64,000 bases of DNA from Rhodamnia argentea (taxonomy: Eukaryota; Streptophyta; Magnoliopsida; Myrtales; Myrtaceae): the NCBI RefSeq assembly GCF_020921035.1, contig NC_063157.1:20849015-20913014 (forward strand), given 5' to 3'. Made by a program: the position numbers and the translations under genes. Position 1 is the stretch's first letter, and each line of letters starts with the position of its first letter. The notes beneath the pieces were generated by a model. The model did no database searches. It saw only the letters and a program-made list of their open reading frames with translations, and was not told where the DNA came from. Positions 1-64,000 of this stretch are shown here, piece after piece.

Positions 1-593
1 CTGACTAGAAGTAGCTGGCAAATGAGTCATGTATGTTCTATTTTCACTGAACTAGTTAGACACAACTGTTAAAGATTTCACAAGTCCTTTGAATAGATTA
101 TGCAGTGACCTGATCTGGTGAACATTATTAGGATGGATATGAAGCACCTGAAACTGTATCTTAAAATGAAACTAAAATCAATTGAGTTTGTGTAATTTAT
201 CGGGCTTGCAAATTCTATATTGCAATTTGTCAAGTTCGTACGGATACATTCTTGAGGCATTAATTGTCCACAATCTTTCTATTGATATCGGAAGAAGTAG
301 TTTGCACAGGTATAGTTAGTCAAGCGTTCAGTTGGAGCGCAAAGGGGATTGTGGGTTGAATAGATGGAAGCATTTCAAGTTCTCTCCAAGAAAGACATGC
401 ATTTCCTTGTTCTGATGCTTAATAAGCTAGTGTTCTTCTCCCTTCATATTATCATGGTTGCAGTCAATAACTGGCACTAATATCAACTTAAGCTATGCCT
501 GCTCTATACTATGAGCTTTTTTGGCTTTCTCGTTGTGGCGATTGTGTAAGGAGGAATTGTTCAGAAACTTGAGGTTATGTTCTTTCAACCTAG
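1..593 (+). other. Intron or upstream part of the GH2 beta-galactosidase gene
   Basis: No exon of the beta-galactosidase is recognisable here. The next exon opens at 594 after a CTAG acceptor, with codons that in remembered homologues follow a D-W-V-D-Q stretch, and no such stretch is encoded between 1 and 593. The simplest reading is that this is one intron, with the rest of the gene lying left of the window. Confidence 0.5.
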
Positions 594-2778
<2,185 letters not shown>

Positions 2779-4624
2779 AGCACAATTTGTCATTGTCAGT
2801 TTCGTTGCCTCTACTCGTGTTCCACAAACATTCACTGGCACAATAATTTGTAGATCTGCAAGAACAAACCTTGTGCTTGGACGAAATCCAATTTCAGTTT
2901 CTCTCGAAGATTTTTCTGGCAGGTGCTGAATGCAGTCACATTTATATCTAGACATGCATAGTTCTCTTAAGACCCACTCTGAAGATAAATAAAACCATGT
3001 GTGTCGGCATTAGTTGGAAATGGACCGGCAACAAATCGGTGCCTTCATGTTGTTGATCTGTATGAAGAACTCTCTCTAATGAAGATATTGTGCTTTTTTC
3101 AATCTTGTGTTTCCTTTTCACCATCTTATGATTCTTATCCATAAGAAGTATTTATGCTAGAGTAGATATGTTTATGCCTATGCAATTATCATGCGCTTAA
3201 TGTCGCGAGATTTGGATGACTGATTCTGTCATTTCCACTTATGATCTTAGTAGATTCTAAATAAAAAAATTTAGTGGCCTAGCAAGAATCCACAACATGC
3301 GAAAAGGGGACCACCTCTTCTTTTGTGTTACAGGAAGAGTCCCATTGGTTGATATGATAGATACTAGCTTCTTGGCTCGATTCTTTATGTAAGTGATGGG
3401 ACGGCAAAACAAAATTTTGCTTTTCATGATCGCTGGTCCTCATGTCCTCCATGAAACAAGACATGGTCCTGGTCTCCCTTAAATTTTGCCGGTCGGGTGT
3501 CTGGCACTGTTCTGAATCAGTCAAATTGAAGTAAAAACACTTCCTCTAAGACGGATATTCGGTATTAATTGGCTGTAACATCGAGGTCAGGCAATAGCTT
3601 GACATGTGCAACAGCCCGAGTCTTCACGGCATCGATGGAATCAAGGTTGATGTCGTGTGCTGAGATACCCACAGATGAGGCTGAATGGAAGGTTCTATGT
3701 GGAATGAAGTTGCATCAGGTGCATTAGAATGTAAATAAATATGACGCTCCTAGTTTTTACGTAACTTGACTTATGAAACTTGTCCGCTACCCCTTGTGCG
3801 CCTAGCACTATCAGGTATTCCCCTATGCCACATTGAAAATTTAAATTACGGCTGGAGGCCCATAAGGTACACAACTCGCCAGTGCTTTGCAAATTGTTAT
3901 CTGCATCCATCAGCTCTGGGTTTCGAAGTTCAGGTCAAAGGAGCAAACTTTTGCTGCGTATAATCTTTTGTAGAAATGTCAGGACCTCTAACTTATCCAC
4001 GGTTGGCCAACTTGGAGGTAACGGTGGATTCTGCTTGATTGCACTTTGGATATTGAATGCACCATTCTTGCTGGGTCGATTTGTGCAGAAATATCTGTGT
4101 ATGTCCGAAGGGCAAAATAAGGAACTCCGAATCCCTCAACATGATCAGGATGCCACCCGACATGCAGAAAATGGAACGAACCTTCATTAAAAGGATTCTT
4201 GATTCGGATTGTGATGCGAAATTCATGGTGAAGCAACTAAGAATTTTTCTTTTTTGCTATCACTGATCTCCTGTACATCTTATTCATAACAAAATTTCAT
4301 ATCCCTCCCCTTTCTGGGTGAAGATATGGGTACAAAGAATCAATGCTGTGATGAGACATTTTACAAAAAGAATGAGGCTTAAATTCTGATCTTCTCTACC
4401 CTTACCTACAACACATTTCTTTGAGCCTATAACTTACAAGACGATGAAGGTGAAAATGTGCCGTTTGTTTCCCAAGAGCATGGGACACCTGACCCTAGAT
4501 GCCATTCTCTAGGACTCGCCACTTACCAAAATGGCAACCTTCTCACCATCGAGACCCATCATCCCATGCATTGACTGTACATAGGTGTCTACACGTGGAT
4601 CGACAATTCGAGTGGATCCAAACC
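2779..4624. other. Convergent intergenic region between GH2 gene and PIP5K gene
   Basis: The two genes face each other here, so this stretch should hold both 3' untranslated regions. AT-rich sequence after 2779 probably includes the GH2 3' UTR, and 4270-4624 probably the PIP5K one. The open frames around 3280-4260 are short, lack recognisable domains and overlap on both strands, so I see no supported gene. Confidence 0.4.
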
Positions 4625-7600
4625 TCAAGTGTCTTCTAGAAAGATTCTGTATATAAAATCACGGAACCGTCTGGAGTATTGCTTTGGATCAACTGCTGAT
4701 ATTGAAGTTGGGTCGTATTGAATTGATTTGTATGCATGCTCAAGCTTCTTGCTGATGTCATAATCCTGCAATATGTCTATTATGCCAAAGAAGATGATGA
4801 CCTCGTATAGCTCTCCCGTTGGTTCACCAACCAGCTGAAGCTCACAGTCGTTTCTCCTCACTGTTAGTTCAGCCCTTGCAGGCATGTTTATCCCTAATCT
4901 GGTTGAAGCCCATCTGCCCAATATCATCAGGTATAACAACAGCAATGCTTAAGTCACATACGTAGAGCTAATTTGATTGAAATGGTAGATTGCAAGGGTG
5001 AAGCTCTAGATAATTGTTACAGCTTACAAAAGGATGGAGGATGTTGCAAATAAAAACCTGAATACTGAGAAATGGAAGTGCCATATATTATCAATCCAGA
5101 AGCATTGATTTGTCTTCTTTTGGTTTCCGATTAATCGATTGTCAGAGAATTGTAAAGGGTAACGGATCAGTTTTACCTGGTAGGATCAAGTTGAAGCTGA
5201 TCCATTTCCACACTGGAAAGGCGAGCATCTACAGGGTCAACAAGGTTATCTCCAATGCCTGAACAGACATTATAGCAAATGTTAAGCCTGGCTGACATGG
5301 CATGAGCCAAAGGCATTTTAGCGAAATGGCGAAAGTGAACCTCTAGGAGTGCGAGCTCCGGCAGGACAAGTCTCGGCAACTAAGCTATCCTTGTTATAAG
5401 AAGTATCTCGGAAGTGAAGACCAATCAGAAGACTGTAGTCCATTATCCTCTCCTGTTCAAGAAAATCACAATCCTTGTCCACTTGTCTGCACAAGTAGAG
5501 GATATATTAGGATTGGCTCAAACATTTCACAGAAAGACACATAAGCTCACAACCTCTACTTAAATGCACCTCTCAGAAATTGCCATCAACGTATGGAATC
5601 AGAATTAGTTTGACCTAAGTAGAAGTTTGGATTACTATGAATGGAGGAATTCTGGCATGCTAGAATCCCACTTCATTCTCTAAAGAAAGAGCTCTACAGA
5701 AAATATATATCAGAAACAATTTGGCTTGTGAAAATCTTAGTTCATTATATATCAGAAATGAGTGATCGAAGTTCCATCTCTCTACCTTGCTTGTGCAATA
5801 TTGGGCTTGAGGGTGTGGGCAGAAGGTGTATGGGGTAGGCGAGAGAGGGCTCAAGAGTAAGGAAGGCACAAAGAAAGAGGAACAACCGATTTAATAGCAC
5901 TAGCAGAAAATAAATCTCACCTGCAGAATTCTTGGAACCAAACATTCTGCAGTCTGAATATAAAGTTGAGATCAAGGTCCTTAAGGGTGGTAGTAGCCTC
6001 AATTTCAGCCTCCGGTTTGTCAGTGATACGACCATGAGAAGAACCCTTCAAGTCGAAGCGCCTATGGATTGCGTACTCGGAGCAGAATAGGTTTCCCATT
6101 ATGACAAACCTTACCTGGGCCACTGATTGCAAATGAGTACAACTACAGTTTTATGTCCTGTGAAGTTCAACTAGCGAGAATTAACTCTGATTACAGTGTA
6201 TCTCAAACATTACCTTCTTTTGGGCAGTCCCAGTCAATTTCACGCAATGTAGACCAAAGTATTTTGTAACGAGAGTGTTTTCATAGGTTCGGACATGATT
6301 ATAGTAAGATGGCAGCATCCTCAAAAGCACCTGTGATGAAAAAGATCACATTACATTGTGATCAAAGCATAAAAAAGACCATACATTCAAGAATTGCTTA
6401 CTAAAGTTTTGCAGTCAGGCGCAAATAACTTTCACCAAAAATCTCAAGAATGCTTTACATAAATGGTTGAACCTAGCAATATGCCTTCATCAGACTGATT
6501 ACTATATATCGTAATTTGGTATGAGTGAAACTAATTAAACATCTGGAGATGAGCTGTTAACTTAGACATAGACATGAACCTTAGAAGACTAGTTTCTGCT
6601 CCAGTAAATTATTTAGTGAGAATGCACTGATAAATGGAACTTCATCACTCATATTATGGAAGCAAAGAGGAGAACACACCTTTACTTCTGATTTTTTCAT
6701 GGTCTTTATCATGTACCGGTCATCATGGGTCAAGTAGAAGAAACTTCCGCTTTTCCCTGGGGAAGAAAGCTCTCGCAAGGCATCATTCCCACAGATGGAT
6801 AACATATAATCTGCTGCATCAATTCTAAATAACTTTCTGAGAGTCCTGCAGATTGACAAAAAGAATATATTGTCACCCTGAAGTCTGGTTAACGAAATTT
6901 GGAGCTTTGAAACTTAAGCCATCTTGAGTGAGTTCACATGACAGAAATCCAGACAAAGTTTAATAAAGGACTATTTCGGGAGATGTCAGCTTAAGCTTAT
7001 GCTAATGAGCATAATATCATTAGTTCTGCCACAAACACTACTATATTGTAGATGTATCCATAAAAGGTAACTGGATGGTGCAGCTGAAAGAAGATTATCA
7101 TCAGTGACAACAAGTGGTTCGAGATTACCTGAAAACCACTGGGCAATAATCCTTCCACCTGAATTCACATGACTGGTGGGGAGGAGTATGCTTGGATCCT
7201 TCGGAAGGAAATCTAGTCCACACTTTTTCCTTGGGATCGAAAACCGAAGCTTTCAGATCCAGGGATGTAGCTGGAGCAGGCCTTCCAACAGAATGCCTGC
7301 GGGGCCACATTGAATGACCGATTACACGCAAGAAAGACATCTGATGACATGCTGATCATGATGACATATGCACAAAATTATCTCCTGGAATTGTTCCCAG
7401 TAGAAGAATACAAGATGAAACATTACAGCCTGGCTGTCATTTTTCTTTCTCATTGGGGGATTGAGAGGCAATAGATCATTACTTTCACTCGTGCACTATC
7501 CCTTCCATTGAACACCATAACATGTGGGATACTAGAAGTGAAACTATAGGTTCAGTTAGCTGAGGAGACAAATATCTAATCAGCTATATCGAGGACAAAA

Positions 7601-8887
7601 AAAACAACAAATTTAGAACCTATGAATATGTGAAGCTTGTGGATAATCATAAACAAGCTCCAATCAGCAAAGCTAAACTTCTGTTAGCCAAATCAAGAGA
7701 AAAAGCAGGCAAAGTAAAACTACCAATAATACGAACTGCCCATACCTGATTCCTAGCTGCAGGTTGAGCATTAGCTCATAGTTCCTATGTCCTTTAGATA
7801 TAGTCTCTCCCTGTCGCTTGGGCGGTTTTATCCTCAGCATCTGTTGTTTAGTCAGTGTGGCTCTCATGCCTTCATCATCATCATCATCGCCGAGATTATT
7901 TCCATCACCGCCTTCTGATCCCCAACTGTAATGAGACACCCTTCCATCTACCGACGACCTCCGTTTCCCACCCCCATCACTTTCCTTTTGAGGTCTCCAA
8001 ATTTGCTGCTTTTCCAAGACCTCCCCCTCAATCCCGGGCCAATTCAGCAGCTTCTGTGATGGCAAAATAGAAACTTTTTCGCCTGGACAAATCTTGCAAT
8101 CCTGCAAGTCCACTGAAAACACCTCTTGAGGATTCCAATCCACATTACCTCCGGTTGACCCTGATGGATAGTATGTGCCGCTCTGCTCCTTCGGGTCTCT
8201 ACTCCAAATGCCGACATAAAAACTACCGTCCGCCCATCTAAAAGTCCCATTCCCTTTAGGCAAACCATCTTCCCAAAATCCGTCATACCGATTTCCATTA
8301 CTCCATATCATTGTACCATTCCCGTTGATGGTCCCACTTTTCCATTGTCCTATGTAGTTGTTCCCATTATGCCATTGGTACCGCCCATGGCCATCTTGCA
8401 TCCCACGCCGCCACTCTCCTTCATAGTAATCGCCGTTAACATAACTCTTAGTCCCTTGCCCATGTTTCAAGTTCATTATCCAGGAACCTCTGTATGTATC
8501 ACCCGAAGGGCCTGTGTAAGTCCCTTTACCATCCATATAACTACTCTTGAATTCGCCCTCATATGTGGCACCACTCGGCCAACAAAACTTTCCCTTTCCC
8601 ATCGGCTTGCCATTGAACCATTCGCCAACATACATACAGCCATCAGTCCACAGATACTTCCCGTGACCATGGGGGAGGTTATCCGCCCATTGGCCAGTGT
8701 AAAAGTCCCCATTTGAGAGGACTCTCTCGGCATGATAGACCTCGCTCAGGCCCGCATTGTCCTCGTCGTCAACGTGGGCAACCGACATAGCGGCGAAAAT
8801 GCTGTTCACCCTTTTCTTTGCAGCAGCTTGAGATTTCCTCACTGTTTTTTCCCAGGCCTTCAAAATTCGGCCGTGCTTTTTGCTCAT
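4625..8887 (-). CDS. PIP5K: Phosphatidylinositol 4-phosphate 5-kinase with MORN repeats (type I/II subfamily B)
   Basis: Eight exons, read right to left, join in phase to 767 residues: 8887-7746, 7296-7129, 6845-6680, 6330-6214, 6114-5921, 5486-5341, 5258-5177 and 4913-4625 (TGA). The product phosphorylates PI4P to PI(4,5)P2 at the plasma membrane. Eight MORN repeats of the Y-x-G-x-W type run from about residue 63 to 231. A variable acidic linker follows, then the kinase domain from [16 protein letters not shown]. Landmarks are MIKTMKKSE with the ATP-binding lysine near 484, [24 protein letters not shown] near 611, and the specificity-loop region GINMPARAE. The protein ends [19 protein letters not shown], as in Arabidopsis PIP5K4-6. 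I start at the ATG at 8887 (MSKKHGRIL); codons further upstream in frame give no earlier ATG. The intron 5340-5259 is only 82 bp with a weak GTTCAC donor. No lesions were found. Confidence 0.95.
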
Positions 8888-8956
8888 TTCTCTGTGCACC
8901 CTAACAAATGTTAACGCTTACATTCTCCTCTTCTGCTTCCCTATACCCAGATCAAT

Positions 8957-9014
8957 GTCTCTCTCTCTCTATCTCTCTCTGTCTCACCCACGCACACATT
9001 CTCTCTCTCTCTCT
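8957..9014. repeat. CT-rich interrupted microsatellite
   Basis: Interrupted CT dinucleotide runs occur immediately upstream of the PIP5K start codon. On the transcribed strand this is a GA-rich leader or core promoter, a composition common in plant 5' UTRs. Confidence 0.8.
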
Positions 9015-9805
9015 AACTATATGCTTTCCCCAATGAATACTCTCCAATCACCACAAGGCATTCTTGAAACAGAGGAGAGAAATAAACAAGACATGCCGGA
9101 ACATGAAAAAGATGACTCTTTTAATACGTCGTGTAGTCTGAATTTGCATTGGCGTCAACTCTATTTGTGCTGCGAAATGGGTTGTCTGAGATTTGGAAGG
9201 AAAAAGGACGGGAGCGTTGGATTCATGATGGAGAAAGCAAAAGGTGGGGTTGGTACCAATGGCAAGCTTTTCTTTGTTTCTTCTGGGTGCATTTTTTTAA
9301 TTTTTTTTTGTTTTTCTCTCTGCTCTCTTTTTGTTTTTCTTTCTCTTTCTTTTATTTTTTTTTTATTTCCCTAATTTCCACTTTTCCTTTTCTGATGGGT
9401 TTGGACCAAAGATTCAAAGCGTTGGTCTTTGCATCCGGATTCGACTCCTGAAACTCCTGTCGGACCAAACATCTGGAGAAAAACAGAGACATGTCATCGC
9501 TGGTAGTTATCCTATTTGCCTTTTTTGGGGTGGGTCAGATCAGAGAGTAGTGACCGCACTTGGCAATTTTACTAATAATTTCTCTGACTTATCCTCTTAT
9601 TTTCTTCAAATAGTAATCTTTTCTTTGCTGTGCCCCCTCATATTTTACCTCATCTTCCCGAAGGGCACAAAGCTCGTCCAGTGTGTCCCTCATAACATAC
9701 ACACTCCTTGTCCTCTTCATGACTTTTTGCTCCTTTCGCAGAATTAAAAAAGACTATAATTCCTGTCACTTTGCTGATTTGTCCAACGCCTTAGTGCATG
9801 AAGGA

Positions 9806-9809
<4 letters not shown>

Positions 9810-9844
<35 letters not shown>
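9810..9844. repeat. (GA)n microsatellite
   Basis: About 17 uninterrupted AG/GA units occur about 0.9 kb upstream of the PIP5K start. Pure length suggests it is polymorphic. Confidence 0.95.
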
Positions 9845-9848
<4 letters not shown>

Positions 9849-11215
9849 CATGGGCATGACTTTCTTGTTTGGGGGAGAGGGGAAGGTCCATTGCCTATAC
9901 TTTAGGGGGGCATATGGAGAGAAGAAGTAGCCAACAAGTAGGACTTCTTTACTGGACATTGGGCAGACATCAACAGCTTCATGCAATTAACAATGGCGAG
10001 GCTTTTTCCTAGGCGTGTGTCTCAGCTTAACTGGAGCTCGGACACCGCGTCCTAAGACATCGTGTGGCCTGCAGCATCTTCTGACAAGTCAAACTCAGCC
10101 CTATTCCCAAGTGGACCCCACTCTTATTGTTGGCTGTAATCTCTCTCTCTCTCACACACAAATAAAAAGGAACGGTGCTTCCTTCTTGGTCACGTCACCA
10201 CTTCAATGCATATTGTTGGGTGGTCGCATCATGTGTTATGACATATGAAAGGCTAGTCTCCTTCAACATGAGACCACTATCAAGTTTCTGACGTATTCAT
10301 TGCCACAGATGAATTTAGCTAAACATTTCATAATACGAAAACGTTTATGGACCGACCCTTAATGATTTGTGTGCATAATGCACGTTTAATCGCTAAATTT
10401 CTATGCTTTTTTTTAATGAGATGTGATATGTGAAACTCTTCCAACTTCCCGATTAGTGTGATAGAAGTGAATGCAGACTCTGGTCAGTTTCGTTAGTAAA
10501 GTTATTCACCTAACATTTGTCAGAGAACCCACTGCCAAAAAACAAAACAAAACAAGCCCATTGTTACTGGTCGATCGGTTCATCCTCGGAAATTTCAAGA
10601 GGACCCCATTGGCGTCGTGTCAAGGGACATTCATGGGGGTCTGCGAAGGGTGCAGGGGACCAAATTCATGTCAGTAATTTGTTTTGATGGGTACTATGTT
10701 AGGGGGTTGTCTCCTATATTGACGGCACATGTTGGCTGTCAGAGTCAAATTGGCCTTTTCTTGTCTCATCATCATATTCAATTGGGTCACGGGTCTGATC
10801 TTGGAAAAGCAATCACCTAGTTTCCTTCCAAATCGGTACAATTGTTGCTCGTACTCTATTTTTTCTTTTTTCTTTTTTCTATTGGTCATTTGATCTTGTT
10901 CGTACTCTTTTTAATGCATTACATTCACCGAAATTTGACTTAAAAAGCACCCTTACCACTAACACTACTGGAGATGGCAATCCTTGAAAAAATTAGCCCG
11001 CGCAGACCAGAAGCCTATACGTTGTACTCCACTCCACCGTTTGTCATTCCTAGGAGGAATGTTTCTCTACTAATACAGCCCTTGCACAGTTACTCATAAC
11101 CTCAATCATGGAATTGCGGTTCATCATCAAGAAATCAATTTCATGTCCTCAGTTTTAATGAAATAAAATAGATACCCATGAAGCAGAGCATTTTAAGTTC
11201 TTAATGAGTTTTGCA

Positions 11216-14200
11216 TCACCGTCCCTGAAGTCGCAGCGTAAATTTGTGCAGTGCTTGAAGAACCTGCTTAAGTTTCTCCTTTGCCTCTGGATCAACCAAG
11301 TTTCCCTCACCATCGAATTTTGTAGGTGGTTGAAATGCATTCAAGACGAATTCAGGCTTGTTGATGAAATGAAGATCGATAAAGACCCCAATTTGACGGA
11401 GATGATACTGTGCCCGTCCCCCACCAGAATCTCCTCCCGCGCTCACAATGGCAGCTGCCTTACCGGCCCAAACATTTGGTGGTCTAGATGCCCAGTCAAT
11501 TGCATTCTTCAAAGGAGCTGGCATAGCACAAAGAAGAAAATGATCAAGAAATGAATGCCTGCACAAATGCATAACTTCCTCGTCCTTTATTGTTGTGCGA
11601 ATGCTAGTGAAAAATTTCAGCTGACGACCACTGTTGCGTACTTATTTTGCTCCTAAGCAGGAAATGAACGAGAGCACCACAGACAGTTATATCAAACTTA
11701 CTTCCAACATCAAGGAGTTGGCTCAGTATTAAAGAAATAGACATGTACGCGTAAACCTATGCGTGGATTACGCATTACGACAAAGGTTCAAACTCCCAAC
11801 ACCATGAAGTACTAATAACCTTTGGGCTATCCACTCTGGCTTCTACTTAGGCCTTACTTGATCTAAAAGATCATTAAAGTGTGTATGGTTGTTTGGATGG
11901 GGAAACAGATTTCATTCAGACTTACCGTGCTTTAGTGAAATCGAATGATTTTAGCAATGTGTAGTCTACCACTGACTTATGAATTCAAAACAGGACTACA
12001 TAATTCTCTTTAGTGTACACAGATTCAATGAACTCGAGATCCAATAGTATCTGAGAGAAGGATTGTATTTTCTAATTTGTTCCACACAAACATACTGATA
12101 TTTCCAAGAATCTGTACCACTGCAGATTGTCACCTCACCCCATTCCTATTAGTTTAGCAAGGAGATCAGTCTCATAGTCAAGAAAATGGATGATAAGTCC
12201 ATTGTGAGAATTTTTCAGACAACAGATGGTTGTCAAGCAAGCCTCAGTGCAAGGATTGATAATTTGATAAGTACACTAATACATCATCCTCTAAGCAGTC
12301 AAATATGCCATGAGTCGATAAACAAGGCTGACAACCTAAGTAATCATGTTTGAGTGAGCGCAACATACACAAATACGTAAAGTACAAACATAAACATGTC
12401 TACAGTATAGTCTCATCAAATCCACAGAGTGTTGCGTGCTGCGTTTTCATTTCACAAGCAACTATATAACGTACATATATACGTAAGAAACCACAGCATA
12501 CACTCTCTCAACAATCTCTCAAGCATGACATCGACAGCTCTGAAATTGATCAACAAAGACTAGGTTCATCATTATAGTAGTTCCAACTTCCAATCACTTC
12601 GCAGTTTTATTCTCATTGAATTACTCCAACAGTGAGGCCTCCCACATCACAGACTACAAGTGCCAACAATGCATAATGTGAGTAGCATCTTTTTAGTCTA
12701 ACAGGAGTTGGGAAGTCGAGGACTCAGGTAACAAAGCAAATCCACCTACAAGTTCTTGGAAGGCATGTTCATTCATACACCAAACCATCCAATACATTTA
12801 ACCGTGAAAAGGAAAAGGATCATCCGAAAGTTAAGGGCCTGCATGGTAACTATTCTCATTCTATGATTCTGATTCTAAGAACAAAAAAGGATGAGAATCG
12901 CGTTTGGTAGGCAAATAAATTTGATTCTGATTCTGTTCCCGGAATCGGTTTTAAAGAATCGGAATCAGTTTTAGAGCAAAATACGGAACAAAAAAAAAGT
13001 TGGTTCTGGGAAAAAGAATCACTTTTGAGAATCACAAAACAAAATAAAGTCTCACATTTCTCACTTTTCCCTTTCAGTTCTCTTGTCACTTTTCCCTCAA
13101 CCTAATAAAAATAAAAAAAAAAAAAAAAAAAAAAAATTGGAAAATTTTTAAAAAATCACAAAAAATTAGAAAATCCCTAAGAATAGAATAAGCTTTTATT
13201 AGGCTAGTTTGACTCATTTTCATAAATTTGGGTCTAAATTTCTTAGATTTTGTCTATTTCACTCTTCTACAAAAAATGTCACAAAAGATGATGGCATCCA
13301 ACATGTGGATGATAATATAGATACTCGTAGTGTGCATCACAAAATGTAAACATCTACATGTAGAGCTAAAGCTAAACACTCACTTGGATTTAGGGCGGAA
13401 GCTGCAAAATAATAGTGAAGGACTTGTACTTCGTATCAAGGAGGATAATTTTTTTTTTTTTTGTCGGTGGATAATTTGATTATTCGGCTACTATGTTTGT
13501 ATATATTTTAGACAACGCAACATTTAAAGAAGAAAATGAGTTATTAATATGGGAACTATTCTATGCTTCAATCGAACTTCAAACGTAATGTATTAAAATT
13601 TGTATTTCATTTATGACATGCTAAAAAAAATAATGCATTTTAAATTATTTTAGTGTGCATTGGAAATTAGTCTTCAATTTATGATGAAATTTTACAAAGT
13701 GACTACATAGTTATTTAACTTAAATGAAAAAAATTAGAAAGAGAAACAGCTTTTTGAAACAGAAATTTTGTGCGGTTATCAAACGCTTTTCTATTCCAGG
13801 AATAAAAATTTTGGGCAATTATCAAACGCGTTTCGAATTTCTAAAACTCATTCGGGAATAGAATCGGAAAAAATTATTTTAATCGGAATCGGTTTTTCGG
13901 AACGGAATGGTTACCATGCATAGCCTAAGAGCCTCCATGACAACCATTCTGATCCGAAAATGTGATTCTGATTAAAATGACTTTTTATGATTCTATTTCC
14001 TGGATGAATTTTAGAGAATCGTAACACGTTTGGTAATCGCCCAAAATTTCTGTTCTTGGAACAAAAACGCGTTTGATAAGCGCACAAAATTTATGTTCCC
14101 GAGAACAATTGCTCTTCTCAATTTTTTCCATTTAAGTCAAATAATTATGTAGTTATTATTTGAAATTTCATCATATATTTTGAATTAATCGAGGATTAAT

Positions 14201-15741
14201 TCATATTGATTTTCTTATATAATTTATTGCATATTGAAATGTAAAAATAAATATCAAGAATCATCACGAGTCATTTTCACTATTAATTGTGGGGTTTCAT
14301 CAACTTTTTTGAGCGAGTGGATAACCGGCACGAGCGACACCTTTGTTTTTACAAGAAAAATGCATTGCACTGCCTCGAATTATGTGTGTTTTTGGTTCTA
14401 GAAAATCAAATGCCAGTCTTAATTCATCGAAAACTTAAGAACGAGATGATTCAAGTTTAATTGCAAAGGCATTTATGATTTTTCTACAAAAGAACAAAAT
14501 CTATTAAATCTATGCCTAAATTTATGAAAATTAGATCAAACTAGCCTAATCTAAACTTCTTCTATTTTTAGGGATTTTTCTGAAATTTTTCTTATTTTTC
14601 AGAATTTTTTTCGATTTTTTTTATTTTTTATATAATATTTTATTATCTTATATATATATTTTTTTAAAATGAGACCTCATTCTGTCTTAGGTCGTGGAAA
14701 AATTAAGAGAACTGAAAAGGAAAGGTAAGAGATGTTAGACTTTGTTCTGTTTTGTGATTCTTAAAAGCGATTCTTTTTTTCGTAACCAACCTTTGTTTTT
14801 ATTCTTGTTTTTCCTTCAAAACCTGTTTTCGGGAACGGAATCGAATCAGAATTATTTACGTTACCAAACATGATTTTCATCTTTTTTTTTTGTTTTGAAA
14901 AATAGAACCAGAGAACCAAAATGGTTACCATACAAGCTCTATATTGGCTCTAGTTTGGTTTGACGGCAAAAATGGAGGAAGAAAGAAAAACATCACCACA
15001 AGCAAGATAAAAGCAGAGCAAGATAATTGAGGCCGATGCCATAGTTGTGAAAAGGAGAAACTCATTAGATAGACTCGTTTTATCCCCAACACAGCCCGAA
15101 GCAACCGTCGTCTGATCCACCAATTTGGCAATAAACTCAATCTTATCTAATCTAATCCAATAAAACGTGCATGCGGATGGAAGCAATATCATTTCTAGTG
15201 ATTAACTCCATTTAATCACTCCCAAGACAAGAAAAATTAGCAAACAGCAGTCGATTCTTCTTCTATGAGCTCAACAGCCATAAAAGCAATGACATTGGAT
15301 AGCACCACTATGAACAAGTAAATGCATAGAATGAAGCAGACAAAGGCGGTTACGAGTGACGGAGTAGTTGTACTCGGGGGAAGCAAAGAGGATGCTGTCG
15401 GATTCCAGAACCTTCTGACGAAAAGCCTCGACCGCCGGCGGGAACCTGCCGTCGACTACGAGGTCCGTGTTTATCATCGGAAGCGGCGACACGTCGATCA
15501 GCTCAATCTGCATCCCGTTCACCGATTGCTTGGATATCTCGATCGCTATCGCCATTAACATGAAAAAGGACGGAGCCAACACGTTCCGATGAAGAGCTAC
15601 AGATTTAGGGCACGGATTTCGAAAATCAAGATCGACGCGATTACCGGAACGAAGGAGGCCTCGGTTGAAAGAAGCTTTCCGAATTGACCCGCAGATTGCT
15701 GCGACCTTGATCACTGGGCTAGCGAGCACTGTAGATTCCAT
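11216..15741 (-). CDS. NQR: NAD(P)H:quinone oxidoreductase / NADPH-dependent FMN reductase
   Basis: Three exons join in phase to 196 residues: 15741-15645, 15545-15354 and 11517-11216 (TGA). The Arabidopsis NQR protein (At3g27890) is also 196 residues as I recall it. The product is a flavodoxin-like FMN enzyme that reduces quinones with NAD(P)H by two electrons, avoiding semiquinones. Visible family features are the N-terminal phosphate-binding loop CGSIRKASFN, DVSPLPMINTDL, FASPEYNYSV before the second intron, and SRPPNVWAGK plus GGGRAQYHLRQIG in the last exon. I start at the ATG at 15741; the longer frame has no earlier ATG. The first intron is 99 bp, but the second is 3.8 kb and hosts an inverted pair of DNA transposons. 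The joined exon 2/3 codon gives Pro where homologues often have Ala. No coding lesion is seen, so the gene is probably expressed if the long intron is removed. Confidence 0.93.
12835..13925 (+). mobile_element. TIR DNA transposon, copy 1 (non-autonomous, PIF/Harbinger-like)
   Basis: The left end reads GGGCCTGCATGGTAAC and the right end is its imperfect inverse, ending GTTACCATGCATAGCC. Both ends are flanked by TAA (12832-12834 and 13926-13928), a 3-bp duplication of the TWA type typical of PIF/Harbinger and Tourist-like MITEs. The interior has repeated GATTCTGATTCT-like motifs near both ends, a poly-A run at about 13110-13135, and no transposase frame. The superfamily is inferred from target-site length and TIR style only. 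Confidence 0.75.
13929..14939 (-). mobile_element. TIR DNA transposon, copy 2, inverted relative to copy 1
   Basis: This begins GAGCCTCCATGACAACC and ends with the inverse, GGTTACCATACAAGCTC. Read on the - strand, its whole length aligns by eye with copy 1: same GTTTGGTA block, same CACAAAACAGAACAAAGTC-type block, same AGGCTAGTTTGA block, and same inner end. The left flank shares the TAA next to copy 1, and the right flank is TAT, so its target duplication is imperfect. No coding capacity was seen. Confidence 0.72.
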
Positions 15742-16556
15742 CTCTCTCAATCTCTCTAGGGATCGTCGGTGAAGGAACAGTGGCAGTGAAGAAGAAGTTG
15801 AAGCTGAACCGGTGACGGCGATTCTTCCTTTTGTCTTCTCAAGGAGCAGGTAAGGAATCTCCTGGTCCCAAAAAAACCAAAAAAAGAGAGACTAAGGGAA
15901 TCTTGAAGAGCGCGAAAGGACGAGAGCCGTTGATGATGAGGACTGAAGGAGTGCGGACCAGAGGATCTGGTAAGGTCTCGAGCAGAGTAGCACCGCTCGT
16001 TGGCCGCTCTTTGAACAGTCGTGTTATGGGCCTTACGGCTTTGTAGGGAGGGAGACGGAGACAGTTCCAACGGTTTGGGAGCTGCCGGTGCCGAATTTTA
16101 ATTTGCTTTAAAAATTGAGATCACTTTGATATTGTACACTCCCAAAATTCATTAGCTGTGTTTCTTGAATAACACATTAACGAAACTTCATTTTTGTTCT
16201 CGTTAGGACGACTGTCGTGTCAAATGAACTATTATGAGTATTATCACATGTGTTCCAGTTCTATATCGACGGCAAATTCATTTTTCAATTTGAGCGAGCC
16301 TATTGCTACGATGCTATTGAGAGAAGAGCCGGGGTCGTCTTACTTCGTGACACAATTGAATTTACGTCATAGAATAACTAAGCTTCTTGAGATTGAAAAG
16401 CCGTTAGAGGTTAATTAGAGGGTTCAAAACAGCTAGAAAATAAACTCTACACCATTAGACCAACCATACCATTGTGAACTCCATTGGTTATTATTATGAG
16501 TTCTATCTGGTTTAGCAAATTCCACGTAGCTCATTAGAGAAAATTGGAAAAGGTTG

Positions 16557-16742
16557 TGGATGTATTTGTATTTGTTTCGTAGAAAACGAATGATTTGAAT
16601 TTTTTTTTCTTAAAAATGATAGATTGTACCGTTGATAAAAATGAATGATGAAATTTTTTTTATCAATTAATTATTTCAAATGACTATTATTAGAAAAAAA
16701 ATGTTTTATAAATAGCTCATCCTCAGCGAAATAAACAGAGCC
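16557..16742. mobile_element. MITE-like fragment (same style as 30209-30442)
   Basis: The right end, ATAAACAGAGCC followed by TAA, resembles the inverted end of the complete MITE at 30209-30442. The AT-rich interior shares AAAAATGAT-type and TTAATTATTT-type segments. The left end is diverged (TGTATTTGTATTTGTTTCG) and no clear target duplication is seen. Confidence 0.4.
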
Positions 16743-17076
16743 TAAACAATTTCTTTTAAACATATATGATGTGCACGTTTATTTGAAGGAAAAATATTAT
16801 ACACGAGGTCTTTTTTTTTTTTTTCAAATTGTACACGAGAACTAATTGGGTAATTATTAAAATTGGATGCCGTAATCTCGAATGTTAATTCCAAAATTGA
16901 CAAGATCAAGCAGGCTCTCTCGAGCATTTTCAATCATGTTATTGATAATTGAATAAATAAGGTAAAAGTTTTTTAATAAAACAATCGAAAGGAATTCCAA
17001 AAAGAACCAGCAATCTTTGACAATATCAATATCCCAAGGCATAAGCTAAAGGAAATCTGCCATTTCTTTATTTGTT

Positions 17077-17092
17077 CTCTCTCTCTCTCTCT
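17077..17092. repeat. Short (CT)n tract in the HPAT leader
   Basis: Eight CT units lie at the start of the probable 5' UTR exon of the arabinosyltransferase gene. Confidence 0.85.
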
Positions 17093-18170
17093 GATTTTAC
17101 CTCTTCCGTTTCTTCAGATTCCCGTTCGTTTCTACTTTCTCGAGTGGACTCTGCTTCTCTCTATCGACGCTCTGCTCCGGTTCTCTCGACGCGGGTTGAT
17201 GGTAAAGGTATATCTTTTGCGTCGGAACATCTAAATCTTCGACCCTCGACCATGCATTGATGATCCTCGTCCTTTTGTTTCGACCCGGGGCTTATGCGCT
17301 CTGTTGCATTCCTCCCGTTGTTTGATGTTTGGTTGTTCCCCATTGTTCTTGCTATTGCGGATTGAAATTCGGTATTTTGCTTCTTGGGTTCGTTCTCATT
17401 TTCCCATTAATTGATTTGCTCGCAAGGTTGTGGGATTTGATTCGGCCCTGCACCGGTTATCTGGATATTTAGCTGGGGAAGTTTCTTATCTTGTGATTCT
17501 GTGTTGTGAGCTGGAATCTTTCAGCCATTCCGGTTCACATTTCTCCCTCAACATCGATGATTTTGCTCATGTTTGAAATGCAGGTATCTTCTTACGTTGG
17601 TTTCCTGTTAGTCCTGTTTAGTCAATTCAATTGCCTTTCCATTGCTGATTCTATCTTAATTTGGAGCATTGTTTCTTGGAGCTGGCAATTGTTTTGTCTG
17701 ATCTTCTGTCATGGATCTCAGAATTCGACTGCTCATTTGCTATAAATATCCGTTCCTTGCACTCTGGAACAACACATTGAGACAGTCTTAAGGGACTCGA
17801 TCTGTGGCAGCAATTCCCGATCATATGATATATAGACCTCACTCACTGGCATCCATTTGAAAGGTTCATCTTTTTATATCATTTGAAATCACGAAAAATA
17901 CTATTGCTGCTATGGCACCTTACAAATCTGTATGAGGTTTGGTGGATGTTAGATCCACTTTTTACTTTTTGCTGATTTTATGTTGGGCGTCTATCAGGTT
18001 GCTAGCATGAAGACATAGAGCAGCATATCGGGTTGAGAAACCTTCCCTATCGCATTTACGGACGTGAACTGGATAAGGGCTTGATTGTCTCGTGGGGATC
18101 ATGCTTATATGATGTCACGAATAAGGAACTTTTTTAACCAAAGGGACCTATATAGTTGATTATATGGTAA

Positions 18171-21100
18171 ATGACAATGGCTGGGAGAAAGAACACGGGA
18201 AGCGCTTCAGTGCCACTGCTGGTACTGTTGTCTCTTGGGTTTTTCTTTGCTACATACAATCTTCTAACTATTGTAATGCGCAATAGAGCAGTCATCAGAT
18301 CGGTGGCAGACGATTCGAACAGGAAACTATTATCTGATCCCATTCTTGAGATGCCTGATATTATGCAGAAGCAGAAAACCTCAGGATCACCCCTTCACAT
18401 TGCTCTTACGGCTACAGATGCTCCATATAGCAAATGGCAGAGTCGAATTATGTACTACTGGTATAAGAAGAAGAAGGACCTGCCTGGCTCCGACATGGGG
18501 GGATTCACTCGGATTTTGCATTCAGGAAATCCCGACAACTTGATGGATGAGATTCCTACTATCGTTGTGGATCCTCTACCAGCAGGCTTGGATAGAGTAA
18601 GATTTGCTGTGCTCTTTGGATTGTATGGCCAATGATATGCTAGTTCTGTTTTTCCATTTTGGATTTATCATAAGGTTCTTATTCTGTAGTGGGGACTGAC
18701 AAATGAAATTAATTTGGGCAAGCAACACATTTGGCAGATTGGTTGCAGAAGCTGCCATTGTGTTTTCTTGATATCACAGGTTTAGGCAACTTTTTGTCTG
18801 ACTAGGTATTGACTATGGAAGGTCTGAGAAAGCGCAATATTTTGGTTATACGGGGTATATTTACATAAGCTCAGTTTACTTATAAGTCCGACTTCTTCAT
18901 GAGTCAGGAGATAATAAATGCAATGTCCACTCTCACAATGGGAGAGAAACAGCTTGGAACTTCAATTTTTAATCAACTGCAAAGTTCCCATGTTAGAAGT
19001 TGAAAAATAACCTTCAAGACCTGCAATTTCCTGTACTTTTGATTCAAGATTTTAGTCGACCCGAACTGCGATTGTACTCAGAAGAATACTTAGTTGATGG
19101 CTTTAGCCTTCCAAGTCTTGATGCTCGAATTCTTTACTTTTCTTTTCTTTTCTTTTTGGACATTTTCTGACCTTACATTTTGGACTAGTCTGTTTTGAGT
19201 TTCTGGTCGTTCTTTGAGTTCACATATTAAATGGTCTTTAAATGGTATACACAGGGATACATTGTATTAAATAGACCATGGGCCTTTGTACAATGGTTGG
19301 AGAAGGCTACAATTGAAGAAGAGTGAGTTTTTAATTTTTTTTCCGTGATTGGTGTTGCGAAATGAATTGCATTTTAGCAACGTCTTAAAAGAATTGAGCA
19401 TGCTCTTTAATTTTGTGCTGCAGATATATTCTAATGGCAGAACCTGATCATATATTTGTAAATCCTCTTCCTAATTTGGCTGATGGAGGATATCCTGCTG
19501 CTTTCCCTTTTTTCTACATAAAACCTGCAGAGAATGAGAATATCATCCGGAAGTTTTTCCCTGAGGAGAATGGCCCTGTGACCAATGTTGACCCTATCGG
19601 GAACTCTCCTGTAATCATTAAGAAGGTCATGAGTCTTGCAACCATTCCACCTGAACAATGATATCTTATCATTTTATATTTGATTAATGTGCTAACAAAA
19701 AAGGCCGAAACCTGTGACTGCATAACATTCCATTCTACCTTCTTCGGTTAATGGAAATACCAATTGATATTCATTTGCAGGCAAAAATTAGTGTCTTTAC
19801 TAGTCTTGAGTAGTAGGTCTAGGTCATATGTGCATAAATGAAGTTTTCTACGTTTTTATTTATTTTATTCAGGATATGCTAGACAGGATTGCTCCTACAT
19901 GGATGAATGTTTCTCTAAGAATGAAGGATGATTCCGAAACTGATAAAGCATTTGGATGGGTACTGGAAATGTGAGTGTTCGAGATCGTAATTCTTAGTTT
20001 CTCCCCACTTTAAGTAACGGTAATGGTGATGGTTTTATTCTCGTCTTTTGTCAATCTCAGGTATGCCTATGCCGTAGCATCTGCTTTGCATGGTGTTAAG
20101 CATATCCTCAGGAAAGACTTTATGCTGCAGGTTTGGAATGCAACTTTATGGGATTGTCACAAATTCTGCTCATCTCCTTTCAATATAGTCTTTTCACTGC
20201 TTACATGTAGATGGGACCTGCTTGAACAACCATTTGAATTCTCTTTTGTTTTTCTGTTTTTTAGCCTCCATGGGATCTTCATACTGGAAAGAAGTTTATC
20301 ATCCACTATACTTATGGATGTGACTACAACTTAAAGGTGAAATTACATTTTGTCCAAGCTATAGATCGTGCGAATCTGCTTCAAGAACAATTTTCTGTGT
20401 CGTAGATTGTTATTCAATTTGCTAATCTCCTTTTTTGTGTGTCAATTGGTTAAATTCCTTGTTTTAGAACTCAACCAAGTGGTTTGCATATTTCCAGGGT
20501 GAGCTAACATACGGCAAAATTGGAGAGTGGCGATTTGACAAGAGATCATACTTACGTGGTCCTCCACCTAGAAATCTTTCCTTGCCTCCTCCAGGGGTTC
20601 CTGAAAGTGTAGTAAGTGAGATATGTTTTATTATGTGGATCTTAATTTTCTGTCAAGAACATAACATGTAAAATAGGTTTGGTTTATTAAGTTTGAGTTT
20701 GTATGTTAACAAAAGGATTTGAAGGTTACCTGAGCTTCTAGACATGCATGCTGATCCTTTTGCGATGCTCTCATTCGTGGAGGTACTAATGATCTGGGTA
20801 ATTTATTCGTCGATAAGTATAGAAAATGAATCTAGGACATAAAATATGCTGGAAAATAGCAGGATGTAACATCAGATCTATGCGACTTCTTACTTTTTAG
20901 CTCCCTCACGGCAGCAGTGTAAAATACCTTGAAGTTCAGAGGGTTCTTTCCTTGATATTTATACTGCCTAAGGACCAGGTTTGACCTGTTAAGTCTGCAC
21001 TAGCACAGCTCAAAGGATTTTTTTGTTCGTCTTACTTCATCAAATTGACTGTGTTGGCATACGCATGCATTAAGGATGAAAGGTCTATTGGAAATTTTTT

Positions 21101-21404
21101 TGATTAGATGCTTGCACATAAACTATTATTCATAGTCATCATTTAATTATGATATGCAAAAAGAACAGAAGCTGAGGGATATCTATGCCAGTCTAGATGT
21201 ACATGTGGAATTTTTGCTCTGCTTAATTGTCTCATTTCCTCTTGCACCGAAGTACATAGCCATGTATAATGAAGCAAAAATCTTGACTTTCTTAATATGT
21301 ACACTTACGCATGCGCTTTACTTATGTCTATTTTTTTGCAGGCTACTCTTGTGAAGATGGTAAATGAAGCTACTGCGAACATTCCCAACTGGGATACAGA
21401 ATAG
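18171..21404 (+). CDS. HPAT: Hydroxyproline O-arabinosyltransferase (HPAT / RDN1-NOD3 family)
   Basis: Eight exons join in phase to 370 residues: 18171-18596, 19255-19322, 19424-19625, 19873-19970, 20061-20130, 20265-20336, 20498-20611 and 21342-21404 (TAG). The family transfers L-arabinose to hydroxyproline in extensins and CLE peptides in the Golgi; legume RDN1/NOD3 members control nodule number. The protein has a type II layout, with a short basic N-terminus and one membrane anchor at about residues 13-35 (VPLLVLLSLGFFFATYN). The luminal domain follows with WQSRIMYYWYKKKKD, MGGFTRILHSG, GYIVLNRPWAFVQWLE, the metal-binding-type motif ILMAEPDHIFVNPLPN, PIGNSPVI, FGWVLEMYAYAVAS, HYTYGCDYNLKGELTYG, and LRGPPPRNLSLPPPGVPES. 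A second ATG at 18177 could also start it (MAGRKN). No lesions were seen. Which HPAT paralogue it is cannot be told from this window. Confidence 0.94.
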
Positions 21405-24400
21405 AAACTCAGTGTGCAATTAAGGATAACTTGATGCAACCTGTGAGTTGGAATAAAGTCATTGTTTTCAGTCTTAACTGTGTTATTTTTAGAAATAGAG
21501 CGCAGAAATCTTAGCTTTTGATTTTTAGATGGAGGTTCGACCTAAAAAGAAACTTTTACACAGAGGATTGGAATGCAAGTTTGAAAGTTGTTGACTTTCA
21601 GACGCTTTCCCTTGGGGTGTAAAAGGGCCTAAAATCCCTGTAGATAGAGATCCGCTTCCTTAGATACAACCCTACATTCCTCAACTCACAACAAGATCTC
21701 TTGACGAATACGAGAAAATAGAACTCTGCATTTCAAATTACAAACACATACAATTTGAGAAGAAGGGTTCTATTTTCAATGTCTTGATCTGATCGATACT
21801 CCCATGCTCCTGATGATTAACTGCATGGTGATTATATAAGTTACTGGTACTGTGTTTGGTCAATATTGCATAGCTCTATCCTATCTGTTTTGCCTGTAGA
21901 TTTTTTCGATTGTAAGGGTTTGCATAATGGCACATTTGAGTCGTGGCGATTCATGCACTGCATGAGGTATAAACAAGAATTGTTTTTAAAACTTTAGATT
22001 GGTCAAGGACCATCACGCCATTTTTGCAAGCATGACAAGTTCATGAAAGTAATTGACTATGGTTTTGACAACTTTCATAAAAATTCTTGTAGAATCGAGA
22101 ATGAGGTTTTCATTCTGTACATTCTTCGCTTCAATGTGATTACCGGGAGTGAGAGCTATAGCTTGTTTCTAATACTCCGCGGCTTGATCGAACCAAGCTC
22201 GGTTACTCTAATTCGAGTCCAAAGGCATTGCAGTTGAATATGCCCTGCCCTCTGCTCTCTCTCTCTCTCTCTCTTGCGCGCGAGAACGTGCACAATGTAT
22301 CTTTGTAGAATGATCATTTAGTGTACATGGACACTCAATTCACATGCACAGAATCGAACATGGGATGTTTGTCGCGTGGGGAAGAAAACTGAGATCCAGC
22401 GCTTTAGAAGCAGCCATGGCACTGGCACCACAACATGCTCGGATGTGCAGCGTAGGGGCTTAGGAAGAGATGTCCGAAACTATCAGAGGTAAACCATGTA
22501 CAGCAACATGGCACGCTGTAATTCAGTGGAAACCAGGCCATTCCGTGTGGGCCCGCCCAAAAACGGTGGGCCCACGAAGAAAGTGGCTCTTGTGTGGCCG
22601 TGTTACCTTCCATTCCTGAGCTGGCTCTAATCCTCAAGTGGATGTGGGCCCTTGGAAAGTTAAGGTTTTCTTGAATCCCCAAACAGGATTCAAGCAAAAT
22701 CTGGAGGGTTTGACTTGGGGAAGATATTGGGCAATGAATGGTTCTTCCTTCAGGCATTTTCTGCTCACGAGATGATTACAGATTGTACATAGCAATGAGA
22801 ACCACTTAGACGCTGGGTCACTGCTCATTGTTGTGCATTTTCGGACTAAAAGGACAGGCAATTTACTCACTTTTCGCCCTATACAGAATTACTGAAACAA
22901 TCTTGTCCTATTATTGTACCATGTCTACTCATGATTTGGCTTTAAGGTATCTAGTTACGCGACCCTTGCTTGCTTTCTGAGGGGGGTGATAAGATTAAGC
23001 AAATTGGTCGTTGCTTAGGGCATCTCAAAGGAGTCAGTAGAGGCGGATGATCCCTGGATGATGGGCCACTAGAATCTAGCATTCCAGGGAGCACTGATTG
23101 CTTAAGTTACAACTTTAACAAGTCAAAATGAACACTCCCAACATAAGCTTGGGAAGGTCAGTGACTCGGAGGTTGTTGGACTTGGGACTGGAGATGCACT
23201 CAGCTCGAGTTTGATCCTCTTGTGCAGACAGAACACCAACGTGGCAGACCATTCGCATAATTTTCATGTCGTGGGGTACCAGGGAATCACTCAGAAAGAA
23301 TGCAAGCGGTCGTATTTGCGGTTTACTGATTCGGTCTATTAGTAGGATAAAAATGCAGACGATTTTTCCTCTCTTTTGTGGATACTCTCTGGATCGCTCT
23401 TTTCTTTTACCAGCGTATGATCTGCTCCGATGGTGCAGAACACCAAGGCATGAGCCAAATACAACCATTTGTTTCACACATAGTGGCGTGTGACGCCCAC
23501 AACTTGGAATGTGTTATGATGTTGAACATGTGCGACGCGTACAACGTCACATTATTCATGAGAGTGGAGGAAGATTTCATTGTCGGCCAGAACAAGAAAA
23601 AGAATTCATTCCCTGGCGCTGCAATGAAGTGAAGTGAAGCTCACTCTCGTATAGATACGGACATAATTACGTATATGTGGAAGATAAGAAGAAAAAGCTT
23701 GGAAGGTGCTCTCTACAGGAGAGTTTTTCATTTCTTCTTTTTATTGAAGCAGGAGGAAGAATTTTAACTTGGGAACGAATTTCAGGTGTAGGCTATATGT
23801 ACCATCACAATCCTTGTACTTTTTCGATAAACAAACTATATAACTCAAGCTTTATGCCGTGCATTGCAGTTAATTTCGCAGAAAAGACGCGTATGATTGT
23901 TCACTACACTACATGTATCTTTTGTTGGATTTGCCTAATTATTTCTCGTGAGTAATGGCTGAATGCATGAAGAGGAAGTACAGTGGCCACGACTATAGTT
24001 CAATATTTTGTGCAGTATCCTACAGAAATTGTGTGGATGTGACATTATAATGAACACAGTAAGAGGACAGCTGAGCTTGGACTCTGCATCAATTATGGCT
24101 GAAATTTCTTTGACCATCAATCGCATCAAGGAGGGATGTCGTAATCTGAATAGAAATTGAACAAAAAACCAATGTGGGTAGCAAGAAAGTCTACATGCTT
24201 TTTCCAATCTGGTGGTTTAAATAACTAAAAGGGTATCAGAAAGCACTAGAAAACAAACGAAAGAGACATGCATTTTTGCCTATTGCAGATCGTAGATTGT
24301 TGTCTATCATAAGTATATATAGCTATGGGAAAAACAGAAGAAAAGCTCATATCATCAAGTGAATATGGACAAGGGAAGGAGAGGACCACACTGCAAAAAG

Positions 24401-24605
24401 CAAATGGAATACAGTCTGTGATCAGATTACCACTTTAAGACCCCACTCCACAAGTCACATGCCTACATTCCATTCCTCCTTAGCCACTCCCCAAGTACTA
24501 ACAAACACCCAGCTATATATGACTCGCTCGCTCACTCTGTCTCTCCCAAGCCAAACCGTATCCAAGAAACACAAACAGTATTCAACCCAACAACACAAAC
24601 TAGCC
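21405..24605. other. Spacer between HPAT and aspartic protease genes, with protease promoter
   Basis: The first few hundred bases after 21404 are probably the HPAT 3' UTR. A (CT)n tract lies at about 22257-22275. Open frames on both strands at 22400-23630 overlap each other, have no recognisable domain and look like chance. Two TATA-like sites precede the protease: TATATATA at about 24314-24321, and CTATATAT at about 24513-24520, which is 86-93 bp before the ATG. The second would leave a short leader only if transcription starts soon after it. Confidence 0.4.
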
Positions 24606-26456
24606 ATGAAGCAAACCCTTTTCTTGCTCTCACTGGCCCTCCTCTCATTGTCCACAGCACAAGGCCGGAATCCCAACCAGTGTGACCTCCCGAACCATGG
24701 CTCGACCCTCCAAGTCTTCCACGTGAACAGCCCGTGCTCTCCGCTGAGGCCACCTGAGGCCATGTCTTGGGAAGACGCTGTGCTCCAGCTGCAAGAGAAG
24801 GACAAAGCAAGGCTCCAGTTCTTGTCCCCAAGCCTGGTGGCTAAGAAATCTGTGGTGCCCATTGCATCTGGGCGGCAGATCTTACAGAGTGCCACTTATG
24901 TTGTGAAGGTTCAGATTGGGACTCCTGCTCAAAGCATGCTTATGGCTGTGGACACCAGCAATGATGCTGCCTGGGTCCCTTGTAGTGGGTGTGCGGGTTG
25001 CTCTTCAAGTGTTCTGTTTGATTCTGCCAAGTCAACTAGCTTCAAATCCCTTGATTGCCAAGCTTCTCAGTGCAATCAGGTAGTATATATATGCAATGGA
25101 CTGTTTATGCTCTTGTTCTTGTCTTGGACTAGTATAGAATTTAGATAGACATGCCTAAATTGCTCAGCTCGCTCGTTATATCTGACATGACACAATAACA
25201 CAGAGTTAGGTTGACTTCTATTTGGAATAAAAAAAAACTAAATTTATAAGTAACTTCTTTGCTGACATGTGAAATTGTTGAGAGTAGTCCCTACGTGAAT
25301 TCAGTATGGAGATATTACCGATTTATCCAACATCCTAAATCCTTTTGACGCCGGTTGTTTCACGACGTCTTTTAAGACATTGGATGAGTCGTAATAAACG
25401 TGCTTTTGCCAAAAGAATTCAAATGTCATACAAGATTAACGTTCTAAAAGGACCTATAAAAACAACTCAGTTTCATAAATCTTGCTTTCATGAGCTCATT
25501 AAGGCGTACATGAAATTTCAGGTACCAAATCCTACGTGTGGCGGCAACACTTGCGCCTTCAACATGACATATGGCGGGTCCACCCTACTGGCGAATCTCT
25601 CACAGGACACATTCACCCTAGCCACCGACCCCATCCCCGGCTACACCTTCGGTTGCATCCAGGCAACCACGGGGACCTCCATGCCGCCGCAGGGGCTCCT
25701 GGGCTTGAGCCGAGGCCCGTTGTCGCTCTTGTCCCAGGCCCAGAGCCTGTACCAGTCCACGTTCTCGTATTGCTTGCCCAATTTCAGGTCCGCCAACTTC
25801 TCCGGGTCTCTCCGGCTCGGGCCGGTGGGCCAGCCCAAAAAGATAAAGTACACTCCATTGCTCAAGAACCCAAGAAGGTCTTCACTATACTATGTCAACT
25901 TGATGGGCATAAGAGTAGGGAGCAAAATTGTGGATATTCCACCAAGTGCACTGGCCTTCAATGCTACCACTGGGGCTGGAACCATCTTTGATTCAGGTAG
26001 AAGGCCAGGCCCAAGAGATTGTTCTTCCTTTTCCTTCTTAACTTGGTTTTCCTTTCTAACCTTTCTTCTTTCCGGTCGTCGGTGCGACGTCCAGGCACGG
26101 TGTTCACTCGGCTGGTGGAGCCGGCGTACGCGGCGGTGCGAGACGCGTTCCGGAAGCGAGTCGGTGGGAACGCAACGGTGACCTCGCTCGGAGGCTTCGA
26201 CACCTGCTACACCGTCCCGATCGTCGCTCCGACGATGACCTTCATGTTCGACGGCATGAACGTGACGCTCCCTCAGGACAACCTCCTGATCCACAGCACC
26301 GCCGGGACGACCACCTGCCTCGCCATGGCATCCGCCCCCAACAACGTTAACTCCGTCCTCAATGTCATTGCCAGCATGCAGCAGCAGAACCATCGCCTCC
26401 TCTTCGACGCCCCCAATTCCAGGCTTGGTGTCTCGCGCGAACAGTGTTCTTCGTGA
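24606..26456 (+). CDS. Secreted aspartic protease, nepenthesin-like atypical family A1 (AED3-like)
   Basis: Three exons join in phase to 436 residues: 24606-25079, 25522-25996 and 26095-26456 (TGA). A hydrophobic signal peptide covers about residues 1-19, so the enzyme is probably apoplastic. A propeptide of about 80 residues follows (FHVNSPCSPLRPP). The protease domain begins at YVVKVQIGTPAQ. The first catalytic aspartate is about D116 in AVDTSNDAAWVPC, the DTS-type motif of the Arabidopsis AED3 group rather than DTG. The second is about D315 in FDSGTVFTRL, split across the second intron. Cysteine-rich segments such as CSGCAGCSS, CGGNTCAF and TFGCIQ match the nepenthesin-type insert. The longer in-frame ORF from 24459 contains TATA-like promoter sequence, so I start at MKQTLF. 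AED3 in Arabidopsis accumulates in the apoplast in systemic immunity; that role here is inference only. The coding region is GC-richer than its surroundings, without lesions. Confidence 0.93.
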
Positions 26457-27399
26457 TTTTTTGAATTTCTCTTTGTTGTTGATCAGGTTTAGCACAGGAA
26501 GTTAAGGACATGTTTTGCACATTGCATCGAATTTGTGCTTTGGTTTGGTATTCTGGTTGCTCGCTGTCTGAAGTTCTGAATTATTGTCCCATTTCCTTTG
26601 ATGGGATTAATTTGCACAATTCTCGCGAAGGAATGAAGCTACTGCATTGAGCTTGGATGAAGTTCTGAACTTTGTTAACTCTGCTAACTTTGCGATGCTT
26701 CATGATAATAAGTTGTCAATGTCTGAAGTGTAGTTGTGAAGCCTCTTGTCTGTTGTAAGTCTTAGCTTATGTTCTTCTTCATCAGGAAGCTGAGAACCTG
26801 CAAGGCAATCAAAATGAGAGAAATGTGAATGTGGCTAAAGCTAAAATTGGAGACAAACAGTGTTAAAGCTCGAAAGCAAGAAGCACCAAATGACAAAAGA
26901 AGACTCTCTCTCTCTCGACTTCAAACTGGTACATGATCTCCTGACGGACGCTAGACACTTAGACAGTGAGAGGTGTGATGACGGTGCTTGAATGAGAAGA
27001 GGGGATAAAGATAAAGAAGAAAGGCTAAAGTGAGCTAAAGAAAAGATTATACATCACGAACAACAGCCAAAGCGCTCTGGTTTTCGTACTTTTCATTCAC
27101 ATTCCACGAGTTTCTCGCCGACTCCTGTTCTGCTCCAGGCTGACCTCAGCTCAAGTCCCGTCAGCTTCTAACTCCTTTATAGCTACGCATTGCTCGACAC
27201 TCGGTTGCATGAAGCAGGACGTCCATTCCTATCTGATCATAAGGAAATTTCAAGGTATTATCGACTCTCGGCCCTCAATAGTCACCTTTTCTGTTTATTA
27301 TGTTCTCCAGTTTGCATATTGATTCCATAATTGCTGCCTTAATATAATACTCATGTTGACTAAAACATTCCTTTCCAGGATCTGGTGAGAGAGTGAAAT
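26457..27399. other. 3' region of protease gene and spacer
   Basis: Probable 3' UTR extends for a few hundred bases after 26456. A short CT run lies at about 26904-26919. No supported gene is seen before the DUF4220 relic at 27400. Confidence 0.4.
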
Positions 27400-29320
27400 A
27401 TGAATATCCTTGCGGGAGTCCAGAAGTTATGGATGAAACTCCATCTGCGAGGGATGATCATAATGAGTCTATCTCTGCAAGTCATTCTCATATTTTTGGC
27501 ACCCATTCGGAAGAGGTGGTCACAAAGGGGGATCATAATGCTCACCTAGTCAGCTTACTTGGTTGCTGACTATGCCTTTGGACTCATTTCCAAAGCCCAA
27601 TTCACTGATGTTGCTTCAGAATCTAACGCTGATGCACAGGGTGACCTTTCGGCATTTTGGGCTCCATTTCTTCTACTACATCTCGGAGGACCTGACACCA
27701 TCACCGCTTTTGCGCTTGAGGATAAGGAGCTGTGGGGTAGGCACTTGCTTAATCTCTTATTCCTGCTAGGCGCTGCAGGCTATGTATTTTATCAATCGCT
27801 GCCCAGTGACAAGCTAATTGTCCCAACCATCCTTGTGTTTATTGGTGGAATCATCAAATATACAGAGCGAACATGTGCTCTGTATCTCGGAAGCTTTAGT
27901 AAATTCCGAGCACACTTGCTCAAGTCCGCTGATCCTGGGCCAAACTATGCCAAGCTCATGGAAGAATACTCTTTGAAGGAGGAAGCTAATATCCCTGCTT
28001 CAATAGAGATGATGCCGGAGCCCGATATCAAATCCCGAGATGATGGAGAGGAAGATAAAACCACCTTGGACGAGGGAGAAGTGATAAGAGCCGCATGAAA
28101 TTTTTCAGAAGCAGAACCGCACAGGATGCTTTTGGGGTCGTTGAGGTTGAGCTCAACTTCTGTTATTATGTTCTTTATACCAAGGCTGCCATTGTTAACT
28201 GTTGAAGAGGGTACCTTTTCCGAGCTTTCTCCATTGGCTCCGTCATTACTGCTTTTGCACTTTTCTATGTCCTGAACAAGCATAGTTTTCACCAATAATA
28301 TGATACACGGATTACATACACCTTGCTCCTTGGAGCTGTTGGCCTGGAATTTGTAGCTCTTAGTATGCTCATTTGCTCTGACTGGACAATTGCATTCTTA
28401 GGGAGATCTGAGAAACATCGTAGAAGTTGGTCTGTAGGAAGCATCTTCAATAAGTTCCTCCTCAAATTCAAATCTGAAAGTTCATCTTTTGCATGGCGTT
28501 TACTTCGTGCTTGATGGTCTAAATCTATCTTCCAGCACAATTTGATAGATTCTCAGCTGAATAAGTGGCCACAGGACTTGAAGTCTGGACGAGTAGAACA
28601 ATACAGCGAAGGATTAGGTGGACTGATTTTTTATGAGCTGAAACGGGAGTCACCGGCTGCAAGTGATCTGAAAGCAAAAAGGAGATGTGTGCTGCGTGAG
28701 GTGAATGGGCTCTGGAGCATTCTAAAACAAACCAAGGTCGCACAAACTTGCTTCCTTTCATCCGCAATGTTGATTATGGTGAGAGCCTTTTACTGTGGCA
28801 CATTGCCGCCGAACTCTATCACAACACGGATAAGAGTGCAAACCAACACCGGGAAAGCGTTAAGGTCTTGTCAGATTACATGATTTATCTCATGGTCAAA
28901 CGACCTAATATGATGTCTGCAGTGGCTGGGCTTGGTCAAATAAGGTTCCGAGACACTTGTGCCGAGATGGACAAGTTCTTCCGTGATATCTATGATGGGA
29001 ACAAACCTATAACTAAGGAAATTGCGTGCGAAAGTCTCCTTTCTGTTCCTACAGAAGTGAAGCCTGCTGATGTGAAAGGAGACAGGCAAGAGTGTTGGGG
29101 AAATTCGGGGAGACCAAGTGGGAGATCGTGAGTGAAGTTTTGGGTGGAATTGCTGGGGTATGCCGCGATTCATTGCCAGCCGGTCATGCATGCTCAACGA
29201 CTTGGTAAAGGAGGAGAACTTGTCACCTTGGTCTGGTTATTGGTGGTACATCTCGGCTTGAGTGAGCAGTTCCAAATAGTCGAGGGTCACGCTAGAGCAA
29301 AACTGCTTGTTCAGAAATAA
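27400..29320 (+). pseudogene. Broken DUF4220/DUF594 membrane protein gene
   Basis: Translation resembles the large plant family with an N-terminal multi-pass DUF4220 region and a C-terminal DUF594 domain, function unknown. An ATG at 27400 opens a frame with LHLRGMIIMSLSLQVILIF. It is interrupted by TAG at 27547-27549, where relatives have Trp before SAYLVADYAFG. It then runs open through FWAPFLLLHLGGPDTITAFALED to a stop at 28098. Past that, recognisable pieces jump frames: YVLYTKAA near 28160, LLLGAVGLEFVALSMLI near 28323, DLKSGRVEQYSEGLGG near 28577, and ESLLLWHIAAELYHNTDKSA near 28777. Next come MVKRPNMMSAVAGLGQIRFRDTC, a one-base slip near 29137, and the family end HAQRLGKGGELVTLVWLL at about 29190-29320. 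Several independent lesions make expression of a full protein impossible. Confidence 0.88.
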
Positions 29321-29944
29321 TTTGGCGGGTAAGTTGCCGAGTCGGCAAAGGATGAGGCTCCAACCAGCAAATTCCATTGGAAATCTCATGGTAGGAATCA
29401 CTTTGTTTACACCTTCGTTTCGTTTCTTGTTGTGATGAGTGTATGCTTATTTGCTCTGACTGCACCTCTTGTTGCAAGTGTCCTTCCCGGTAAGCTCTAG
29501 CTGTTCAATTTCTCCAATATCCTCCGATTCTTCTCTCTCTCTGCACTTCTTTGAACCCGATGAGAGAAGCTCGCATAAATTACATCCAATTGCAACGGTT
29601 TAATATTCGTGTGGCGAGTTTAATGTTGAACCGGCGATGGAAAGTGTCTCTTCGCCTAAAATATGCTCTTGTCCGAAAGGAAAGCATTTTCTACATAAAT
29701 TACGCGTTCCTCGTATAAATGATCGTGCCAATGTAGACGCAGAAATGTTTGTGGCTGCTAAATAGTGTTCTGAATGAATTGGGGAAAAGGGAGCCAAACT
29801 AACTGTTTTACTCTTTTTGCTCCTACACCAAACCCAAATCGATAAACCTTGGTCATTTCATCCTGTTTATGTTTTCTTCGACGCCCCAAAGAAACGGTTT
29901 TCTTCTTGTACAGCCAAGCTGAATTTACTCCGCATTGTGAAAAC

Positions 29945-30205
29945 AGGCGATCGAACAGTAAATTAAACAAAATAAGCAAAGTAAATTGAACGTTATATTT
30001 ACGTAGTTCGATCGGTTTGAACTACTGCGTGGGTAAGAGCATCTTTTGATTTCATTATACATCAAGCGATACAATAGAGATTACAACCACACTCGAATCA
30101 CTCGGACTCTATCGGTATTTCTCATTCTCCTAATAACACGCCGCAATGTCTCACGAGATATGCTCGTAATCTCGTAAAGGATTACGCTACATCTTACCAC
30201 AAGAT
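29945..30205. repeat. LTR-like dispersed repeat fragment, copy A
   Basis: Shared order of motifs with 40855-41150: a CAATCGAACA-type start, an ACGTAGTTCGATC (ACGTGGTTCGGTC in the other copy) core, then GCGATACA, ACCACACTCGA, TCACTC, and an ending TTACCACAAG. The core resembles text common in plant retrotransposon LTRs. This copy stops at 30205, next to the MITE. Confidence 0.55.
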
Positions 30206-30208
30206 TTA

Positions 30209-30442
30209 GGGTGCGTTTGTTTCACCAAAATTGAATAATTTAGAGAATATTTTCTAAAAAATGATCGCTTGAAATAATCAGCCGTTGAAAAATATGTTCA
30301 TTTTCAACTACAATTATGTCTCACCGTTTACATGAATAATGAAAATATTTTTTCGTTCATTCATTTTTATGAGTAATACAAGCGATTAATTTTAAGAAAA
30401 TTATTGTATAAATAAACTATTTTTTGCCAAACAAACGGAGCC
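30209..30442. mobile_element. Complete MITE with TTA target duplication
   Basis: The 234-bp element begins GGGTGCGTTTGTTT and ends AAACAAACGGAGCC, giving imperfect 14-bp terminal inverted repeats. It is flanked by TTA at 30206-30208 and 30443-30445. TIR style and 3-bp TTA duplication fit Tourist/PIF-Harbinger MITEs. It is non-coding. Confidence 0.85.
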
Positions 30443-30502
30443 TTAATTGGGAGTGGATCTTCTAGATGTGGATTCGGGGTGGTTGGGACGCGGAAGCCGG
30501 AT

Positions 30503-30595
30503 CTTATTATTAGATCAATGCGAAAACACTAGAGAAATAAATGAGGATATTATAATTAGATCGATTTGAAAAGACTTGAGAAATGAATGAGAAAT
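30503..30595 (+). repeat. Imperfect tandem duplication, about 45-bp unit
   Basis: Two adjacent units share the pattern ATTAGATCRATKYGAAAA, then an A-rich joint, then GAGAAATRAATGAG. They lie between the MITE and the NB-ARC relic. Confidence 0.6.
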
Positions 30596-31199
30596 TGTAT
30601 AAAAAAATAAACATGAGATTTCCGCAGTTCGATCCAAATATCAACATCTACCCACAAACGAAGAGAGCCAATAATAAATAATCTATTAATAGTCGGAGAA
30701 TCATATAATTACGGTCGGTCACAAGTTCAAGTATTTTTCACGGGCAAACACTTGTTGACCGACCACTGTCAAGGAAGGAAATTGACGTCCATTTTATCCT
30801 TCATTTTGGTGTCACTAATTTGCGTGGTGCTCCTTTGTACAGCAATGAACTTTCTCAAAACTCCAATACACACACGGACACGTACAAGCGGAAGGATCCA
30901 GTCAAGAACTCTATCTTGTTCGGTCCAGTTTCACGGGTTCAAACTCCAGACATAATTTTAATAATATGTACGTGCAGAACAGGAAAAACCAGCTCGGGCA
31001 CAAAGTATTTTCCATGATTGGAGGTGTCCGTAACTTTCCATCCCAGGATTCGGCTATGTTCTTCGCATAACTCGGGGAAAGGAGTGGACAAGCTTCAGGG
31101 GTTTGTGTCTATTTTCAAGGAATTGGAGAGTGGTTTTGATGAATTATGAATTTTTCGCATCACGGAGCCTTAGGAAGCTATGAGCCTCTTATCAACCGG

Positions 31200-31560
31200 C
31201 CAAAGGTACCTGCTTGTGGTGGAAGCGGATGAAAGGTTGGTGCACGGATGACTGGTTCGAGGAGTAAGACAAAAAGCTGGAAGCAAAAGAGAGACAGACA
31301 GGTTTTCTCCTGGACTTGCCTAAGGACAATGGTGTCGGAGCGTTGTTGGTCACCGTAGGGATATCTGAAGGACACAAAATTGTTTGGAGATACCCAACAA
31401 CAACATTGGAAAGTACCAGTTAAATGAGGAAAAGCTTTCAGGTTACATCCAACACCATGGCTTTGGCTTACCTTTAGCTGCAAAGGCCTTCGCAGAGATG
31501 GAAAGAAAACTGTCCCAGGATGTTGGCTGATCGAATGGCTGAATATCACAAACGAATTTA
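31200..31560 (+). pseudogene. Orphan NB-ARC relic (plus strand)
   Basis: Three NB-ARC-like motifs occur in the right order and spacing but with frame slips and stops. A kinase-2-like RYLLVVEADE lies at 31206-31236. An RNBS-B-like LPKDNGVGALLVTVG lies at about 31316-31360. A GLPL-like GFGLPLAAKAFAEM lies at about 31459-31500. Between the first two, a different frame reads DDWFEE then DKKLEAKE. No P-loop or LRR was found beside it. It lies on the strand opposite the resistance-gene relic that begins 0.3 kb to its right. The assignment is by motif pattern only and is moderately uncertain. Confidence 0.45.
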
Positions 31561-32260
31561 AGGTCTCATGCATTCAGCGTAGCAAACAAATGACGAATTG
31601 CAAATCATTACAGGGGAAATTAGACATACAACAAAGTCAGACAAAGCTTCACTAGTGAAGGACTATGCATTTGTCATGTTACGGTATTAGCACACTTGAG
31701 CGTAACTGTCCCTTCACCCTTTCTCAAATAAGGACAGTTTCTGCACAAACTCTAGTTTTTCTCTCTTGGGCGTCTTAAGAGCAATAGTTCACACTCCTTT
31801 CTTGACTTCACTACTCTTGTGCTACCAGATATCGCCATCCGCACAATTTTTCCTTTCGAAGTAAACTAACCGTGGAAACATTTTCAGCACATCTTCCATG
31901 TTTCCAATTCTCAACTCCCGAAGGTATTTCAGTCACATTATCTCAACTGAAGTGTTAATCTGTCGTGGGGGATCCAAGCTCGCAACTTTCCCTCCAATGA
32001 TGTACAGCTTCTTTACGTTCTTCCAGTCTGGCATCCTCTCCTCTGGCATACCTATGAGCTCTAGTTTCTCCAGACGTTGTGGAAGATCCCAATCTGCAAC
32101 AGCCTTTGCATCCGGTGCCAAAGAGATGCAACATCCTTCATTGATGCAAATTTGACACCACTTATGGCTGCTCCACGGCCTATATATATATACTTAGCCG
32201 TCTCAGCATAGTCAAATTTCTCAAATCACTGATCCCGCACGGGTTTTTCCTGGCAGTCCT

Positions 32261-32751
32261 TGTAACAATTTCTTAATGCATAAACACTAATTATACAAGA
32301 ACAATCAGATATAATATATGAATGTAGAACACCATAATTAAGACACGCAGCAGAATTAAAGCGTACATGTTTGAGCCATTGCAATTCTAGAAGAAAAATT
32401 AACGATCTATTGGAATGCCGATCTTCCTCTCTATGGCCTATTTCGTTATAGCAACTTTCAATGGGATAAAGTGACCGATAGGTATAACCTATCCTTTTAT
32501 CGGCTAGAGAGGGGACCTAGCAAACCCTAATCATTATTGCGTTAACTGGCCCCTCCCATCATGGGCTTGAGTTAAACACAATTGCCTACACTTTGCTGCT
32601 CAACTAGGCCTGTAATTTATTGATGCCAAAACCCAATTCAATAAGATCACTAAATGGTTCAGCACATATATTGGAATATCCATTAACTCGAGTATTCAAA
32701 ACATAAAATCAATTAATTAATGTAAGCCCATATTATAGGAAATTTCCAACA
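32261..32751 (-). repeat. Copia 3' LTR (left copy)
   Basis: This 491-bp TG...CA repeat pairs with 38558-39053. It is the 3' LTR because the element is read on the - strand. Confidence 0.96.
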
Positions 32752-32768
32752 TTCTCCCACTTGGGCTA
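32752..32768 (-). other. Copia polypurine tract
   Basis: On the - strand the bases just before the 3' LTR read CCCAAGTGGGAGAA, a purine-rich primer site for plus-strand synthesis directly abutting TGT. Confidence 0.75.
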
Positions 32769-33398
32769 CATTAATTAATTTTTTTTAGAACGATTTTATT
32801 TCGAAAATGATACTCTCGAGTTAATAACTGAAAATTTGTTTTATGTGGCCACAATTTCAAAATAAATGATATTCCAATAAAGGCATCTCTGAATCAACCC
32901 AATCCTTTATAGCCTCAATATAGGACTATGGCGGTCTAAGTGTTAAGAAAATACCGCAACACATGACCTTCTATAATCACATATAGTAAGCATTATAATT
33001 TCATGGATCATAGGCCTAGTAGTGTAGTAAGAAATAGTGCCAACATGTGATCAAACATGCACTATTCCTTATCGGTCCTCAATGCAATTTCTCAACGACA
33101 TGAAATTGCATTATGACAATTTCTAAACAACACGAAATTGCCTTGGTACAATTTCTAAACAACATGAAATTGCCCAACTATGTCACTATTCAACATGAGA
33201 TCTCAAAATTAGTGACATCCAGTCATCTTTAAACTGAAATATGTTTAAAGATACTTTTTTATATTTCCATCTCTCGATCGGCATAGCAAAAAAATGATGA
33301 AAACCAAAAGTAAATGCTTCAATAAACATCATAAAAAAAACATTATCGGTTTGCATATAATTACAATATCCAGATAAACAAACTATGCAAAACTCCCA

Positions 33399-35158
33399 CT
33401 AACAAAAGGAATCAAAAGAATCTAAAACACCCATATTGTTTACATGTTCTTTAAACAAAATGGGTCGTAAAGCTTTTGTTAGAGGATCGGCCAACATGGA
33501 CTCGGTTCTAATATTCTCAATCATAATATCTCCCTTTTTCATCAAGTCCTTAACAATATAATATTTGATCTCCATGTGTTTTGACGCATTGCTGATTTTG
33601 TCATTCTTAGAATAAAACACGGTTGCGGTGTTGTCACAATAGATTATCATAGATCTAGCAATAGAGTCCACAACTCGCAATTTTGAAATCAAATTTTTGA
33701 GCCAAACAGCCTGAGTTGAAGCACCATAACAAGCTACGAACTTAGCATACATTGTAGAGTTCGTAATCAAGGTTGGCTTTGCGCTCTTCCAAGAAATAGC
33801 ACCTCCAGCCATCATAAAAATATATCCAGAAGTTGATTTTCTGTTTTCTGAACAACCAGCAAAATCTGCATCCGAATACCCAATCACCTTTAGATCCTCT
33901 ACTCTACTATACACAAGCATAAATTCTTTTGTTCGCTGCAGATATCTCATTACTTTCTTAGTTGCAACCCAATGTTCATGGCCTGGATTCGATAAATATC
34001 TCCCAAGAGTATTCACCGCAAAAGCAATATCGGGTCCGGTACATACCTGTGCATACATAAGACCGCCAACCGCACTACCATATGGAACTCTTCATTGCTT
34101 CTTTTTCAACATCATTTTTAGGGCACTGTTCTATGCTTAATTTATCTCCTTTCACAACAGGAACTTCACCAACCTTGCAGGTGTGCATATTCAATCCTTT
34201 TAAAACGCGGTCTATATAACTTTTTTGAGATAATCCCGGAACCTTCTTAGATCTATCACAATGAATCTCAATGCCTAAAACATAAGAGGCTTCCCCAAGA
34301 TCTTTCATATCAAACTTTGAAGACAGAAAACTTTTTGTATCATTCAACGGATCAACATCGCTACTAGAAATCAAAATGTCATTTACATAAAGTAATAAGA
34401 AAATATATTTACTCCCACTTACTTTCATGTAGATGCATTGATCAAATTTGTTTTCTTCAAAGCCAAACGATCTCACAACTCTGTCAAATTTCAAGTACCA
34501 CCGACGTGATGCTTGTTTGAGACCATATATAGACCTTCGAAGTTTACACACCATATGCTCCTTTCCAGCTTCTTTAAACCCCTCAGGTTGCTGCATATAT
34601 ACTTCTTCATCCAGATCTCCATTTAGAAAAGCTGTTTTGACATCCATCTGATGAAGCTCTAAATCAAAATGAGCCACTAATGCCATAATTATACGAAAAG
34701 AGTCTTTAGTGGACACCGGAGAAAAGGTTTTAGTGAAATCAATGCCTTCTCTCTGTGTGAACCCCTTCGCAACCAATCTTGCCTTGAATCTCTCTATGTT
34801 GCATTTCTTATCTTTCTTGGTTTTGAATACCCATTTGCAGCCAATTGGTTTGTGCCCATCGGGTAAATCAACGAGTTCCCATACTTGATTATTTGATATG
34901 GAAATCATTTCATCCTTCATTGCTCCTAACGATTTGTCTACCCGATCACTATCAAGAGCTTCTTTGAAGGTCACCGGATCAACTATATGTCCAATGTCAA
35001 AATCAATTTCTCCAAGATAGACATGATAATCATTCAAAAGCGTTGGTCTTCTTTGTCATTGAGATCTACGCACGAGGCACTTCGGAGCTGGATCATTCAA
35101 TCGGGGAACTTCATCCATAATAGGATGATTTATTGTCATATCTCCAATATCTACTTCT
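33399..35158 (-). pseudogene. Copia reverse transcriptase and RNase H region
   Basis: The reverse transcriptase is recognisable from CKWVFKTKKD, ARLVAKGFTQREGIDFTKTFSPV and HQMDVKTAFLNGDL. The catalytic YVDD box reads YVNDIL, with an aspartate lost. A frame slip near 34090 separates it from the connection and RNase H part (YSDADFAGC, STSGYIF, SKHMEIKYYIVKD, DPLTKALR), which ends near 33399. An in-frame TGA near 35055 lies upstream between integrase and RT. Confidence 0.92.
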
Positions 35159-36705
35159 TGCTAAATTTCCTCTCTGCAAATCTCTTGCATGGAGTCATCA
35201 TTCAAAATGGGCAATGGAATAGAGATCGTATTGTTTGGTTCTTCTCTTTGAAAAGATTGAGAAGAACTCTCTTCAACAACATCCAACTCCAAGAACTTAG
35301 CAATCCGAGACTCAACGATTCTGGTGCTACGAGTAGGACAATAGAACCTATACCCCTTGGAATGGTTAGGATATCCAATAAAGTAACACCTAGTAGTCCT
35401 GGGTTCGGTCTTCTTGAGAGAAGGATCATAAATTTTCATCTCTGCGGGACAACCCCAAACTCAAAAGTGATTCAAGCTTGGTTTTCTCTCCGTCCATAAC
35501 TCAAAAGGTGTTTTTGGCACTGATTTACTAGGTACGCGGTTCAATATATAAGCTCTTGTTTTAATTGCCTCGCCCCATAAGTATTTAGGCATATTAGATG
35601 CGCTTATCATACTTCGTTTCATCTCCATGAGTGTGCGATTTCGCCACTTAGCTGCACCATTCTGTTCGGGACTCCTCGGCATTGTATACCGAGCGACGAT
35701 ACCACAGTCCTGTAAATATTTAGCGAATGATCCCATTTGCTGTCCAATCTCGATATATCGCCCATAATACTCACCACCACGATCAGATCCGACAATTTTG
35801 ATTATCTTTCCCAATTGTTTCTCAACTTCAGTGCGAAATACTTTAAACATGTCAAGAGCATCAGCCTTCTCCTTAATCAAGTAAACATAGCAATAACGAG
35901 AGTAATCATCAATGAAGGTGATGAAATACTTATTTCCCCACAAGGTGGCTGAATATGGCCCACTAATATACGTGTGAATTATCTCCAACAGATTGTGACC
36001 GTGAGTAGCACCTTTCTTCTTAATTTTAGTCAACTTTCCCCTCACACAATCAATACAAATCTCAACATCATCTGAGTCAAGAGGAGGAAGGATATCGGTC
36101 TTGGTAAGCCGTTTTACCCTTTCTTTGGAGATATGCCCTAATCGTTTGTGCCATAGCAAAAAGGATTTCTCCTTGATCAAGAATCTTTTAGCCACATTAT
36201 TCTCAACATTGAAGGAACAATATGGTCTATCGGGAGATAAAGATAATCGATATAATCCATCAAACGTAATGCAATTCCCAATAATTTTCGAGTCATAAAA
36301 CAAATCCACTCTATTATTTACAAAATAAAGGCAATATCCAGCCTTGTCAAGCAAAGAAAGAGATATCAAGTTCATCCTAAATCCAGAAACATAAAAGACA
36401 TTATTTAGAACTAGCCGAAATCCGTAGTCTAAATTCAAAACAACCGTCCATATATGCTCCACATCAACGCCGATATTATTTCCAACTTTAAGCTTCGACT
36501 CCCTCGGACTTGGATTTCTTAGATTTGTAAGACCCCGTAAGGTAGTAGTCACATGTACAGTAGCACCCGAATCAATCCACCAAGAATCCAAAGGAACATC
36601 AACCATATTTGATTGGGAACAAACCAACAACTCACCTTGGCTACTTTCTTTCTTTTCTTTTAGCCAAGCTTTGAACTTACAACAATCGGCTCTCTTGTGA
36701 CCCTA
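35159..36705 (-). pseudogene. Copia protease and integrase region
   Basis: A protease motif [11 protein letters not shown] lies near the start, followed by the integrase zinc-binding part ([19 protein letters not shown]). The catalytic core follows ([49 protein letters not shown]). In-frame TGA at 35458-35460 precedes VWGCPAEMK, and TAG near 35160 ends the next piece. It has the usual Copia order, with protease before integrase. Confidence 0.92.
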
Positions 36706-37533
36706 CTTCTTGCGGTGAAAACACTTAAAATTCTTATCTTCATGTTTCCCACTATTGCTAATTTTCTTGAAGTCTTGATCTTTCTGAAGGGCACAAACAT
36801 TCGACCCTTTAGGCTTCCATTTTCCTCTAAAGGAACTCAACTTGGCATTAGTAATCAAGTAGGCAGATTCAATATTCTCATTCTTTAACTTTTTTTCCTC
36901 AGCCACACATTTAGTAATCAAGCCATTAACACTCCAAGTCTCATTCTGAGTGCTATAAGCGGTTTTAATCTGACTCAATTCAGCGAGCGGAATATTTAAG
37001 GCATGATGCACAACATAATTATCAGAAAGGACAATATTATGGGCCTTAAACTTGGATTGAATATGTATCTTCCTCAATATAAATTCTCTAACACCCATAG
37101 CAGCATCATAGCTCATACTAGTTAACTCACTCCGCAAGTTCCCGGCCTCAGCTTTGTCCGAGACCGCACATCTTGCTCCCACTGCCGCAAGAAATTCTCT
37201 CGCATTTATATTTTACGGCAAACCACTAATGAGATGCTCGGCAATGGACCTCTTTATAGCAATAAGGCTTAGTCGATTGGATTTTTCCCATATAGTATAA
37301 TGGCTCTTTTCATCTGCAGTACTTTGATTATTGGGTTGGGGAGGTTCATTCTCACGAAGAGCCAAGTCCATATCCACAATTCCCAGGGCAAATTCTATGT
37401 CTTGTTTCCATCTCTTGAAGTTTGATCCAGTTAACATTTGGACAATGGCATTATTGTTGTTTACGACAAAAGTAACTATTTGATCCACATACAATGCAAT
37501 AAGATCAATTATGGGCGATAAGCAATTCAACAA
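36706..37533 (-). pseudogene. Copia gag region
   Basis: Capsid-type text MLTGSNFKRWKQDIEFALG is followed by an in-frame TAA at 37213, then MSYDAAMGVREFILR and the nucleocapsid region. The CCHC knuckle is damaged: CFHRKK replaces CFHxxK with Cys, and a TAG follows directly before GHKRADC near 36702. The start codon is not clear, since the open frame begins without an ATG at 37533. Confidence 0.85.
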
Positions 37534-38538
37534 ATAATTAGTACACTATAAACTCCACTTTGGGCAGAGTATATAGTGCACCACTATTTTTCACAGCATG
37601 AAGCTTATAACAACAAGGAGAATTACACATAATTGTCAAGAACACGTCCCCTTTGGGCGGACAAATCCTTTAAATTATATATCTCCATTATATCACTACG
37701 GAGGGGAATTACACATAACATTCAAAAAACTCATCCCCTTTAGGCGGATAAATCTTTCGAGTCATACATCTCCATCTTTTAAATCGAGTACTTATCTTCA
37801 TGCAATTTTCAAATTAATATACACAATAACCCCCTTTGAGTAGGTGATTGTATATATTAATCCTTATCAACAAGGAACCGCGAAAGTTCCATTAAAAAAA
37901 AATGCCCATAATTTCAATAGACAATATGAAACACTTTACGACATGTGCTTCTCGGGATCATATTGCATTTAACAAGGCAATTACAAAAGATGCCCCGAAA
38001 TTGCCTAAATTATAAAATTGTCCAGAAACCTATCTAAACGACCTCGAAATGCCGAAAACCATCGTAGTTCACACCCAAAGGCGGTGAGTTGGGCTCGGAA
38101 GGCCGTTTTGCTTCAACCGACCGAATTTGAGCACAAACCGAGTTATTTAACCCCATAAAAGTGAAATTTCTCTAGTTCTCGGCGATTGTAATTCTTAAGC
38201 ACCATCTATTCTACATCAATTATACGCTGAAAACATCTATCGAAAACCTAACAAGATCCGAAACATCCCTTTCGCTATAAACAACAGTCCCGAAAGAAAT
38301 ACGATTGATTCACGCAAGAGGACCAAGTTATCAAGTCACACATGAACGAAGCTATTTTAGATAATCGGATCTGAGCTTAATATGAACCCTAGAAACAAAA
38401 GTAACCAATTGGAGGAAAATTGGAGGAAAATCGAAATTTTAGGATTCATTCATTAATATGAACCCTAAAATCAAAAGTAACCAAGATCTAGTTGAAATTC
38501 GATTGTTATTAACCTTATGGATTTTACAATCATATATG
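37534..38538 (-). other. Copia untranslated leader
   Basis: About 1 kb between the primer-binding site and gag carries no supported reading frame. It contains two similar units on the + strand with TTTGGGCGGACAAATC / TTTAGGCGGATAAATC near 37650 and 37740, an internal imperfect repeat of the leader. Confidence 0.6.
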
Positions 38539-38557
38539 ATTTGGCTCTGATATCAAA
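38539..38557 (-). other. Copia primer-binding site
   Basis: On the - strand, just after the 5' LTR, the sequence reads TTTGATATCAGAGCCAAAT. The TATCAGAGCC core is complementary to the 3' end of plant initiator methionine tRNA, the usual Copia primer. Confidence 0.8.
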
Positions 38558-39053
38558 TGTAACAATTTCTTAATGCATAAACAGTAATTATATAAGAACA
38601 ATCAGATCTAATATACGAATGTAGAACACCATAATTAAGACACGCAGCATAATTAAAGCGTACTTGTTTGAGCCATTGCAATTCTAGAAGAAAGATGGAT
38701 CAACGATCTATTGGAATGTCGATCTTCCTCTCTATAACCTATTTCGTTATAGCAGCTTTTAATGGGATAAAGCGACCGATAGGTATAACCTACCCTTTTA
38801 TTGGATAGAGATGGGACCTAGCAAACCCTAATCATTAGTGCGTTAACCGTGCCCCTCCCATCACGGACTTCGATTAAACACAATTGCCTACACTTTGCTG
38901 CTCAACTAGGCCTGTCATTTATAGATGCCAAAACCCAATTCAATAAGATCACTAAAGGGTTCAGCACATATATTGGAATATCCATTAACCCGAATATTCA
39001 AAACATAAAATCAATTAATTAATGTAAGCCCATATTATAGGAAATTTCCAACA
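38558..39053 (-). repeat. Copia 5' LTR (right copy)
   Basis: This 496-bp TG...CA repeat matches 32261-32751 and is followed by the GTCCT target duplication inside the resistance-gene relic. Confidence 0.96.
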
Positions 39054-40670
39054 GTCCTTACAACAAACCCCTTTATGACGAGAAGGGAGAACAGTTTCTC
39101 GGTCCCTTTCGGCATGCGGTCTATAAGGTAACACTCCGATACATCCGGATGCGTGAACTTCTTCAATGATCCTATATCCTCGGGCAACTTTTCCAAATTG
39201 TGGCACGCTCGGAGGTCAAGAATCTCTAGGCTCTCTAGTTTGACAATAGAATCGGGAAGAGTCGTGATCCTAGAAATCCCTCGAAGGCTTAGGAACTTCA
39301 AATGCTTATGAAGAACCCCGAGATCATCCAAGAATCTCCGATCGTCAACTTCAATATGGTAGGTTGGTGAGTGCAGCCACCGCCCTAGTTGAGGAACCGC
39401 CAATTTTTTCATCTTCAAAAGCCATTGGCGACGTAGACTAAGGTGTTGCTGATTAACATTGAACACCGTGGACACATCTTCATCTTTAGCCTCCTCTCTA
39501 TATGGCGGACTGTTTGCTTCACCTAATAAGTGCGGGCGGCTGCTGCTAAAGGAGCACTTTTGGAGAACCTCAAGAGACGTTTCATCCTTCGAATTGAAAT
39601 AGAAGAAACCCGCTTCTTGCGCCAACGAGATAAGCATATAACGGATGCGGGATGTACTTTACATCTATTCATGAGAGGGCTTGGATCGTTATCGTTGGGC
39701 TCAATTAGGCCTTGTTTTATGAGCTTATCATAGACTTCTTCGCCTACTTGCTCCGCCGTCTTGTCTCTACTTTTGGAAACTAAACCCTCCCCTATCCACC
39801 AATATATTAAGCTTCTCTTCTTTATGATGGAATTCCCAGGGAAAATCGCAAGAGAAAGAAAGCCTAGCTTCAACCGAGGACTCCCTATGTTGTGATAACT
39901 AAGCTGAAGGTTCTTCATAAGATGGTTCTTGACTGATCTTTCTTTTGCCAGCTCAAGATCTTTAGAGATTATTAGAGGTTGAACCGCCTTCTCTTGCTTT
40001 CGGTGTTTCGAGGATGATTTGGGCTCCAATACACTCACAGTATTCTTGCACAAGGCGCTCTAACTCGCCAAGCTTGCTCTCCGCACATTTAGCATTGGTT
40101 TTGAAGTCGGTCAACAGAGCCCGCGTGCTCTTTTCCCACGATACCACTTTAGATAACAAATCTTTCATGTCATCAGCCACAGATTCATCCCGAGAGTTAG
40201 ACATTATTACGATGAAATGAATATTGGAATAGGATTGAAGATATGGTGAATATATCCGAATGCTAATAAACCGCCACTGTAAGTAGTAGTTGGAACGACT
40301 TTACAAACGACACTTACAAGGATTGGCAAAGAGAATTTGGCATTTGATGATCCCAGGCATTGAAGGCAAATAGGCAGAGATGAACTAAGGGGACACAACA
40401 AACATTTGATTGTCCTGTCCGTGAAAAATGGAAAAAGCAGAGCTCCAAGCTTTTCATAGTGGAGAAGAATGTTGTTGATGCGTTTTATTATCAACGTAAA
40501 CAGGGGAGTTGACGATTACTTGCTGTGCTCGAAATGAAGATTCCCGAGTGTGTCACGAGGTAAAAGGACCCAAACAAAGGGAAAACAGAGGGAATAACTT
40601 GAGAATGGGAAATGGGGCAAGGAAAGGTGACAATACCATCTAGATGGAACCGGCCGGGGACGTGACATAT

Positions 40671-40858
40671 TCTTTACTTTGCTACATTGATTGATTTCGT
40701 TTCTTGCTAAGCTTTTGGCATCGCCGTGAAATCGCTTTTCGAATCTTCGTGTTCCATCTCCGCCGATGATAAGACTCGTCTCGTGTCTCTCTCAAAGGCT
40801 CCAACGAATGTTGTGCCAATTGTGAGAATCTACTTAGAATATTTATCAAGCTATTGCG
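40671..40858. repeat. Dispersed duplicated block, copy 1 (first half)
   Basis: Matches 49850-50030 closely by eye, sharing TTTCTTGCTAAGCTTTTGGC, GTTCCATCTCCGCCGATGA and GAGAATCTACTTA. Confidence 0.8.
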
Positions 40859-41645
40859 CGGAACAAGCAATCGAACAATAAAATAGACAGAACAAGAAAA
40901 TAAATCGGACACCGGATGTACGTGGTTCGGTCGTAGAGACCTACGTCCACGGGGAGAGCAGCACGAATTCCACTATAGAACGAGCGATACACGGAGATTA
41001 CAGAACCACACTCGAGTCACTCAAACACTCTCGGTGTTTCTCAACCCCAATTACATCCAAGAACGCACACAGTGTTTAGACTCAAATTCCTCGCGAAATA
41101 ATCTTTCAATCTCACAAAGGAATTAAAACGCAAATTCTTACCACAAGAATTTCTCGACTAGAACACAAGAATTATTGATGTAATTCGATGAAGAAAATCT
41201 TCACTTCTGGAACGGCGAAGACCCACGTTCAAGCACTCAATTGGCGCTTCAAGGTCTCGCATCAACAGCAGCACTACTCCTCTTGATCAAAAGGCACCCA
41301 CGTACAAATTGAATTCGTATATTTATATGTGCCTAATAATTAATCCAAGTCAAGGTCCACGGAGCACTATCCAAATCAGCCCATGTTGACCGAACACAAT
41401 CCCAATTGACTGAAGCACAATCCAATTCAAATCTGTTGTGGACTTTCAACGTTTCCTATTCTGTTCACCGACTTTCGCACCAGAATCGATATCCATAATA
41501 TCTAAGATTCTGGACTTAAAAAAATGGCAATTTAATTTCAAAATATTCACCTTGGACTCCAATTTCAAATAGGAAATATCTAATTCGAAATATTCAGATT
41601 TTCGCTTCGGGCTCAAACTTGAGACACAATTTTAACACAAACAAT
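40855..41645. mobile_element. LTR-like insertion inside the duplicated block
   Basis: The second copy of the block at 50 kb runs straight through where this roughly 790-bp segment sits. It contains TACGTGGTTCGGTCGTAGAG, CTACGTCCACGG, ACCACACTCGAGTCACTC and TTACCACAAG, like the fragment at 29945-30205. It carries no protein-coding domain, so a solo LTR or truncated element is likely. Exact ends and target duplication are not clear. Confidence 0.6.
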
Positions 41646-41722
41646 TCATACGGAGAAAGTTCGGTGCTTTTCTTAGGATGAAGGTAATCAAGTTCGTAGG
41701 ATAGAATTGCTTCGTCTTTACC

Positions 41723-41770
<48 letters not shown>

Positions 41771-41800
41771 TAATAAACAGAATTGCAAATCAGAGGATTT
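41645..41800. repeat. Dispersed duplicated block, copy 1 (second half)
   Basis: Resumes homology to 50030-50150: GCTTTTCTTAGGATGAAGGT, GTAGGATAGAATTGCTT and CGTCTTTACCAT, then AACAGAATTG after the microsatellite. Confidence 0.75.
41723..41777. repeat. (AAT)n microsatellite
   Basis: About 15 uninterrupted AAT units and a slightly broken tail. The paralogous block at about 50128 has only CATCAGAAG here, so the tract expanded after duplication. Confidence 0.97.
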
Positions 41801-42970
41801 GGGGTAAGCTGCAGAGTCACTTATCATCCAATGGGTTCAGTGAGTTGCCGGCTAAGTGAAGCCCTCTGAAGGAGAAGTCATTGGCTTGGACCATCACAGG
41901 GTCCTTGCATGCCACCCCATTCGAAAAGAAGAATTTGAATGTACAAGACTTTTCCAAGTAAGAGACCCGCTAAAAAACATAGTTGGAACAGGACCTCACT
42001 CGGCGAGGTTCCAAATATGTTGAATAGACTAACGGTGTTTTGCCACGTGTCAAACCCTCGAACATTTACTGAAACGCCTACAGTAGATTTCACAGGTACC
42101 ACAGGCATGCTAGTAATGCAGAATAGAATATATATTAAGGGCAAGTCGCCTATATCATGAGGACACGGCTGACATCAAGCCCACTAAAATAGGTTAAGAG
42201 GGTGGTAAATCATATCCGATTCGCCGTAATGAGCCCATCACACCAAAAACTCTCCAGAACATCTCAATAGATCAACATAATGTGGGATCTCGATACTAAT
42301 CCAAAGCCAATCTCTCGAGGCTGCATGTGGACTGTGCATTGCATGAACCTTTCCATGCATATACTCTACAATAAATCTCTGGGTATGAGCACTTATCTGT
42401 AAATTTGAGGAAAACTAAAAGATAAATAAGCCTGGCAGTTCTAGCGCATGGGGTGCCACGTCAGCGCCACATTGGTGGTCTGCACTCTACAGTGCCCAGG
42501 GTGGCGCTGGGCTGATCTCGCGCTGGCCCGACTATGGCCAAGCGTCCTTTTTCCTTTTGCCCGAGGAGCTAGGGATGTCTCTTGGCCCAGCGCACACTGA
42601 AAACATAGGTGTTGAACAAGCACCCTGTACTCTGAAGTCTTGCCTAAACTAGATTTAACATAATCCCTCAGCTGCCGACGTCTGCTTCTCCGCCCTGGAG
42701 CAAAACTTCATGGACCTCTTTGCTAAGTTCAACCGGCTGGTGGCCCTCGTTTCTTCAAATGTGGCCGTGCACTCCCGAACCAATTCAAGCTGCTGATGAG
42801 ACGCCTCCTGTGGCGATACCGGTCGAGGATCAGGCCCAGCCAGACCAGGGAGCAGCATCTGATGAGCTCCAGAAGCTGAAAGAAGCAGAGGATAGGGAAA
42901 GGGAAGGTTGGACCGTCGAGAAAGAAAGATCAAAGCCATTCAGGGGGCTACGGGATGTAGGCAAGAGTCG

Positions 42971-43190
42971 CTATGAGGACATGACGATCGTAAATTTCAT
43001 GTTCTGGAGCTTTGACCTGATCTGACTAGCAATGTTCTTTTGGACTTGGAATGCCTTACCGAGAATGTCTATACGGATTGGATCCGAAAACGGCATAACA
43101 TGTCGCCCTTGGAGAGGATCATTGCGATGAAACGGTTGTCCAGGTTGGAGGAGACAAACCTGACGACAACTACGACTTGGCAGATAGGAC
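42971..43190 (-). pseudogene. Germin-like protein relic, copy 1
   Basis: On the - strand one frame reads RFVSSNLDNRFIAMILSKGDM, resembling the cupin segment FVTSNPDNRLITKVLxxGD of germin-like proteins. Another frame reads ILGKAFQVQKNIASQIRSK, the family's C-terminal KAFQVDKxxxxxLQSxF. The segment holding the second histidine motif is missing between them. This is a fragment with an internal deletion and frame slip. Confidence 0.6.
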
Positions 43191-45443
43191 GAGCCACGGT
43201 GGCGCGGTTCGTCGAGATCCGATTCACCCATTCCCAATCCTGAGCCGATTCGACCTCGAGGTTTTTTCCATGAGCACGGCATGAAGGTGTACCTTCCTTG
43301 TGTTTGTTCTTGTTAACGTTTCGGCAAAGCTGACTTGTTTCTTCGGTCCAGATTTTCTACTTGGCTGGGTTCGCTTTATTTTGATTGGATTCACTGCTGA
43401 GCTTGTGGGTTCTTCAGGTGAGAGAATGGATTTTTGCACATTGTCTTGTTTTCCACTTCCAGGATCTGCCAAATGAGAAAAAAGCATCATCTAATCTAAG
43501 GTTTCTTTCAGTTGCTTATTGAAGAACATCCTCAGTTGAGCAACAATCGAACTGAAATATCTCTCATGTTCCATTTGTTCTTACTTTTGTTCTTGGTCTT
43601 TAATATGGGGAAGCTTTGTACCTGATTTGCTGCGAACGCCCTCTTTTTCTTCGCTCTTTCAGAACCGGTATAGAAATGGGTGCTTAATTCCAAGGTAATG
43701 AAGATCCGGATTCACGTTCATTTTTTCTGAATACCCCAAAAGAGATTGAAAAAGTTGACAATATAATTCAAATCGAAACAATTGGATGTACGACTCGAGG
43801 TTATATGATATGACCGATCAAAACAATTATTTTAAAACTCCACCTTTATCATATATTCTATACATCGCACTAGATAGATATCATCATATTCATGGAATAC
43901 GATTTGCTTCTCCTTCTTAACGGTATGTATGCTCTGGGTTTTTTTGATAATGAAGATTTAATTCTAAGTAATGTTTTATGAAGGATCTGACGGAGTTTTA
44001 TACGCATGGCCTTTATTACAATTTTTATGAAGATTTATGGTTTTTTCGAATCAGGTCAGGGAGAAAAAGCCCAAATAATAGGTCGGGCTCAGGCAGTCTT
44101 GTGGGCGGGCCTGGACAGGGCCAATTCCGACTCCCGGGTCGGGTCCGGCCCGAGCCCGCCCACTGGGCTGGTTGTGATTTTAAGAAGTTTAGTGAGCGAA
44201 GCGAAAATTACATGAGTAGACCGGCAAAAAACACGAAACACAAACTCAGGCCGCTTCTCTCTCTCCTCTTCGCTTCTCTTGGTCTCTGTCCCCCTCGCCG
44301 TCACCACCTTGCCGACACGCCATCGTCGTCATCTTCTTCAAGGTCGCTCCTCTCTGTCTCGTATGCAGTCGGGCAGTGTCCAAGTGATACGCAGATTTCT
44401 GAGCTTTTCATTGTGGTTTTCTTTTTTGCTGAAAGTTGCTGGCTTTAGCTATGTCTGTGATCATAATTTGCGTATGATGATTCCGCGGCTGGCTATTTTC
44501 TTTCTTGTTTTCCCGTGAAATTTTGTTGTCAGTATGCAATTTTCAGCCTTTAAGTCGAATTGAAATCGGACTTCATGTTGTCCTGGAGATACTGATTCAG
44601 TGGCTGGTGTTCATGTCTTATGCTTGGAATTCACATGAGTTGGGCCAATTGACCTACTCTGGTTGAATCGATTTAGTATAACTTCGGTGGGTTTTACTTT
44701 ATCTCTCTTGCATTTCTCCCGCTACCTCACTTTATTGCACTGGATGTGTGAAGTTGTGATGATGCGCTTGCGTCGAGATTTCTGGGTGCTTCCTGCGGAA
44801 TATTAAGTTATTGAAAAAGCTGATGTTCCTGAGTGTGTGTATCTTTGATATTAATGGTTGGTATGCTAATTGGTCTACTAAATTGGTTTGCTATTGATGT
44901 GGCAGATTGGAACTGGGCCTTTGAATAAGTGGGTCATTTTGAACATCCAATATAACTTTTTTGCATCACTTAGAAAACCAATTTAATGACCTGTCTTAGG
45001 ATTTGTAGCATTCATCAGCTTCATAGGATGAGTTGGACTGCATTGGCGATAGTGGCGCTTATCTTTCTTTGATTGATGCTTTAAAAAGACATTGTAAACT
45101 GTTGTCATTTCACCAAGAAGATACTTTGTCGGTCCGTTGTGACGTGATTTTGACTAGCTTTTCTCATATGGTTTCACAATGTATCTTTATCTTTGAGATT
45201 GTGATAGTACATGGAGTTTTTAGCCTATTTTACTTGTAGCAACATAATGTTTCGAGATATTTCTACCTTCAAGACTCCATGTTTGTACTGATATGTGTGT
45301 ATGAGTGTCTATTTACTTACCTTGGGACAGCTGATTTAAGTTTTTGCATTACTCAGAGGTGTTTATCCCACACAACTTTTTCTTATTGACATTGTATATG
45401 GTGTTGCGCTTTTGTATTTTGCTGATTTGGTGCAGTTATTAAA
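43191..45443. other. Spacer and 5' region of the MYND/PDCD2 gene
   Basis: No supported gene was seen to about 44200. A CT-rich stretch at about 44249-44345 is the probable noncoding first exon of the next gene. A long intron would end at the acceptor TTGGTGCAG, nine bases before the ATG (45435). GC-rich text with repeated GGGCTC and GGGCGGG at 44080-44165 lies just upstream and could be promoter. Confidence 0.4.
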
Positions 45444-48400
45444 ATGCCAATGGAGATTGGAGAGAACGATGGTTCAGTGGAGATGCTGAAGAATATACAT
45501 ATCTCTTCCTACGAGGACGATAATGATGATGATGCAGATCGAGAAGAAGTGGAGGATCTGATGAATGATGATGATGACAACGAGAATGATGAAGTGCAAA
45601 AACCAGTAACCCTAGGATTTGTAGAAAAGCCAAAAAATAAATGGTCCCTGCTCCGTCAACTCTTCCCTAGCAAAGCTGGTGGGGTACCGGTGTGTTTTAT
45701 TTTTGCGAAATTCTCTCCTGTTCAGTTAACTTTTCTTTTTGCCTGAATACTTTTTGCATTCTTACACCGGCGTCCAATTTACATTTTTTTCGTTTCTTCA
45801 AGAGTAAGATATGATGTTAAAGAGTATATCGTAATGGACAAGTGGTTGGATATTCAGTAAAAGTAATTAGAAATGTCGAAATGTTGAATTTTGCTTGACA
45901 TCATTGTGGTTAATGGTATTTTTTCCTCAGTGCAGGCTTGGTTGGATCCAAATGATCTACCATCTGGTAGGTCTCGCCTTTGTGATATGTGTGGAGAACC
46001 TTTGCAATTTCTACTTCAGGTATATTATTGTTTTGCTTTAACCGAGTTTGTAAATAGCATGTGTCAAGCATTGGATTTCCTATTACTCTTAATGGGAATG
46101 GTTAAATCTCCGGTCGTATTCAATCTAGAGTAAAGTAGCTCTTCTTCTATATCGTCGGTTGGAATTCTATTATTGTTCATAGTTAACAGATATAGGACTA
46201 TGTTTGTTCTTGACTTGCATATTCTTTCAAGACAGTGTATCTACTTGTGTTTTAATATTTGCACGTGTGTGAAGAATATGTATGTACTAGATGGAGTGTT
46301 TGTGTGTCCTTCTCTTGATAAATTGTCTTTTTTTCTCTCTATCTATTCCCTTGGTGATCATGTAAGCAATGAAAGAAGTTTCATTTCTATCATTTGCCTC
46401 ATTTATGAGCTCTCAATAGTAGGGTATTTATTTGGTTGGTAGTGTTGCCTCAGCCCACGTGTCCCTTTTTTTATGTGGTTTAGTAGATGTTTATAATTTT
46501 TCTCATTGATTGTGGCGTTATTAGGTATATGCACCGACCTCTGATCGAGAATCCACATTTCATCGTGCATTATATTTGTTCACGTGTCCGTCAATGCCTT
46601 GTCTTCTTCGTGATCAACATGAACAATGGAAGCAACCTGCAGTAAATGCATCTCGAAGGTACTTTCAATGGTCTTAATCCAGCAAGTCCTATTTCCAGTT
46701 TATTATGTGTGCACTTGTCTTAATCTATCTTATCTCATTCTTTTGGTCCTCTGGTGGTATTCAAGTGTGAAGGTTTTTCGTTGCCAATTGCCTCGTGACA
46801 ATCCCTTCTACTCAACTGAACCCCCACGGCATGATGGGAGTGACAAACCTTTAGGGAGTGGAGGTAGCTTTGTATGTCTTTTCCCAGTCAGTTACATTTT
46901 GATGTCTTTGGAAGTGGATGGGACACTTTACGACGGGGCACATACATACGAGCAGATGAATATGCTATCCTCTGCTTTTTATCAGTTTATGCTGTCTTTG
47001 GTTATTGGAGATTTCTATGACTTGGTCCTGTTCTTGCCTCCAAGGGCCTAAGTTCACCGACTGAACTCGATGATGGGCTTGTGACTATTTGTTTTGTTGT
47101 GTTAGTCTCTCAGTAGTTATGTTAGTAATTCTTCTCTTTTTTGGCCCAAACGTACTGTTGTTGAGCAGCTCCACTTTGTAAATGGTGTGGAACATGGAAA
47201 GGAGATAAAGTTTGTGGTAGTTGCAGAGAAGCACGATACTGCTCTGAAAAACATCAGGTTCTTGGTTATTCAGCTCCTTATACACATTCACCGTCAGTAT
47301 GATCTTTTCCGTAACACTTGTTTTTCACCTGCAGGCCATGCATTGGCGCTCAGGTCATAAAGTTACCTGCCAAAATAGTAGCACAAATGCAGGAAACTCA
47401 TCAGCAGAAGACCAGAAACGTGAGCAACTATTTTAGGCTTCTTTGGATTAATTATATCAGTATTGCAGGGAGGTGCTTGTATACGTGCCTCTTAGGTCTC
47501 AATGAATTTTCCGTCTTTACATGCGCACCTCTGCTGTTTATATGAGCTACTGTGAAACTCTGTTTGAACAGTTATTTTAGTGTTTTCTTTCTGTCAATCA
47601 GAGTAATTTAAACATGCCTTAGTACATAGATTGCCAGAGATATATGTAGTCATAGCTGTGACAATTTCGGTCTGTAGTCTTATGCTTGAAGTTGAAAGTG
47701 AACTCGGCATGATGATTCAACTTCCGGTATTTATTTCTGGACTTTGAGAATGTTGACTTCTCTACGTTGTAATTCTCAAACAGCTGCAAGCAGGAGTCTA
47801 TGGCCTGAGTACGAGATTGTTAATGAGGATGAGGCTGAATATGATGTCAATGTGCCGGCTGATTTGGATAATACCGATTGTCTGGTATCCAGAAACCAGA
47901 TGGATGACTCAATAAATTCACTTGTTGATTGTTTCCAGGTATGATTGAACCGTAGTTACTGAGAATTAGCTCTGCTAAAAATTTCACATGCTTTATTCTT
48001 CGCCTTCTTCTGTTGAGTAGGGTGACAGTGACAGGAGGAGTTGGGGCAACTTCCAAGAACGCATTGCCAGGGCGCCTGAGCAAGTTTTAAGGTTATTTAA
48101 TTCACAGTGCAATGTATGGTTTTGAAATCCATGAATCAATGAGGATATGCGTATCTAGTATGCGTGGGTATTTTTATTGGATGGAACACACTTTTCTGCG
48201 ACATCCAAGAAGAACCCAACCAGGTTTTTAGAGTCGTGATGTCTTGGCAACATTTAGAACCTTACTGTGGTTGTCCTGCTGAGACACACATGAGTTGTGA
48301 TGAAATGTGATGCCCTTCAAGTGGAAGTTAATTTCTGTGACTAAATTACAGATGGGTTATACATGTATCAACTTAGTGTCTGAATGTGGTGTGTGTATCG

Positions 48401-49034
48401 TTTGTATTAAATACAATGAAGTCTAGGTCAGTCGTATTTCTGTTTTGACCCTTCGAAACCACTTTTCGGTAATTTCTCGTTGTACATCCTAAGTCTAAAA
48501 CAAGAATGGTTTTAATTTGTTTGGAAGATCAGAAAATCGCGAAGCTTATTTGTTTATTCTACCTGTACTGAATAGGTACTGTCGAAATGTAGGCGCTAGG
48601 CCCTTGTGGCCAATGTCAAGTGGTCAGCCATCAACAGCTGATATTCCCAATTGCAGCTATTGCGGAAAGCCCCGGTGTTTCGAATTGCAGGTTGTCTTTT
48701 TGCATCTTTTCTTCCGAAAGACCTTGATGTTTCAAAGATTTTATGTCAATGTGCAGTGGCAGAAACCTCTCTGTCATTTTACCACGATATGCATATCTTT
48801 TAGAGCGCTTAATTGTGTCCCACCAGGCAGTGGACGACCTTTTGATTACTGCCCGGTATTTTTCAGGTCTTGCCTCAGCTACTTTACTTTTTAGGTGTGG
48901 AGAACAATGCGGATTCACTTGACTGGGCTACCATAGTTGTTTATTCCTGTGAAGCATCTTGCGATGGGGCGGCAGGTTACAAGGAAGAATTTGCTTGGGT
49001 GCAAGTGTCATCCCCTTCTCAAGTGGTACCTTGA
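45444..49034 (+). CDS. MYND zinc finger / programmed cell death protein 2 (PDCD2) C-terminal protein
   Basis: Ten coding exons join in phase to 414 residues: 45444-45689, 45936-46019, 46525-46658, 46766-46863, 47169-47257, 47335-47419, 47784-47938, 48021-48091, 48576-48690 and 48867-49034 (TGA). The acidic N-terminus (EDDNDDDADREEVEDL) leads to the PDCD2 N-terminal region (GFVEKPKNKWSLLRQLFPSKAGGVPAWLDP) with zinc pair CDMCGEPL. A MYND finger follows at about residues 189-228 (CKWCGTWKGDKVC, CREARYCSEKHQAMHWRSGH). The PDCD2 C-terminal domain has FQERIARAPEQVLRYC, PLWPMSSGQP, CSYCGKPRCFELQVLPQLL and a final FAWVQVSS. Length agrees with the Arabidopsis At4g02220 protein. PDCD2 relatives chaperone the ribosomal protein uS5 in yeast and animals; a similar role here is inference. 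A second ATG at 45450 is also possible. No lesions were seen. Confidence 0.94.
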
Positions 49035-49490
49035 AAATCTTTCTATTTCATTCAGCTCCTCTAATTGATGATCGTCTGCGGCAAAGATGTCTGTAACTTC
49101 TGAAAGTTACTAAAGATTTTGCGGTCTTAGGTTGATAGGATATGTAGTCTTCTGCATTTGCTTATTACGTTTTTATGTTTTATGGTTTAATCGTACTATC
49201 TTAAAGTTTTAAAATTTGATTGCGGTTTGAGTTACAAATTTTTGAACTTATGACTCATTCATTCTCTCTATCTTGCTTTACTCATTAGTTGACTAATTCA
49301 TGAGTATATAGAATCAACTAGAGAATGAATGTAGACAAATCGAATAAATAATCGACGAAATAAATGCCATACCTAATGAATTTGTTGAGAAGGAACAACT
49401 CCAACCTTGAAGGCAACAATAGACAAATAATTGATTTTATGGACATGGTATGGCACGTTTGGCATCGCAATCAACTTCCTTGAGGGGCAA
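49035..49490. other. 3' region of the MYND/PDCD2 gene
   Basis: AT-rich sequence, probably 3' UTR then spacer. It contains inverted short words around 49290-49330 (TTGACTAATTCAT / ATAGAATCAACTA) and no coding frame. Confidence 0.4.
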
Positions 49491-49494
49491 ATGA

Positions 49495-49850
49495 GGATCG
49501 TGAATTTCATTTTCTAGAATTTTGACCGGATCTGACTAGCAACGCTCTTATTGACTTGAAATGCCTTGCGGATAATGTCCGTCGCAATATTCGGATTGGA
49601 TCCGAAAACATCATCCACAGTCCTAACGACTCCGGGGTTTTGGCTGCTAAGACTCGTGATAACAACCGCATCATGTCCGACCAAACTCGTCGCCCCTGGA
49701 GAGGACCTTTGTGATGAGACGGTTGTCGGGGTTGGAGGTGACAAAACCCGCTCTTGAGATGTCAAGATCTCGGTTGCACGGTGATGCGTGTGGGATTGGA
49801 TTGACGCCCAAAGCACATGATGGATGCGACCAGGCGAGATGGGACAAGCA
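49495..49850 (-). pseudogene. Germin-like protein relic, copy 2
   Basis: On the - strand the order matches a germin-like protein with frame slips and a deletion. SHTHHRATEILTS resembles the metal-binding HTHPRATEI motif. Next comes GFVTSNPDNRLITKVLSRGDEFG in another frame, then SLSSQNPGVVRTVDDVFGSNP and KAFQVNKSVASQIRSKF at the C-terminus. The stretch with the second histidine motif is largely lost. The N-terminal exon and signal peptide are not recognised. This copy is closer to the family than the one at 43 kb and shares its C-terminal block with it. Confidence 0.75.
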
Positions 49851-50150
49851 CGTAACATGTTCTTTGCTACATTGATTTCATTTCTTGCTAAGCTTTTGGC
49901 ATCACCGTCAAATCCCTTATGTTCCATCTCCGCCGATGACAAGACCCGTCTCGTCTCGTATCTCTTGAAGGCACCAACGAATATTTCACCAATTACGAGA
50001 ATCTACTTAAAATATTTGTCAAACAATGCAAAGGGAGAAAATTTGAAGCTTTTCTTAGGATGAAGGTAATCAAGACAACTCATGTTACTGTGGGTTAGCC
50101 CGTAGGATAGAATTGCTTGGTCTTTACCATCAGAAGAAACAGAATTGTAA
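49850..50150. repeat. Dispersed duplicated block, copy 2 (uninterrupted)
   Basis: Paralogue of 40671-40858 plus 41645-41800 without the 0.8-kb insert. It lies directly upstream (- strand sense) of germin relic copy 2, so the block may be old germin-gene 5' sequence or a repeat that landed there. Confidence 0.75.
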
Positions 50151-50189
50151 GTTAGAGGAAGTCTTCAAGAAATTCAAGGAGAACACAAA

Positions 50190-50336
50190 ATATTTTCAAC
50201 ATTAAAAAAATGCTTAGACATAAATTATTGTCAATAATAAAAGAAAATTCAGCGATTAATTATTTTAGGCAATACAAGCGGTCACATTAGCAAAATATTT
50301 TCAAAATCATTCATTTTTATGAGACAAATGGAGCCT
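50190..50336. mobile_element. MITE-like fragment, third family member
   Basis: The right part, CATTCATTTTTATGAG then ACAAATGGAGCC followed by TAG, matches the right end of 30209-30442, including the CATTCATTTTTATGAG word. AATACAAGCG also occurs in both. The left terminus is not recognisable. Confidence 0.55.
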
Positions 50337-50705
50337 AGGAGAAAATCCAAAAAGGCCAAAGTACAGACCTTGAGTAATCTCATGCGGAAGGCATCAGCTA
50401 CCCTTTTTTACAGCAAACAAGGGCAAATACAAAATGTTCAGCATCCCACACTTGGCTTCAAATTATTAGTCATGGATTGGCACATGACGTTCAGAATTGT
50501 CTAAAATGAAAGAACGCTTATTTCAGGTAAATACAAAAGTTACAAAAAGGCATTTGTTCAAGAATCTTCATAATTACAATGGAGAAGCAGTGAATAAAAG
50601 TGGGGCACAATGAATTTTGGGGAGATACCAGTTTCACTTAGGAACAACTATCACACTACTTAAAAGGCTTGATCGTGACTATCCCTGGGTCACGTGAATG
50701 CCACC
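50337..50705. other. Spacer and probable 3' UTR of the Unc-13-like gene
   Basis: No gene supported. Sequence just right of the MITE fragment up to the stop codon at 50706 probably contains the transcript end of the gene on the - strand. Confidence 0.4.
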
Positions 50706-53700
50706 CTAAGCAGAAGATTTGGGCAATTTATACTGCTTTTTAAGGAATTGTGATGCTTCTGAGTCACTCCTGTGGCATAATATTCTCAATAGCGTGTTGG
50801 AGTCAGCGCCAAGCTTGCTTCTGCCACCTTGCATTTCCATGCTACTCGCAGATTTTAAGTCCTCAATCAGTTCTCGCGTCTACAAGGGTTGATTTAGCAA
50901 ATAGTTAATAGTCAAATAATCAAGGACAAATTTTGTATATCGAGATACAAAGATGGGAAATATATTGATTTTATCAGGAGATAGAACTTAAGATTGTCAT
51001 GTATACTTGATTTATAACCTACACTTCTTATGGGATCCATAGAGGTAAAAATGAGATTCATGTGATAGCTCAATATCTTAATTCAGAGACTCGTGTTGAT
51101 ATAAGGGAGGACTTGGCCCATCCAGTATTGTTGCAACAGCACTGATTCAAAATGCCTTATTCTGGTCTATTATCAATGGCCGAAAAAGATAACCAACCAA
51201 AGGCACATATAAAGCTTTGATAACTAAATTACTTGGGATTGTTATCCTTTCTTCAATGGATGAAGAAATGAACTATATAGCAAAACAGCTAACCTCATAA
51301 CCATGCAACTTTATAACTTGACGGACTCGGGCCACTTGATTTTCGACTACACCCCGTGGAAGACCATCTCCTCCGGAGATAAAGAACTCCTGTAATTTAA
51401 ACACGCATATAATGAGGTGTCATTGTCCAAAAGTAAAACAAACATCACTGATCAAAAGTCTCTTGCAAATATATAAGGTGTAACATGTATCCACATCCAC
51501 TTACCTTCAGTATTTGTAAATCCTCCTCCAATAGTTTTGCATCTCCAGGGTAGAAAACTCGCAACGGGCCTCCATTCAGAATAACTCGAAGTAAACCATC
51601 CTGCAAGAAGAATAGGATAAGTACCATAACATAGTGACAATGGATTTAGGTTTTTATCCCCCTAAGTAAGTAAACCGAGACCAGTGATGCTTGAAGAAGA
51701 CTGGTCACAACGCGATCCCTGAGGGGTTCCACAATAATGCGACACAACTGATTCAGTTCCTGCAACATTCCAAATTGGAAAGACCCACCGTTACAATTCT
51801 TGGGCTAAAAATATCACCATACACATATGAGCATGTAATCAGACAAGATTAATACTATTCAGATAAACGCTAGTCACTATGCTAATGACTCTGAATCTTA
51901 GAACCAAATCCAGAGCAGGAAATTATCTTTCTCACTTTAAGCAGCTGTGAGAAGATGAAACAGATTTAAATGAAAGTTTTACAGGAAAAACCTACCACAT
52001 CAAGCGGTTCCACCAATGACTCTAGTCTTCCCTGAGAAACACTTGGTTTATACAGATTCTCGATGAATGGCTCCCTCAAATCCCAGAAGACAATCTTGGT
52101 TCCTGAAGTTGAAGTAATTAAACTCTTCAGCAAGGTGTCAGAAGGAAAAGAGCGAGAAAAGGAGTAACTCTTACCAGTAAATTCGCATATGCGATCAATG
52201 GCTGCATTCAAATCTTTTCTGCTCCCATCAAATGCTTTTTGCATCAAGCTTTTCGATTTTCCATCTAAAGAATATGGTCGGTTTAATATGAGTAAGAATA
52301 AGACAAAGCGAAGGTAAAACCTTCATTCGAAATGCTCGTAAAAATAAATTTATTCATACAAAACAATCATATATTAGATATTGGAATGCAAAATCCACAG
52401 CCACAATCATTGGAAGTATGCAGAGCACTAGTTCAAGAAGAAACTTAACATCTTTCAAGTCCAAAGAATCAGCTGAAATAAATGAAATCGCAGAGATGAC
52501 AAGATTCATGTACTTCAAGAAAGAGAGACTTTAAAGAAAGCATGAAGAACCAACCCAAATGATGAAGCCAGGGATTACGTCAAATGAAAATTTTCTTGAG
52601 TTCGGGACACTAAACGGTATGTCTCAATAAGCATTCTTCAATAGACAAAGATAAATAAATAATCTAAAGCTATTCGTGTAAGCTTGAGTTTAAACTTTCA
52701 CAAATAGTTTCTATGGAAGACAAAAGTGGTTCATTTGAAGCATATAAAATGATAGTCAATAGTCTCATCAATATTAGAAAAAAGAGAACTTCCTGCTTTG
52801 ATAAAATTTTAAGGGGGGAAAAAGAACTTACTACTTAAGTTGTCGCGTTGCTTCCTGCTCCATCGCTCGTATATGCTATCTTCCAACTTATTAAGTTGAC
52901 TAATTGCATACTGTCAGGAATAAAAACATACATCAACATTGACTTAACCTAAATTGGCAGAGGCAACGAACTAGTGTCAAGGCCCGCACACTTTGTAAGC
53001 TCTGTCTCTGTCTTCCTCCCTCCCTCCCTCCCGCTCAGAAACCTTTGCTAAGTTAATTTCAACAGTTAATGAAGTATACTAAGACCAACTGCCATTGATT
53101 ATCTCTGATCTAGATTTTATTTATTTTCTTCACTAGCCCTTTCAGTTCTTCAGCTGGAATAAATATTTGCAAACCATGTCATTTCACCGACCATGAAAGA
53201 CTGAATTGCTAGTGATTATTTGTGTTACTGCCTACATAAATTAAACAAGCAGGAAAGATCTAGCAAAATACGTAATTAATATCTCTGTCTGCTTCAACAA
53301 TTTGAAAACTCAAAGCTGTTCTTTTTCTCAGCATTTTAGCTTTTTTATACAACTCTAACCTTTTTTCCTTTTACAGCAACGACCGGCACCATTATTCCGT
53401 GGTGCCTTTTTATGAAATGAAGGATTGACATTCAGTGTGCTTCAAATTCCAGGGACAATATGAAAGTGGACATCTTCCCATACACATGCAAAGAGGAAAG
53501 CAACACTCACATATAGAGTATTTAACTGCACACACAGTGTTGGCGTTGTTCGAATGTTAATTTCAACTGATCTCCGCTCATCAGGAATCCTAGGAGTATC
53601 GAAAAGCTCCTTCTTCACAAAGGCCTTTATCCCAGCTTCCTTTTTGAATCTTGTAAGGACCGGCTCTGGTGGAATAAGCTCCTCTTTGCTAGCTGCACAT

Positions 53701-56700
53701 AGCAAACAAAATGCACTGAGCACTTCCCAAGAAGAATGATATTTTCCTAACAGAACATTAAGGAAACAACAACTATGCATGAGAATAAATCTCAAACAAC
53801 CAAACTGGGTTGACATTTAAGAAACAACAAAGGGGCTTGAAGCTTATTTTGATATGAGAGAGAGAGAGAGAGAATGAAACATGCAAACCCATATGAGAAG
53901 TGTTGCTTTTTTTCTCAATAAGAGAAAATCAATTGAAACAGACAACATGATGGAAAAACATACCCAAGTTATCAATGACTCGATTAGCATATACTTGAAA
54001 CGCATTGTCAATGCCACGGAGCATGCTATTTAATTCCGTAGACCTCATTGGAATGGTAAGTTCGAAGAATTGATCAACAGTCTGCAATAAACAATATGCA
54101 CAGATGGAATAAGTTCTCCCTCAGTTAAGATAGTATACATACGCAATTTCTGCAAGACCTCAACCGATAGAACATGCAAGCATCTGTCTTATTCATTTCA
54201 ATAGTAAAAAAAATAAAGACGTGAATTTCTATTTAAGTTCGGGGTGCAAACAAAAATCCATTTGACAACTCTCATATTGAACTCTTCAGTAAGTATTTTT
54301 GAGGAATTCCCCAAGTATTTTTTTTTTTTTTCAACTTCTCAAAGTCTTGATAAAAACTTGTTTGGGGTGAGTTTTCAAGGGTCTTCAAAACTTGTTTCCA
54401 AAGACACCATTAAGAATAGTTTTTAGATTTTCGCCCAATTTTTGAAAATAATATTGTGATGGTCTGTATGTTTTCTTCCAATTGGAAACACGGACGCCCA
54501 CAACGCAAAAGAACCTGCCATGACTGTGGTCAACTGTTCACACCTCTCCGGCTTGCTTCGTTCCGATGAAGCCCTTCACTTTTCTAAACCAGAGTTCTAT
54601 GTCTAGAGGAGACTTTCTTGTAGAATATCTCCTGAGCAGAACTTGAAAATTCTCTCTTATCAGATTTTGATTGATTAATTGTTGAAGGGTACTGAGGCAC
54701 TTGTTAAGTATATTCTATGTGGAATAATTTGATTTTCACAGGACACTGACTATACAAAACACCGGGGCTATCAGTGCATTGGAAACCATAAATTTTCCTC
54801 AATTTGTTACTTAACAAGTGCCCCCGGATACTCGTTACCATAATCCCTTTATAAATCTTGTGAAAATCAACACCAATCACAATCATTCTCGTTATTATCA
54901 GACACTTGTTGAGATGAGGTATGAAATAAGGTTTTTGTTCTCTCTCATCAATGGCTATAAAATATAATGAAAAAGGTATTCAGAAATTTTAATCACGTTG
55001 AAGAAATTGTTTACAAGAAGCAAACATGTTTTCAGAAAAGAAAAACTGAAAAAGAAAATTTGTCTTGTAGTTTTTATTTTCATTAAAATGGAATACATTT
55101 CCTAAAAGCAAACAGGCCCTTAACTGCAACAACCATGTCCACCCTAAGCAATCCACCACTTATCTCCACAGCAAGTTAATAACAAAAAATAATGACAAGA
55201 AGTAGATACCCACCTCCTCAATGATTCTATATACTTCAACAATGGAACTCCCATGCCGCTGCTGAGGTGATATTGGATCCCACCGCTACAAAAGTGTTCA
55301 AACAAAGATTAGGCTTCGTAATGGAAGAAAATCCAGAGGCAAGGGTCCAAAACAATAAGATAAGTAGTATATAGAGCATTATGCCATTGTTCACTGAGAC
55401 AAACGATTTATGCTCCACTTTAAGAAGCTAGACTGAAAGTACTAATAACACTCATGACTTCAATTCTACGCGCGCACCTCGAGCATATAATTTCTTTTAA
55501 TGGGAAAGTACCCAAACCACAGGCTTTTCGTGAGCACATGGTACAATACAACCAGCATATGGTGTCACAGCCTACGTGATCATAATTTTGTTAAGAAAAC
55601 TTCATCAAAGGACTCCATCAGAGTCCTTTTACAAAGCCCAGAAAAAGAACCTGTTAACATGAAGATTGTCTTCATTCATCTCTTTCCCATCTTTGTCTAA
55701 CTCTAAACAGCAAAGAAATGAAATCTTGGAAAGAAGCAGCAGGCAAAAATATATTCAGAGGTTTTAAAGTTCCATAAATCAAGAAATATCGCACATACCT
55801 CTTGCTGAATAGCACGCTCAACCCAGCCAAGAATTCTGGCAAGCTGTGCATTGACCCAACGCAACACCAATGTCCCAGATATCGATTCAATCTGGAAAAA
55901 GGAAATGGAAGAGTTGAAGAATGGATAGATAGCAGGAGAAAGCAAGGAAATAAACATGCACACCAATGTAGAGGAGCCCAACTACAATCGAAATCTAGAA
56001 GCATCATGTCGACTATTTCACCTGGTATGGGATGAGTTTCTTGTTGTAGAAATCAGCATTCTCATCGCCACATGTAGATGATATAAGTGACTTTATATAA
56101 TGCTCAAGGCTATCCGCCGCCGGAAAAACAGAAGCAACGTCCTCAGTCAAATGCTCAGCATGATCAAGGAAAGGTTTCTGGAGATTTCAAAGAGATTAAA
56201 ATCAACTGAGAAGACCATAATTCTGAAAGATAAACCTGAGCGACCAGCCCCCAGGACATAAGCTTACCAACTTCTGGCCATAAAGCTTGTGTGCAAGTGA
56301 AGCCGAAACAATAGTAGCCTGTGGATTCCATTGACATAAAATGGGAATGAAGGTGCTTGAATCTGTCTTCAGAAGTTTCTTGGTCTCATCAGCAAGCAAT
56401 GCCAAAGGATGCTCATGAGTTGCCTCTAATTTGTCAATCACTAGCGATATCTGCGTGGAGAAATAAGTGTGAAATAATAGCTCTACATGAACTAACAGGA
56501 AGCATTTGCCCTTTAAGAGTTTTCTGTTTTCACTTCCAGGACCCTCAAAAGAAAGCTCAGCTATTCAAGAAGAGGAAACCCCAGATCTCAGGTCCATGTG
56601 AGATGCCACACAACATACCTTCTCATAAATGGTAACATCATAGGTTGTCCAAGCCAAATATTTGCAAAGGGAAAATTATTATGTCGCATATTAACAAAGG

Positions 56701-59700
56701 AAAACAATTTAACTGATTAATTTCTCACATTTCTTTATAATTATGAAGTTAACGAAAGTAATAACTTTTAGCCATTCAAGCAAAAAGCTACTCATATTTG
56801 TGAAAAGTCAATTTCCTTTACTACATTCTTCTTGCCCTGAAATGCATGCACCTTTTTAAAACAAGACCCATTCATTAACAATGGCATTACTATTAAAAGT
56901 AGAGTATCCTACTTAGTAATCATCATGTAGATACCTTATGTCCTAAAAGTGCTATCCCATCCCACTTTCAAAGTAGTGAACTCAAGAGAAAGCAAGGACA
57001 ACTACATGGATCATAAAGTTCTATAGTTCATCCTCATAGAACTTGCAGTTGAACTCCGGACTTCGTTACCTTAATGAGTATGAACAAAATTGTTGAGAAG
57101 GGTTTTATCCATGTAATCACTCTCAAAGTGCTGATTTAAGGACATGGATAAGTGTATGGCCTATGCCAACATTATTATATGATGATATATATCTAAATCC
57201 AAAATAATCTAGACACATCAGCATATGCAAGCTCAATCATCAAGCTACAGATCAAAGATATGTAACCGGATAGCCGATTAGTTTATATTACTATTGAGAA
57301 GAATGAAAAGAAGAGGGCGCAAAAATACTATTCTAAACAACAGACAGCATCTGTGTCCAGAAGAAGAATAAGCAGTCCGACAAAAAACTCATGCTAATCA
57401 CTATCATCACATGATCTCTCCAAAACAATTTCGGAAACAATAGAGAAATCACACAATTCTCTAGACATCAGGGTTAGCTTGTAGCCAAAGAAAATTCCTG
57501 GAGAATCAGGAATATTCAAAATCTTTGAAGACACAACAACTGCTAGAAAAAAAAATAATGAGCAACTTACTCTTGCAAAGGCAATCTTGATGGAGGATGA
57601 TATGTACGACTCTATCTGATCTCTATCACTGACAGACCCAGACTGGATTGCCTGTGTTGACATGAAAAGTGTTGCAATAACTTTACATCCCAATGAAGCC
57701 ATGCATTTATTGCTAACAATATATAGGTATGAGTCGACTTTGTTCGAGATTAACACAAGCATGTGTTACGGAATGGAGACTTGGGTGAATAAATGAATAT
57801 CACAAATGCGGTGTGTCAATAAGATGCCGTATTTTATGAATGTGTACATTACATGAAAATATACTTCATTGCTGCATTCTGGACAAAGTGAGAGTCCCGT
57901 CAGTGGAGGATTAAATAAATAACTAAATAAATTAGCCCAGACGTGTAAAACGGGAGATGAAGATTGCCCATGAGGTATATGCACCTCTATGGTGAGTTCA
58001 TGTGTAAAGCCTCGAGATAGGCCTAAATGGCTAAAAATCATAAGAGGACCTTTTTTTCGGTCAGAAATAAGAGGACCTTGTAAAACTGGATCATGCTGAA
58101 TATATGAAATACCCACATATAAAGAAATGCCGCATATATATGGAACTGAGAGAATCTGAAAGTAGATGAGGTGCCAGAACATAACAGATCCTATTAACTG
58201 CATGTATTTAAGAGACAGGACTCGGTTTCCAACACCATGTGTAATGCTGCATCATTAACCTATCCTTTATCTGTCATCACAATGCAACACAATTTATAGC
58301 CAAATCAACTGTGGAATACCAGCATCCATACATGTTCATGTTCTTCCAAAAGAAGCCTCCGAGAAACCATTGCAACTTTCACAACATTCTCCATCAAGAC
58401 TGATCCCTGCCAGGTGTATGAGATTTTCTCACTTATGATAAACCATGTCAAGGTAAAATAGAGAAGAATGACCCTTGCAAAAAAAAATTTAGTCTTAGGG
58501 CCTCAAGGAGAGAGAGAACAAAGTATTATAGTTTGATGGACCCCTAAGATGTTCATAAAAAATGCAACAGTATCCAAAGAAGCTTGAAATTTTTATCTTT
58601 TACTGATCACAACAGATGCAAAATTTGATCAACTAAATGATAATTACAAGTACATGCCACCATGTGCATCATGACTGGATAAGCAAGCATAAGATATCAC
58701 ATGGCATGATCTCTCATCAAGTACCCTGAAGAATTACCGCCGGATGTGCTGCACATCAAGATCTCCTAAGGGTGAACTCTACTGGTATCACAATAAGTTT
58801 GACGGTAACACGACATGCATATAATTTCTCAGAATGCAGCCAAGAACCTGAAGGCCTATTACCATGTCCCAAGTGAAACCAAACAATGATGCTGCTCTCT
58901 CTCATATATGGTAGCGTAGCCCCAGTTCCGACACTATGATAACTCGAACCTGCATCTATGAACTCTGTTCTAGCACATCAATTAGGTCTTCTTATTTGTG
59001 AAAGTAATACAGTATGACACTCCTGAAGTGTGACTAAATGCAAGTCATGACAATTTGCATGAAGTTAAACATCCATCTCACTAATTCCACTACCAAGATG
59101 TGCTCAACAGTCCTAGTGATAGGCATGTTTAACTCCCCAGAATAAGATGCTCAAAGTAGTGTTTCATTTAGCATTACATTCATTGCAGGGAAGTTTTCGC
59201 ATAGGATTGGTCAGAGGAGCCAAATCTCCAGAAGAACTCAACATGAACTCCAATGACATAAGTGAAAGAAGTTGCAGGCCCAACATGCATGTCATACACA
59301 CATTTATGCCTATTGTACCAGCTTTTTTCTTGAAAAAGCTACCACTCTCGCAAATGAACCATACAAACAAAAATAGCACTGACAAGATTGAACACTGATC
59401 GCAACACATATATCAGACCTCTGCAAAGTGCATATGGTAGTCTTCTAGCCGCTTATCAGCCCATTTCTGAACAGGCAGTAGGAAGGACTGTAATAAGGAC
59501 ATCTCATGAAATCCATCACCAACATCCACTTTGGAATGCAAGCTTCTTAAGTGTGACCTCTCCTGTGGACCTCTCTGCTCCTTTAAAGGAATTTTGTTTA
59601 GCTGATGAATGGCATGTTGAAGCATTCCTTGTTCGTTGGTCATAACATACTGTGGTCAAGCAACCCAGTACAAGCAATAACTCAGAATGCAACAACAAGA

Positions 59701-62700
59701 TAAATAATGAAATGAAAAAATCAGTATAATTCCTCCATACAACCATAAGAACATGTCAGAAAATCTACACGAGAAAAGGAATAGGTGCAGCAAATTAATA
59801 AAGAGTCCATTGACTGACTTGTGGGAAATCTTGACCAAGATTGTAATGCTACTACGCCCACTATATGCTGTTAGAAAGCAAGCCACACCAGACACTTCAT
59901 ACTTAGGCCACATATAGACTCACAGAATATGATGATTTTACGTGCATATGAAACTGCAACAGATATTATATTGACCCAAGCCTCCTGAAACAACACAATG
60001 TATCCAGCAAAAGCAAGGTTTCAAACTCAACCAGTGCCAGTACCCAATTCACCAGTAGAATAGTGGCAGGTGTGATGAAAGGAGAATAAGTTATCCACAA
60101 CAAAGCTTATTGTAGGAAAGGATCCACAAAAGTTCCTTCACTTCCTGTTTTAACATCAGTGCTATCAACAAGGCTGCAATTCAGAAAACGTCACAATTCT
60201 TTTGCAAGACTTTGCTCAATTCCATCAGCTCATGGCCCCTTTCGCAGGATGGCCTTTAGGAGCATGTTGAGTAAGGTTTTTTTTTTCAAAAACACGGGGA
60301 AGAAAATAAAAGTGATGCCGAGGGGAAGGGAGTAAAAGCCTGCAAAGTAACAGGCAAGAATATATGGGGCAGCACTTACCAGCATTTTCTACTATATGAG
60401 GGGTAAAAAAATGTTAACACTTTGGAAAACATCGATTTGAGAAATCCTCAAAAGCGCATTCTAGATACCTAAAATCCATCAATATCTACTATAACATTAC
60501 CTGACGGAATAGTACCCATGCATAGCACGTGTAGTGCATGGTCTCTGTGATTCCTAAAACACGCCATGTGGACTTCAAGAGTTCAAGTATCTCTTCAACT
60601 TCCTGTGAAAGAGTAAATGAGATCACTACAAGTGGAGTGGACAACAACTTGTGAACAAAATATGTCATCTTTGCACAAACTAGATAATAGGCAATAACTA
60701 ATGCTACTTCTCCCTAGTGAGGAGCAATCAAAATTTCAGTTCATGACAATATGGCCAGTTCACTTCATTTTTCTATGAAACGGAAACCAAAAGTATGTAG
60801 TCATACTCACTGGATAACCTAAAATCAGATGATATGTGTTTAGGATAGCTGCAACTTTAGCTTTGAATTTTGGTTATAGCTCACTAGGAGTTAATAGTAA
60901 GATCCAACACCACAAATCTTTAAAGTCAGATATTTGTATCTGAAGAAATCATACAAATTTTATTTTCAGATTCCAAAGTTCATATGGTGTTTGCCTTTTG
61001 GCTTTTGTTGAGAAGCCAACATTAGGAGGGCAAAGCCCCTCAAACACTTAAAACTCTTGGACAGTTCAACCTCACTGCAATACGCATTAGGTTATTTAAA
61101 TCCCTTAGAAAGCGAAGGACAATAAGCACTAACTTCTGTCAGCTTTCCCTCATCCAAAATGTCAAAGACGCTAAGAAGCAGTTTCTCATATAGCCTGACA
61201 TTTAGATGATACCCATCTGCCCAGTGGCAAATTTCACCAGTCAAGTCACCACGCGCTGGCCTTTCAGCAAGTGGAATAGCAATCTCCTTGAGAGACCTCA
61301 AACATTCTGTGCGCTGTATTTCACCCACTGAAGGCGCAAGAGACTGAAACACATTAAAAAGAACATAGGCAATATCAAAGACATGAAAGCATGCAAATGA
61401 GTGATGAAGAAGCCTACTTTGCCAAAGTGCAACTCAAGAAGTTGTTAGGGAAAACTACTTCTCATCAACATCATAATGTCAAAACAGTCGTCTACACACT
61501 TACATGGAAGAGTCTCAGCAGCATGCAGTAAAAGAAAATTGCAATTACCATAGTTAGAATGACCAGAATTTGTTAGTTATTGCCATTAGGCCCATAAGGC
61601 TCTAGTACTTTCAGACCCAATTGAGAATGACAATAGTTCAGAAGTAAATTCCCATCGCACTTTGGTGAAAGCAACACAACATGCATGAACGGAACCTCCC
61701 AGAACTGAAAAGGCAATACTAGAACTAGCAAAGTGAGAAAGCTAACATAGGAGATTCCATAAGTAAAGAAGGTAAACACCATAATATGCTTTGGAAGATG
61801 AATGATGACAACAGAATGCAATGGTATGGCAAGTGGATGTGGAACCAACAAAAAGTGAACCTCAGATTCTTCAATCTTCGCCAGAAGCATCCTAAGCTCA
61901 CTCGCTTTGCGTCCAGATTCACTAAATCCAACTGCAGCATGATTAAGAAGCCCCTCTTCCAACATATTTAACTGCACTGGCACAGAACTTATACGTTGAA
62001 ATGTAACACGATATTGCTATTGCGTCAGATTAACTTATACGCAGAGACATGGATAAACACCCTACTAACATAGATCTATTCCAAGCAAAAACTTCAGTAA
62101 GGCAGGGGAAAGGGAGAGAACTTACCTGCCTTTTTTGCCATTTTATATATGCCTTCTTGTCAGAAAATTCTGTACGGGAAACACAGCATAGCAATTCCAG
62201 TGGAATTAGCAGGGTGTCCATTCTCTTTCCAACCTTGCCCGCAAGCGCATTTAACAGCCCTTGTCTTGTTCTGATGTCCATTGCCTCGGAGATCTGCCGT
62301 CGCAGTAAAGAGAGTAACAACAGATATTTTGTCTCACTTTAAGTAGTGACAAAGCAACAGAAAGGCAAATAAGAAAAAATGTGCCAAAAAAAAAGAGAAG
62401 TTGTAAGTCTCTCCAAAGTACCTCCATCTGTACACGCATGGACTCCAACAAACCAACCAATCCTGGCGCTCGTTGAGATTGGGACCCCAAATTTTCACTT
62501 CTACTGCGTCCAAGCTTCCTCATCAACCTGGACCTCTTATCCTTCTTTTTCTCTTTAGATGGAACAATAAGACCCCTGTTTTGGTAATATTATAGACGTG
62601 GGCAAGAGGCATGATTTTAGGTGGGGTAATGTGCCAATTCAAAAACGAGCTATATCACCATGTGAAGAAAAGTACTGCAAAAGAAATGAGATTATAAAAA

Positions 62701-63887
62701 ATACCCTGCAGCACCAGCGCAAGCCAGAAGGATTTCATACGCACTTTCGCGGAGATCGTCATCAGTGATACCTAACAAAACGAGAAATTAAAGTTCAGTT
62801 ATATCATTTCATGCATTTGGTTTCCTGCAAAGTTAGTAGAATAATGCCCTCCAGTTCTGATAATCGCAGTCAGTCCAAGATTCTAACCAAAAGATTAGAG
62901 CATACCGTTATGCAAGCAACATAAAATAATTTCCTTTTTGGATAAGTTAAGAGAAGCATCACTCAAACGGCACCAAAATGGTAACAAACTATGCATAGAA
63001 GCATAATTTACAACTAAAATGGGCATGAAACTTAGCATTGCAAGGGTACCGCAACATTCTCATTTATGTGGATAGTGAAAAATTTTGGGTTCATCGACCG
63101 CCGACCCCAACTAGTTTGGGATTAAGGTGATTTGATGTTGATGAGGATAGTGAAAAATGTAATGCTTGGCTAGTATAGATGGAAACTTAAAACCCTTCCA
63201 CTTCCCTTAGTACACATGACATCTCTGCAACCGAAAAGAAGCTCCGCCAAGCTATTAACTCCTTCTCACACCCAACAGGGAGGAAACCACATTGCGGAAG
63301 TGCAGATCCACAAGGACAAGAAGGAGAAGGGACAAACAAACTCAGCCATGCTTCTGTCTAACACAACCTATCCTTCTTCCCCAAAATCTTAATAAAATGT
63401 GCCCTGAGAGCCTATCCGAGACTCATACCGAAATTATGTATCTCGCTCATCAGAGTTATCTAAACCCACACAAATTATGAAATTTCAAAAGGCAAGTAAA
63501 CTAGAGACATATGCTATTTGAGTTACCTGTTGCAAATGGAGGCAACACTGGCACGAGATCCGCTGCATCATTGATACTCCGTCGCGACATTCTACGATTG
63601 TCAACTTCCTCAATCTCTTCATCATCCTCAAAGTCATCAATGTCATCTACAGTGAGTTCTCGTACTTGCGGAGAGTTGAAAGACTCTGCTCTAGATACGC
63701 TTGACAAAATGGGTGATGGAGCGATATCAGGAATTGTAGATGGTGCAGAAGGAATGGGTGATGGCATGAAAGAAGAGACTGTCGGTGTCATAAAAGCAGG
63801 AAAGGGTGGAGGCACCCTTCTCGGAGGTGAACCTGAAGACTCGAGATTTGTAACCAGAAAGAACTCATCACTGGAACCGGTATTATT
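50706..63887 (-). CDS. PATROL1: Unc-13/Munc13-like MHD protein, PATROL1 type (5' end outside window)
   Basis: Twenty-three exons join in phase to 1027 residues and a TAG: 63887-63527, 62771-62705, 62575-62422, 62293-62126, 61971-61861, 61343-61134, 60602-60501, 59649-59419, 58406-58332, 57651-57571, 56450-56268, 56177-56022, 55891-55799, 55285-55214, 54081-53964, 53692-53511, 52910-52832, 52264-52175, 52102-51996, 51759-51682, 51600-51505, 51389-51294 and 50879-50706. The order matches Arabidopsis PATROL1 (At5g06970). It runs from a proline-rich, acidic N-terminal linker through ESAYEILLACAGA and SEAMDIRTRQGLLNALAGKV to the MHD1/MHD2 region. Later marks are HWADGYHLNVRLYEKLLL, WDPISPQQR, IDRICEFTGTKIVF and a final FLKKQYKLPKSSA. 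The family helps deliver plasma-membrane H+-ATPase, as in stomatal opening. The N-terminal exon or exons lie right of 64000. No lesion was found in any exon. Confidence 0.95.
53015..53032. repeat. (CCTC)n tetranucleotide tract in an intron
   Basis: Four to five CTCC units lie in the intron between exons 53692-53511 and 52910-52832. Confidence 0.85.
53855..53872. repeat. (GA)n microsatellite in an intron
   Basis: Nine GA units lie in the intron between exons 54081-53964 and 53692-53511 of the Unc-13-like gene. Confidence 0.9.
54687..54833. mobile_element. Short palindromic TIR element in an intron
   Basis: Left arm GGGTACTGAGGCACTTGTTA and right arm TAACAAGTGCCCCCGGATAC are near-perfect inverses separated by about 110 bp. 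It is non-coding and sits in the 1.1-kb intron between exons 55285-55214 and 54081-53964. A MITE is likely; the target duplication is not clear. Confidence 0.6.
56451..57570 (-). other. Unc-13-like gene intron, 1.1 kb
   Basis: AT-rich intron between exons 57651-57571 and 56450-56268. Nothing coding is visible. Confidence 0.7.
59650..60500 (-). other. Unc-13-like gene intron, 0.85 kb
   Basis: Intron between exons 60602-60501 and 59649-59419. No coding sequence or clear mobile element was seen. Confidence 0.7.
62772..63526 (-). other. Unc-13-like gene intron carrying a short retroposon-like tail
   Basis: Intron between the first visible exon and exon 62771-62705. At 63092-63150 the + strand reads TTCATCGACCGCCGACCCCA, then ACTAGTTTGGGATTAAGG and GATGTTGATGA. 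This resembles the 3' tail of plant Au-type SINEs (GGGATTAAGGC then TTG repeats). No SINE promoter boxes were recognised, so it is a truncated tail at best. Confidence 0.45.
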
Positions 63888-64000
63888 CTACAAAAAGGGA
63901 AAAAAGGGGGGTAAAGCTTTAAAACCAGATCAGCATAATGAAATCGCGATGACAAGATAAAGCTTCATACAAACACACTATGCGCGTGCTGCGCGCGTGC
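63888..64000 (-). other. Intron of the Unc-13-like gene running off the window
   Basis: The acceptor TTTTTGTAG immediately precedes exon 63887-63527. The window ends inside this intron, in an alternating GCGCGTGC-type stretch. Confidence 0.7.

Follow-up and report, generated by a model that had tools for sequence, protein, structure and literature searches.

MITE multimers, in which complete elements abut with the target trinucleotide alone between them, are a described arrangement, and 11% of rice MITEs have been counted in such groups (the figure of Jiang and Wessler 2001, quoted by PMC10664404). Two adjacent cognate transposable elements (TEs) in inverted orientation can also form hairpins, as set out for the 'complementary insertions' in PMC3086885, where two of the rice cases are given as not bona fide miRNAs, and PMC12595863 describes MITE inverted repeats near genes that give rise to 24-nt siRNAs. 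Here we describe an inverted pair of elements in a 64,000-nucleotide stretch of the Rhodamnia argentea genome (NC_063157.1, positions 20,849,015 to 20,913,014; hereafter the window) and conclude, with considerable confidence, that two separate insertions of non-autonomous PIF/Harbinger MITEs (Tourist-like) produced it as a multimer of two elements. The pair has in common with the described multimers its abutment at the target trinucleotide, recurring across the genome, and differs from them in joining two sister families, tail to tail, within an intron. The arrangement is real but fairly ordinary.

The host intron (11518..15353, minus strand, phase 1) is 3.8 kb long with GT...AG borders (minus-strand donor TCACTC/GTAACC, acceptor GCCAG/CTCC). 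It separates an upstream exon at 15354..15546 (minus strand, open frame AIEISKQ...YNYSVT, high-coordinate border approximate) from a downstream exon at 11216..11517 (minus strand, open frame PLKNAIDWASRPPNVW..., stop codon included). The exons on both sides encode FMN_red, as does the spliced protein (Pfam, E=9.7e-41), in agreement with the quinone-reductase gene of the first-pass annotation, which had also correctly placed two inverted elements three bases apart in this intron. These are a left Tourist-like PIF/Harbinger MITE of 1091 bp (12835..13925, plus strand) and a right MITE of 1011 bp from a sister family in the opposite orientation (13929..14939, minus strand). A single TAA common to both (13926..13928) marks the abutment point, as read from the bases themselves and from the genome-wide junction pattern, and a further TAA target-site duplication (12832..12834), with matching flanks in relatives, gives the left element TAA on either side. 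The outer flank of the right element is TAT rather than TAA (14940..14942), probably a decayed outer duplication, and the tail-to-tail pair reads TAA-left-TAA-right-TAT. On present evidence the pair rides passively in the intron and is predicted to be spliced out with it, and the one consequence shown for the quinone-reductase gene is a longer intron.

Alignment of the left element with the reverse complement of the right reveals a genuine relatedness (blastn E=1e-58 and 1e-52, far beyond chance) that is restricted to two outer blocks, and not the match along the whole length that had first been proposed. Block A pairs 12835..13253 (plus strand) with 14494..14939 (minus strand) at 76% identity (302/398 ungapped columns), and block B pairs 13676..13925 (plus strand) with 13929..14179 (minus strand) at 78% (196/250); the related sequence, about 670–700 nt per element, reaches well beyond the termini, so that the terminal-only homology named in the first-pass annotation as refuting its reading is not what the alignment shows. 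The left core (about 420 nt; 13254..13675, plus strand) has no homology to the right core (about 315 nt; 14180..14493, minus strand): core against core, identity is 46% (137/296), compared with a mean of 45% and a maximum of 52% in 30 shuffles. Of the 2.1-kb imperfect inverted repeat that had been suggested, inverted arms of about 250 and 420–445 bp hold up, separated by a non-pairing internal region that interrupts its continuity.

The single transposon family initially assumed resolves into two sister families with different cores. Their consensus sequences, of 1094 bp (left) and 1204 bp (right), resemble each other in these blocks as well, at 77% and 91%, with no match between the consensus cores. 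Each family has dozens of copies in the 347-Mb genome, a lower bound drawn from the best 40 of 1063 left-type and the best 40 of 1241 right-type candidates scored, the window copy included in each; the 39 other scored places of the left family have 83–89% identity. The left copy differs by 7.5% (about 82/1089) from a consensus built on 27 others and the right copy by 11.5% (115/1004) from one built on 31 others, the right being the more divergent (z=3.1) and also short of about 185 bp of family sequence near 14446/14447.

Both elements are non-autonomous PIF/Harbinger elements (Tourist-like MITEs), and show the features of that group: TAA or TTA duplications of 3 bp, short TIRs whose first base is G, a high copy number, the absence of any recognised coding sequence, and a DDE_Tnp_4 relative with matching ends. 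An identical TAA or TTA stands on both sides of 31 of the 52 full-length copies; the other 21, which count against the assignment, have no perfect TWA duplication directly at their ends. The consensus ends pair GGGCCTGCATGGTAACCATTCT with AGAATGGTTACCATGCGCAGCC (left, imperfect) or AGAATGGTTGCCATGCAGGCCC (right), within the length of about 14–25 bp sought for TIRs, and no Pfam match at E<=1 came from two of the 11 listed core open reading frames, of which one, at 135 aa, is the longest and the other has 49 aa. The families differ from typical Tourist-like MITEs in length, since 1.1–1.2 kb is long for a MITE, usually under about 600–800 bp, and the elements could equally be named short non-autonomous Harbinger elements. 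They differ also in the start of the TIR, which reads GGGCCTGCATGG, that is, G(N)5GCA, and not the G(N)5GTT used as a search criterion for Medicago PIF/Harbinger elements in PMC2213677. We take that motif as a lineage criterion of the study and not a definition of the superfamily, so its absence lowers the case for PIF/Harbinger membership but does not exclude it.

Support for the assignment comes from a 5.8-kb relative with transposase at C3:4404475-4410260, the one locus examined at both ends, which has TTA on either side and TIR ends at C3:4404475(+) and C3:4410241(-) that bracket a DDE_Tnp_4 match (PF13359, 49 bits, four stops) at C3:4405993-4406577. One end of this relative is 91% identical to left consensus 882-1094 and the other 75% identical to 1-192, while part of the left core (consensus 737-820) also occurs there at 83%; a left-family core piece also resembles DNA adjoining the end of transposase-bearing relatives (L080, L082). 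In a proximity test designed after the coincidence had been noticed and based on 100 of the 430 TIR ends, four of 36 DDE_Tnp_4 loci had a TIR end in the right orientation no more than 6 kb away, against 0.27 expected, and 1 in 5000 random placements reached four. A scan of four further DDE_Tnp_4 loci (L066-L069) for paired ends found none in any of them, and consensus matches at L066-L068 were short, among the matches listed.

Across the genome, a TIR-TWA-TIR junction pattern occurs at 37 places, compared with two for the reversed control pattern, which makes the window pair one case of the known multimer habit of MITEs. The window junction matches with two mismatches, a grade that comprises 22 places, several of them unlike TIR pairs by eye. 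Five junctions are exact on both sides, compared with 0.12–0.16 expected if insertions are independent and all TWA sites equal, and all five belong to a third TIR group, a relative with GTATGGTAA ends, and to neither of the window families. Two of these (L061 and L063) have in common a block of about 700 bp across the junction at 88% identity and may represent one event, not two.

The two sister families carry different cores but are alike in subterminal sequence, probably through descent from one lineage of transposase-bearing elements. Judging from the anatomy of the locus, a first copy would have entered a TAA in the intron, and a copy of the other family would later have entered a TWA at the edge of the first, reversed, to give TAA-left-TAA-right-TA(A>T). 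Its greater divergence from consensus makes the right copy probably the older, although this measure depends too on how old each family is and on the selection of the closest copies. Either order of insertion would leave the same TAA pattern, so the duplications do not reveal which came first.

Two sister-MITE insertions turn the intron into a potential hairpin precursor, and such precursors are thought to be raw material of TE-derived small-RNA genes. Folding of the transcript, anticipated in the first-pass annotation, is possible in principle: RNAfold predicts 508 cross-arm pairs and -705 kcal/mol for the pair, compared with 53 and -432 kcal/mol for a control with one element flipped, and the longest uninterrupted helix has 26 pairs, G-U counted. 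The pair can thus, in this model, form an imperfect branched hairpin. If it were a working small-RNA locus, Dicer-like enzymes would cut the folded intron transcript into 21-24-nt RNAs that silence the MITE family or families, or the host gene, making it a proto-MIR or siRNA hairpin of the 'complementary insertion' kind, with the precedents described in PMC3086885 and PMC12595863. The locus shares with the complementary insertions of the former two related TEs in opposite orientation that could supply both arms of a stem, and differs in arms that are 76–78% alike. Its promise as a precursor had been overstated, however, because the arms contain no exact complementary word of at least 18 nt and only two of 15 nt, short of a long near-perfect stem, and because each element also folds alone (-211 and -212). 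With the central third non-homologous as well, we regard a working small-RNA locus as improbable.

A single larger palindromic transposon, moved as a unit through its outer TIRs, is very unlikely. The outer ends of the pair do match in inverted orientation (12834-12888 against 14886-14940, 75%), and another pair in the genome, seen at L061 and L063, may have been copied whole; against this, the two elements are unequally diverged from their own families and keep an intact TAA between them, and a genome search with the 2105-bp pair found no second pair of the window type among the best 40 of 1451 candidates, the other 39 being left-family copies. A tandem inverted duplication of one element, suggested by halves that abut, are inverted and are partly similar, is rejected with near certainty, because each half is 85–92% like its own family consensus, whereas the two halves are only 76–78% alike even within the blocks that align, and because the cores differ.

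For the two-insertion multimer, the abutment itself is partly a matter of target choice. Reconstructed empty sites for 32 of 58 copies show a palindromic Y-TTA-R preference, and at an element edge the bases following TTA are GG. Of these, the first G (+2) agrees with the preference, whereas a G at +3 is found in just two of the 32 empty sites, and so target preference accounts for the abutment only in part. Five of the 15 inspected junctions are inverted. A speculative extension, which we think unlikely to hold, is that in this genome PIF/Harbinger MITEs enter TWA sites flanking an existing element at about 25–40 times the frequency expected were insertions independent and all TWA sites equal, and that, because a third of the inspected junctions are inverted, the group keeps building ready-made hairpins, some in transcribed introns as here, that could become small-RNA loci silencing their own families. 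The set of candidate abutments returned by the TIR-TWA-TIR pattern is a more useful and general result than the single window pair, and makes the small-RNA question testable on a set. It includes L062, a far better inverted pair than that of the window, with arms 87% identical over 1259 bp and 94 positions with an exact 21-mer.

We show that the pair consists of two sister PIF/Harbinger MITEs lying tail to tail within a GT-AG intron, with one TAA common to both. The left element (12835–13925, plus strand) starts with GGGCCTGCATGGTAAC and ends with GGTTACCATGCATAGCC; the right element (13929–14939, minus strand) starts with GAGCCTCCATGACAACC and ends with GGTTACCATACAAGCTC. A TAA precedes the left element (12832–12834) and another separates the two (13926–13928), while TAT follows the right element (14940–14942), in agreement with the first-pass annotation of related, inverted elements abutting three bases apart. 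Its placement of the pair in a quinone reductase intron also holds: the phase 1 intron at 11518–15353, on the minus strand, has donor TCACTC/GTAACC and acceptor GCCAG/CTCC, and the host gene encodes an FMN_red protein (E = 9.7e-41), an NADPH-dependent FMN reductase or quinone reductase whose closest chain of known structure is 1rtt_A (E = 1.8e-47). The pair accounts for 2,105 of the 3,836 intron bases. The splice joining 11517 and 15354 (minus strand) falls in a Pro codon (SVT-P-PLKNAIDW). The window is C8:20849015–20913014 of a 347-Mb, 74-contig genome, whose genes and transposons suggest a plant.

The two elements had been described as aligning along their whole length and as members of a single transposon family. 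Pairwise alignment of 12835–13925 with the reverse complement of 13929–14939 gave two strong matches, left 3–419 with reverse-complemented right 3–446 (E = 1e-52) and left 842–1084 with reverse-complemented right 761–1004 (E = 1e-58). In a global alignment these outer blocks were identical at 302 of 398 (block A) and 196 of 250 (block B) ungapped columns, whereas the cores agreed at 137 of 296 (46%), the level of 30 shuffles (mean 45%, maximum 52%). Homology thus covers roughly two thirds of each element and leaves out the middle third, so that the proposed whole-length alignment survives for the blocks but not between them. Genome searches scored 40 of 1,063 candidates for the left element (the query and 39 others, at 83–89% identity) and 40 of 1,241 for the right (again the query plus 39 others). 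Consensuses built from 27 left and 31 right relatives, out of 39 each, measured 1,094 and 1,204 bp; 1.1–1.2 kb is long for a MITE. Left consensus 1–428 matches right consensus 1–450 at 77%, and 845–1088 matches 954–1198 at 91%; the consensus comparison found no match between the cores. Judged by their sequences, the elements represent two sister families, not one. The window's right element carries a deletion at 14446/14447 that removes 185 bp of the family consensus.

The PIF/Harbinger assignment draws on tests of borders, empty sites and a transposase-bearing relative, not on resemblance alone. Identical TAA or TTA flanks the exact borders of 31 of 52 full-length copies. Empty sites could be reconstructed for 32 of 58 copies and form a palindrome centred on TTA: 18 have A at −3, 26 a pyrimidine at −2, 23 a purine at +2 and 18 T at +3. 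Pfam PF13359 (DDE_Tnp_4) matched at least 155 times when 150 of 227 candidates were scored. One, at C3:4405993–4406577 with four stops, lies between two ends of the TIR type seen here, at C3:4404475 and C3:4410241, each adjoining TTA. The two ends of this locus match the left consensus at 91% and 75%, respectively; left-core piece 737–820 lies beside the former, and also next to a TIR end close to a further DDE_Tnp_4 match (L082). For 100 listed TIR ends out of 430, 4 of the 36 loci in the same territory that carry one of the stronger, listed DDE_Tnp_4 matches lay no more than 6 kb from an end in the correct orientation, against a mean of 0.27 under random placement (4 reached in 1 of 5,000 trials), in a test set up after the coincidence was seen. 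The full locus, C3:4404475–4410260 (ends in L080 and L081), is a degenerate relative of 5.8 kb that carries transposase sequence, has matching ends and is flanked by TTA at each; both MITE families likely stem from a source of this type. PMC2213677 uses a G(N)5GTT motif for Medicago elements; the window families differ in lacking it. Elsewhere, L066:1936–6528 and L068:1870–6501, both with DDE_Tnp_4 matches, share 97.5% identity across 4.6 kb, which points to a second Harbinger-like lineage of apparently much younger age.

The suggested search for other paired copies, made with the abutting-end pattern TIR-TWA-TIR at up to two mismatches, returned 37 places versus 2 for a reversed-pattern control: 5 exact, 10 with one mismatch and 22 with two. 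The window pair is among the 22, several of which look by eye unlike TIR pairs; the exact five have GTATGGTAA ends, which place them in a related TIR group outside the two window families. We inspected the 15 with at most one mismatch, calling orientation from the consensus end at the junction and the likeness of both sides. Five are inverted (L062, L072, L075, L076 and, weakest, L077), six direct (L061, L063, L064, L065 and, on weak matches, L071 and L079) and four show no clear kinship between sides (L070, L073, L074, L078); L012, a right-family copy not among the 37, is a further direct pair. Single TIR ends fitting the same half-pattern number 1,472 and 1,400 (control 157 and 188). Independent insertion at the window's TWA density, with all TWA sites as equal targets, predicts 0.12–0.16 exact–exact junctions, versus 5 seen (4 if L061 and L063 are counted once); this 25–40-fold excess is rough, because the empty sites show that targets are not equal and the base at +3 of an element edge is G, which just 2 of the 32 empty sites have there. 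L061:1067–1755 and L063:880–1579 share a block of about 700 bp across the junction (88%, opposite orientation), and such a composite may have been copied, or have moved, in one piece; L063 has the appearance of three abutting elements. That MITEs often form multimers is already in print, in a passage of PMC10664404 that puts the multimeric share of rice MITEs at 11%, citing Jiang and Wessler (2001), and the window pair is a genuine but ordinary case of this known arrangement.

Relative to its consensus, the left copy shows about 82 differences in 1,089 sites and the right copy about 115 in 1,004 (z = 3.1). This greater divergence suggests that the right element is probably the older and that the left would have landed later at its edge. 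The target-site duplications are compatible with either order. We infer two separate insertions, right first, with the pair a passenger.

RNAfold predicts the proposed hairpin: the transcribed strand of the pair folds at −705 kcal/mol with 508 inter-element pairs (longest uninterrupted helix 26 pairs, G-U counted), versus −432 kcal/mol and 53 pairs with the right element flipped, and −211 and −212 kcal/mol for the elements alone. Although the fold is soundly predicted, the pair would be a poor donor of long double-stranded RNA beside the inverted junction L062: arm-to-arm comparison found no identical stretch of at least 18 nt between the arms of the window pair, whereas L062 has 94 positions with an exact 21-mer common to both of its arms. 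Passages of PMC3086885 describe inverted adjacent cognate transposable elements forming miRNA-like hairpins, and passages of PMC12595863 derive 24-nt siRNAs from MITE inverted repeats near genes; by its sequence, L062 is the stronger candidate for a small-RNA hairpin. Its inverted halves (L062:69–2561; C8:13996775–13999407) are 87% alike over 1,259 bp and abut at TTA.
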